A program made the position numbers and the translations under genes. The notes beneath the pieces are model-generated. The model made no database searches. It worked only from the letters and a program-made list of their open reading frames with translations, and was not told the origin of the DNA. 64,000 bases of DNA from Arenicola marina (Eukaryota; Annelida; Polychaeta; Arenicolidae), in assembly GCA_964019135.1 (NCBI GenBank), contig OZ025263.1, forward strand, positions 36,062,133-36,126,132, read 5' to 3'. This document shows, piece after piece, positions 1 to 64,000 of this stretch (its first letter is position 1; each line of letters starts with the position of its first letter).

Positions 1-1631
1 GAGTGAGGGCATGGAATGTTTACTGGCCACTGGGAGTGGGGTCATTGGGCGTTCACTGACCATTGGGAGTGGGGGCATTGGGTGTTCACTTACGACTGGG
101 AGTGGGGGCATGGAGTGTTCACTGGCCACTGGGAGTGGGGGCATTAAGTGTTCGCTGGCCATTAGGAGTGGGGGCATTAGGTGTTCACTGACCACTGGGA
201 GTGGGGGCATTGAGTGTTCACTGACCACTGGGAGTGGGGGCATTGGGTGTTCACTGACCCCTGGGAGTGGGGGCATTGGGCGTTCACTGACCACTGGGAG
301 TGGGGGCATTAAGTGTTCGCTGGCCATTAGGAGTGGGGGCATTAGGTGTTCACTGACCACTGGGAGTGGGGGCATTGGGTGTTCACTGACCCCTGGGAGT
401 GGGGGCATTGGGCGTTCACTGACCACTGGGAGTGGGGGCATTAAGTGTTCGCTGGCCATTAGGAGTGGGGGCATTGAGTGTTCACTGACCACTGGGAGTG
501 GGGGCATTGGGTGTTCACTGGCCACTGGGAGTGCGGGCATTGGGTGTTCACTGGCCACTGGGAGTGCGGGCATTGGGTGTTCACTGGCCACTGGGAGTGC
601 GGGCATTAGGTGTTCATTGAACACTGGGAGTGGGGGCATTGGGCGTTCACTGACCATTGGGAGTGGGGGCATTGGGTGTTCACTGACCCCTGGGAGTGGG
701 GGCATTGGGTTGGGGTCTCACTGGCCACTGGGAGTGGGGGCATTGGGTTGGGTTCTCACTGGCCACTGGAAGTAGGGGCATTGGGTGTTCACTGGCCACT
801 GGGAGTGGGGGCATTGGGTTGGGTTCTCACTGGCCACTTGGAGTGGGGGCATTGGGTTGGGTTCTCACTGGGCACTGGGAGTAGGGGCATTGGGTGTTCA
901 CTGGCCACTGGGAGTAGGGGCATTGGGTGTTCACTGGCCACTGGGAGTAGGGGCATTGGGTGTTCACTGACCACTGGGAGTAGGGGCATTGGGGATTCAC
1001 TGGCCACTGGGAGCGGGGGGCATTGGGTGTGCACTGACCACTTTGGGTGGGGACATTGGGGGTTCACTGGTCACTTGGAGTGGGGCATTAGGTGTTCACT
1101 GACTACTGGGAGTGGGGCATTGGGTGTTCGCTGGTCACTGGGAGTGGGGGCATTGGATATTCACTGACCACTGGGAGTGGGGGCATTGGGTGCTCACTGG
1201 TCACTGGGAGTGGGGCATTGGGTGTTCACTGACCACTGGGAGTGGGGGCATTGGGAGTTCACTGGCCACTGGGAGTGGGGGCATTGGGTGTTCACTGACC
1301 ACTGGGAGTGGGGCATTGGGTGCTCACTGGTCACTTGGAGTGGGGCATTGGGTGTTCACTGACCACTGAGAGTGGGGGCATTGGGAGTTCACTGGCCACT
1401 GGGAGTGGGGGCATTGGGTGTTCACTGACCACTGGGAGTGGGGGCATTGGGTGTTCACTGACCACTGGGAGTGGGGCATTGGGTGCTCACTGGTCACTTG
1501 GAGTGGGGCATTGGGTGTTCACTGACCACTGAGAGTGGGGGCATTGGGAGTTCACTGGCCACTGGGAGTGGGGCATTGGGAGTTCACTGACCACTGGGAG
1601 TGGGGGCATTGGGTATTCACTGACCACTGGG
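1..1631. repeat. 33-bp minisatellite array, cut by window start
   Basis: About 49 tandem copies of a G-rich unit of mostly 33 bp, recognisable by the words TGTTCACTGACCACTGGGAG and TGGGGGCATTGGG. Variant units lack one G of the GGGGG run (32 bp) or carry an expanded GGGTTGGGTTCTCACTGG start (near 705-880). Because 33 is a multiple of three and the unit lacks stops in some frames, repetitive 11-residue open frames appear (CSLTTGSGGIG); I read these as a by-product. Each unit has three closely spaced G runs. The array continues beyond the left edge and stops abruptly near 1631. Confidence 0.95.
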
Positions 1632-1701
1632 TGTATGCCGATGACTTACACTATCTGTATCTCTGCCTGGGCCGTGAAGTGTAACGGTGTGTCCGCCAAC
1701 G

Positions 1702-1717
1702 CCCCCCCCCCCCCCCC
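1702..1717. repeat. poly-C tract (16 C)
   Basis: Uninterrupted run of 16 C in the 208-bp unique spacer between the 33-bp and 12-bp arrays. Nothing else in that spacer (1632-1839) is recognisable. It is one of five long C or G homopolymers close to array borders in this window. Confidence 0.9.
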
Positions 1718-1839
1718 ACTCCCCTCCCCATCTACGGACATTAACCTGTTTCAGTGTTACTAAACCCCATGTGATTAGGTACAGCTTTTATGGCGTCATT
1801 GTTTCTGAAGTGTTTTGCGCCGGTTCACGGAGCACCCAT

Positions 1840-2541
1840 AACCACAGCCTGGACCACAGCCAGGACCACAGCCAGGACCACAGCCAGGACCACAGCCCGG
1901 ACCATAGCCAGGAGCACAGCCTGGACCACAGCCAGGACCACAGCGAGGATCACAACCAGAACCACAGCCAGGACCACAGCCTGGATCACAGCCAGAACCA
2001 CAGCCAGGACCACAGCCAGGACCACAGCCAGGACCACAGCTAGGACCACAGCCAGGACCACAGCCAGGACCACAGCCTGGATCACAGCCTGGACCATAGC
2101 CAGGACCACAGCCAGGACCACAGCCTGGACCACAGCCAGGCCACAGCCAGGACCACAGCCAGGACCCCAGCGAGGACCACAGCCAGGACCACAGCCTGGA
2201 TCACAGCCAGGACCACAGCCAGGACCAAGGCCATGACCACAGCCTGGACCAAAGCCAAGACCACAGCCAGGACCACAGCCAGGACCACAGCCTGGACCAC
2301 AGCCTGGACCACAGCCAGGACCACAGCCTGGATCACAGCCTGGACCACAGCCAGGACCACAGCCTGGACCACAACCAGGACCAAAACCAGGACCAAAGCC
2401 AGAACCACAGCCAGGTACACAGCTAGGAGCACAGCCATGACCACAGCCAGGACCACAGCCAGGATCACAGCCTGGACCACAGCCAGAACCACAGCCAGGA
2501 CCACAGCCTGGACCACAGCCAGGACCACAGCCAGGACCCCA
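1840..2541. repeat. 12-bp minisatellite array
   Basis: Roughly 58 copies of a 12-bp unit close to GGACCACAGCCA, with variants such as CCTGGA, AACCAC and GATCAC. Twelve is a multiple of three, so low-complexity frames appear on both strands (HSQD on plus, GPGC on minus). Nothing indicates translation: no flanking coding sequence, and plus-strand frames are broken by a stop at 2041-2043. Each unit contains GACCACA, matching the RUNX/CBF consensus RACCRCA; this may be chance. Confidence 0.93.
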
Positions 2542-3128
2542 GTTTTTACCATAGCAGGAGGCGGTCTTTACAATAGCAGATAGCGGTCTTAACAATAGCA
2601 CTAGGCGGTTTTTACAATGTAGTATTTACAATAGCAGGAAGCAGTATTTACAATTATAGCAGAAGGCGGTCCTCACAATAGCAGATAGCGGTCATTACAA
2701 TAGCAGGATGTAGTATTTACAATAGCAGATAGCGGTCATTACAAAAGCAGGATGTAGTATTTACAATAGCAGATAGCGGTCATTACAATAGCAGGGTGTA
2801 GTATTTACAATAGCAGATAGCGGTCATTACAATAGCAGGATGTAGTATTTACAATAGCAGATAGCGGTCATTACAAAAGCAGGATGTAGTATTTACAATA
2901 GCAGATAGCGGTCATTACAATAGCAGGATGTAGTATTTACAATAGCAGATGGCGGTCATTACAATAGCTGGATGTAGTATTTACAATAGTAGATAGCGGT
3001 CATTACAATAGCATGATGTAGTTTTTACAATAGCAGGAGGCAGTCTTTACAATAGCAGGAGGCAGTCTTTACAATAGCAGGAAGCGGTCTTTACAATAGC
3101 AGGATGTAGTTTTTACAATAGCAGGATT
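2542..3128. repeat. 22-bp minisatellite with 44-bp dimer structure
   Basis: About 26 copies of a 22-bp A/T-richer unit built around TTACAATAGCAG. In the centre (about 2680-2990) two monomer types alternate, one ending GATAGCGGTCA and one ending GATGTAGTAT, giving a 44-bp higher-order unit. The ends of the array are more diverged (GGAGGCGGTC and GGAAGCAGTA variants). It directly abuts the preceding 12-bp array with no spacer, although the two units share no obvious sequence. Confidence 0.92.
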
Positions 3129-4164
3129 CTTTGCAGTGTCAATTATAGATAATTGTATTCTGATATTGCTCCGTTTGACACATCCCCATATCACATAGTC
3201 CCGGGCCGCCAAATTCAAAGAATAATTCCTCCTTGTTGATTTCTGACTCCAAATATAAAATCTATGGCGAGCGGTTTGTCATTAATGGCGAGTGCTTGCT
3301 ATAATAGTACACACTGTGTGTCTAGTAACTATAAACTAATTCATGATCTAAAGGGCCGCAACTACCACTGTGGAAGATAATCAAAGGACAGAGTGGACTC
3401 GAAATGTTACAAATGTGTTTGAAAAGAGAATTTTTCTTAGTTTTCCTTACCAGGGATTTCGGGGTACTCCAGACCACGTGTTGCGGCCATTCCAGTATCT
3501 TTCGGTGTTTGGCAGTTCATGATGGAGGCACGAGAGTGGGAAATTGGGGGCTATTATATCAGCAAAGTGAACAGCTTGCTCACATGAATGACATGAATTA
3601 ATTACATTGGAAGGCATTGAAGGCTTATAGCAGTCGCCATTCTCTTTCTAACTGTGTCCAACACTTCCATGGTCGGCAACGTGACTACATATCATAGTAT
3701 CAAAGCCCGGTCATGCCTGACGCCCCCCTCACTCTCCCGCCTCCCCCCCCCCCCTGCCTTCAGTGTTTATCATACTTACGTAACGTCTGGAGTTACGTAT
3801 GACAGAGAATATGTCCTGACGAGAACGGAAAAAGGACACATCTTACTTGGTGTGATCACCTACAGTGATAGGCGACGAGTCTGGTCTCAATGTCTGTCTG
3901 TTCGTCTCTCCCACACGGCAATGAAGACCACACACCGACCCCCAGGGCTTGTCCTCGCCCATAACACCCCTCCCCCCTCCCCTCGCCCCGGTCTCGCTAC
4001 GTGGCGAGACTGACAAGCGAATCTCACATATGTCTTCAGAGTGCTTCGGGTCTGGCGGTGATAGGCGCTGCTCAGGTTTATTGCGCCACTAGAGCGCTCG
4101 ACGCCGTGACGGTGGCGGTGAGGACTGGAGGGCCAGGGATCGCAGAGATTAGTCGCCCCACCAA
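3129..4164. other. Unique stretch, no recognisable gene
   Basis: About 1 kb of non-tandem sequence between two arrays. The longest ATG-started frame is 65 codons (3404-3601, plus) and matches no family I know, so I take it as chance. It contains a C12 tract at 3743-3754, C-rich sequence around 3966-3985, and an inverted repeat with two TTACGTAA-like words at 3776-3800. I see no RNA gene or transposon terminus. Confidence 0.6.
3776..3800. promoter_or_regulatory. Paired TTACGTA words in an inverted repeat
   Basis: TACGTAAC (3777-3784) and GTTACGTA (3792-3799) form a perfect 8-bp inverted repeat with a 7-nt loop. TTACGTAA (3776-3783) and GTTACGTAT (3792-3800) match the PAR-bZIP/E4BP4-type consensus RTTAYGTAAY fully or nearly so. 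Function is not shown; no promoter or gene start is apparent nearby. Confidence 0.25.
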
Positions 4165-6091
4165 GGGCAGCCGTCCTGCTGCCCAGGGCGACCCAGGGCC
4201 AGCTGTCCTACTGCCCAGGGCGACCCAGGGCCAGCTGTCCTACTGCCCAGGGCGACCCACGGCCAGCTGTCCTGTTGCCCAGGGCGACCCAGGGCCAGCT
4301 GTCCTGTTGCCCAGGGCGACCCACGACCAGCTGTCCTACTGCCCAGGGCGACCCACGGCCAGCCGTTCTGTTGCCCAGAGCGACCCACGGCCAGCTGTCC
4401 TGCTGCCCAGGGCGGCCCAGGGCCAGCTGTCCTACTGCCCAGGGCGACCCACGGCCAGCTGTCCTGCTGCCCAGGGCGACCCACGGCCAGCTGTCCTGCT
4501 GCCCAGGGCGACCCACGGCCAGCTGTCATACTGCCCAGGGCGACCCACGGCCAGCTGTCATACTGCCCAGGGCGACCCACGGCCAGCTGTCCTGCTGCCC
4601 AGGGCGACCCACGGCCAGCTGTCCTGCTGCCCAGGGCGACCCACGACCAGCTGTTCTGTTGCCCAGAGCGACCCAGGGTCAGCTGTCCTGTTGCCCAGAG
4701 CGACCCACGGCCAGCTGTCCTGTTGCCCAGGGCGACCCACGGCCAGCTGTCCTGTTGCCCAGAGCGACCCACGGCCATCTGTCCTGCTGCCCAGGGCGAC
4801 CCAGGGCCAGCTGTCCTGTTGCCCAGAGCGACTCACGGCCAGCTGTCCTGCTGCCCAGGGCGACCCACGGCCAGCTGTCCTGGTGCCCAGGGCGACCCAC
4901 GACCAGCTGTCCTGTTGCCCAGAGCGACTCACGGCCAGCTGTCCTGCTGCCCAGGGCGACCCACGGCCAGCTGTCCTGCTGCCCAGGGCGACCCACGGCC
5001 AGCTGTCCTGCTGCCCAGGGCGACCCACGGCCAGCTGTCCTGTTGCCCAGGGCGACCCACGACCAGCTGTCCTGTTGCCCAGAGCGACCCACGGCCAGCT
5101 GTCCTGTTGCCCAGGGCGACCCAGGGTCAGCTGTCCTGTTGCCCAGGGCGACCCACGGCCAGCTATCCTGTTGCCCATGGAGACCCACTGGGCGACCCAC
5201 GGCCAGCTGTCTGGCTGCCCAGGGCGACCCACGGCCAGCTGTCATACTGCCCAGGGCGACCCACGGCCAGCTGTCCTGTTGCCCAGGGCGACCCACGGCC
5301 AGCCATCCTGCTGCCCAGGGCGACCCACGGCCAGCTGTCCGGCTGCCCAGGGCGACCCACGGCCAGCTGTCCTGCTGCCCAGGGTGACCCACGGCCAGCT
5401 GTCCTGTTGCCCAGGGCGACCCACGGCCAGCTGTCATACTGCCCAGGGCGACCCACGGCCAGCTGTCCGGCTGCCCAGGGCGACCCACGGCCAGCTGTCC
5501 TGCTGCCCAGGGTGACCCACGGCCAGCTGTCCTGTTGCCCAGGGCGACCCACGGCCAGCTGTCATACTGCCCAGGGCGACCCACGGCCAGCTGTCCTGTT
5601 GCCCAGGGCGACCCACGGCCAGCCGTTCTGCTGCCCAGGGCGACCCACGACCAGCTGTCATACTGCCCACGGCGACCCACGGCCCGCTGTCTGGCTGCCC
5701 AGGGCGACCCACGACCAGCTGTCCTGTTGCCCAGGGCGACCCACGGCCAGCTGTCCTGTTGCCCAGGGCGACCCACGGCCAACCGTCCTGCTGCCTAGGG
5801 CGACCCACTGGGCGACCCACGGCCAGCTGTCTTGTTGCCCAGGGCGACCCAGGGCCAGCCGTCCTGCTACCCAGGGCGACCCACGGCCAGCTGTCCTGCT
5901 GCCCAGGGCGACCCACGGCCAGCTGTCCTGTTGGCCAGGGTGACCCACGGCCAACTGTCCTGTTGCCCAGGGCGACCCACGGCCAGCTGTCCTGTTGGCC
6001 AGGGTGACCGACGGCCAGCTGTCCTGTTGCCCAGGGCGACCCACGGCCAACTGTCCTGTTGCCCAGGGCGACCCACGGCCAGCTGTCTGGT
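4165..6091. repeat. 32-bp minisatellite array
   Basis: About 60 copies of a 32-bp unit with words GGCCAGCTGTCCTG and CCCAGGGCGACCCAC. Two 18-bp-scale insertions (ACTGGGCGACCCAC) occur near 5186 and 5807. Thirty-two is not a multiple of three and the unit has no stop on either strand, so each frame reads through all phases with a 96-bp (32-codon) super-period. That explains the several hundred-codon open frames on both strands; I do not call them genes. Each unit has the E-box CAGCTG. Confidence 0.95.
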
Positions 6092-7123
6092 TCACACTGG
6101 GCCTTATGATGTACCTCATGTCCTTGATGTACCACCGGTCGTGGCTGTGTGATGGCCAAACTCTGACCACTGTTGACGCAAAGACCCACACATCACACCC
6201 ATAACATAACAGTGAGACCGGACGGACAGCGGGCTGCAGGTCGTAACCGCTCACCTTATAGATTTATTTAAGTTATGTGCTCATAATATTACCCTTCACG
6301 ATCACATTTATGCTCATATTTTGATCCTTATCTCGCTGCATAGATATTAAATTCTCACGACTTATGGTCCATTGATATAGAGCAATTACAAAACACGCCG
6401 CGAAGCGGGATTCAATTATGATACGATCGGATACATGGAAAAAACAAACTATTTCTTGTTTAAATTACGAAATATCTTAACATAATGAACCATTCCATGT
6501 GCATTTTATATATATTGACAGATACAGAATTTCTTCTGCGTCGGATTTGACATGTCTGAGAGTGATTAGTGCCTATAAAAAAATCGATTTACAGCTAATT
6601 TGTTTTTAAGATGTGGGGGTCAAAATGGCGACCGAGAATATATTTAGCTATGCATTTGGCAAGTCCACCACCTGATTCCCGGCTCCTGACATGTCAGGCA
6701 ATGTAAAGAACAAAGAACGGCGCATTGTCCCTCCATTTGGTAGTCAATCTCAAGGTCTCGGGGCTGCTATATATAATGCATAGGCTGAATACTGGCGTTC
6801 GGTCAACATGGGGTGAGGTACGTCTGCTGTTAACGCTATTGTTGGACGCTATCTCAGCTTGGTAACAAGCAGATTCAGATTTAGGAGTCATTCAGATTTT
6901 GAATGGGATCAATAAACTTTGTCTAACTTGTGGGGTGGGGCGGGGGGGGGGGGGCGTCAGCCAACTCAAACTTAAAGTTTCCTTTTGTTTTTATGACTTG
7001 GCCAATAGACTGAAGTGGCCGAGCCACCGGTTAGTCAGCCCGGAGCCCACGCCCCGGCACAGACCATGGAGGAGGGCGTTATGACTGGCGCCAACTACTG
7101 CATGGCGGGCCGGGCACCAGGCT
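6092..7123. other. Unique stretch, no recognisable gene
   Basis: About 1 kb of non-repetitive, A/T-richer sequence. The longest frames are 60-65 codons and unrecognised. It holds a G13 homopolymer (6942-6954). I looked for tRNA-like boxes, transposon ends and known coding motifs and saw none. Confidence 0.55.
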
Positions 7124-7260
7124 GAACACTAGACGAGAACCAGCCAGGCAGTTTGCACTTTAGCTCATTCGAACACTAGACGAGACCCAGCCAGGCAGTT
7201 TGCACTTTAGCTGAGTCGAACATTAAACAAGACCCAGCCAGGCAGTTTGCACTTTATCGA
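7124..7260. repeat. 47-bp repeat, three copies
   Basis: Units at 7124-7170, 7171-7217 and 7218-7260 (last one slightly short). They share GAACACTAGACGAGACCCAG followed by CCAGGCAGTTTGCACTTTAG. The third unit is the most diverged (GAACATTAAACAAG). Confidence 0.9.
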
Positions 7261-7341
7261 AGAAAATCTAATTAAAACTCAAAATCATAAAAAACCCAAG
7301 TGGAATTTAATTCAATTCAAATGATCGGCAGACCCACTGTG

Positions 7342-7952
7342 GCCAGCAGAGGGCGCTCGTTCCTCACACTCTGCCACCAGAGGGCGCTCGTTCCTCACTC
7401 TGTCACCAGAGGGAGCTTGTTCTTCACACTATGCCACCAGAGGGAGCTCGTTCCTCACTCTGCAAGTAGAGACGGCTCGTTCCTCACACTCTGCCACCAG
7501 AGGGCGCTCGTTTCTCGCACTCTGCCATCAGAGGGAGCTCGTTCCTCGCACTCTGCCACCAGAGGGCGCTCGTTCCTCGCACTCTGCCATCAGAGGGCGC
7601 TCGTTCCTCGCACTCTGCCACCAGAGAGCGCTCGTTCCTCGCACTCTGCCACCAGAGGGCGCTCGTTCCTCGCACTCTGCCACCAGAGGGCGCTCGTTCC
7701 TCACACTCTGCCAGTAGAGGGCGCTCGTTCCTCACACTGTGCCAGCAGAGGGAGCTCGTCTCTCACACTCTGCCATCAGAGGGCACTCGTTCCTGACACT
7801 CTGCCACCAGAGGGCGTTCGTTCCTCACACTCTGCCAGCAGAGGCAGCTCGTTCCTCACTCTGCCAGCAGAGAGAGTTCGTTTCTCAGTCTGCCAGCAGA
7901 GGGAGCTCGTTCCTCACAATCCGCCACCAGAGGGAGCTCGTTTCTCACATTA
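7342..7952. repeat. 31-bp minisatellite carrying CTCF-like sites
   Basis: Twenty tandem units, spaced 31 bp (sixteen steps of 31, with steps of 29 near 7374-7403, 7434-7463, 7835-7864 and 7864-7893). Unit words are CCACCAGAGGGCGCT and CGTTCCTCACACTCTG. The first word fits the CTCF core consensus CCASYAGRKGGCRSY. Open frames with SHSATRGRS-type repeats cross the array, but they change phase with the 31-bp period and are not credible proteins. Confidence 0.93.
7343..7938 (+). promoter_or_regulatory. Tandem cluster of CTCF-consensus words
   Basis: The 15-mer CCASYAGRKGGCRSY, a common rendering of the CTCF core motif, was checked by eye at each repeat. Perfect matches start at 7343, 7374, 7494, 7556, 7649, 7680 and 7711. 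Single-mismatch copies start at 7434, 7587, 7618, 7742, 7773, 7804, 7893 and 7924. Five copies have two or more mismatches (7403, 7463, 7525, 7835, 7864). All point the same way. The motif is known mainly from vertebrates but CTCF is broadly conserved in bilaterians. Occupancy in this organism is inference; the right half of the array has decayed more than the left. Confidence 0.5.
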
Positions 7953-8885
7953 CCTCTGTCCCACGTAACCGCCAACCTCACGGTTAACTTCAACGGTGCT
8001 GGGGTCACGAATGGTCTTAGAGGGTTGTTTGGGTTAAATTGTGTATCTTCGACGCAAAATTTGAAAAATGTATGTCGTAAGATCAAAATGGAAGGGTTTA
8101 ATGAAGAAATATTTCAAAATAACGAGGGGTCAAAGTGCAAAGCATTTCACCCCTTTGACCTCGATCGAACCAGAAAACATAGATCAAAAGTAACATGGCT
8201 TCTAAGTTGGAGGCTGCCTGTAGGTGTCAGACGCCTGAATGACCACGTCTGTTACATCATTAATGTTAAGTGTCGGAATAAAGCAGCGGACACCTGACTC
8301 CGTCTTCTCCCCCCGGGTCCCCGTCCGTGTCCGACATACACTCCCACTCCCGATACTGTGTGGAACCTGCTGTTGTTCTACTAGTGTGGAAGACACAGAC
8401 AGTGGCTCCACCTCGCCAACATCATTATCATGAAAGTAATAACGCCTACGAGTACATCTATTTCATGTAATGTTTGTCGACATTTCATGCTCCCGAACAA
8501 GTTCAGTAGGTTTCTTCACGCCTTGTATCGTTGGTCCATGCTGTGTTGGAAAAACATACCGTGTATGGAAATCCTTCTCAGTGATGTCATGGAAGCGTGT
8601 CCTGAATTTCACGGTGGCCGATTTTGACGACGAGGACAACGAACGCAGCTGAAAACAAAATTAAAACCCTGCCGCCACATCCGGCGCCCCCCCCCCCTCT
8701 CTCCCCGCGACCGCGACCGCCACCCTCCCAACCACCAAAACCGGGAGCTCCCTCTAGAAACTACCGCGCGTCTCACGGACCCTTAGCCCCACAACCCCCG
8801 CGCCCACCCCCTCTCCATTCCAATCTCCCCGCCCCCTCTCGCCTCTCCGCCCTTCCGCCGATCCACGCCCTCCCGCCCTCTCTAG
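7953..8885. other. Unique stretch, C-rich at its right end
   Basis: About 930 bp of mostly non-repetitive sequence. It contains two inverted nuclear-receptor-like DR1 words (8127-8161), small unrecognised ORFs, and from about 8680 a very C-rich tract with C11 at 8687-8697 that runs up to the 41-bp array. No gene family is recognised. Confidence 0.55.
8088..8297 (+). CDS. Hypothetical small ORF, 69 aa, doubtful
   Basis: An ATG-started frame of 69 codons with a good initiation context (AAAATGG) and stop at 8295-8297. The product is rich in Lys, Arg and Asn, with no signal peptide, membrane segment or motif I recognise. It lies in unique sequence between two arrays, with no partner exon or neighbouring gene visible. 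It could be a chance frame or the remnant of a larger gene. I list it because it is among the longest frames in non-repeat DNA with a plausible start; the nuclear-receptor-like words at 8127-8161 fall inside it. Confidence 0.12.
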   Translation: MEGFNEEIFQNNEGSKCKAFHPFDLDRTRKHRSKVTWLLSWRLPVGVRRLNDHVCYIINVKCRNKAADT

Positions 8886-11800
8886 CACCCAGTGACAGAT
8901 CAAGGCCGGACTGTGACTCTCACCGACACCCAGTGACAGATCATGGCCGGAATGTGGCTCTCACCAACACCCAGTGACAGATCATGGCCGGACTGTGACT
9001 CTCACCAACACCCAGTGACAGACCATGGCCGGACTGTGGCTCTCACCGACACCCAGTGACAGATCATGGCCGGACTGTGACTCTCACCGACACCCAGTGA
9101 CAGATCATGGCCGGACTGTGACTCTCACCGACACCCAGTGACAGATCATGGCCGGACTGTGGCTCTCACCGACACCCAGTGACAGATCATGGCCGGACTG
9201 TGACTCTCACCAACACCCAGTGACAGATCATGGCCGGACTGTGACTCTCACCAACACCCAGTGACAGATCATGGCCGGACTGTGACTCTCACCGACACCC
9301 AGTGACAGATCATGGCCGGACTGTGGCTCTCACCGCCACCCAGTGACAGATCATGGCCGGAATGTGGCTCTCACCGACACCCAGTGACAGATCATGGCCG
9401 GACTGTGACTCTCACCGACACCCAGTGACAGATCATGGCCGGACTGTGGCTCTCACCGACACCCAGCGACAGATCATGGCCGGACTGTGACTCTCACCAA
9501 CACCCAGTGACAGATCATGGCCGGACTGTGGCTCTCACCGACACCTAGTGACAGATCATGGCCGGACTGTGACTCTCACCGACACCCAGTGACAGATCAT
9601 GGCCGGACTGTGGCTCTCACCGACACCCAGTGACAGATCATGGCCGGACTGTGACTCTCACCAACACCCAGTGACAGATCATGGCCGGCCTGTGGCTCTC
9701 ACCAACACCCAGTAACACATCATGGCCGGACTGTGGCTCTCACCGACACCCAGCGACAGATCATGGCCGGACTGTGACTCTCACCGACACCCAGTGACAG
9801 ATCATGGCCGGACTGTGGCTCTCACCGATACCCAGTGACAGATCATGGCCGGACTGTGGCTCTCACCAACACCCAGTGACACATCATGGCCGGACTGTGA
9901 CTCTCACCGACACCCAGTGACAGATCATGGCCGGACTGTGACTCTCACCGACACCCAGTGACAGATCATGGCCGGACTGTGGTTCTCACCGACACCCAGT
10001 GACAGATCATGGCCGGACTGTGGCTCTCACCGACACCCAGTGACAGATCATGGCCGGACTGTGACTCTCACCGACACCCAGTGACAGATCATGGCCGGAC
10101 TGTGACTCTCACCGACACCCAGTGACATATCATGGCCGGACTGTGACTCTCACCGACACCCAGTGACAGATCATGGCCGGACTGTGGCTCTCACCGACAC
10201 CCAGTGACAGATCATGGCCGGACTGTGACTCTCACCGACACCCAGTGACAGATCATGGCCGGACTGTGACTCTCACCGACACCCAGTGACAGATCATGGC
10301 CGGACTGTGGCTCTCACCGCCACCCAGTGACATATCATGGCCGGACTGTGGCTCTCACCGACACCCAGTGACAGATCATGGCCGGACTGTGACTTTCACC
10401 GACACCCAGTGACAGATCATGGCCGAACTGTGGCTCTCACCGACACCCAGTGACAGATCATGGCCGGCCTGTGGCTCTCACCAACACCCAGTGACACATC
10501 ATGGCCGGACTGTGGCTCTCACCGACACCCAGCGACAGATCATGGCCGGACTGTGACTCTCACCAACACCCAGTGACAGATCATGGCCGGACTGTGGCTC
10601 TCACCGACACCTAGTGACAGATCATGGCCGGACTGTGACTCTCACCGACACCCAGTGACAGATCATGGCCGGACTGTGGCTCTCACCGACACCCAGTGAC
10701 AGATCATGGCCGGACTGTGGCTCTCACCAACCCCCAGTGACAGGTCATGGCCGGACTGTGACTCTCACCGACACCCAGTGACAGATCATGGCCGGCCTGT
10801 GGCTCTCACCGCCACCCAGTGACATATCATGGCCGGACTGTGGCTCTCACCGACACCCAGTGACAGATCATGGCCGGACTGTGACTCTCACCGACACCCA
10901 GTGACAGATCATGGCCGGACTGTGGCTCTCACCGACACCCAGTGACAGTTCATGGCCGGCCTGTGGCTCTCACCGACACCCAGTGACAGATCATGGCCGG
11001 ACTGTGGCTCTCACCGACACCCAGTGACAGATCATGGCCGGCCTGTGGCTCTCACCGACACCCAGTGACAGATCATGGCCGGACTGTGGCTCTCACCAAC
11101 ACCCAGTGACACATCATGGCCGCACTGTGGCTCTCACCGACACCCAGTGACAGATCATGGCCGGACTGTGACTCTCACCGACACCCAGTGACAGATCATG
11201 GCCGGACTGTGGCTCTCACCGACACCCAGTGACAGATCATGGCCGGACTGTGGCTCTCACCGACACCCAGTGACAGATCATGGCCGGACTGTGGCTCTCA
11301 CCGACACCCAGTGACAGATCATGGCCGGACTGTGACTCTCACCGACACCCAGTGACAGATCATGGCCGGACTGTGGCTCTCACCGACACCCAGTGACAGA
11401 TCATGGCCGGACTGTGACTCTCACCGACACCCAGTGACAGATCATGGCCGGACTGTGACTCTCACCGACACCCAGTGACAGATCATGGCCGGACTGTGAC
11501 TCTCACCAACACCCAGTGACAGATCATGGCCGGACTGTGACTCTCACCGACACCCAGTGACAGATCATGGCCGGACTGTGGCGCTTACCGACACCCAGTG
11601 ACAGATCATGGCCGGACAGTGGCTCTCACCGACACCCAGTGACAGATCATGGCCGGTCTGTGGCTCTCACCGCCACCCAGTGACATATAATGGCCTGACT
11701 GTGGCTCTCACCGACACCCAGTGACAGATCATGGCCGGACTGTGACTCTCACCGACACTCAGTGACAGATCATCGCCGGACTGTGGCTCTCACCGACACC

Positions 11801-14800
11801 CAGTGACAGATCATGGCCGGCCTGTGGCTCTCACCAACACCCAGTGACACATCATGGCCGGACTGTGGCTCTCACCGACACCCAGCGACAGATCATGGCC
11901 GGACTGTGACTCTCACCAACACCCAGTGACAGATCATGGCCGGACTGTTGCTCTCACCGACACCCAGTGACAGATCATGGCCGGACTGTGACTCTCACCG
12001 ACACCCAGTGACAGATCATGGCCGGACCGTGACTCTCACCGACACCCAGTGACATATCATGGCCGGACTGTGACTCTCACCGACACCCAGTGACAGATCA
12101 TGGCCGGACTGTGGCTCTCACCGACACCCAGTGACAGATCATGGCCGGACTGTGACTCTCACCGACACCCAGTGACAGATCATGGCCGGACTGTGACTCT
12201 CACCGACACCCAGTGACAGATCATGGCCGGACTGTGGCTCTCACCGACACCCAGTGACAGATCATGGCCGGACTGTGATTCTCACCAACACCCAGTGACA
12301 GATCATGGCCGGACTGTGACTCTCACCGACACCCAGTGAGAGATCATGGCCGGACTGTGGCTCTCACCGACACCCAGTGACAGATCATGGCCGGACTGTG
12401 GCTCTCACCAACACCCAGTGACAGATCATGGCCGGCCTGTGGCTCTCACCGCCACCCAGTGACAAATCATGGCCGGACTGTGGCTCTCACCGACACCCAG
12501 TGACAGATCATGGCCGGACTGTGACTCTCACCGACACCCAGTGACAGATCATGGCCGAACTGTGGCTCTCACCGACACCCAGTGACAGATCATGGCCGGC
12601 CTGTGGCTCTCACCAACACCCAGTGACACATCATGGCCGGACTGTGGCTCTCACCGACACCCAGCGACAGATCATGGCCGGACTGTGACTCTCACCGACA
12701 CCCAGTGACAGATCATGGCCGGCCTGTGGCTCTCACCGACACCCAGTGACATATCATGGCCGGACTGTGGCTCTCACCGACACCCAGTGACAGATCATGG
12801 CCGGACTGTGACTCTCACCGACACCCAGTGACAGATCATGGCCGGACTGTGGCTCTCACCGACACCCAGTGACAGATCATGGCCGGCCTGTGGCTCTCAC
12901 CGACACCCAGTGACAGATCATGGCCGGACTGTGGCTCTCACCAACACCCAGTGACAGATCATGGCCGGACTGTGACTCTCACCGACACCCAGTGACTGAT
13001 CATGGCCGGACTGTGGCTCTCACCGACACCCAGTGACAGATCATGGCCGGACTGTGGCTCTCACCGACACCCAGTGACAGATCATGGCCGGCCTGTGGCT
13101 CTCACCGACACCCAGTGACAGATCATGGCCGGACTGTGGCTCTCACCAACACCCAGTGACAGATCATGGCCGGACTGTGACTCTCACCGACACCCAGTGA
13201 CTGATCATGGCCGGACTGTGGCTCTCACCGACACCCAGTGACAGATCATGGCCGGACTGTGACTCTCACCGACACCCAGTGACAGATCATGGCCGGACTG
13301 TGACTCTCACCGACACCCAGTGACAGATCATGGCCGGACTGTGACTCTCACCGACACCCAGTGACAGATCATGGCCGGACTGTGGCGCTTACCGACACCC
13401 AGTGACAGATCATGGCCCTACAGTGGCTCTCACCGACACCCAGTGACAGATCATGGCCGGTCTGTGGCTCTCACCGCCACCCAGTGACATATAATGGCCT
13501 GACTGTGGCTCTCACCGACACCCAGTGACAGATCATGGCCGGACTGTGACTCTCACCGACACTCAGTGACAGATCATCGCCGGACTGTGGCTCTCACCGA
13601 CACCCAGTGACAGATCATGGCCGGCCTGTGGCTCTCACCAACACCCAGTGACACATCATGGCCGGACTGTGGCTCTCACCGACACCCAGCGACAGATCAT
13701 GGCCGGACTGTGACTCTCACCAACACCCAGTGACAGATCATGGCCGGACTGTGGCTCTCACCGACACCCAGTGACAGATCATGGCCGGACTGTGACTCTC
13801 ACCGACACCCAGTGACAGATCATGGCCGGACTGTGACTCTCACCGACACCCAGTGACAGATCATGGCCGGCCTGTGGCTCTCACCAACACCCAGTGACAC
13901 ATCATGGCCGGACTGTGGCTCTCACCGACACCCAGCGACACATCATGGCCGGACTGTGGCTCTCACCGACACCCAGCGACAGATCATGGCCGGACTGTGA
14001 CTCTCACCAACACCCAGTGACAGATCATGGCCGGACTGTGGCTCTCACCGACACCCAGTGACAGATCATGGCCGGACTGTGACTCTCACCGACACCCAGT
14101 GACAGATCATGGCCGGACTGTGACTCTCACCGACACCCAGTGACAGATCATGGCCGGCCTGTGGCTCTCACCAACACCCAGTGACACATCATGGCCGGAC
14201 TGTGGCTCTCACCGACACCCAGCGACAGATCATGGCCGGACTGTGGCTCTCACCGACACCTAGTGACAGATCATGGCCGGACTGTGACTCTCACCGACAC
14301 CCAGTGACAGATCATGGCCGGACTGTGGCTCTCACCGACACCCAGTGACAGATCATGGCCGGACTGTGGCTCTCACCAACCCCCAGTGACAGGTCATGGC
14401 CGGACTGTGACTCTCACCGACACCCAGTGACAGATCATGGCCGGCCTGTGGCTCTCACCGCCACCCAGTGACATATCATGGCCGGACTGTGGCTCTCACC
14501 GACACCCAGTGACAGATCATGGCCGGACTGTGACTCTCACCGACACCCAGTGACAGATCATGGCCGGACTGTGGCTCTCACCGACACCCAGTGACAGTTC
14601 ATGGCCGGCCTGTGGCTCTCACCGACACCCAGTGACAGATCATGGCCGGACTGTGGCTCTCACCGACACCCAGTGACAGATCATGGCCGGCCTGTGGCTC
14701 TCACCGACACCCAGTGACAGATCATGGCCGGACTGTGGCTCTCACCAACACCCAGTGACACATCATGGCCGCACTGTGGCTCTCACCGACACCCAGTGAC

Positions 14801-16777
14801 AGATCATGGCCGGACTGTGACTCTCACCGACACCCAGTGACAGATCATGGCCGGACTGTGGCTCTCACCGACACCCAGTGACAGATCATGGCCGGACTGT
14901 GGCTCTCACCGACACCCAGTGACAGATCATGGCCGGACTGTGGCTCTCACCGACACCCAGTGACAGATCATGGCCGGACTGTGACTCTCACCGACACCCA
15001 GTGACAGATCATGGCCGGACTGTGGCTCTCACCGACACCCAGTGACAGATCATGGCCGGACTGTGACTCTCACCGACACCCAGTGACAGATCATGGCCGG
15101 ACTGTGACTCTCACCGACACCCAGTGACAGATCATGGCCGGACTGTGACTCTCACCAACACCCAGTGACAGATCATGGCCGGACTGTGACTCTCACCGAC
15201 ACCCAGTGACAGATCATGGCCGGACTGTGGCGCTTACCGACACCCAGTGACAGATCATGGCCGGACAGTGGCTCTCACCGACACCCAGTGACAGATCATG
15301 GCCGGTCTGTGGCTCTCACCGCCACCCAGTGACATATAATGGCCTGACTGTGGCTCTCACCGACACCCAGTGACAGATCATGGCCGGACTGTGACTCTCA
15401 CCGACACTCAGTGACAGATCATCGCCGGACTGTGGCTCTCACCGACACCCAGTGACAGATCATGGCCGGCCTGTGGCTCTCACCAACACCCAGTGACACA
15501 TCATGGCCGGACTGTGGCTCTCACCGACACCCAGCGACAGATCATGGCCGGACTGTGACTCTCACCAACACCCAGTGACAGATCATGGCCGGACTGTGAC
15601 TCTCACCGACACCCAGTGACAGATCATGGCCGGACTGTGACTCTCACCGACACCCAGTGACATATCATGGCCGGACTGTGACTTTCACCGACACCCAGTG
15701 ACAGATCATGGCCGGACTGTGGCTCTCACCGACACCCAGTGACAGATCATGGCCGGACTGTGACTCTCACCGACACCCAGTGACAGATCATGGCCGGACT
15801 GTGGCTCTCACCGACACCCAGTGACAGATCATGGCCGGACTGTGATTCTCACCAACACCCAGTGACAGATCATGGCCGGACTGTGACTCTCACCGACACC
15901 CAGTGAGAGATCATGGCCGGACTGTGGCTCTCACCGACACCCAGTGACAGATCATGGCCGGACTGTGGCTCTCACCAACACCCAGTGACAGATCATGGCC
16001 GGCCTGTGGCTCTCACCGCCACCCAGTGACAAATCATGGCCGGACTGTGGCTCTCACCGACACCCAGTGACAGATCATGGCCGGACTGTGACTCTCACCG
16101 ACACCCAGTGACAGATCATGGCCGAACTATGGCTCTCGCCGACACCCAGTGACAGATCATGGCCGGCCTGTGGCTCTCACCAACACCCAGTGACACATCA
16201 TGGCCGGACTGTGGCTCTCACCGACACCCAGCGACAGATCATGGCCGGACTGTGACTCTCACCGACACCCAGTGACAGATCATGGCCGGCCTGTGGCTCT
16301 CACCGCCACCCAGTGACATATCATGGCCGGACTGTGGCTCTCACCGACACCCAGTGACAGATCATGGCCGGACTGTGACTCTCACCGACACCCAGTGACA
16401 GATCATGGCCGGACTGTGGCTCTCACCGACACCCAGTGACAGATCATGGCCGGCCTGTGGCTCTCACCGACACCCAGTGACAGATCATGGCCGGACTGTG
16501 GCTCTCACCAACACCCAGTGACACATCATGGCCGCACTGTGGCTCTCACCGACACCCAGTGACAGATCATGGCCGGACTGTGACTCTCACCGACACCCAG
16601 TGACTGATCATGGCCGGACTGTGGCTCTCACCGACACCCAGTGACAGATCATGGCCGGACTGTGGCTCTCACCGACACCCAGTGACAGATCATGGCCGGA
16701 CTGTGGCTCTCACCGACACCCAGTGACACATCATGGCCGGACTGTGGCTTTTACCGATAACCAGCCACAGATCATGG
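8886..16777. repeat. 41-bp satellite array with higher-order structure
   Basis: About 192 copies of a 41-bp unit with words ACCCAGTGACAGATCATGG and CCGGACTGTGACTCTCACCG. Common variants are TGTGGCT for TGTGACT, CCAACACCC or CCGCCACCC for CCGACACCC, and GACACATC or GACATATC for GACAGATC. The unit contains stops, so no frame of 60 codons or more lies wholly inside. Rare variants recur at exact multiples of 41: GCGCTTACCG at 11581, 13385 and 15230 (44 and 45 units apart), and GTGACAGTTC at 10942 and 14591 (89 units). The array ends in decayed copies near 16750-16777. Confidence 0.96.
10490..16550. repeat. Large internal duplication of the 41-bp array
   Basis: The order of variant monomers from roughly 10.5 to 12.9 kb is repeated from roughly 14.15 to 16.5 kb. 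The offset is 3,649 bp (89 units) at 10942/14591 and at 11581/15230. Further right it is 3,567 bp (87 units), shown by GACAAATCATGG at 12461 and 16028. A related partial copy sits between them around 13385. This pattern fits unequal exchange of many-unit blocks. Edges are approximate. Confidence 0.8.
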
Positions 16778-16969
16778 TCATGAATTTGCCAGCTTCTGTC
16801 TGGACGAACTATTGTCTATTTGCATCACAGATACAAGCCAAGCAGTTTTTGTATGTGAAATTCTGACAGGCCTTCCGTCCTTGTCACGAAAAACATGATC
16901 TTTCGCATGAAATAGGAAAACTGCTTCTATTTGCGCCAGTTCACTTTCATTGCCTCCCGCGATCGCCAT
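16778..16969 (-). CDS. Hypothetical small ORF, 63 aa, possible gene fragment
   Basis: A minus-strand frame starting at an ATG in a strong context (GCGATGG) and ending at a TGA at the edge of the 41-bp array. The product begins MAIAGGNESELAQ and has a mixed, globular-looking composition (a FLFHAKDHVFRDKDGRPVR stretch), unlike the repeat-derived frames around it. I do not recognise a family, and there is no signal peptide or membrane segment. It could be a first exon, a remnant of a gene broken up by satellite growth, or chance. There is no supporting neighbour. Confidence 0.2.
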   Translation of the reverse strand: MAIAGGNESELAQIEAVFLFHAKDHVFRDKDGRPVRISHTKTAWLVSVMQIDNSSSRQKLANS

Positions 16970-17110
16970 CGCCAACACAAGACGCTCCGCCAAGCCGCCG
17001 GGCCATTATAAAACTCCCCATGGTCATGATCAATTTCAAATTTTTCAGTCGAGCTGAAATCATGTGGAATAAGTACCATCAAGAGAGCAGGCACACTAGG
17101 CGAATGTGGG
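16778..17110. other. Unique spacer between satellites
   Basis: About 330 bp of non-tandem sequence between the 41-bp array and a small 32-bp repeat. Its only notable content is a 63-codon minus-strand frame (16778-16969). Confidence 0.6.
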
Positions 17111-17238
17111 CATTTAGCGTTTACTCAACCCGCGGGTCCGGGCAGTTAGCGTTTACTCAACCCGAGAATGCCGGCAGTTAGCGTTTATTCAACCCGAGAA
17201 TGCCGGCAGTTAGCGTTTATTCAACCCGAGAGTGTGAG
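17111..17238. repeat. 32-bp repeat, four copies
   Basis: Four units starting at 17111, 17143, 17175 and 17207, sharing TTAGCGTTTACTCAACCCG and GAATGCCGGCAG. They lie directly before the 30-bp satellite and are unrelated to it in sequence. The first unit is the most diverged. Confidence 0.9.
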
Positions 17239-17240
17239 CA

Positions 17241-20200
17241 GTCGGCGGGGGGAGCCAGATATACGGGACAGTGGGCGGGGTAAGCCAGATACACGGGACA
17301 GTGGGCGGGGTAAGCCAGATACACGGCACAGTGGGCGGGGTAAGCCAGATACACGGCACAGTGGGCGGGGTAAGCCTGATACACGGCACAGTGGGCGGGG
17401 TAAGCCAGACACACGGCATAGTGGGCGGGGTAAGCCAGATACACGGGACAGTGGGCGGGGTAAGCCAGACACACGGCACAGTGGGCGGGGTAAGCCAGAT
17501 ACACGGCACAGTGGGCGGGGTAAGCCAGATACACGGCACAGTGGGCGGGGTAAGCCTGATACACGGCACAGTGGGCGGGGTAAGCCAGATACATGGCACA
17601 GTGGGCGGGGTAAGCCAGATACACGGCACAGTGGGCGGGCTAAGCCAGATACACGGCACAGTGGGCGAGGTAAGCCAGACACACAGCACAGTGGGCGGGG
17701 TAAGCCAGATACACGGCACAGTGGGCGGGGTAAGCCAGATACACGGCACAGTGGGCGGGGTAAGCCTGATACACGGCACAGTGGGCGGGGTAAGCCAGAC
17801 ACACGGCATAGTGGGCGGGGTAAGCCAGATACACGGCACAGTGGGCGGGGTAAGCCAGATACACGGCACAGTGGGCGGGGTAAGCCAGATACACGGCACA
17901 GTGGGCGGGGTAAGCCTGATACACGGCACAGTGGGCGGGGTAAGCCAGATACACGGCACAGTGGGCGGGGTAAGCCAGATACACGGCACAGTGGGCGGGG
18001 TAAGCCAGATACACGGCACAGCGGGCGGGGTAAGCCAGATACACGGGACAGTGGGCGGGGTAAGCCAGATACACGGCACAGTGGGCGGGGTAAGCCAGAT
18101 ACACGGGACAGTGGGCGGGGTAAGCCAGATACACGGGACAGTGGGCGGGGTAAGCCAGATACACGGCACAGTGGGCGGGGTAAGCCAGATACACGGCACA
18201 GTGGGCGGGGTAAGCCAGATACACGCCACAGTGGGCGGGGTAAGCCAGATACACGGCACAGTGGGCGGGGTAAGCCAGATACACGGCACAGTGGGCGGGC
18301 TAAGCCAGATGCACGGCACAGTGGGCGAGGTAAGCCAGACACACGGCACAGTGGGCGGGGTAAGCCAGATACACGGCACAGTGGGCGGGGTAAGCCAGAT
18401 ACATGGCACAGCGGGCGGGGTAAGCCTGATACACGGCACAGTGGGCGGGGTAAGCCTGATACACGGCACAGTGGGCGGGGTAAGCCAGACACACGGCACA
18501 GTGGGCGGGGTAAGCCAGACACACGGCACAGTGGGCGGGGTAGGCCAGATACACGGCACAGTGGGCGGGGTAAGCCAGATACACGGCACAGTGGGCGGGG
18601 TAAGCCAGACACACGGCATAGTGGGCGGGGTAAGCCAGATACACGGCATAGTGGGCGGGGTAAGCCAGACAAACGGCATAGTGGGCGGGGTAAGCCAGAT
18701 ACACGGCACAGTGGGCTGGGTAAGCCAGACACACGGCATAGTGGGCGGGGTAAGCCAGATACACGGCATAGTGGGCGGGGTAAGCCAGATACACGGATCA
18801 GTGGGCGGGGTAAGCCAGACACACGGCACAGTGGGCGGGGTAAGCCAGATACACGGCACAGTGGGCGGGGTAAGCCAGATACACGACACAGTGGGCGGGG
18901 TAAGCCAGATACAGGGCACAGTGGGCGGGGTAAGCCAGATACACGGCACAGCGGGCGGGGTAAGCCAGATACACGGATCAGTGGGCGGGGTAAGCCAGAC
19001 ACACGGCATAGTGGGCGGGGTAAGCCAGATACACGGATCAGTCGGCGGGGTAAGCCAGATACACGGCACAGTGGGCGGGGTAAGCCAGATACACGGATCA
19101 GTGGGCGGGGTAAGCCAGACACACGGCACAGTGGGCGGGGTAAGCCAGATACACGGCACAGTGGGCGGGGTAAGCCAGATACACGGCACAGTGGGCGGGG
19201 TAAGCCAGATACACCGCACAGTGGGCGGGGTAAGCCAGATACACGGCACAGTGGGCGGGGTAAGCCAGATACACGGCACAGTGGGCGGGGTAAGCCAGAC
19301 ACACGGCATAGTGGGCGGGGTAAGCCAGATACACGGATCAGTCGGCGGGGTAAGCCAGATACACGGCACAGTGGGCGGGGTAAGCCAGATACACGGCACA
19401 GTGGGCGGGGTAAGCCAGATACACGGATCAGTGGGCGGGGTAAGCCAGATACACGGCACAGTGGGCGGGCTAAGCCAGATGCACGGCACAGTGGGCGGGG
19501 TAAGCCAGACACACGGCACAGTGGGCGGGGTAAGCCAGATACACGGCACAGTGGGCGGGGTAAGCCAGATACACGGCACAGTGGGCGGGGTAAGCCTGAT
19601 ACACGGCACAGTGGGCGGGGTAAGCCAGACACACGGCACAGTGGGCGGGGTAAGCCAGATACACGGCACAGCGGGCGGGGTAAGCCTGATACACGGCACA
19701 GTGGGCGGGGTAAGCCAGACACACGGCACAGTGGGCGGGGTAAGCCAGATACACGGCACAGTGGGCGGGGTAAGCCAGATACACGGCACAGTGGGCGGGG
19801 TAAGCCAGACACACGGCACAGTGGGCGGGGTAAGCCAGATACACGGCACAGTGGGCGGGGTAAGCCAGATACACGGCACAGTGGGCGGGCTAAGCCAGAT
19901 GCACGGCACAGTGGGCGAGGTAAGCCAGACACACGGCACAGTGGGCGGGGTAAGCCAGATACACGGCACAGTGGGCGGGGTAAGCCAGATACACGGCACA
20001 GCGCGCGGGGTAAGCCTGATACACGGCACAGTGGGCGGGGTAAGCCTGATACACGGCACAGTGGGCGGGGTAAGCCAGACACACGGCACAGTGGGCGGGG
20101 TAAGCCAGATACACGGCACAGTGGGCGGGGTAAGCCAGATACACGGCACAGTGGGCGGGGTAAGCATGATACACGGCACAGTGGGCGGGGTAAGCCAGAC

Positions 20201-23200
20201 ACACGGCACAGTGGGCGGGGTAAGCCAGATACACGGCACAGTGGGCGGGGTAAGCCAGATACACGGCCCAGTGGGCGGGGTAAGCCTGATACACGGCACA
20301 GTGGGCGGGGTAAGCCTGATACACGGCACAATGGGCGGGGTAAGCCTGATACACGGCACAGTGGGCGGGGTAAGCCAGACACACGGCACAGTGGGCGGGG
20401 TAAGCCAGATACATGGCACAGCGGGCGGGGTAAGCCTGATACACGGCACAGTGGGCGGGGTAAGCCTGATACACGGCACAGTGGGCGGGGTAAGCCAGAC
20501 ACACGGCACAGTGGGCGGGGTAAGCCAGACACACGGCATAGTGGGCGGGGTAAGCCAGATACACGGCACAGTGGGCGGGGTAAGCCAGACACACGGCATA
20601 GTGGGCGGGGTAAGCCAGATACACGGCATAGTGGGCGGGATAAGCCAGATACACGGATCAGTGGGCGGGGTAAGCCAGACACACGGCACAGTGGGCGGGG
20701 TAAGCCAGATACACGGCACAGTGGGCGGGGTAAGGCAGATACACGGCACAGTGTGCGGGGTAAGCCAGATACATGGCACAGCGGGCGGGGTAAGCCAGAT
20801 ACACGGATCAGTTAGCGGGGTAAGCCAGATACACGGCACAGTGGGCGGGGTAAGCCAGATACACGGCACAGTGGGCGGGGTAAGCCAGATACACCGCACA
20901 GTGGGCGGGGTAAGCCAGATACACGGCACAGTGGGCGGGGTAAGCCAGATACACCGCACAGTGGGCGGGGTAAGCCAGATACACGGCACAGTGGGCGGGG
21001 TAAGCCAGATACACGGATCAGTGGGCGGGGTAAGCCAGACACACGGCATAGTGGGCGGGGTAAACCAGATACACGGATCAGTCGGCGGGGTAAGCCAGAT
21101 ACACGGCACAGTGGGCGGGGTAAGCCAGATACACGGCACAGTGGGCGGGGTAAGCCAGATACACGGATCAGTCGGCGGGGTAAGCCAGATACACGGCACA
21201 GTGGGCGGGCTAAGCCAGATGCACGGCACAGTGGGCGAGGTAAGCCAGACACACGGCACAGTGGGCGGGGTAAGCCAGATACACGGCACAGTGGGCGGGG
21301 TAAGCCAGATACACGGCACAGCGCGCGGGGTAAGCCTGATACACGGCACAGTGGGCGGGGTAAGCCTGATACACGGCACAGTGGGCGGGGTAAGCCAGAC
21401 ACACGGCACAGTGGGCGGGGTAAGCCAGATACACGGCACAGCGGGCGGGGTAAGCCTGATACACGGCACAGTGGGCGGGGTAAGCCAGACACACGGCACA
21501 GTGAGCGGGGTAAGCCAGATACACGGCACATTGGGCGGGGTAAGCCAGATACACGGCACAGTGGGCGGGCTAAGCCAGATGCACGGCACAGTGGGCGGGG
21601 TAAGCCAGATACACGGCACAGTGGGCGGGGTAAGCCAGATACACGGATCAGTCGGCGGGGTAAGCCAGATACACGGCACAGTGGGCGGGGTAAGCCAGAT
21701 ACACGGCACAGTGGGCGGGGTAAGCCAGATACACGGCACAGTGGGCGGGGTAAGCCAGATACACGGCACAGTGGGCGGGGTAAGCCAGATACACGGATCA
21801 GTCGGCGGGGTAAGCCAGATACACGGCACAGTGGGCGGGGTAAGCCAGATACACGGATCAGTGGGCGGGGTAAGCCAGATACACGGGGTAAGCCAGACAC
21901 ACGGCACAGTGGGCGGGGTAAGCCAGATACACGGATCAGTGGGCGGGGTAAGCCAGATACACGGCACAGTGGGCGGGGTAAGCCAGATACACGGCACAGT
22001 GGGCGGGGTAAGCCAGATACACGGCACAGTGGGCGGGGAAGCCAGATACACGGCACAGTGGGCGGGGTAAGCCAGATACACGGATCAGGGGCGGGGTAAG
22101 CCAGATACACGGCACAGTGGACGGGGTAAGCCAGATACACGGCACAGTGGGCGGGGTAAGCCAGATACACGGCACAGTGGGCGGGGTAAGCCAGATACAC
22201 GGCACAGTGGGCGGGGTAAGCCAGATACACGGCACAGTGGGCGGGGTAAGCCAGATACACGCCACAGTGGGCGGGGTAAGCCAGATACACGGGGTAAGCC
22301 AGACACACGGCACAGTGGGCGGGGTAAGCCAGATACACGGATCAGTGGGCGGGGTAAGCCAGATACACGGCACAGTGGGCGGGGTAAGCCAGATACACGG
22401 CACAGTGGGCGGGGTAAGCCAGATACACGGCACAGTGGGCGGGGTAAGCCAGATACACGGCACAGTGGGCGGGGTAAGCCTGATACACGGCACAGTGGTC
22501 GGGGTAAGCCAGATACACGGCACAGTGGGCGGGGTAAGCCAGATACACGGCACAGTGGGCGGGGTAAGCCAGATACACGGATCAGTTAGCGGGGTAAGCC
22601 AGATACACGGCACAGTGGGCGGGGTAAGCCAGATACACGGCACAGTGGTCGGGGTAAGCCAGATACACGGCACAGTGGGCGGGGTAAGCCAGATACACGG
22701 CACAGTGGGCGGGGTAAGCCAGATACACGGATCAGTTAGCGGGGTAAGCCAGATACACGGCACAGTGGGCGAGGTAAGCCAGATACACGGATCAGTGGGC
22801 GGGGTAAGCCAGATACACGGCACAGTGGGCGGGGTAAGCCAGATACACGGATCAGTTAGCGGGGTAAGCCAGATACACGGCACAGTGGGCGGGGTAAGCC
22901 AGATACACGGCACAGTGGGCGGGGTAAGCCAGATACACGGCACAGTGGGCGGGGTAAGCCAGATACACGGATCAGTCGGCGGGGTAAGCCAGATACACGG
23001 CATAGTGGGCGGGGTAAACCAGATACACGGCACAGTGGGCGAGGTAAGCCAGATACACGGCACAGTGGGCGGGGTAAGCCAGATACACGGCATAGTGGGC
23101 GGGGTAAGCCAGATACACGGCACAGTGGGCGAGGTAAGCCAGACACACGGCATAGTGGGCGGGGTAAGCCTGATACACGGCACAGTGGTCGGGGTAAAGC

Positions 23201-23355
23201 CAGATACACGGCACAGTGGCCGAGGTAAGCCAGACACACGGCATAGTGGGCGGGGTAAGCCAGATACACGGATCAGTGAGCGCGGTAAGCCAGATACAGG
23301 GCACAGTGGGCGGGGTAAGCCAGATACACGGCACAGTGGGCGAGGTAAGCCAGAT
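17241..23355. repeat. 30-bp satellite array
   Basis: About 204 copies of a 30-bp unit with words GGGGTAAGCCAGATACACGG and CACAGTGGGCGGGG. From about 17281 to 21870 (about 153 units) every unit is exactly 30 bp. The first length change is an 18-bp unit near 21871-21888, and the same short unit recurs near 22275-22292, about 406 bp on. Variation sits at a few sites (GGCACA, GGATCA, GGCATA, GGGACA; CCAGAT, CCAGAC, CCTGAT). Because 30 is a multiple of three and only one of six frames has a stop per unit (TAA), giant open frames of up to about 1,600 codons appear on both strands; I treat them as artefacts. Confidence 0.97.
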
Positions 23356-23360
23356 TAAGC

Positions 23361-23955
23361 CATGTGCAATGTGCTGTGTGTGGAGTGCAATGTGCTGTGT
23401 GTGGAGTGCAATGTGCTGTGTGTGGAGTGCAATGTGCAATGTGCAGAGAGCATTGTGCAATGTGCAGAGAGCATTGTGCTGTGTGTGGAGTGCAATGTGC
23501 TGTGTGTGGAGTGCAATGTGCTGTGTGCGGAGTGCAATGTGCTGTGTGTGGAGTGCAATGTGCTGTGTGTGGAGTGCAGTGTGCTGTGTGTGGAGTGCAA
23601 TGTGCTGTGTGTGGAGTGCAATGTGCTGTGTGTGGAGTGCAATGTGCTGTGTGTGGAGTGCAATGTGCTGTGTGCGGAGTGCAATGTGCTGTGTGCGGAG
23701 TGCAATGTGCTGTGTGTGGAGTGCAATGTGCTGTTTGTGGAGTTCAATGTGCTGTGTGTGAAGTGCACTCTGCTGTGTGTGGAGTGCAATGTGCAGTGTG
23801 CGGAGTGCAATGTGCTGTGTGTGGAGCGCAATGTGCTGTGTGTGGAGTGCAATGTGCTGTGTGTGGAGTGCAATGTGCTGTGTGTGGAGCGCAATGTGCT
23901 GTGTGTGGAGTGCAATGTGCTGTGTGTGGAGTGCAATGTGCTGTGTGTGGAGTGC
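23361..23955. repeat. 21-bp minisatellite array
   Basis: About 28 copies of a 21-bp unit, GCAATGTGCTGTGTGTGGAG plus T, with a few GCAGAGAGCATT variants near 23435-23480. The period is a multiple of three, which gives long cysteine-rich frames in several phases (NVLCVEC on plus); these are not credible genes. The array ends 8 bp before the target-site duplication of the LINE on its right. Confidence 0.94.
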
Positions 23956-23962
23956 GTTGTCC

Positions 23963-23978
23963 TTACCTCCGTTGGACA
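23963..23978. repeat. LINE target-site duplication, left copy
   Basis: TTACCTCCGTTGGACA, found again as TTACCTCCGTTGAACA at 29728-29743 on the other side of the element (15 of 16 identical). It directly precedes one A and then the 24-nt T run, which is the minus-strand poly(A) tail. Confidence 0.88.
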
Positions 23979-23979
23979 A

Positions 23980-24003
23980 TTTTTTTTTTTTTTTTTTTTT
24001 TTT
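23980..24003 (-). other. LINE poly(A) tail
   Basis: Twenty-four T on the plus strand, that is A24 at the 3' end of the minus-strand element. A single-base homopolymer tail of this length supports recent target-primed reverse transcription of a polyadenylated RNA. Confidence 0.92.
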
Positions 24004-24013
24004 AATATGAAAG

Positions 24014-24019
24014 TTTATT
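24014..24019 (-). terminator. AATAAA polyadenylation signal of the LINE
   Basis: TTTATT on the plus strand reads AATAAA in element sense and lies 10 nt before the A tail, in the 98-nt 3' UTR (24101-24004). The spacing is short but typical for LINE RNAs. Confidence 0.75.
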
Positions 24020-24101
24020 CACAAAGAGAAATATAGTACACGCAGATGGTATAGCACGTTGATGGTACATAAATTATAACTACTATTTTGTGTATGCTAG
24101 A

Positions 24102-27100
24102 TTACTTTCTATATTCTACGGATAGTTGCTTTAGTAGCGTTATGGTATCTTGCTGTTTAATCGTGTTTGCATACAGTGATGCCCTTGATGCTAGTTCGTG
24201 AGTAAAAAACCTGATGGAATTCTCCCAAAGACGTGGTTTGTCATCATTGACAGACACCAACCATTCTTTATATAATAAATATGCTACCAATGTTACTACC
24301 AGATCTTCAGTTTTATTGTCGCGGCCCATATATATATCTTGGCGCTGTATTGGCTTAATCAAACGACTCAGGACAGACCACACCTTCCTCGCGTGACAAC
24401 ATTGAAATAGGAGGTGTGGTATGTCTTGGACTCCAGGACACAAGTCGCCGTTGGCTGACTCGCGTTTGCCCCACTTCTTAAGATTGGCGTTACATGGTAG
24501 TACATTATGCAGTATCTTGTAATTAAACTCAGCCAATTTCAGGATTTGACATTTTGATATTTTCGTCCTATACGTTCTCGAAAAGTCAAAATCTATATTT
24601 AGAGATAACAAATGTTTCAGTTTTTGCTCAGAAACTGGTCTTTCTATTTTAATGTCTAAAAGCCGGTTATAATAAGGGTTGCTTTTCTCTTCGATTTCAT
24701 GGTATCGTTCCCTTACTCTATACAATTCTGGGTTCCAGGTACCAATTAAATTACCGTAAGGCTTCAGGGCTTTACGCAGGATGACGCATTCCGCTATGAA
24801 GTTCCGCTTATCATCTAGGATATTGTAAATGTAGTCAGAGTCTAATTTTCCATTGACAAAGCGCAGTTGCCCAACAAATAGTATATTGTTCTTGACAAAT
24901 GTTGAAAAGTATAAATGCTCTAGACCTTTACGGTTTCCGTATTTACAAAATCTATTTCCCCACAAGCAGTGGTCAAGTATGTCCTCCTTTGATTCTGGGG
25001 GTTTTACTGACCGAGACTTTGAAAAGGCGTGGATGACACCCCTGTAAAAAGCCGAACATTGGTCTAATACAAGGAACTGACTTAAAACTTGAACAGAAAG
25101 GTGTACTAGCGTGTTATCTGTTACAAAAGGATGCAGACGTTGTCTGGCTAAAAACGCCCAGTTGGCATTGCTATGTGCACTTAATATTCTGAATACCCAC
25201 ACCGCTTTCAGCGACATAAAGAGACATTCCATATCGATCATACCCAAGCCACCTCTATCAATTGGCGCTACTAAAACATTTCGTCTGTCGCTTTGTCCCC
25301 ATATGAAATTAAAAAAGATAGTATTTATACGTTTAACTATGTTAGGAGGTACATCGCAAACGCTTGACAATAGGTTCAATTTCGAAACACACATTGTTTT
25401 AATGACAGTGACTTTGCCAAATAAAGTTAAATTCCGTGCTCTCCATTTCATTATTTCTTTATCGATTGCTTTCAATTTGCTTTCCCAATTTAGCATTGTA
25501 CATTTTTCATGATCTTGGCCTACAAAGATACCCAGACATTTTAGCGGTTCGTTTGTGAACCTTATACCGCTGATTACGGATTGACTGGTTTCCTGTCCTA
25601 CACAAATCCCGATCGTCTTATCGATGTTTAGACGTAAACCAGCAACGTCCCCGAACCTCTCTATACGCGACAGGAGGCGGGGAATCTCTTGCACATCTTG
25701 TATGAAGACAATGCAATCATCTGCATACTGACTGAGTATAACATTTCGGCTTTCGTCTATATATGTTATGGTTACACCCCTCACTTCCTGTTTTAGTGAC
25801 AAGGACATCATTTCAAGTGATAATATGAACAGTAGGGCTGACAGTGGACAACCTTGGCGTATACCGCGCGACATATCGAACGATTCTGATAGGTACCCGT
25901 TATTCTTTACTTGCATAAGAGGTTTTTCATATATCGTACTTATCGCCTTGACAAAATGTGGACCAAAATTAAACTTTTCCAACGATTTTAACATAAAGTT
26001 CCATTCCAAAGAGTCAAAAGCCTTTTTGAAATCTAAGGAGAGGACATAGCCCCTTTCACGTTTTTCTTCTAAATAGTCGATGACGTCTTGCACCATTCTT
26101 ATGTTATATCCTATAAAGCGTTTCTTTACATAGCCTGTCTGGTCATGGCTAATCAATTTACCTAACACTACACGTATTCGATGCGCTAATGCAAAGGCTA
26201 GAATTTTGTAATCAGTATTTGACAAAGAGATGGGCCGATAGTTTGAAAGCTCGTCTCTTTCCCCTTTCTTGTATATAAGCGTGAGGACGCACTGTCTCTG
26301 GATATACGGTAATACTCCACCGGTCAACGCCTCATTGAATGTATTTACAAGCAACGTTTTTATGTGAGGCCAAAAGGCTTGATAGAACTCAGAACTCAGT
26401 CCATCTAGGCCTGGGGGCTTGTTTACTTTCAGGTGATGCACAGCATCAGAGCATTCACTTTCAGTGAGTGGTAATTCACAATCGTCTTTTTTGCTTTTCG
26501 TCAGGACCCCGGGAATTATTAACTTCTCAAGATATTCATCTACCTTTGTGTCATTTACACTCGCAGTCGTATACAATTGCGAATAATAATGCTGACTTTC
26601 ACGTAGAATTTCTTTGTTAGAATATACAACAGCACCAGTGTTATCCCTTAGGTTGGTTATACAGTTGGAGGTTTGACGCGATTTCTCCAGATTACAAAAA
26701 TATGTGGTGTTACGTTCACCTTGTTCGAGCCATTGGACGCGTGATCGGATCTGTGCACCCCTGGCCTTTTCGTACAAACAGTTTTCAAATTTCTGCTTCA
26801 ACATTACTTTCCTATCTCGCAACTCTTTTGTCTGAGTCTTGCATAGCTGATCTTCCACAATACTCAATTCCCTTTTCATATTGCTTAGTTCCTCCCTTCT
26901 TATCCTGCTACGCTTTATACCGTATCCAATTGAATATTCACGCACACGTACTTTGAACATTTCCCATGTCGTACTGTAACTAATATTCCCATATTCCTCC
27001 TTCGTTTTTTCTAGAATATTCAGAATATTTTGAACATAATCAGGTTCCTGCAGAAAAATACAGTTCAGTTTCCAATATCCCTTACCACGATTCTCAGTCT

Positions 27101-27827
27101 CTAGATTTAGAGTGGTTACTACACCTTTGTGATCGGGTGTCGGAGCAAGCTTGATCACACAGTCATCGAGTTGAGTTTTCATTTTACTGGCCACTAACAC
27201 GTGATCTATGCGGCTCATAATGCCGTTATGCGATGGGTCTACATAGGTATACACACGCTGGTTCGGGTTTTTAACTCGAAACGAGTCAATAACGTTCATG
27301 CTTTCCTTCCATCTTTTATACAATTCCGTAGTTGCGTCAGCATTCCCTGAGCTTCTATCTATTCTGTCATCTACTGTATTGAAATCTCCTCCAATAATGA
27401 GGCTTTCCGTACAGGGACAATGTTTTGTGATCCAGCGTTTCAGGTAGGTGAAATACTGAGCGCGCGCACTGCCCTTATTTGGAGCATAAACTGATACGAA
27501 AGTGAGCAGGTCGTTTTCCGTTTTAATATTAACCATTACATTTCTACCGTCAGAATCACACTGGTGTCCTTGAACAGACACGTCTCTATTCATGATTAAT
27601 ATGGCTGCACCTTTTCCTCGAGATAGATCAGAAATACTGTGGTATACTTGGCTGGGCCAATCTTTATCAAAAGATTTGACAATTTCCCGCGTTACATGGG
27701 TCTCTTGTAGAAGTGCAATATCTATCTTATTTTCTAATAGCCATTGGAAAACTACCAATCGTTTTCGCTTTTCTCTCAAACCTCGGGTGTTGAGCGAAGC
27801 AATTTTAATTGGCTCTGAAAAACTCAT
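24102..27827 (-). CDS. LINE ORF2: APE endonuclease / reverse transcriptase
   Basis: A 1,241-aa polyprotein for target-primed reverse transcription in the nucleus. Residues about 7-240 form an APE-type endonuclease: SLNTRGL (N13), LLQETH (E42), VYAPN (Y114), GGDFN (146-150), SRIDHV (205-210) and DHKGV (D232, H233). Residues about 460-780 are the reverse transcriptase: NYRPISLSN (529-537), SLDFKKAFD with D599, RGIRQGCPLSALLF (654-667) and the catalytic YADD at 701-704 (genomic 25727-25716). The downstream WRARNLTLFGKVTVIK region is typical of the L1 superfamily. Near residues 1119-1150 a zinc-knuckle-like motif (LCPGVQDIPHLLFQC) keeps one Cys, the His and a final Cys; the first Cys expected three residues earlier is a Gly (G1127). 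The start is the first ATG after in-frame stops; its context is weak (CATATGA). No premature stop or frameshift. Confidence 0.96.
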   Translation of the reverse strand: MSFSEPIKIASLNTRGLREKRKRLVVFQWLLENKIDIALLQETHVTREIVKSFDKDWPSQVYHSISDLSRGKGAAILIMNRDVSVQGHQCDSDGRNVMVNIKTENDLLTFVSVYAPNKGSARAQYFTYLKRWITKHCPCTESLIIGGDFNTVDDRIDRSSGNADATTELYKRWKESMNVIDSFRVKNPNQRVYTYVDPSHNGIMSRIDHVLVASKMKTQLDDCVIKLAPTPDHKGVVTTLNLETENRGKGYWKLNCIFLQEPDYVQNILNILEKTKEEYGNISYSTTWEMFKVRVREYSIGYGIKRSRIRREELSNMKRELSIVEDQLCKTQTKELRDRKVMLKQKFENCLYEKARGAQIRSRVQWLEQGERNTTYFCNLEKSRQTSNCITNLRDNTGAVVYSNKEILRESQHYYSQLYTTASVNDTKVDEYLEKLIIPGVLTKSKKDDCELPLTESECSDAVHHLKVNKPPGLDGLSSEFYQAFWPHIKTLLVNTFNEALTGGVLPYIQRQCVLTLIYKKGERDELSNYRPISLSNTDYKILAFALAHRIRVVLGKLISHDQTGYVKKRFIGYNIRMVQDVIDYLEEKRERGYVLSLDFKKAFDSLEWNFMLKSLEKFNFGPHFVKAISTIYEKPLMQVKNNGYLSESFDMSRGIRQGCPLSALLFILSLEMMSLSLKQEVRGVTITYIDESRNVILSQYADDCIVFIQDVQEIPRLLSRIERFGDVAGLRLNIDKTIGICVGQETSQSVISGIRFTNEPLKCLGIFVGQDHEKCTMLNWESKLKAIDKEIMKWRARNLTLFGKVTVIKTMCVSKLNLLSSVCDVPPNIVKRINTIFFNFIWGQSDRRNVLVAPIDRGGLGMIDMECLFMSLKAVWVFRILSAHSNANWAFLARQRLHPFVTDNTLVHLSVQVLSQFLVLDQCSAFYRGVIHAFSKSRSVKPPESKEDILDHCLWGNRFCKYGNRKGLEHLYFSTFVKNNILFVGQLRFVNGKLDSDYIYNILDDKRNFIAECVILRKALKPYGNLIGTWNPELYRVRERYHEIEEKSNPYYNRLLDIKIERPVSEQKLKHLLSLNIDFDFSRTYRTKISKCQILKLAEFNYKILHNVLPCNANLKKWGKRESANGDLCPGVQDIPHLLFQCCHARKVWSVLSRLIKPIQRQDIYMGRDNKTEDLVVTLVAYLLYKEWLVSVNDDKPRLWENSIRFFTHELASRASLYANTIKQQDTITLLKQLSVEYRK

Positions 27828-27950
27828 ATGCGTTTTACTTTATATAAAGAATTACCTGATGGTTACCAATTGTTTCGATTTCATTGCTGGGCGTAGTCCT
27901 TGCCAATTCCGGGTTCGTCTTCGGGTCTTGCCATGGTGTGGACTCACAGT
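27828..27950 (-). other. ORF1-ORF2 intergenic gap of the LINE
   Basis: 123 nt lie between the ORF1 TGA and the ORF2 ATG. Both ORFs share the same frame. After the TGA the frame stays open for 32 codons, then meets TAA and, four codons later, TAA again just before ORF2. A short ATG-started frame of 10 codons lies inside. ORF2 translation therefore probably needs reinitiation or internal entry, as known for other two-ORF LINEs. Confidence 0.7.
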
Positions 27951-29435
27951 TCAGTCTCCGGCTGCTTCCGGCTGATTCGGGCTGTCTCCAGCTGCTTCCG
28001 CTGCATCGCCAGAGCCAGGCTCTTGCGGATCCGGCCCCGCGCATTTCTGTTTTCGCGTGGCCGCGTCACCAGAAGGAGGGCCGGATGGTTTCCTTTTTCC
28101 CTTTCCCGACGCTTCTCGTTGGCACTTGAGGAACTTTAGGATATCTTGGGTTTGCTTTGCGTGTTTGCTGGTGCTGACGCGGCCTGGAAGGCTATCAGCT
28201 CGTTGTCGTTGGCTAATTCCACCTCTGGCAACCTTTCGGCTGCGGGTCACCGTCGTATGGTCATTGGTTTCGTTGTCGGCACAGTCTGCTGCGTCGATCT
28301 CTCCCTCTTCACGGGGATCTTCTGTTGTTTGATCCTGTAGGATGGCAGCTTTTAGCTGCATCAGCATGCTTCCGAGCAGGTTTTTTCCCGGCCAGAAGGC
28401 TGGCTTGGTCCGCGTTGTATCTGTCGGCCTCAGACCAGTTCCCCACAGACGATCTCTAGAGCACTCAGCAATGATGGGCTTTGTGTCCAGAATCGCTTTT
28501 CGAAAATCATCGTGCTGTTCAGCTTTCTGGCGAAGCAGATCTTCCATGACTTTCAAATTGTCATTAACCCACTGGTCTGACTCGGCTTCAGGAATCTCGC
28601 GACTCAAGCGTCTTGCATCTCCAGCAGTTGTGGCATTCTTTATCCGTTTGGCGAGGTCAGCTCGCCCTGTATTCTTGGCCTTATACCACTGAAAAGCCTG
28701 TTCCACACTGTCGAAAGTATCTTCAAACGCGTTTATCGCTGAATGGTGAAAATTCGACAAAACCATTTCATGCCCGCTAAAGGTACTTGTGTTGTCCGCC
28801 GTTTCGATAGCCGGGCAGGCATTGTCTCCCGCCTTATGGCCCAGTCTGTCGCATGCACGGCATTTTCCTTCATATTGGCCGTCGTGGTGGACCTTGCATC
28901 GCATGCCAATGACCCACAGGGACCATGGGATGAGTGGGGCAATGGGGGCCAATGCATATGCAAATCGATCACCAGTCAGATAGTCTGTCAACTTGCCTTC
29001 AGGGTTTCTGGCTTTCGAATAGCGAAAATCCGTGACGAGTTTTACGCCTTTTTGTTGAAGCGTTTTCACAAGTTCATCGCTATTAACAGATATTGGTAGA
29101 AACTTCACAGTTATTTTCTCCCGTTTCTCCTCGGGCGTATGCTGTCTGGCAACGAGAGGGTTAATGTCATATAACGGTACTGTTTCGCCGTTAATCCGCA
29201 GCTCACGTCGGACCAGCATCTCGGCTCGGGCTTCAAGGGATTTGAAATAAACACGCCAAGCTCCCTTTGATGCTGGGTCTGGCGCCTGAGCACCCTCTAC
29301 TTTGCCCGGTCCGATACATTTCCGAATAGCTTCGCATACGTCATAAGTACCTGGCACGGGTTGTCCATTAGCCTTTATTGTGAGGTCCTCCTGTTTGAAG
29401 AACAGTGGCCGCACTTGTGAATTTCGTCTCTCCAT
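27951..29435 (-). CDS. LINE ORF1: RRM-like, CCHC knuckle and NADAR domain
   Basis: A 494-aa protein expected to coat the element RNA. Residues about 30-95 and 106-185 look RRM-like by eye (GAWRVYFKSLEAR; KITVKFLPISV), at moderate confidence. A CCHC knuckle follows: C192, C195, H200, C207 (C-x2-C-x4-H-x6-C). Residues about 219-366 form a NADAR/YbiA-type domain: LSNF (226-229), SVEQAFQWYKA with E245, VMEDLLRQKAEQH (296-308), LWGTGL with W331, and GKNLLGSMLMQLK (350-362). These follow the order seen in E. coli YbiA, as I recall that sequence. NADAR proteins act as N-glycosidases on ADP-ribose-linked or riboflavin-pathway substrates. The C-terminal 130 residues are acidic, then basic and Gly/Pro-rich, probably disordered. 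The ATG is secure: an in-frame TAA lies four codons upstream (29447-29445). The function in transposition is unknown. Confidence 0.93.
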   Translation of the reverse strand: MERRNSQVRPLFFKQEDLTIKANGQPVPGTYDVCEAIRKCIGPGKVEGAQAPDPASKGAWRVYFKSLEARAEMLVRRELRINGETVPLYDINPLVARQHTPEEKREKITVKFLPISVNSDELVKTLQQKGVKLVTDFRYSKARNPEGKLTDYLTGDRFAYALAPIAPLIPWSLWVIGMRCKVHHDGQYEGKCRACDRLGHKAGDNACPAIETADNTSTFSGHEMVLSNFHHSAINAFEDTFDSVEQAFQWYKAKNTGRADLAKRIKNATTAGDARRLSREIPEAESDQWVNDNLKVMEDLLRQKAEQHDDFRKAILDTKPIIAECSRDRLWGTGLRPTDTTRTKPAFWPGKNLLGSMLMQLKAAILQDQTTEDPREEGEIDAADCADNETNDHTTVTRSRKVARGGISQRQRADSLPGRVSTSKHAKQTQDILKFLKCQREASGKGKRKPSGPPSGDAATRKQKCAGPDPQEPGSGDAAEAAGDSPNQPEAAGD

Positions 29436-29727
29436 GTGAGCTGTTTAGTTCGCAGGCGGCGAGTATCCAAGGGTGTAAATATGTGGTGCTGGCAGCAATG
29501 GAAGAACTTCCAAACGTGCAGAAAGGTAAACAAGAAAAAAAAGTCAAATAATCCAACAAGTGTGCGATGTAATCCAGTAGGGATGCACCTTACAGATGCA
29601 GCAGTGCGTTATCTATATCCAGCGCATTTTTTGTAGCTCCAATCAATGTCATTTCTGTGCAAATTGTCAAAGATCCGAGAGCTACTGCTTTTTTCAAACC
29701 AGTGCTTAGGGACCACGTGACGTCAAA
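29436..29727 (-). promoter_or_regulatory. LINE 5' UTR / putative internal promoter
   Basis: The 292-nt leader between the 5' target-site duplication and the ORF1 ATG. In element sense it opens TTTGACGTCACGTGG: a palindromic CRE (TGACGTCA, 29725-29718) overlapping an E-box (CACGTG, 29719-29714), starting two nucleotides from the 5' terminus. LINEs must carry promoter information downstream of the start site, so this position is plausible for an internal Pol II promoter. No TATA box is needed or seen at the right place. Activity is inferred. Confidence 0.45.
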
Positions 29728-29743
29728 TTACCTCCGTTGAACA
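29728..29743. repeat. LINE target-site duplication, right copy
   Basis: TTACCTCCGTTGAACA, the partner of 23963-23978 with one difference at the thirteenth base. It marks the exact 5' boundary of the element, showing that the copy is not 5'-truncated relative to its own transcript unless the source was. Confidence 0.88.
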
Positions 29744-29967
29744 TGCTGCGGTCCCTGACCTGCCCGCTCTCACCATTCACTATCAGACACGGATCTAGAC
29801 GGGCGGTCGGCATGAAATATGACTGTCCCATCGGTCATCTGTGACTCGATGGTCGGGTTATGCTCAAGGCAATGTCCCAGGACGGCAGGACGCAACCCCA
29901 CCCATAACACGACCAAGAACAGTTTCTCTTAAATATCGCCCGCCGCTTTTGCGCCGGTGATAAACCT
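29744..29967. other. Unique spacer right of the LINE
   Basis: About 220 bp of non-repetitive sequence between the LINE and the big satellite. No ORF or motif of note. It presumably joined the 23956-23962 flank before the LINE inserted. Confidence 0.6.
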
Positions 29968-31862
29968 TAATGGGGTAATCTGTTACAGGACAGAACGACC
30001 AGGGCAGGGGACAGGGTGCAACCGACCGACACCCCCCCCCCCCCCGGGTCACAGCTACATGTATAACGGCCAGGGCATTACCCATGGGTACCAGGGCATA
30101 GGACAGGGTCATACCCACAGACCCCCACTGGGGTCACAGCTGCAGGTATAACGGCCAGGGCAGGGGACACGGCAGACCCACAGACCCCCACTGGGGTCAC
30201 AGCTACAGGTATAACGGCCAGGGCAGGGGACAGGGTCAAACCCACAGACCCCCACTGGGGTTACAGCTACAGGTATAACGGCCAGGGCAGGGGACAGGGC
30301 AGACCCACAGACCCCCACTGGGGTCACAGCTACAGGTATAACGGCCAGGGCAGGGGACAGGGCAGACCCACAGACCCCCACTGGGGTCACAGCTACAGGT
30401 ATAACGGCCAGGGCAGGGGACAGGGTCAAACCCACAGACCCCCACTGGGGTTACAGCTACAGGTATAACGGCCAGGGCAGGGGACAGGGCAGACCCTCAG
30501 ACCCCCACTGGGGTCACAGCTACAGGTATAACGGCCAGGGCAGGGGACAGGGCAGACCCACAGACCTCCACTGGGGTCACAGCTACAGGTATAACGGCCA
30601 GGGCAGGGGACAGGGTCATACCCACAGACCCCCACTGGGGTCACAGCCATAGGTAGGGGACAGGGTCAGACCCACAGACCCCCGCTGGGGTCACAGCTAC
30701 AGGTATAACGGGTAGGGCAGGGGCCAGGGTCAGACCCACGGACCCCCACTGGGGTCACAGCTACAGGTATAACGGGTAGGGCAGGGGACAGGGTCAGACC
30801 CACAGACCCCCACTGGCGTCACAGCCACAGGTATAACGGCCAGGGCAGGGGACAGGGCCAGACCCACAGACCCCCAATGGGGTCCCAGCTACAGGTATAA
30901 CGGCCAGGGCAGGAGACAGGGTCAGACCCACAGACCCCCACTGGGGTCACAGCTACAGGTATAACGGCCAGGGCAGGGGACAGGGCCAGACCCACAGACC
31001 CCCACTGGGGTCACAGCTACAAGTATAACGGTCAGGGCAGGGGACAAGGCCAGACCCCTACTGGGATCACAGCTACAGGTATAACGGCCAGAGAAGGGGA
31101 CAGGGCAGCCACAGACCACCACTGGGGTCACAGCTACAGGTATAACGGCCAGGGCAGGGGACAGGGCAGACCCACAGTCCCCCACTGGGGTCACAGCTAC
31201 AGGTATATATCGGCAAGGGCAGGGGACAGGGCAGACCCACAGACCTCCACTAGGGTCACAGCTACAGGTATATATCGGCCAGGGCAGGAGACAGGGCCAG
31301 ACCCCCACAGGGGTCACAGCTACAGGTATAACGGCCAGGGCAGGGGACAGGGCGAGACCCACAGACCCCCACTGGGGTCACAGCAACAGGTATAACGGCC
31401 AGGGCAGGGAACAGGGCAGACCCACAGACCCCCACTGGGGTCACAGCTACAGGTATAACGGCCAGGGCTGGGCACAGGGCCAGACCCACAGACCCCCACT
31501 GGGGTCACAGCTACAAGTATAACGGCCAGGGCAGGGGACAGGATAGACCCACAGACCCTCACGGGGGTCAAAGCTACAGGTATAACGGCCAGGGCATGGG
31601 ACAGTGTCAGACCCACAGATCCCCACTGAGGTCACAGCTACAGGTATAACGGCCAGGGCAGGGGACAGGGTCAGACCCACAAATCCCCACCGGGGTCACA
31701 GCTACAGGTATAACGGCCAGGGCAGGAGACAGGGTCAGACCCACAGACTCCCACTGGGGTCACAGCTACAGGTATAACGGCCAGGGCAGGGGACAGGGCC
31801 AGACGCACAAACCCCCACTGGGGTCACAGCTACAGGTATAACGGCCAGGGCAGGAGACAGGG

Positions 31863-34800
31863 TCAGACCCACGGACCCCCACTGGGGTCACAGCTACAGG
31901 TATAACGGCCAGGGCAGGGGACAGGGCCAGACCCACAGACCCCCACTGGGGTCACAGCTACAAGTATAACGGCCATGGCAGGGGACAGGGCCAGACCCCC
32001 ACTGGCATCACAGCTACAGGTATAACGGCCAGGGAAGGGGACAGGGCAGACCCACAGACCCCCACTGGGGTCACAGCTACAGGTATAACGGCCAGGACAG
32101 GGGACAGGGCAGACCCACAATCCCCCACTGGGGTCACAGCTACAGGTATAAGGGCCAGGGCAGGGGACAGGGCAGACCCACAGACCCCCACTGCGGTCAC
32201 AGCTACAGGTATATATCGGCCAGCGCAGGAGACAGGGCCAGACCCCCCTCTGGGGTCACAGCTACAGGTATACCGGGTAGGGCAGGGGACAGGGTCAGAC
32301 CCACAGACCCCCACTGGCGTCACAGCCACAGGTATAACGGCCAGGACAGGGGACAGGGCCAGACCCACAGACCCCCAATGGGGTCACAGCTACAGGTATA
32401 ACGGCCAGGGCAGGAGACAGGGTCAGACCCACAAACCCCCACTGGGGTCACAGCTACAGGTATAACGGCCAGGGCAGGGGACAGGGCCAGACCAACAGAC
32501 CCCCACTGGGGTCACAGCTACAAGTATAACGGTCAGGGCAGGGGACAGGGCCAGACCCCCACTGGGATCACAGCTACAGGTATAACGGCCAGGGAAGGTG
32601 ACAGGGCAGCCACAGACCCCCACTGGGGTCACAGCTACAGGTATAACGGCCAGGGCAGGGGACAGGGCAGACCCACAGTCTTCCACTGGGGTCACAGCTA
32701 CAGGTATAACGGCAAGGGCAGGGGACAGGGCAGACCCACAGATCCCCACTGGGGTCACAGCTACAGGTATATATCGGCCAGGGCAGGAGACAGGGCCAGA
32801 CCCCCACAGGGGTCACAGCTACAGGTATAACGGCCAGGGCAGGGGACAGGGCCAGACCCACAGACCCCCACTGGGGTTACAGCTACAGGTATAACGGCCA
32901 GGGCAGGGGACAGGGTAGACTCACAGACCCACACTGGGGTCACAGTTACAGGTATAACGCCCAGGGCGAAGGACAGGGCCAGACCCACAGACCCCCACTG
33001 GGGTCACAGCTACAGGTATAACGGCCAGGGCAGTGGACATGGCCAGACCCACAGACCCCCACTGGGTTCACAGCTACAGGCATAACGGCCAGGGCAGGGG
33101 ACAGGGCAGACCCACAGACCCCCACTGGGGTCACAGCTACAGGTATAACGGCCAGGGCAGGGGACTGGGTCAGACCCACAGACCCCCACTGGGGTCACAG
33201 CTACAACTATAACGGCCATCGCAGGAGACAGGGCCAGACCCACAGACCGCCACTGGGGTCAGAGCTACAAGTATAACGGCCAGGGCAGGGGACAGGACCA
33301 GACCCCCACTGGGGTCACAGCTACAGGTATATATCGGCCAGGGCAGGAGACAGGGCCAGACCCCCACAGGGGTCACAGCTACAGGTAAAACGGCCAGGGC
33401 AGGGGACAGGGCCAGACCCACAGACCCCCACTGGGGTTACAGCTACAGGTATAACGGCCAGGGCAGGGGACAGGGTAGACTAACAGACCCACACTGGGGT
33501 CACAGCTACAAGTATAACGGCCAGGGCAGGGGACAGGGCCAGACCCACAGACCCCCACTGGGGTCACAGCTACAGGTATAACGGCCAGGGCAGGGGACAG
33601 GGCCAGACCCACAGACCCCCACTGGGGTCACAGTTACAGGTATAACGCCCAGGGCGAAGGTCAGGGCGAGACCCACAGACCCCCACTGGGGTCACAGCAA
33701 CAGGTATAACGGCCAGGGCAGGGAACAGGGCAGACCCACAGACCCCCACTGGGGTCACAGCTACAGGTATAACGGCCAGGGCTGGGCACAGGGCCAGACC
33801 CACAGACCCCCACTGGGGTCACAGCTACAAGTATAACGGCCAGGGCAGGGGACAGGATAGACCCACAGACCCTCACGGGGGTCAAAGCTACAGGTATAAC
33901 GGCCAGGGCATGGGACAGTGTCAGACCCACAGATCCCCACTGAGGTCACAGCTACAGGTATAACGGCCAGGGCAGGGGACAGGGTCAGACCCACAAATCC
34001 CCACCGGGGTCACAGCTACAGGTATAACGGCCAGGGCAGGAGACAGGGTCAGACCCACAGACCCCCACTGGGGTCACAGCTACAGGTATAACGGCCAGGG
34101 CAGGGGACAGGGCCAGACGCACAAACCCCCACTGGGGTCACAGCTACAGGTATAACGGCCAGGGCAGGAGACAGGGTCAGACCCACGGACCCCCACTGGG
34201 GTCACAGCTACAGGTATAACGGCCAGGGCAGGGGACAGGGCCAGACCCACAGACCCCCACTGGGGTCACAGCTACAAGTATAACGGCCATGGCAGGGGAC
34301 AGGGCCAGACCCCCACTGGCATCACAGCTACAGGTATAACGGCCAGGGAAGGGGACAGGGCAGACCCACAGACCCCCACTGGGGTCACAGCTACAGGTAT
34401 AACGGCCAGGACAGGGGACAGGGCAGACCCACAATCCCCCACTGGGGTCACAGCTACAGGTATAAGGGCCAGGGCAGGGGACAGGGCAGACCCACAGACC
34501 CCCACTGCGGTCACAGCTACAGGTATATATCGGCCAGCGCAGGAGACAGGGCCAGACCCCCCTCTGGGGTCACAGCTACAGGTATACCGGGTAGGGCAGG
34601 GGACAGGGTCAGACCCACAGACCCCCACTGGGGTTACAGCTACAGGTATAATGGCCAGGACAGGGGACAGGGCCAGACCCACAGACGCCCAATGGGGTCA
34701 CAGCTACAGGTATAACGGCAAGGGCAGGGGACAGGGCAGACCCACAGACCCCCACTGGGGTCACAGCTACAGGTATATATCGGCCAGGGCAGGAGACAGG

Positions 34801-35810
34801 GCCAGACCCCCACAGGGGTCACAGCTACAGGTATAACGGCCAGGGCAGGGGACAGGGCCAGACCCACAGACCCCCACTGGGGTTACAGCTACAGGTATAA
34901 CGGCCAGGGCAGGGGACAGGGTAGACTCACAGACCCACACTGGGGTCACAGTTACAGGTATAACGCCCAGGGCGAAGGACAGGGCCAGACCCACAGACCC
35001 CCACTGGGGTCACAGCTACAGGTATAACGGCCAGGGCAGTGGACATGGCCAGACCCACAGACCCCCACTGGGTTCACAGCTACAGGCATAACGGCCAGGG
35101 CAGGGGACAGGGTCAGACCCACAAATCCCCACCGGGGTCACAGCTACAGGTATAACGGCCAGGGCAGGAGACAGGGTCAGACCCACAGACCCCCACTGGG
35201 GTCACAGCTACAGGTATAACGGCCAGGGCAGGGGACAGGGCCAGACGCACAAACCCCCACTGGGGTCACAGCTACAGGTATAACGGCCAGGGCAGGAGAC
35301 AGGGTCAGACCCACGGACCCCCACTGGGGTCACAGCTACAGGTATAACGGCCAGGGCAGGGGACAGGGCCAGACCCACAGACCCCCACTGGGGTCACAGC
35401 TACAAGTATAACGGCCATGGCAGGGGACAGGGCCAGACCCCCACTGGCATCACAGCTACAGGTATAACGGCCAGGGAAGGGGACAGGGCAGACCCACAGA
35501 CCCCCACTGGGGTCACAGCTACAGGTATAACGGCCAGGACAGGGGACAGGGCAGACCCACAATCCCCCACTGGGGTCACAGCTACAGGTATAAGGGCCAG
35601 GGCAGGGGACAGGGCAGACCCACAGACCCCCACTGCGGTCACAGCTACAGGTATATATCGGCCAGCGCAGGAGACAGGGCCAGACCCCCCTCTGGGGTCA
35701 CAGCTACAGGTATACCGGGTAGGGCAGGGGACAGGGTCAGACCCACAGACCCCCACTGGGGTTACAGCTACAGGTATAACGGCCAGGACAGGGGACAGGG
35801 CCAGACCCAC
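31863..35810. repeat. Repeated block within the 63/64-bp satellite
   Basis: The block 31863-32368 recurs at 34177-34682 (offset 2,314 bp) and 35305-35810 (a further 1,128 bp). The distinctive word ATACCGGGTAGGGCAGG appears near 32270, 34585 and 35713 with the same offsets. The repeated segments are nearly identical, which points to recent amplification of multi-monomer units. Confidence 0.8.
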
Positions 35811-38649
35811 AGACGCCCAATGGGGTCACAGCTACAGGTATAACGGCAAGGGCAGGGGACAGGGCCAGACCCCCACAGGGGTCACAGCTACAGGTATAAC
35901 GGCCAGGGCAGGGGACAGGGCCAGACCCACAGACCCCCACTGGGGTTACAGCTACAGGTATAACGGCCAGGGCAGGGGACAGGGTAGACTCACAGACCCA
36001 CACTGGGGTCACAGTTACAGGTATAACGCCCAGGGCGAAGGACAGGGCCAGACCCACAGACCCCCACTGGGGTCACAGCTACAGGTATAACGGCCAGGGC
36101 AGTGGACATGGCCAGACCCACAGACCCCCACTGGGTTCACAGCTACAGGCATAACGGCCAGGGCAGGGGACAGGGCAGACCCACAGACCCCCACTGCGGT
36201 CACAGCTACAGGTATAACGGCCAGGGCAGGGGACTGGGTCAGACCCACAGACCCCCACTGGGGTCACAGCTACAACTATAACGGCCATCGCAGGAGACAG
36301 GGCCAGACCCACAGACCGCCACTGGGGTCACAGCTACAAGTATAACGGCCAGGGCAGGGGACAGGACCAGACCCCCACTGGGGTCACAGCTACAGGTATA
36401 ACGGCCAGGGCAGGGGACAGGGCAGACCCACAGACCCCCACTGGGGTCACAGCTACAGGTATATATCGGCCAGGGCAGGAGACAGGGCCAGACCCCCACT
36501 GGGGTCACGGCTACAGGCATAACGGCCAGGGCAGGGGACAGGGCCAGACCCACAGACCCCCACTGGGGTTACAGCTACAGGTATAACGGCCAGGGCAGGG
36601 GACAGGGTAGACTCACAGACCCCCACTGGGGTCACAGCTACAGGCATAACGGCCAGGGCAGGGGACAGGTCAGACCCACAGACCCCCACTGGGGTCACAG
36701 CTACAGGTATAACGGCCAGGGCAGGGGACAGGGCCAGACCCACAGACCCCCACTGGGGTCACAGCTACAGGTATAACGGCCAGGGCAGGGGACATGGCCA
36801 GACCCACAGACCCCCACTGGGGTCACAGCTACAAGTATAACGGCCATCGCAGGAGACAGGGTCAGACCCACAGACCCCCACTGAGGTCACAGCTACAAGT
36901 ATAACGGCCAGGGCAGGGGACAGGGCCAGACCCCCACAGGGGTCACAGCCACAGGTATAACGGCCAGGGCAAGGGACAGGGCAGACCCACAGACCCCCAC
37001 TGGGGTCACAGCTACAGGTATAACGGCCAGGGCAGGGGACAGGGCCAGACGCACCGACCCCCACTGGGGTCACAGCTACAAGTATAACGGCCAGGGCAGG
37101 GGACAGGGCCAGACCCCCACAGGGGTCACAGCCACAGGTATAACGGCCAGGGCAAGGGACAGGGCAGACCCACTGACCCCCACTGGGGTCACAGCTACAG
37201 GTATAACGGCCAGGGCAGGGGACAGGGCCAGACGCACAGACCCCCACTGGGGTCACAGCTACAAGTATAACGGCCAGGGCAGGGGACATGGCCAGACCCA
37301 CAGACTCCCACTGGGGTCACAGCTACAAGTATAACGGCCAGGGCAGGGGACAGGGCCAGACCCCCACAGGGGTCACAGCTACAGGTATAACGGCCAGGGC
37401 AAGGGACAGGGCAGACCCACAGACCCCCACTGGGGTCACAGCTACAGGTATAACGGCCAGGGCAGGAGACAGGGCCAGACCGACACTGGGGTCACAGCTA
37501 CAGGTATAACGGCCAGGGTAGGGGCCAGGGCAGACCCACAGACCCCCACTGGGGTCACAGCTACAGGTATAACGGCCAGGGCAGGGGACAGGGCCACCCC
37601 CACTTGGGTCACAGCTACAGGTATAACGGCCAGGGCAGGGGAGAGGGCCAGACCCACAGACCCCCACTGGGGTCACAGCTACAAGGAAAAACGGCCGGGG
37701 CAGGAGACAGGGCCAGACCCACAGACCCCCACTGGGGTTACAGCTGCAGGTATAACGGCCAGGGCAGGGGACAGGGCAGACCCACAGACCCCCACTGGGG
37801 TCACTGCTACACGTATAACGGCCAGGGCAGGGAACAGGGCCAGACCCCCACTGGGGTCATAGCTACAGGTATAATGGTAAAGCCAGGCGGCAGGGCAGAC
37901 CCACAGACCTCCACTGGGGTTACCGCTAGAGGTATATATCGTCCAGGGCAGGAGACAGGGCAGGAGACAGGGCAGACTCCCACTGGGGTCATAGCTACAG
38001 GTATGACGGCCAGGGCAGGGGACAGGGCAGACCCACATACCCCCTCTGGGGTCACAGCTACACGTATAACGGCCAGGGCAGGGGACAGGGCAGACCCACA
38101 GATCCCCACTGGGATCACAGCTACAGGTATAACGGCCAGAGCAGGGGACAGGGCAGACCCACAGTCCCCCACTGGGGTCACAGCTACAGGTATAACGGCC
38201 AGGGCAGGGGACAGGACAGAGCCACAGACCCCCACTGAGGTCACAGCTACAGGTATAACGGCCAGGGCAGGGGACTGGGCCAGACCCACAGCCCCCCACT
38301 GGGGTTACAGCTACAGGTATAACGGCCAGGGCAGGGGACAGAGCCAGACCCACAGACCCACACTGGGGTCACAGCTACAGGTATAACGGCCAGGGCAGGG
38401 GACATGGCCAGACCCACAGACCCCCACCGGGGTCACAGCTACAGGCATAACGGCCAGGGCAGGGGACAGGGCAGACCCACAGACCCCCACTGAGGACACA
38501 GCTACAGGTATAACGGCCAGGGCAGGGGACTGGGCCAGACCCACAGACCCCCACTGGGGTCACAGCTACAGGTATAACGGCCAGGGCAGGGGACAGGGCA
38601 GACCCACAGACCCCCACTGGGGTCACAACTACAGGTATAACGGCCAGGG

Positions 38650-41204
38650 CAGGTGACAGGGTCAGACCCACAGACCCCCACTGGGGTCACAGCTACAACT
38701 ATAACGGCCATCGCAGGAGACAGGGCCAGACCCACAGACCGCCACTTGGGTCACAGCTACAAGTATAACGGCCAGGGCAGGGGACAGGACCAGACCCCCA
38801 CTGGGGTCACAGCTACAGGTATAACGGCCAGGGCAGGGGACAGGGCAGACCCACAGACCCCCACTGGGGTCAAAGCTACAGGTATATATCGGCCAGGGCA
38901 GGAGACAGGGCCAGACCCCCACTGGGGTCACGGCTACAGGTATAACGGCCAGGGCAGGGGACAGGGTAGACTCATAGACCTCCACTGGGGTCACAGCTAC
39001 AGGCATAACGGCCAGGGCAGGGGACAGGGCAGACCCACAGACCCCCACTGGGGTCACAGCTACAGGTATAACGGCCAGGGCAGGGGACATGGCCAGACCC
39101 ACAGACCCCCACTGGGGTCACAGCTACAAGTATAACGGCCATCGCAGGAGACAGGGTCAGACACACAGACCCCCACTGGGATCACAGCTACAAGTATAAC
39201 GGCCAGGGCAGGGGACAGGGCCAGACCCCCACAGGGGACACAGCTACAGGTATAACGGCCAAGGCAAGGGACAGGGCAGACCCACAGACCCCCACTGGGG
39301 TCACAGCTACAGGTATAACGGCCAGGGCAGGAGACAGGGCCGGACTCCCACTGGGGTCACAGCTACAGGTATGACGGCCAGGGCAGGAGACAGGGCAGAC
39401 CCACATACCCCCTCTGGGGTCACAGCTACACGTATAACGGCCAGGGCAGGGGACAGGGCAGACCCACAGACCCCCAGTGGGGTCACAGCTACAGGTATAA
39501 CGGCCAGGGCAGGGGACAGGGCAGACCCACAGTCCCCCACTGGGGTCACAGCTACAGGTATAACGGCCAGGGCAGGGGACAGGACAGAGCCACAGACCCC
39601 CACTGAGGTCACAGCTACAGGTATAACGGCCAGGGCAGGGGACTGGGCCAGACCCACAGACCCCCACTGGGGTCACAACTACAGGTATAACGGCCAGGGC
39701 AGGGGACAGGACCAGACCCCCATGGGGTCACAGCTACAGGTATAACGGCCAGGGCAGGGGACAGGGTCAGACCCACAGACCCCCACTGGGGTCACAGCTA
39801 CAACTATAACGGCCATCGCAGGAGACAGGGCCAGACCCACAGACCGCCACTGGGGTCACAGCTACAAGTATAACGGCCAGGGCAGGGGACAGGACCAGAC
39901 CCCCATGGGGTCACAGCTACAGGTATAACGGCCAGGGCAGGGGACAGAGCAGACCCACAGACCCCCACTGGGGTCACAGCTACAGGTATAACGGCCAGGG
40001 CAGGGGACAGGGCAGACCCACAGACCCCCACTGGGGTCACAACTACAGGTATAACGGTCAGGGCAGGGGACAGGGTCAGACCCACAGACCCCCACTGGGG
40101 TCACAGCTACAACTATAACGGCCATCGCAGGAGACAGGGCCAGACCCACAGACCGCCACTTGGGTCACAGCTACAAGTATAACGGCCAGGGCAGGGGACA
40201 GGACCAGACCCCCACTGGGGTCACAGCTACAGGTATAACGGCCAGGGCAGGGGACAGGGCAGACCCACAGACCCCCACTGGGGTCACAGCTACAGGTATA
40301 TATCGGCCAGGGCAGGAGACAGGGCCAGACCCCCACTGGGGTCACGGCTACAGGTATAACGGCCAGGGCAGGATACAGGGTAGACTCACAGACCCCCACT
40401 GGGGTCACAGCTACAGGCATAACGGCCAGGGCAGGGGACAGGGCAGACCCAAAGACCCCCACTGGGGTCACAGCTACAGGTATAACGGCCAGGGCAGGGG
40501 ACATGGCCAGACCCACAGACCCCCACTGGGGTCACAGCTACAAGTATAACGGCCATCGCAGGAGACAGGGTCAGACACACAGACCCCCACTGGGGTCACA
40601 GCTACAAGTATAACGGCCAGGGCAGGGGACAGGGCCAGACCCCCACAGGGGTCACAGCTACAGGTATAACGGCCAAGGCAAGGGACAGGGCAGACCCACA
40701 GACCCCCACTGGGGTCACAGCTACAGGTATAACGGCCAGGGCAGGAGACAGGGCCGGACTCCCACTGGGGTCACAGCTACAGGTATAACGGCCAGGGCAG
40801 GGGACAGGGCCAGACCCCCAGACCGCCACTGGGGTCACAGCTACAGGTATAACCGCCAGGGCAGGGGACAGGGCAGAAACACAGACCCCCACTAGGGTCA
40901 CAGCTACAGGTATAACGGCCAGGGCCGGAGACAGGCCCAGACCCCCACTGGGGTCACAGCTACAGGTGTAACGGCCATTGCAGGGGACAGGGCCAGACCC
41001 AAAGACCCCCACTGGGGTTACAGCTACAGGTATAACGGCCAGGGCAGGGGACAGGGCCAGACCCCTACTGGGGTCACAGCTACAGGTATAACGGCCAAGG
41101 CAGGGGACAGGGTCAGACCCACAGACCCCCACTGGGGATACAGCTACAGGTATGACGGCCAGGGCAGGGGACAGGGCAGAAACACAGACCACCAATGGGG
41201 TCAC
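38650..41204. repeat. About 1.41-kb higher-order repeat, first cluster
   Basis: The region around 38662-39102 matches 40076-40516 at an offset of 1,414 bp with few differences. The same sequences recur 8,927 bp to the right: 39188-39676 versus 48115-48603, 39862-40149 versus 48789-49076, and 40076-40516 versus 49003-49443. So a block of about 22-23 monomers is itself repeated in tandem and then copied at distance. Confidence 0.8.
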
Positions 41205-44200
41205 AGCTACAAGTATATCGGTCAGGGCAGGGGACAGGGCCAGACCCCCACTGGGGTCACAGCTACAAGTATGACTGCCAGGGCAAGGGACAGGGCCAGA
41301 CCCCCACTGGGGTCACACCTACAGGTATAACGGCCAGGGCAGGGGACAGGGCCAGACCCCCACTGGGGTCACAGCTACAGGTATAACGGCCAGGGTAGGG
41401 GACAGGGCAGACTCACAGACCCCCACTTGGGTCACAGCTACAGGTATAACGGCCAGGGCAGGAGACAGGGCCAGACCCCCCTGGGGTCACAGCTACAGGT
41501 ATAACGGCCAGGGGAGGGGACAGGGCAGACCCACAGACCCCCACTGGGGTCACAGCTACAGGTATAACGGCCAGGGCAGGGAACAGGGCAGACCCACAAA
41601 CCCAAATGGGGTCACAGCTACCAGTATATATCGGCCAGGGCAGGAGATAGGGCCAGACCCCCACTGGGGTCACAGCTACAGGTGTAACGGCCATTGCAGG
41701 GGACAGGGCCAGACCCAAAGACCCCCACTGGGGTTACAGCTATAGGTATAACGGCCAGGGCAGGGGACAGGGTAGACTCACAGACCCCCACTGAGGTTAC
41801 AGCTACAGGTATAACGGCCAGGGCAGGGGAAAGGGCCAGACCCACAGACCCCCACTGGGGTTACAGCTACAGTTATAACGGCCGGGGCAGGAGACAGGGC
41901 CAGACTCACACACCCCCACTGGGGTCACAGCTACATGTATAACGGCCAGGGCAGGGGACAGCGTAGACCCACAGACTCCCACTGTGGTCACAGCTACACG
42001 TATAACGGCCAGGGCAGAGGACAGGGCCAGACCCCCACCGGGGTCATAGCTACAGGTATGACGGCCAGGGCAGGGGACAGGGCAGACCCACAGACCCCCC
42101 CTGGGGTCACAGCTACAGGTATAACGGCCAGGGCAGGGGACAGGGCCAGACCCCATCTGGGGTCACAGCTACAGGTATAATGGTAAGGGCAGGGGACAGG
42201 GTCAGACCCACAGACCCCCAGTGAGGTTACAGCTACAGGTATAACGGCCAGGGCAGGGGACAGGGTCAGACCCACAGACCCCCGCTGGGGTCATAGCTAC
42301 AGGTATAATGGTAAGGGCACGAGACAGGGTCAGACCCACAGACCCCCAGTGAGGTTACAGCTACAGGTATAACGGCCAGGGCAGGGGACAGGGCCAGACC
42401 CACAGACCCCCACTGGGGTCACAGCTACAAGGACAAACGGCCGGGGCAGGAGACAGGGCCAGACCCACAGACCCCCTCTGGGGTCACAGCTACACGTATA
42501 ACGGCCAGGGCAGGGGACAGGGTCAGACCCACAGACCCCCACTGGGGTCATAGCTACAGGTATAATGGTAAGGGCAGGGGACAGGGTCAGACCCACAGAC
42601 CCCCGCTGGGGTCATAGCTACAGGTATAACGGCCAGGGCAGGGGACAGGGTCAGACCCCGAGATCCCCACTGGGGTCACAGCTACAGGTATAACGGCCAG
42701 GGCAGGATACAGGGCCAGACCCCCAGACCGCCACTGGGGTCACAGCTACAGGTATAACCGCCAAGGCAACGGACAGGGCAGAAACACAGACCCCCACTAG
42801 GGTCACAGCTACAGGTATAACGGCCAGGGCAGGAGACAGGCCCAGACCCCCACTGGGGTCACAGCTACAGGTGTAACGGCCAGGTCAGGGGACAGGGCCA
42901 GACCCAAAGACCCCCACTGGGGTTACAGCTACAGGTATAACGGCCAGGGCAGGGGACAGGGCCAGACCCCCACTGGGGTCACAGCTACAGGTATAACGGC
43001 CAGGGCAGGGGACAGGGCAGACCCACAGACCCCCACTGGGGTCACAGCTACAGGTATAACGACCAAGGCAGGAGACAGGGTCAGACCCACAGACCCCTTC
43101 TGGGGTCACAGCTACAGGTATAACGGCCAGGGCAGGGGACAGGGGAGAACCACAGACCCCCACTGGGGTCACAGCTACAGGTATAACGGCCAGGGCATGG
43201 GACAGGGTCAGACCCACAGACCCCCACTGGGGTCACAGCTACAGGTATAACGGCCAAGGCAGGGGACAGGGTCAGACCCACAGACCCCCACTGGGGACAC
43301 AGCTAAAGGTATGACGGCCAGGGCAGGGGACAGGGCCAGACCCCCACTGGGGTCACACCTACAGGTATAACGGCCAGGGCAGGGGACAGGGCCAGACCCC
43401 CACTGGGGTCACAGCTACAGGTATAACGGCCAGGGTAGGGGACAGGGCAGACTCACAGACCCCCACTTGGGTCACAGCTACAGGTATAACGGCCAGGGCA
43501 GGAGACAGGGCCAGACCCCCACTGGGGTCACAGCTACAGGTATAACGGCCAGGGGAGGGGACAGGGCAGACCCGCAGACCCCCACTGGGGTCACAGCTAC
43601 TGGTATAACGGCCAGGGCAGGGAACAGGGCAGACCCACAAACCCCACTGGGGTCACAGCTACCAGTATATATCGGCCAGGGCAGGAGATAGGGCCAGACC
43701 CCCACTGGGGTCACAGCTACAGGTGTAACGGCCATTGCAGGGGACAGGGCCAGACCCAAAGACCCCCACTGGGGTTACAGCTATAGGTATAACGGCCAGG
43801 GCAGGGGACAGGGCAGACCCACAGACCCCCACTGGGGGCACAGCTACAGGTATAACGGCCAGGGCAGGGGACAGGGTAGACTCACAGACCCCCACTGAGG
43901 TTACAGCTACAGGTATAACGGCCAGGGCAGGGGAAAGGGCCAGACCCACAGACCCCCACTGGGGTTACAGCTACAGTTATAACGGCCGGGGCAGGAGACA
44001 GGGCCAGACCCACAGACCCCCACTGGGGTCACAGCTACATGTATAACGGCCAGGGCAGGGGACAGGGTAAACCCACAGACTCCCACTGTGGTCACAGCTA
44101 CACGTATAACGGCCAGGGCAGAGGACAGGGCCAGACCCCCACCGGGGTCATAGCTACAGGTATGACGGCCAGGGCAGGGGACAGGGCAGACCCACAGACC

Positions 44201-45769
44201 CCCCCTGGGGTCACAGCTACAGGTATAACGGCCAGGGCAGGGGACAGGGCCAGACCCCATCTGGGGTCACAGCTACAGGTATAATGGTAAGGGCAGGGGA
44301 CAGGGTCAGACCCACAGACCCCCAGTGAGGTTACAGCTACAGGTATAACGGCCAGGGCAGGGGACAGGGTCAGACCCACAGACCCCCGCTGGGGTCATAG
44401 CTACAGGTATAATGGTAAGGGCAGGGGACAGGGTCAGACCCACAGACCCCCAGTGAGGTTACAGCTACAGGTATAACGGCCAGGGCAGGGGACAGGGTCA
44501 GACCCACAGACCCCCGCTGGGGTCATAGCTACAGGTATAATGGTAAGGGCACGAGACAGGGTCAGACCCACAGACCCCCAGTGAGGTTACAGCTACAGGT
44601 ATAACGGCCAGAGCAGGGGACAGGGCCAGACCCACAGACCCCCACTGGGGTCACAGCTACAAGGACAAACGGCCGGGGCAGGAGACAGGGCCAGACCCAC
44701 AGACCCCCTCTGGGGTCACAGCTACACGTATAACGGCCAGGGCGGGGGACAAGGCCAGACCCCCACTGGGGTCATAGCTACAGGTATAGCGGCCACGGCA
44801 GGGGACAGGGCAAGCCCACAGACCCCCACTGGGATCAAAGCTACAGGTATAACGGCCAGGGCAGGGGACAGGGCCAGACCCCATCTGGGGTTACAGCTAC
44901 AGGTAAAACGGCCAGGGCAGGGGACAGGGCCAGACCCCCACTGGGGTCACAGCTACAGGTTTAACGGCCAGGGCAGGGGACAGGGCAGAAACACAGACCC
45001 CCACTGGGGTCACAGCTACAGGTATAAGGGCCAGGGCATAGGACAGAGTCAGACCCACAGACCCCCACTGGGGTCACAGCTACAGGTTTAACGGCCAGGG
45101 CAGGGGACAGGGCAGACCCGCAGAACCCCACTGGGGTCACAGCTACAGGTATAACAGCCAGGGCAGGCGACAGGGCCAGACCGACAGACCCCCACTGGGG
45201 TCACAGCTACAAGTATAACGGCGTGGGCAGGGGACAGGGCCAGACCCCCACTGGGGTCAAAGCTACAAGTTTAACGGCCAGGGCAGGGGACAGGGCCAGA
45301 CCTTCACTGGGGTCACAGCTACAGGTATAACGGCCAGGACAGGGGACAGGGCAGACCCACAGACCCCCACTGGAGTCACAGCTACAGGTATAACGGCCAG
45401 GGCAGGGGACAGGGCCAGACCCCCACTGGGGTCACAGCTACAGGTATCACGGCCAGAGCAGGGGACAGGGCCAGACCCACAGACCCACACTGGGGTCACA
45501 GCTACAAGTATAACGACCAGGGCAGGGGACAGGGCCAGATCCCCACTGGGGTCACAACTACAAGTATAACGGCCAGGGCAGAGTACAGGGCCAGACCCCC
45601 ACTGGGGTCACAGCTACAGGTATAACGGCCAGGGCAGGGGACAGGGCAGACCCACAGACCCCCACTGGGGTCACAGCTACCGGTATAACGGCCAGGGCAG
45701 GAGACAGGCCCAGACCCTCACTGGGGTCACAGCTACAGGTATAACGGCCAGGGCAGGGGACAGGGCCAG

Positions 45770-48700
45770 ACCCCCACTGGGGTCACAGCTACAAGTATAA
45801 CGGCCAGGGCAGGAGACAGGGCAGAAACACAGACCCCCACTGGGGTCACAGCTACAGGTATAACGGCCAGGGCAGGAGACAGGCCCAGATCCCCACTGGG
45901 GTCACAGCTACAGGTATAACGGCCAGGGGAGGGGACAGGTCAGACCCACAGACTCCCACTGGGGTCACAGCTACAGGTATAACGGCCAGGACAGGGGACA
46001 GGGCAGACCCACAGATCCCCACTGGGGTCACAGCTACAAGTATATATCGGCCAGGGCAGGAGACAGGGCCAGACCGCCACTGGGGTCACAGCTACAGGTA
46101 TAACGGCCAGGGCAGAGGACAGGGCAGACCCAGAGACCCCCACTGGGGTCACAGCTACAGGTATAACGGCCAAGGCAGGAGACAGGGTCAGACCCACAGA
46201 CCCCCTCTGTGGTCACAGCTACAGGTATAACGGCCAGGGCAGGGGACAGGGGGGACCCACAGACCCCCACTGGGGTCACAGCTACAGGTATAACTGCCAG
46301 GGCATGGGACAGGGTCAGACCCACAGACCCCCACTGGGGTTACAGCTACAGGTATAACGGCCAAGGCAGGGGACAGGGTCAGACCCACAGACCCCCACTG
46401 GGGACACAGCTACAGGTATGACGACCAGGGCAGGGGACAGGGCAGAAACACAGACCCCCAATGGGGTCACAGCTACAGGTATAACTACCAGGGCATAGGA
46501 CAGAGTCAGACCCACAGACTCCCACTGGGGTCACAGCTACAGGTATAACGTCCAGGGCAGGGGACAGGGCAGACCCACATACCCCCACTGGGGTCACAGC
46601 TACAGGTATAACGGCCAGGGCAGGGGACAGGGCCAGACCCACAGACCCCCCCTGGGGTCACAGCTACAAGTATATCGGCCAGGGCAGGGGTCAGGGCCAG
46701 ACCCCTACCGGGGTCACAGCTACAAGTATGACGGCCAGGGCAGGGGACAGGGCCAGACCCCCACTGCGGTCACAGCTACAGGTATAACGGCCAGGGCAGG
46801 GGACAGGGCCAGACCCCCACTGGGGTCACAGCTACAGGTATAACGGCCAGGGTAGGGGACAGGGCAGACCCACAGACCTCCACTGGGGTCACAGCTACAG
46901 GTATAACGGCCAGGGGAGGGGACAGGGCAGACCCACAGACCCTCACTGGGGTCACAGCTACAGTTATAACGGCCAGGGCAGGGGACAGGGCAGACCCACA
47001 AACCCCCACTGGGGTCACAGCTACAAGTATATATCGGCCAGGGCAGGAGATAGGGCCAGACCCCCACTGGGGTCACAGCTACAGGTATAACGGCCATTGC
47101 AGGGGACAGGGCCAGACCCAAAGACCCCCACTGGGGTCACAGCTACAGGTATAACGGCCAGGGCAGGGGACAGGGCAGACCCACAGACCCCCACTGGGGT
47201 CACAGCTACAAGTATATCGGCCAGGGCAGGGGACAGGGCCAGACCCCCACTGGGGTCACAGCTACAAGTATGACGGCCAGGGCAGGGGACAGGGCCAGAC
47301 CCCCACTGGGGTCACAGCTACAGGTATAACGGCCAGGGCAGGGGACAGGGCCAGACCCCAACTGGGGTCACAGCTACAGGTATAACGGCCAGGGTAGGGG
47401 GCAAGGCAGACCCACAGACCCCCACTGGGGTCACAGCTACAGGTATAACGGCCAGGGCAGGAGACAGGGCCAGACCCCCACTGGGGTCACAGCTACAGGT
47501 ATAACGGCCAGGGCAGGGGACAGGGCAGACCCACAGACCCCCACTGGGGTCACAACTACAGGTATAACGGCCAGGGCAGGGGACAGGGTCAGACCCACAG
47601 ACCCCCACTGGGGTCACAGCTACAACTATAACGGCCATCGCAGGAGACAGGGCCAGACCCACAGACCGCCACTTGGGTCACAGCTACAAGTATAACGGCC
47701 AGGGCAGGGGACAGGACCAGACCCCCACTGGGGTCACAGCTACAGGTATAACGGCCAGGGCAGGGGACAGGGCAGACCCACAGACCCCCACTGGGGTCAC
47801 AGCTACAGGTATATATCGGCCAGGGCAGGAGACAGGGCCAGACCCCCACTGGGGTCACGGCTACAGGTATAACGGCCAGGGCAGGGGACAGGGTAGACTC
47901 ACAGATCCCCACTGGGGTCACAGCTACAGGCATAACGGCCAGGGCAGGGGACAGGGCAGACCCACAGACCCCCACTGGGGTCACAGCTACAGGTATAACG
48001 GCCAGGGCAGGGGACATGGCCAGACCCACAGACCCCCACTGGGGTCACAGCTACAAGTATAACGGCCATCGCAGGAGACAGGGTCAGACACACAGACCCC
48101 CACTGGGGTCACAGCTACAAGTATAACGGCCAGGGCAGGGGACAGGGCCAGACCCCCACAGGGGTCACAGCTACAGGTATAACGGCCAAGGCAAGGGACA
48201 GGGCAGACCCACAGACCCCCACTGGGGTCACAGCTACAGGTATAACGGCCAGGGCAGGAGACAGGGCCGGACTCCCACTGGGGTCACAGCTACAGGTATG
48301 ACGGCCAGGGCAGGAGACAGGGCAGACCCACATACCCCCTCTGGGGTCACAGCTACACGTATAACGGCCAGGGCAGGGGACAGGGCAGACCCACAGACCC
48401 CCAGTGGGGTCACAGCTACAGGTATAACGGCCAGGGCAGGGGACAGGGCAGACCCACAGTCCCCCACTGGGGTCACAGCTACAGGTATAACGGCCAGGGC
48501 AGGGGACAGGACAGAGCCACAGACCCCCACTGAGGTCACAGCTACAGGTATAACGGCAAGGGCAGGGGACTGGGCCAGACCCACAGACCCCCACTGGGGT
48601 CACAACTACAGGTATAACGGCCAGGGCAGGGGACAGGACCAGACCCCTATGGGGTCACAGCTACAGGTATAACGGCCAGGGCAGGGGACAGGGTCAGACC

Positions 48701-51500
48701 CACAGACCCCCACTGGGGTCACAGCTACAACTATAACGGCCATCGCAGGAGACAGGGCCAGACCCACAGACCGCCACTTGGGTCACAGCTACAAGTATAA
48801 CGGCCAGGGCAGGGGACAGGACCAGACCCCCATGGGGTCACAGCTACAGGTATAACGGCCAGGGCAGGGGACAGGGCAGACCCACAGACCCCCACTGGGG
48901 TCACAGCTACAGGTATAACGGCCAGGGCAGGGGACAGGGCAGACCCACAGACCCCCACTGGGGTCACAACTACAGGTATAACGGCCAGGGCAGGGGACAG
49001 GGTCAGACCCACAGACCCCCACTGGGGTCACAGCTACAACTATAACGGCCATCGCAGGAGACAGGGCCAGACCCACAGACCGCCACTTGGGTCACAGCTA
49101 CAAGTATAACGGCCAGGGCAGGGGACAGGACCAGACCTCCACTGGGGTCACAGCTACAGGTATAGCGGCCAGGGCAGGGGACAGGGCAGACCCACAGACC
49201 CCCACTGGGGTCACAGCTACAGGTATATATCGGCCAGGGCAGGAGACAGGGCCAGACCCCCACTGGGGTCACGGCTACAGGTATAACGGCCAGGGCAGGG
49301 GACAGGGTAGACTCACAGACCCCCACTGGGGTCACAGCTACAGGCATAACGGCCAGGGCAGGGGACAGGGCAGACCCACAGACCCCCACTGGGGTCACAG
49401 CTACAGGTATAACGGCCAGGGCAGGGGACATGGCCAGACCCACAGACCCCCACTGGGGTCACAGCTACAAGTATAACGGCCATCGCAGGAGACAGGATCA
49501 GACACACAGACCCCCACTGGGGTCACAGCTACAAGTATAACGGCCAGGGCAGGGGACAGGGCCATACCCCCACAGGGGTCACAGCTACAGGTATAACGGC
49601 CAAGGCAAGGGACAGGGCAGACCCACAGACCCCTACTGGGGTCACAGCTACAGGTATAACGGCCAGGGCAGGAGACAGGGCCGGACTCCCACTGGGGTCA
49701 CAGCTACAGGTATGACGGCCAGGGCAGGAGACAGGGCAGACCCACATACCCCCTCTGGGGTCACAGCTACACGTATAACGGCCAGGGCAGGGGACAGGGC
49801 AGACCCACAGACCCCCAGTGGGGTCACAGCTACAGGTATAACGGCCAGGGCAGGGGACAGGGCAGACCCACAGTCCCCCACTGGGGTCACAGCTACAGGT
49901 ATAACGGCCAGGGCAGGGGACAGGACAGAGCCACAGACCCCCACTGAGGTCACAGCTACAGGTATAACGGCCAGGGCAGGGGACTGGGCCAGACCCACAG
50001 ACCCCCACTGGGGTCACAACTACAGGTATAACGGCCAGGGCAGGGGACAGGGTCAGACCCACAGACCCCCACTGGGGTCACAGCTACAACTATAACGGCC
50101 ATCGCAGGAGACAGGGCCAGACAGACAGACCGCCACTGGGGTCACAGCTACAAGTATAACGGCCAGGGCAGGAGACAGGACCAGACCCCCATGGGGTCAC
50201 AGCTACAGGTATAACGGCCAGGGCAGGGGACAGGGCAGACCCACAGACCCCCACTGGGGTCACAGCTACAGGTATATATCGGCCAGGGCAGGAGACAGGG
50301 CCAGACCCCCACTGGGGTCACGGCTACAGGCATAACGGCCAGGGCAGGGGACAGGGCCAGACCCACAGACCCCCACTGGGGTTACAGCTACAGGTATAAC
50401 GGCCAGGGCAGGGGACAGGGTAGACTCACAGACCCCCACTGGGGTCACAGCTACAGGCATAACGGCCAGGGCAGGGGACAGGGCAGACCCACAGACCCCC
50501 ACTGGGGTCACAGCTACAGTTATAACGGCCAGGGCAGGGGACATGGCCAGACCCACAGACCCCCACTGGGGTCACAGCTACAAATATAACGGCCATCGCA
50601 GGAGACAGGGTCAGACACACAGACCCCCACTGGGGTCACAGCTATAAGTATAACGGGCAGGGCAGGGGACAGGGCCAGACCCCCACAGGGGTCACAGCTA
50701 CAGGTATAACGGCCAGGGCAGGAGACAGGCCCAGACCCCCACTGGGGTCACAGCTACAGGTGTAACGGCCAGGGCAGGAGACAGGGCCAGACTCCCACTG
50801 GGGTCACAGCTACAGGTATGACGGCCAGGGCAGGAGACAGGGCAGACCCACATACCCCCTCTGGGGTCACAGCTACACGTATAACGGCCAGGGCAGGGGA
50901 CAGGGCAGACCCACAGACCCCCAGTGGGGTCACAGCTACAGGTATAACGGCCAGGGCAGGGGACAAGGCAGACCCACAGTCCCCCACTGGGGTCACAGCA
51001 ACAGGTATAACGGCCAGGGCAGGGGACAGGACAGAGCCACAGACCCCCACTGAGGTCACAGCTACAGGTATAACGGCCAGGGCAGGGGACTGGGCCAGAC
51101 CCACAGACCCCCACTGGGGTTACAGCCACAGGTATAACGGCCAGGGCAGGGGACATGGTAAACTCACTGACCCACACTGGGGTCACAGCTAAAAGTATTA
51201 CGGCCAGGGCAGGGGACAGGGCCAGACCCACAGACCCACACTGGGGTCACAGCTACAGGTATAACGGCCAGGGCAGGGGTCAGGGCCAGACCCACAGACC
51301 CCCACTGGGGTCACAGCTACAGGTATAACGGCCAGGGCAGGGGACAGGGCCAGACCCACAGACCCCCACTGGGGTCACAGCTACAGGTATAACGGCCAGG
51401 GCAGTGGACATGGCCAGACCCACAGACCCCCACTGGGGTCACAGCTACAGGCATAACGGCCAGGGCAGGGGACAGGGCAGTCCCACAGACCCCCACTGAG
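45770..51500. repeat. Large satellite duplication, copy 1
   Basis: Matches 56156-63215. The offset is 10,386 bp from about 45.77 to 48.6 kb (for example 46034 and 56420, 47318 and 57704) and 11,785 bp from about 48.7 kb on (48731 and 60516, 50698 and 62483). Marker variants such as GGGGGGACCCACAG (46249 and 56635) lie in both. Many compared segments translate identically, so the copy is recent. Edges are approximate. Confidence 0.85.
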
Positions 51501-54500
51501 GTCACAGCTACAGGCATAACGGCCAGGGCAGGGGACAGGACCAGACCCACGGACCCCTACTGGGGTCACAGCTACAAGTATAACGGCCAGGGCAGGGGAC
51601 AGGACCAGACCCCCACTGGGGTCACAGCTACAGGTATAACGGCCAGGGCAGGGGACAGGGCAGACCCACAGACCCCCACTGGGGTCACAGCTACAGGTAT
51701 ATATCGGCCAGGGCAGGAGACAGGGCCAGACCCCCACTGGGGTCACGGCTACAGGCATAACGGCCAGGGCAGGGGACAGGGCCAGACCCACAGACCCCCA
51801 CTGGGGTTACAGCTACAGGTATAGTGGCCAGGGCAGGGGACAGGGTAGACTCACAGACCCCCACTGGGGTCACAGCTACAGGCATAACGGCCAGGGCAGG
51901 GGACAGGGCAGACCCACAGACCCCCACTGGGGTCACAGCTACAGGTATAACGGCCAGGGCAGGGGACAGGGCCAGACCCACAGACCCCCACTGGGGTCAC
52001 AGCTACAGGTATAACGGCCAGGGCAGGGGACATGGCCAGACCCACAGACCCCCACTGGGGTCACAGCTACAAGTATAACGGCCATCGCAGGAGACAGGGT
52101 CAGACACACAGACCCCCACTGGGGTCACAGCTACAAGTATAACGGCCAGGGCAGGGGATAGGGCCAGACCCCCACAGGGGTCACATCTACAGGTATAACG
52201 GCCAGGGCAAGGGACAGGGCAGACCCACAGACCCCCACTGGGGTCACAGCTACAGGTATAACGGCCAGGGCAGGAGACAGGGCCAGACCGACACTGCGGT
52301 CACAGCTACAGGTATAACTGCCAGGGCATGGGACAGGGTCAGACCCACAGACCCCCACTGGGGTCACAGCTACAACTATAACGGCCATCGCAGGAGACAG
52401 GGCCAGACCCACAGACCGACACTGCGGTCACAGCTACAGGTATAACTGCCAGGGCATGGGACAGGGTCAGACCCACAGACCCCCACTGGGGTCACAGCTA
52501 CAGGTATAACGGCCAAGGCAGGGGACAGGGTCAGACCCACAGACCCCCACTGGGGACACAGCTACAGGTATGACGGCCATGGCAGGGGACAGGGCAGAAA
52601 CACAGACCCCCAATGGGGTCACAGCTACAGGTATAACTACCAGGGCATAGGACAGAGTCAGACCCGCAGACCCCCACTGGGGTCACAGCTACAGGTATAA
52701 CGGCCAGGGCAGGGGACAGGGCAGACCCACAGACCCCCACTGGGGTCACAGCTACAGGTATAACGGCCAGGGCAGGGAACAGGGCAGACCCACAAACCCC
52801 CACTGGGGTCACAGCTACAAGTATATATCGGCCAGGGCAGGAGATAGGGCCAGACCCCCACTGGGGTCACAGCTACAGGTATATCGGCCATTGCAGGGGA
52901 CAGGGCCAGACCCAAAGACCCCCACTGGGGTCACAGCAACAGGTATAACGGCCAGGGCAGGGGACAGGGCAGACCCACAGACCCCCACTGGGGTCACAGC
53001 TACAGGTATAACGGCCAGGGCAGGGGACAGGGCCAGACCCACAGACCCTCCCTGGGGTCACAGCTACAAGTATATCGGCCAGGGCAGGGGACAGGGCCAG
53101 ACCCCCACTGGGGTCACAGCTACAAGTATGACGGCCAGGGCAGGGGACAGGGCCAGACCCCCACTGGGGTCACAGCTACAGGTATAACGGCCAGGGCAGG
53201 GGACAGGGCCAGACCCCCACTGGGGTCACAGCTACAGGTATAACGGCCAGGGCAGGGGTCAGGGCAGACCCACAGACCCCCACTGGGGTCACAGCTACAG
53301 GTATAACGGCCAGGGCAGGAGACAGGGCCAGACCCTAACTGGGGTCACAGCTACAGGTATAACGGCCAGGGGAGGGGACAGGGCAGACCCACAGACCCCC
53401 ACTGGGGTCACGGCTACAGGTATAACGGCCAGGGTAGGGGACAGGGCAGACCCACAAACCCCCACTGGGGTCACAGCTACAAGTATATATCGGCCAGTGC
53501 AGGAGATAGGGCCAGACCCCCACTGGGGTCACAGCTACAGGTATAACGGCCATTGCAGGGGACAGGGCCCGACCCAAAGACCCCCACTGGGGTTACAGCT
53601 ACAGGTATAACGGCCAGGGCAGTGGACAGGGCCAGACCCCCACTGGGGTCACAGCTACTGGTATAACGGCCATTGCGGGGGGCAGGGCAGACCCACAGAC
53701 CCCCACTGGGGTCACAGCTACAGGTATAACGGCCAGGGCAGGGGACAGGGTAGACTCACAGACCCCCACTGGGGTTACAGCTACAGGTATAACGGCCAGG
53801 GCAGGGGACAGGGCCAGACCCACAGACCCCCACTGGGGTCACAGCTACAAGGAAAAACGGCCGGGGCTGGAGACGGGGCAGACCCACAGACCCCTACTGG
53901 GGTCACAGCTACATTTATAACGGCCAGGGCAGGGGACAGGGCCAGACCCCAACAGGGGTCACAGCTATGGGTATAACGGCCAGGGCAGGGGACAGGGTCA
54001 GACCCACAGACCCCCACTGGGGTCACAGCTACAGGTATAATTGTAAGGGCAGGGGACAGGGCAGACCCACAGACCCCCACTGGGGTCGCAGCTACAGGTA
54101 TAACGGCCCGGACAGGGTACAGGGCAGACCCCCAGACCCCCACTGGGGTTTCAGCTGCGGGTATAACGGCCAGGGCAGGGGACAGGGTCAGACCCACAGA
54201 CCTCCACTGGGGTCACTGCTACAGGTATAACCGCCAGGGCAGGAGACAGGGCAGACCCACAGACCCCCACTGGGGTCGCAGCTACAGGTATAACGGCCAG
54301 GGCAGAGGGCAGGGCAGACCCACAGACCCCCTCTGGGGTTACAGCTACAGGTATAACGGCCAGGGCAGGGGACATGGCAGACCCACTGGCCCCCACTGGG
54401 GTCACAGCTACAGGTATAACGGCCGGGGCAGTAGACAGGGCCAGACCCCCACTGGGGTCACAGCTACAGGTATAACGGCCAGGGCAGGGGACAGGGCAGA

Positions 54501-56155
54501 CCCACAGACCCCCTCTGTGGTTACAGCTACAGGTATAACGGCCAGGGCAGGGGACAGGGTCAGAACCACAGACCCCCACTGGGGTCACAACTACAGGTAT
54601 AATGGTAAGGGCAGGGGACAGGGCAGACCCACAGACCCCCACTGGGGTCACAGCTACAGATATAACGACCAGGGCAGGGGACAGGGCAGACCCCCACAGG
54701 GGTCACATCTACAGGTATAACGGCCAGGGCAAGGGAGAGGGCAGACCCACAGACCCCCACTGGGGTCACAGCTACAGGTATAACGGCCAGGGCAGGAGAC
54801 AGGGCCAGACCGACACTGCGGTCACAGCTACAGGTATAACTGCCAGGGCATGGGACAGGGTCAGACCCACAGACCCCCACTGGGGTCACAGCTACAACTA
54901 TAACGGCCATCGCAGGAGACAGGGCCAGACCCACAGACCGACACTGCGGTCACAGCTACAGGTATAACTGCCAGGGCATGGGACAGGGTCAGACCCACAG
55001 ACCCCCACTGGGGTCACAGCTACAGGTATAACGGCCAAGGCAGGGGACAGGGTCAGACCCACAGACCCCCACTGGGGACACAGCTACAGGTATGACGGCC
55101 AGGGCAGGGGACAGGGCAGAAACACAGACCCCCAATGGGGTCACAGCTACAGGTATAACTACCAGGGCATAGGACAGAGTCAGACCCGCAGACCCCCACT
55201 GGGGTCACAGCTACAGGTATAACGGCCAGGGCAGAGGACAGGGCAGACCCACAGACCCCCACTGGGGTCACAGCTACAGGTATAACGGCCAGGGCAGGGG
55301 ACAGGGCCAGACCCACAGACCTCCCCTGGGGTCACAGCTACAAGTATATCGGCCAGGGCAGGGGACAGGGCCAGACCCCCACTGGGGTCACAGCTACAAG
55401 TATGACGGCCAGGGCAGGGGACAGGGCCAGACCCCCACTGGGGTCACAGCTACAGGTATAACGGCCAGGGCAGGGGACAGGGTCAGACCCCCACTGGGGT
55501 CACAGCTACAGGTATAACGGCCAGGGTAGAGGACAGGGCAGACCCACAGACCCCCACTGGGGTCACAGCTACAGGTATAACGGCCAGGGGAGGGGACAGG
55601 GCAGACCCACAGACCCCCACTGGGGTCACAGCTACAGGTATAACGGCCAGGGCAGGGAACAGGGCAGACCCACAAACCCCCACTGGGGTCACAGCTACAA
55701 GTATATATCGGCCAGGGCAGGAGATAGGGCCAGACCCCCACTGGGGTCACAGCTACAGGTATATCGGCCATTGCAGGGGACAGGGCCAGACCCAAAGACC
55801 CCCACTGGGGTCACAGCAACAGGTATAACGGCCAGGGCAGGGGACAGGGCAGACCCACAGACCCCCACTGGGGTCACAGCTACAGGTATAACGGCCAGGG
55901 CAGGGGACAGGGCCAGACCCACAGACCCTCCCTGGGGTCACAGCTACAAGTATATCGGCCAGGGCAGGGGACAGGGCCAGACCCCCACTGGGGTCACAGC
56001 TACAAGTATGACGGCCAGGGCAGGGGACAGGGCCAGACCCCCACTGGGGTCACAGCTACAGGTATAACGGCCAGGGCAGGGGACAGGGCCAGACCCCCAC
56101 TGGGGTCACAGCTACAGGTATAACGGCCAGGGCAGGGGTCAGGGCAGACCCACAG

Positions 56156-59100
56156 ACCCCCACTGGGGTCACAGCTACAAGTATAACGGCCAGGGCAGGA
56201 GACAGGGCAGAAACACAGACCCCCACTGGGGTCACAGCTACAGGTATAACGGCCAGGGCAGGAGACAGGCCCAGACCCCCACTGGGGTCACAGCTACAGG
56301 TATAACGGCCAGGGGAGGGGACAGGTCAGACCCACAGACTCCCACTGGGGTCACAGCTACAGGTATAACGGCCAGGACAGGGGACAGGGCAGACCCACAG
56401 ATCCCCACTGGGGTCACAGCTACAAGTATATATCGGCCAGGGCAGGAGACAGGGCCAGACCGCCACTGGGGTCACAGCTACAGGTATAACGGCCAGGGCA
56501 GAGGACAGGGCAGACCCAGAGACCCCCACTGGGGTCACAGCTACAGGTATAACGGCCAAGGCAGGAGACAGGGTCAGACCCACAGACCCCCTCTGTGGTC
56601 ACAGCTACAGGTATAACGGCCAGGGCAGGGGACAGGGGGGACCCACAGACCCCCACTGGGGTCACAGCTACAGGTATAACTGCCAGGGCATGGGACAGGG
56701 TCAGACCCACAGACCCCCACTGGGGTTACAGCTACAGGTATAACGGCCAAGGCAGGGGACAGGGTCAGACCCACAGACCCCCACTGGGGACACAGCTACA
56801 GGTATGACGACCAGGGCAGGGGACAGGGCAGAAACACAGACCCCCAATGGGGTCACAGCTACAGGTATAACTACCAGGGCATAGGACAGAGTCAGACCCA
56901 CAGACTCCCACTGGGGTCACAGCTACAGGTATAACGTCCAGGGCAGGGGACAGGGCAGACCCACATACCCCCACTGGGGTCACAGCTACAGGTATAACGG
57001 CCAGGGCAGGGGACAGGGCCAGACCCACAGACCCCCCCTGGGGTCACAGCTACAAGTATATCGGCCAGGGCAGGGGTCAGGGCCAGACCCCTACCGGGGT
57101 CACAGCTACAAGTATGACGGCCAGGGCAGGGGACAGGGCCAGACCCCCACTGCGGTCACAGCTACAGGTATAACGGCCAGGGCAGGGGACAGGGCCAGAC
57201 CCCCACTGGGGTCACAGCTACAGGTATAACGGCCAGGGTAGGGGACAGGGCAGACCCACAGACCTCCACTGGGGTCACAGCTACAGGTATAACGGCCAGG
57301 GGAGGGGACAGGGCAGACCCACAGACCCTCACTGGGGTCACAGCTACAGTTATAACGGCCAGGGCAGGGGACAGGGCAGACCCACAAACCCCCACTGGGG
57401 TCACAGCTACAAGTATATATCGGCCAGGGCAGGAGATAGGGCCAGACCCCCACTGGGGTCACAGCTACAGGTATAACGGCCATTGCAGGGGACAGGGCCA
57501 GACCCAAAGACCCCCACTGGGGTCACAGCTACAGGTATAACGGCCAGGGCAGGGGACAGGGCAGACCCACAGACCCCCACTGGGGTCACAGCTACAAGTA
57601 TATCGGCCAGGGCAGGGGACAGGGCCAGACCCCCACTGGGGTCACAGCTACAAGTATGACGGCCAGGGCAGGGGACAGGGCCAGACCCCCACTGGGGTCA
57701 CAGCTACAGGTATAACGGCCAGGGCAGGGGACAGGGCCAGACCCCAACTGGGGTCACAGCTACAGGTATAACGGCCAGGGTAGGGGGCAAGGCAGACCCA
57801 CAGACCCCCACTGGGGTCACAGCTACAGGTATAACGGCCAGGGCAGGAGACAGGGCCAGACCCCCACTGGGGTCACAGCTACAGGTATAACGGCCAGGGC
57901 AGGGGACAGGGCAGACCCACAGACCCCCACTGGGGTCACAACTACAGGTATAACGGCCAGGGCAGGGGACAGGGTCAGACCCACAGACCCCCACTGGGGT
58001 CACAGCTACAACTATAACGGCCATCGCAGGAGACAGGGCCAGACCCACAGACCGCCACTTGGGTCACAGCTACAAGTATAACGGCCAGGGCAGGGGACAG
58101 GACCAGACCCCCACTGGGGTCACAGCTACAGGTATAACGGCCAGGGCAGGGGACAGGGCAGACCCACAGACCCCCACTGGGGTCACAGCTACAGGTATAT
58201 ATCGGCCAGGGCAGGAGACAGGGCCAGACCCCCACTGGGGTCACGGCTACAGGTATAACGGCCAGGGCAGGGGACAGGGTAGACTCACAGATCCCCACTG
58301 GGGTCACAGCAACAGGCATAACGGCCAGGGCAGGGGACAGGGCAGACCCACAGACCCCCACTGGGGTCACAGCTACAGGTATAACGGCCAGGGCAGGGGA
58401 CATGGCCAGACCCACAGACCCCCACTGGGGTCACAGCTACAAGTATAACGGCCATCGCAGGAGACAGGGTCAGACACACAGACCCCCACTGGGGTCACAG
58501 CTACAAGTATAACGGCCAGGGCAGGGGACAGGGCCAGACCCCCACAGGGGTCACAGCTACAGGTATAACGGCCAAGGCAAGGGACAGGGCAGACCCACAG
58601 ACCCCCACTGGGGTCACAGCTACAGGTATAACGGCCAGGGCAGGAGACAGGGCCGGACTCCCACTGGGGTCACAGCTACAGGTATGACGGCCAGGGCAGG
58701 AGACAGGGCAGACCCACATACCCCCTCTGGGGTCACAGCTACACGTATAACGGCCAGGGCAGGGGACAGGGCAGACCCACAGACCCTATCTGGGGTCACA
58801 GCTACAGGTATAACGGCCAGGGCAGGGGACAGGGCAGACCCACAGTCCCCCACTGGGGTCACAGCTACAGGTATAACGGCCAGGGCAGGGGACAGGACAG
58901 AGCCACAGACCCCCACTGGGGTCACAGCTACAGGTATAACGGCCAGGGCAGGGGACAGGGCAGACCCACAGACCCCCACTGGGGTCACAGCTACAAGTAT
59001 ATCGGCCAGGGCAGGGGACAGGGCCAGACCCCCACTGGGGTCACAGCTACAAGTATGACGGCCAGGGCAGGGGACAGGGCCAGACCCCCACTGGGGTCAC

Positions 59101-62100
59101 AGCTACAGGTATAACGGCCAGGGCAGGGGACAGGGCCAGACCCCAACTGGGGTCACAGCTACAGGTATAACGGCCAGGGTAGGGGGCAAGGCAGACCCAC
59201 AGACCCCCACTGGGGTCACAGCTACAGGTATAACGGCCAGGGCAGGAGACAGGGCCAGACCCCCACTGGGGTCACAGCTACAGGTATAACGGCCAGGGCA
59301 GGGGACAGGGCAGACCCACAGACCCCCACTGGGGTCACAACTACAGGTATAACGGCCAGGGCAGGGGACAGGGTCAGACCCACAGACCCCCACTGGGGTC
59401 ACAGCTACAACTATAACGGCCATCGCAGGAGACAGGGCCAGACCCACAGACCGCCACTTGGGTCACAGCTACAAGTATAACGGCCAGGGCAGGGGACAGG
59501 ACCAGACCCCCACTGGGGTCACAGCTACAGGTATAACGGCCAGGGCAGGGGACAGGGCAGACCCACAGACCCCCACTGGGGTCACAGCTACAGGTATATA
59601 TCGGCCAGGGCAGGAGACAGGGCCAGACCCCCACTGGGGTCACGGCTACAGGTATAACGGCCAGGGCAGGGGACAGGGTAGACTCACAGATCCCCACTGG
59701 GGTCACAGCAACAGGCATAACGGCCAGGGCAGGGGACAGGGCAGACCCACAGACCCCCACTGGGGTCACAGCTACAGGTATAACGGCCAGGGCAGGGGAC
59801 ATGGCCAGACCCACAGACCCCCACTGGGGTCACAGCTACAAGTATAACGGCCATCGCAGGAGACAGGGTCAGACACACAGACCCCCACTGGGGTCACAGC
59901 TACAAGTATAACGGCCAGGGCAGGGGACAGGGCCAGACCCCCACAGGGGTCACAGCTACAGGTATAACGGCCAAGGCAAGGGACAGGGCAGACCCACAGA
60001 CCCCCACTGGGGTCACAGCTACAGGTATAACGGCCAGGGCAGGAGACAGGGCCGGACTCCCACTGGGGTCACAGCTACAGGTATGACGGCCAGGGCAGGA
60101 GACAGGGCAGACCCACATACCCCCTCTGGGGTCACAGCTACACGTATAACGGCCAGGGCAGGGGACAGGGCAGACCCACAGACCCTATCTGGGGTCACAG
60201 CTACAGGTATAACGGCCAGGGCAGGGGACAGGGCAGACCCACAGTCCCCCACTGGGGTCACAGCTACAGGTATAACGGCCAGGGCAGGGGACAGGACAGA
60301 GCCACAGACCCCCACTGAGGTCACAGCTACAGGTATAACGGCCAGGGCAGGGGACTGGGCCAGACCCACAGACCCCCACTGGGGTCACAACTACAGGTAT
60401 AACGGCCAGGGCAGGGGACAGGACCAGACCCCTATGGGGTCACAGCTACAGGTATAACGGCCAGGGCAGGGGACAGGGTCAGACCCACAGACCCCCACTG
60501 GGGTCACAGCTACAACTATAACGGCCATCGCAGGAGACAGGGCCAGACCCACAGACCGCCACTGGGGTCACAGCTACAAGTATAACGGCCAGGGCAGGGG
60601 ACAGGACCAGACCCCCATGGGGTCACAGCTACAGGTATAACGGCCAGGGCAGGGGACAGGGCAGACCCACAGACCCCCACTGGGGTCACAGCTACAGGTA
60701 TAACGGCCAGGGCAGGGGACAGGGCAGACCCACAGACCCCCACTGGGGTCACAACTACAGGTATAACGGCCAGGGCCGGGGACAGGGTCAGACCCACAGA
60801 CCCCCACTGGGGTCACAGCTACAACTATAACGGCCATCGCAGGAGACAGGGCCAGACCCACAGACCGCCACTTGGGTCACAGCTACAAGTATAACGGCCA
60901 GGGCAGGGGACAGGACCAGACCCCCACTGGGGTCACAGCTACAGGTATAACGGCCAGGGCAGGGGACAGGGCAGACCCACAGACCCCCACTGGGGTCACA
61001 GCTACAGGTATATATCGGCCAGGGCAGGAGACAGGGCCAGACCCCCACTGGGGTCACGGCTACAGGTATAACGGCCAGGGCAGGGGACAGGGTAGACTCA
61101 CAGACCCCCACTGGGGTCACAGCTACAGGCATAACGGCCAGGGCAGGGGACAGGGCAGACCCACAGACCCCCACTGGGGTCACAGCTACAGGTATAACGG
61201 CCAGGGCAGGGGACATGGCCAGACCCACAGACCCCCACTGGGGTCACAGCTACAAGTATAACGGCCATCGCAGGAGACAGGATCAGACACACAGACCCCC
61301 ACTGGGGTCACAGCTACAAGTATAACGGCCAGGGCAGGGGACAGGGCCATACCCCCACAGGGGTCACAGCTACAGGTATAACGGCCAAGGCAAGGGACAG
61401 GGCAGACCCACAGACCCCTACTGGGGTCACAGCTACAGGTATAACGGCCAGGGCAGGAGACAGGGCCGGACTCCCACTGGGGTCACAGCTACAGGTATGA
61501 CGGCCAGGGCAGGAGACAGGGCAGACCCACATACCCCCTCTGGGGTCACAGCTACACGTATAACGGCCAGGGCAGGGGACAGGGCAGACCCACAGACCCC
61601 CAGTGGGGTCACAGCTACAGGTATAACGGCCAGGGCAGGGGACAGGGCAGACCCACAGTCCCCCACTGGGGTCACAGCTACAGGTATAACGGCCAGGGCA
61701 GGGGACAGGACAGAGCCACAGACCCCCACTGAGGTCACAGCTACAGGTATAACGGCCAGGGCAGGGGACTGGGCCAGACCCACAGACCCCCACTGGGGTC
61801 ACAACTACAGGTATAACGGCCAGGGCAGGGGACAGGGTCAGACCCACAGACCCCCACTGGGGTCACAGCTACAACTATAACGGCCATCGCAGGAGACAGG
61901 GCCAGACAGACAGACCGCCACTGGGGTCACAGCTACAAGTATAACGGCCAGGGCAGGGGACAGGACCAGACCCCCATGGGGTCACAGCTACAGGTATAAC
62001 GGCCAGGGCAGGGGACAGGGCAGACCCACAGACCCCCACTGGGGTCACAGCTACAGGTATATATCGGCCAGGGCAGGAGACAGGGCCAGACCCCCACTGG

Positions 62101-63215
62101 GGTCACGGCTACAGGCATAACGGCCAGGGCAGGGGACAGGGCCAGACCCACAGACCCCCACTGGGGTTACAGCTACAGGTATAACGGCCAGGGCAGGGGA
62201 CAGGGTAGACTCACAGACCCCCACTGGGGTCACAGCTACAGGCATAACGGCCAGGGCAGGGGACAGGGCAGACCCACAGACCCCCACTGGGGTCACAGCT
62301 ACAGTTATAACGGCCAGGGCAGGGGACATGGCCAGACCCACAGACCCCCACTGGGGTCACAGCTACAAATATAACGGCCATCGCAGGAGACAGGGTCAGA
62401 CACACAGACCCCCACTGGGGTCACAGCTATAAGTATAACGGGCAGGGCAGGGGACAGGGCCAGACCCCCACAGGGGTCACAGCTACAGGTATAACGGCCA
62501 GGGCAGGAGACAGGCCCAGACCCCCACTGGGGTCACAGCTACAGGTGTAACGGCCAGGGCAGGAGACAGGGCCAGACTCCCACTGGGGTCACAGCTACAG
62601 GTATGACGGCCAGGGCAGGAGACAGGGCAGACCCACATACCCCCTCTGGGGTCACAGCTACACGTATAACGGCCAGGGCAGGGGACAGGGCAGACCCACA
62701 GACCCCCAGTGGGGTCACAGCTACAGGTATAACGGCCAGGGCAGGGGACAGGGCAGACCCACAGTCCCCCACTGGGGTCACAGCAACAGGTATAACGGCC
62801 AGGGCAGGGGACAGGACAGAGCCACAGACCCCCACTGAGGTCACAGCTACAGGTATAACGGCCAGGGCAGGGGACTGGGCCAGACCCACAGACCCCCACT
62901 GGGGTTACAGCCACAGGTATAACGGCCAGGGCAGGGGACATGGTAGACTCACTGACCCACACTGGGGTCACAGCTAAAAGTATTACGGCCAGGGCAGGGG
63001 ACAGGGCCAGACCCACAGACCCACACTGGGGTCACAGCTACAGGTATAACGGCCAGGGCAGGGGACAGGGCCAGACCCACAGACCCCCACTGGGGTCACA
63101 GCTACAGGTATAACGGCCAGGGCAGTGGACATGGCCAGACCCACAGACCCCCACTGGGGTCACAGCTACAGGCATAACGGCCAGGGCAGGGGACAGGGCA
63201 GTCCCACAGACCCCC
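56156..63215. repeat. Large satellite duplication, copy 2
   Basis: Partner of 45770-51500, longer by an extra internal tandem copy of 1,399 bp: 57704-58048 recurs identically in translation at 59103-59447, and 57975-58415 at 59374-59814. After it, from about 63217 to the window end, the sequence instead follows 52430-53205 at an offset of 10,795 bp, so the block order changes at that junction. Confidence 0.85.
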
Positions 63216-64000
63216 ACTGCGGTCACAGCTACAGGTATAACTGCCAGGGCATGGGACAGGGTCAGACCCACAGACCCCCACTGGGGTCACAGCTACAGGT
63301 ATAACGGCCAAGGCAGGGGACAGGGTCAGACCCACAGACCCCCACTGGGGACACAGCTACAGGTATGACGGCCATGGCAGGGGACAGGGCAGAAACACAG
63401 ACCCCCAATGGGGTCACAGCTACAGGTATAACTACCAGGGCATAGGACAGAGTCAGACCCGCAGACCCCCACTGGGGTCACAGCTACAGGTATAACGGCC
63501 AGGGCAGGGGACAGGGCAGACCCACAGACCCCCACTGGGGTCACAGCTACAGGTATAACGGCCAGGGCAGGGAACAGGGCAGACCCACAAACCCCCACTG
63601 GGGTCACAGCTACAAGTATATATCGGCCAGGGCAGGAGATAGGGCCAGACCCCCACTGGGGTCACAGCTACAGGTATATCGGCCATTGCAGGGGACAGGG
63701 CCAGACCCAAAGACCCCCACTGGGGTCACAGCAACAGGTATAACGGCCAGGGCAGGGGACAGGGCAGACCCACAGACCCCCACTGGGGTCACAGCTACAG
63801 GTATAACGGCCAGGGCAGGGGACAGGGCCAGACCCACAGACCCTCCCTGGGGTCACAGCTACAAGTATATCGGCCAGGGCAGGGGACAGGGCCAGACCCC
63901 CACTGGGGTCACAGCTACAAGTATGACGGCCAGGGCAGGGGACAGGGCCAGACCCCCACTGGGGTCACAGCTACAGGTATAACGGCCAGGGCAGGGGACA

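Follow-up and report, generated by a model that had tools for sequence, protein, structure and literature searches.

Why would a LINE carry, within its first open reading frame, a domain of a family known for removing ADP-ribose, and how might it have come to be there? The question is raised by a 64,000-nucleotide stretch of the Arenicola marina genome (hereafter the window), in which an element on the reverse strand encodes a NADAR (YbiA-like) domain in ORF1.

The insertion occupies positions 23979..29721 (−), with the 5′ end near 29721 and an A-run at about 24003-23979, and similarity to other copies stops at both ends. A 5′ untranslated region common to the element copies (29436..29721, −) is followed by ORF1 of 494 aa (27951..29435, −), ORF2 of 1241 aa (24102..27827, −) and a 3′ untranslated region with the A-run (23979..24101, −), the last delimited by comparison with copies. 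ORF1 consists of an unassigned N-terminal part of ~190 aa, a CCHC-like knuckle, the NADAR domain and a tail of ~130 aa. ORF2 contains an exonuclease-endonuclease-phosphatase domain (Pfam Exo_endo_phos, E=1.1e-10), a reverse transcriptase (RT; RVT_1, E=1e-33) with a YADD motif recognized by eye, and a weak zf-RVT match below the cut-off. Its closest solved chain is human LINE-1 ORF2p (8uw3, E=1.7e-90), which has the same endonuclease-RT order. Judged by its APE-like endonuclease, an RT nearest to LINE-1 among solved chains, the A-tail and the target-site duplication, the element is a two-ORF member of the L1 superfamily; we presume that it belongs to a Tx1-like clade, a name applied by analogy with the elements of PMC12477816.

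The end and untranslated stretches are 99.1-99.5% identical to three genomic copies (one on C20, two on C17), all of which have the same 5′ end as the window element and A-runs at their 3′ ends. The window insertion is flanked by a 16-base target-site duplication in which 15 of 16 bases are alike, and the duplication is likewise 16 bases long, by eye, at both C17 copies. Four other full copies encode an ORF2 98% identical to that of the window. The near-identity of the untranslated stretches, together with the target-site duplications, indicates that the element is young, and by the same sequence evidence it is recently active. The original prediction of an otherwise complete LINE is thus borne out by an ORF2 with endonuclease and RT, the shared 5′ end, the poly(A) tail and the duplication with its single mismatch. 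At the C20 copy (L084), the first A-run is separated from a 15-base duplication by 154 additional bases and another A-run, an arrangement that looks like a 3′ transduction. The remainder of the window (1-23955 and 30091-64000) is mostly minisatellite, leaving the LINE as an island in between, with a ~64-base unit in some 550 copies on one side and arrays of 12-41-base units on the other. Minisatellite-like flanks were also seen by eye at two of the three compared copies. Long open frames at 17168-23358 (up to 1623 aa, on both strands) were ruled out as genes, being a translated 30-base repeat.

Sequence comparison confirms that ORF1 carries a NADAR domain of the YbiA subfamily. The Pfam NADAR profile (PF08719) matches residues 223-365 of the uninterrupted 494 aa frame with E=2.6e-24 (86.8 bits versus a cut-off of 35.1), and a phmmer search of the PDB with ORF1 returned two chains, both NADARs: 8bau (1.8e-4) and YbiA 2b3w (6.2e-4). 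The former is an ADP-ribose-bound oomycete NADAR (Phytophthora nicotianae numbering: PMC11543638). We place the domain at 28347..28787 (−), residues 217-363 of ORF1, a slight shift from the 28338-28781 given in the original prediction; the hallmarks listed there (LSNF, SVEQ...K, VMEDLLRQKAEQH, LWGTGL and GKNLLG) are all present. An AlphaFold2 model of the domain (pLDDT 89.3, pTM 0.83) retrieved 8bau (3.0e-8, TM 0.82) and 2b3w (1.6e-6, TM 0.76) with Foldseek and no other solved structure below 0.001, as well as 49 matches below 0.001 in a viral library, many of them named NADAR. Since the alignment behind the model comprised the window domain and 26 NADARs from viral contigs (identity 21-30%), the model depends on the family assignment; the sequence matches are independent of it. 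Two of the checks proposed with the original prediction, a Pfam search and a structure prediction compared with YbiA, came out in its favour.

The zinc knuckle predicted ahead of the domain is visible by eye at residues 192-207 (28815..28862, −). Its spacing is C-x2-C-x4-H-x6-C, the usual end spacing being x4, so that the label CCHC applies only loosely, and the Pfam match to zf-CCHC_6 stays below the cut-off (E=0.14). Every C and H position of the knuckle is identical across the four aligned rows of this ORF1 type (type I, below), and L063, of the same type, has a knuckle with x4 end spacing. AlphaFold gave no usable model of residues 1-214 from the single sequence (pLDDT 41).

The fusion is not unique to this insertion, a result on which the original prediction had made its own standing depend. 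The 867 Mb genome contains at least 150 NADAR places, out of 317 candidates and all above the cut-off. From the top 27 NADAR rows we fetched 20 with their flanks, skipping seven near-duplicates, and at 17 of these 20 loci a LINE ORF2 match follows downstream in the same orientation; the others show a 34-residue match (L021, E=0.001), an RT upstream only (L015) or none (L028). By coordinates, at least 96 of the 150 places are preceded by an ORF1 N-terminal match or followed by one to ORF2: a type I N-terminal part accompanies at least 63, a type II part at least 32 and an ORF2 at least 19. This comparison took in 114 of 151 type I, 52 of 150 type II and 31 of 43 ORF2 matches, short or weak pieces having been dropped. 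Among the other 54 places, direct reading puts L014, L018, L020 and L063 in LINEs. Seen from the RT side, 19 of the 31 ORF2 rows compared have a NADAR among the matches listed upstream and 12 do not.

Two ORF1 architectures carry the domain, and in the LINE loci read it was always part of ORF1, never of ORF2. Type I, to which the window belongs, comprises an N-terminal part, a CCHC-like knuckle, the NADAR and a tail (L052, L053 and L063, read fully; L030, L031, L033, L034 and L040, by coordinates). In type II (L009, L012, L013/L014, L017, L020, L021, L025), the NADAR forms the C-terminal end of the protein or lies close to it, behind a part resembling LINE-1 ORF1p. Four type II N-terminal parts, combined into a profile, gave a match to human LINE-1 ORF1p (2yko, 2.9e-5), and the putative coiled coil, RRM and C-terminal domain are so named by analogy with it; the window ORF1 belongs instead to the CCHC-like type, and a profile of N-terminal parts of that type found nothing convincing among solved chains (best E=0.18). 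To our knowledge, human ORF1p has no NADAR. In the same genome, L1-type ORF1 frames of ~300 aa without NADAR were found at all four loci fetched for them (L065-L068), followed by an L1-type ORF2 in L065, L067 and L068, so elements of this sort may have the domain or lack it. ORF1 frames missing from the NADAR listing were rejected as a further source of NADAR-less cases, since all four fetched (L052-L055) carry the domain. The ~2 kb upstream of ORF2 in L049, L050 and L051 gave no NADAR profile match, with only the end of a NADAR discernible by eye in L051, and these are taken as 5′-truncated copies.

The basic fusion of NADAR and ORF1 is already in print. A 2025 paper (PMC12477816) mentions that Tx1 LINEs of Crassostrea gigas, known as Repbase families, have a NADAR in their ORF1, and reports an Ectocarpus Gypsy element with NADAR. 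The oyster elements share with ours a YbiA-family NADAR in a LINE ORF1; they are mentioned in passing and are likened here by description, and the accessible portion of that text says nothing of a second ORF1 architecture, of sisters lacking NADAR, of lost pocket residues or of a Penelope-like NADAR. The Ectocarpus element is similar in that a retrotransposon has captured a NADAR, but it is an LTR element with the domain in Pol, and the searches described in its paper hit almost only bacteria (PMC12477816). Among the open-licence papers listed by our literature searches, PMC12477816 was the relevant one, and we found no Penelope-like NADAR, second ORF1 type, NADAR-less sister or residue loss; further cases may be in print.

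We mapped the residues of the P. nicotianae NADAR, as given in the accessible text of PMC11543638, onto 16 LINE families, one row each. The window domain keeps E43, K50, E125, D130, W89 and W133 (P. nicotianae numbering), and has R at K75 and R at R79. Three ADP-ribose contacts of 8bau, Y84, D86 and R93, are absent from it, which counts against the hydrolase reading given below; E. coli YbiA does without them as well. Its last strand contains a glutamate, as in the YbiA subfamily, versus an aspartate in the DarT1-linked subfamily, a distinguishing mark according to PMC11125620. E. coli YbiA and the NADARs of DarT-NADAR toxin-antitoxin systems have the same fold and the same pocket E and K as the window domain; unlike it, they are bacterial proteins, stand-alone or operonal. 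Fourteen of the 16 families retain all four of E43, K/R50, E125 and W133, two of these 14 rows (L012, L014) having an in-frame stop elsewhere. K50 is R in five families; the corresponding mutant hydrolyses in vitro and does not rescue cells (PMC11543638).

The remaining two families have lost both pocket glutamates while the frame over the domain stayed open: E43→D and E125→A in L018/L020 (also L023, L042), and E43→D, K50→M, E125→V and W133→L in L053 (also L055). L042 lies within a 420-aa frame and L053 within a 497-aa frame, and the ORF2 of L020 is split in two frames. On the NADAR tree the two families lie apart, L053 within the CCHC lineage and L018/L020 elsewhere. If the catalytic residues are rightly assigned, both domains look like naturally inactivated forms. 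The original prediction had named the disappearance of pocket residues among related copies as a point against itself; this does occur, but in 2 of 16 LINE families.

Published NADARs hydrolyse ADP-ribose off guanine in DNA (PMC11543638, PMC11125620), and on RNA a NADAR reverses ADP-ribose on the guanosine base, not at phosphate ends (PMC11833690). Removal of ADP-ribose from nucleic acid is, from the sequence, the likeliest use of the domain. Specifically, and at somewhat short of an even chance, we favour a guanine-base ADP-ribosyl hydrolase acting within the ORF1 ribonucleoprotein and cleaning the element RNA or cDNA. ORF1p would coat the element RNA, and the NADAR held in the same ribonucleoprotein would act on guanine bases, either in that RNA or in the single-stranded cDNA synthesized at the target, hydrolysing off ADP-ribose adducts at which reverse transcription would otherwise stall. 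The source of such lesions would be a base-modifying ADP-ribosyltransferase (pierisin/CARP-1-like or DarT-like) belonging to the host or to its microbes, and not the ordinary PARPs that modify proteins. Base-directed enzymes are known from molluscs, to which the oyster with the published fusion belongs: clam CARP-1, and an activity present in six edible clams, transfer ADP-ribose onto N2 of guanine (PMC11209040). Our search of the A. marina genome for the pierisin/scabin family gave no match, but neither did the positive control, so that this result carries no weight. The two glutamate-loss families and the NADAR-less relatives (L065, L067, L068) indicate that the activity is not required for retrotransposition in general; in those two open-frame families the domain would bind or be structural at most.

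The same two families are an argument for an alternative that we regard as possible, if rather unlikely, namely that the NADAR fold was co-opted as an ADP-ribose reader or structural module for binding nucleic acid or ADP-ribose, in packaging or in tethering at the nick, with catalysis dispensable. Both glutamates were lost in separate parts of the NADAR tree from ORF1 families whose frames remain open, the domain sits in ORF1 and not in ORF2 of the LINE loci read, and C. elegans SNA-3, implicated in trans-splicing, has three NADAR domains (PMC11125620). Against a purely non-catalytic role stands the retention of E43, K/R50, E125 and W133 in 14 of 16 families despite a mean NADAR identity of 34% over 13 families.

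Quite improbable is a housekeeping role in nucleotide or metabolite turnover, with the domain as an N-glycosidase clearing reactive nucleotides or otherwise processing the element RNA. Bacterial and plant NADARs have been suggested to detoxify riboflavin intermediates (PMC11125620), and the authors of the Ectocarpus study propose that RNA intermediates are processed (PMC12477816), but a metabolic enzyme in ORF1 of several lineages would be hard to account for. We give a slim chance to the reading put forward with the original prediction, a shield against PARP-type host defence that would strip ADP-ribose from the ORF proteins or from RNA or DNA ends in the manner of viral macrodomains. PARP catalytic domains are encoded in the genome (66 matching pieces of 122 candidates), and a survey of metazoan RNA viruses takes their Macro and NADAR domains as counter-defence (PMC9503650); these viruses, like the LINEs, are selfish RNA-based replicators with a domain thought to remove ADP-ribose, although here it lies in a retrotransposon ORF1 and not in a virus. 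Published NADAR specificity nevertheless fits this shield poorly, in that the guanosine base is a substrate and phosphate-end ADP-ribosylated RNA is not (PMC11833690), and the accounts of NADAR consulted name no protein substrate.

Inheritance of the domain with the elements and constraint on its sequence both speak for the guanine-base hydrolase; the history was examined on RT and NADAR trees. The RT trees had 24 and 22 rows, L015 and L066 being omitted from the latter because the RT of L015 lies upstream and equals that of L065, and the RT of L066 may belong to another insertion. Four NADAR-bearing RT lineages were found with NADAR-less relatives among them: A, the window element and its kin; B, L009, L012, L017 and L025; C, L014, sister to NADAR-less L068 (100/99); and the very distant D, L018, L020 and L023. 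The L062 row (L053 family) joins A at 90/97 in the 24-row tree and is not placed in the 22-row tree. NADAR presence requires two changes on the RT tree, a value equalled by 50 of 500 label shuffles, so that no clustering of NADAR presence is shown. The NADAR tree has sets corresponding to those of the RT (A without L063, 97/93; A with L063 and L064, 97/97; B, 91/92; C, 100/99), and the lineage D NADARs are placed with those of bacteria and phages (96/91), though their branch is long.

Over 13 families, NADAR and RT distances are correlated (r=0.77, 0 of 9999 permutations as high), and within lineage A, with 7 families, r is 0.80 (81 of 9999 permutations). This correlation suggests that the domain was inherited with the elements, and we read the pattern as a long co-inheritance following one or several captures. 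The AU test rejects a common clade for the 17 LINE NADAR rows when L064 is excluded (p=0.008), but not when L064 is included (p=0.29) or when the Penelope-like row is added (p=0.29). Frames are open among NADARs 23-50% identical to the window domain. Out of 780 pairs (40 rows, seven broken or near-copy rows dropped earlier), 21 had measurable synonymous change and identity >40%; dN/dS was 0.18-0.57 in 20 of them and 0.99 in one, values that give a direction and not a test, as the pairs overlap and many have few differences. Pattern scans found no relative of the L009 NADAR in prokaryote genomes and none of the window NADAR in viral contigs. Translated searches matched 88 plasmid and 827 phage records, and among the matches listed, 30 of each, identity was ≤40%, so that no near microbial donor was seen in these collections.

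NADAR also occurs outside LINEs, in an element at L122:1253-3928 and L124:753-1901 (both −), recognized from Pfam matches and from motifs seen by eye. Its first frame, of 892 aa, matches NADAR at 3.2e-14 and, weakly and under the cut-off, a GDSL/SGNH hydrolase at 4.7e-4. An overlapping second frame has an RVT_1 match (4.7e-6, under the cut-off), with RT motifs that by eye we take to be Penelope-like, and continues into a GIY-YIG domain (26.1 bits versus a cut-off of 22.6). Six copies of the 892-aa frame, that of L122 among them, are ≥98% identical. The NADAR of this element groups with type I LINE NADARs and L064 (97/97), on a long branch, and its last-strand glutamate is not clearly there by eye; an exchange of NADAR between element classes would fit this grouping. 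That the domain is a passenger, picked up as a piece of a host or microbial gene and serving no function, is very improbable: NADAR-less relatives and two families with lost pocket residues would suit it, but the conservation of the domain disfavours it, with open frames at 23-50% identity, dN/dS <0.6 in 20 of 21 usable pairs, co-divergence with RT and recurrence in the Penelope-like element.

L064 itself is an open 862 aa frame (L064:111-2696) with two nearly identical NADAR domains and a linker-histone match under the cut-off. No LINE ORF2 match was found in the 4 kb fetched, 1.3 kb of which lie beyond the frame. By its sequence it may be a host gene akin to the LINE domains, whether as their donor or as a copy that was domesticated. 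The original prediction held that the fusion would explain scattered YbiA-like genes of animals; L064, which groups with LINE NADARs, suggests such a connection in either direction. A broader reading, which we consider unlikely, would make NADAR a counter-defence module that unrelated retrotransposon classes have in common, namely LINEs of either ORF1 architecture, a distant LINE lineage and a Penelope-like element; they would have acquired it, perhaps passed it among themselves, and retained it. It would reveal an otherwise unseen host system of guanine ADP-ribosylation directed at retrotransposon RNA or cDNA, with L064 as a host enzyme of that system, donor or domesticated copy.

If the ORF1 NADAR is active, it is quite likely that the hosts possess, or once possessed, an enzyme attaching ADP-ribose as a mark to guanine bases of foreign RNA or cDNA; we know of no description of such marking as a means of transposon control in animals. 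The elements themselves supply proteins for testing, the families predicted to be dead serving as natural controls and the NADAR-less relatives as a comparison. Some YbiA-like gene models in animal genomes may be pieces of transposons. On C6, five NADAR-like pieces with ~40% identity to the NADAR of L014 lie within ~1 Mb (G000:C6:35690794-36731527), each in a frame of 154-158 aa; L123, one of them, is a diverged piece.
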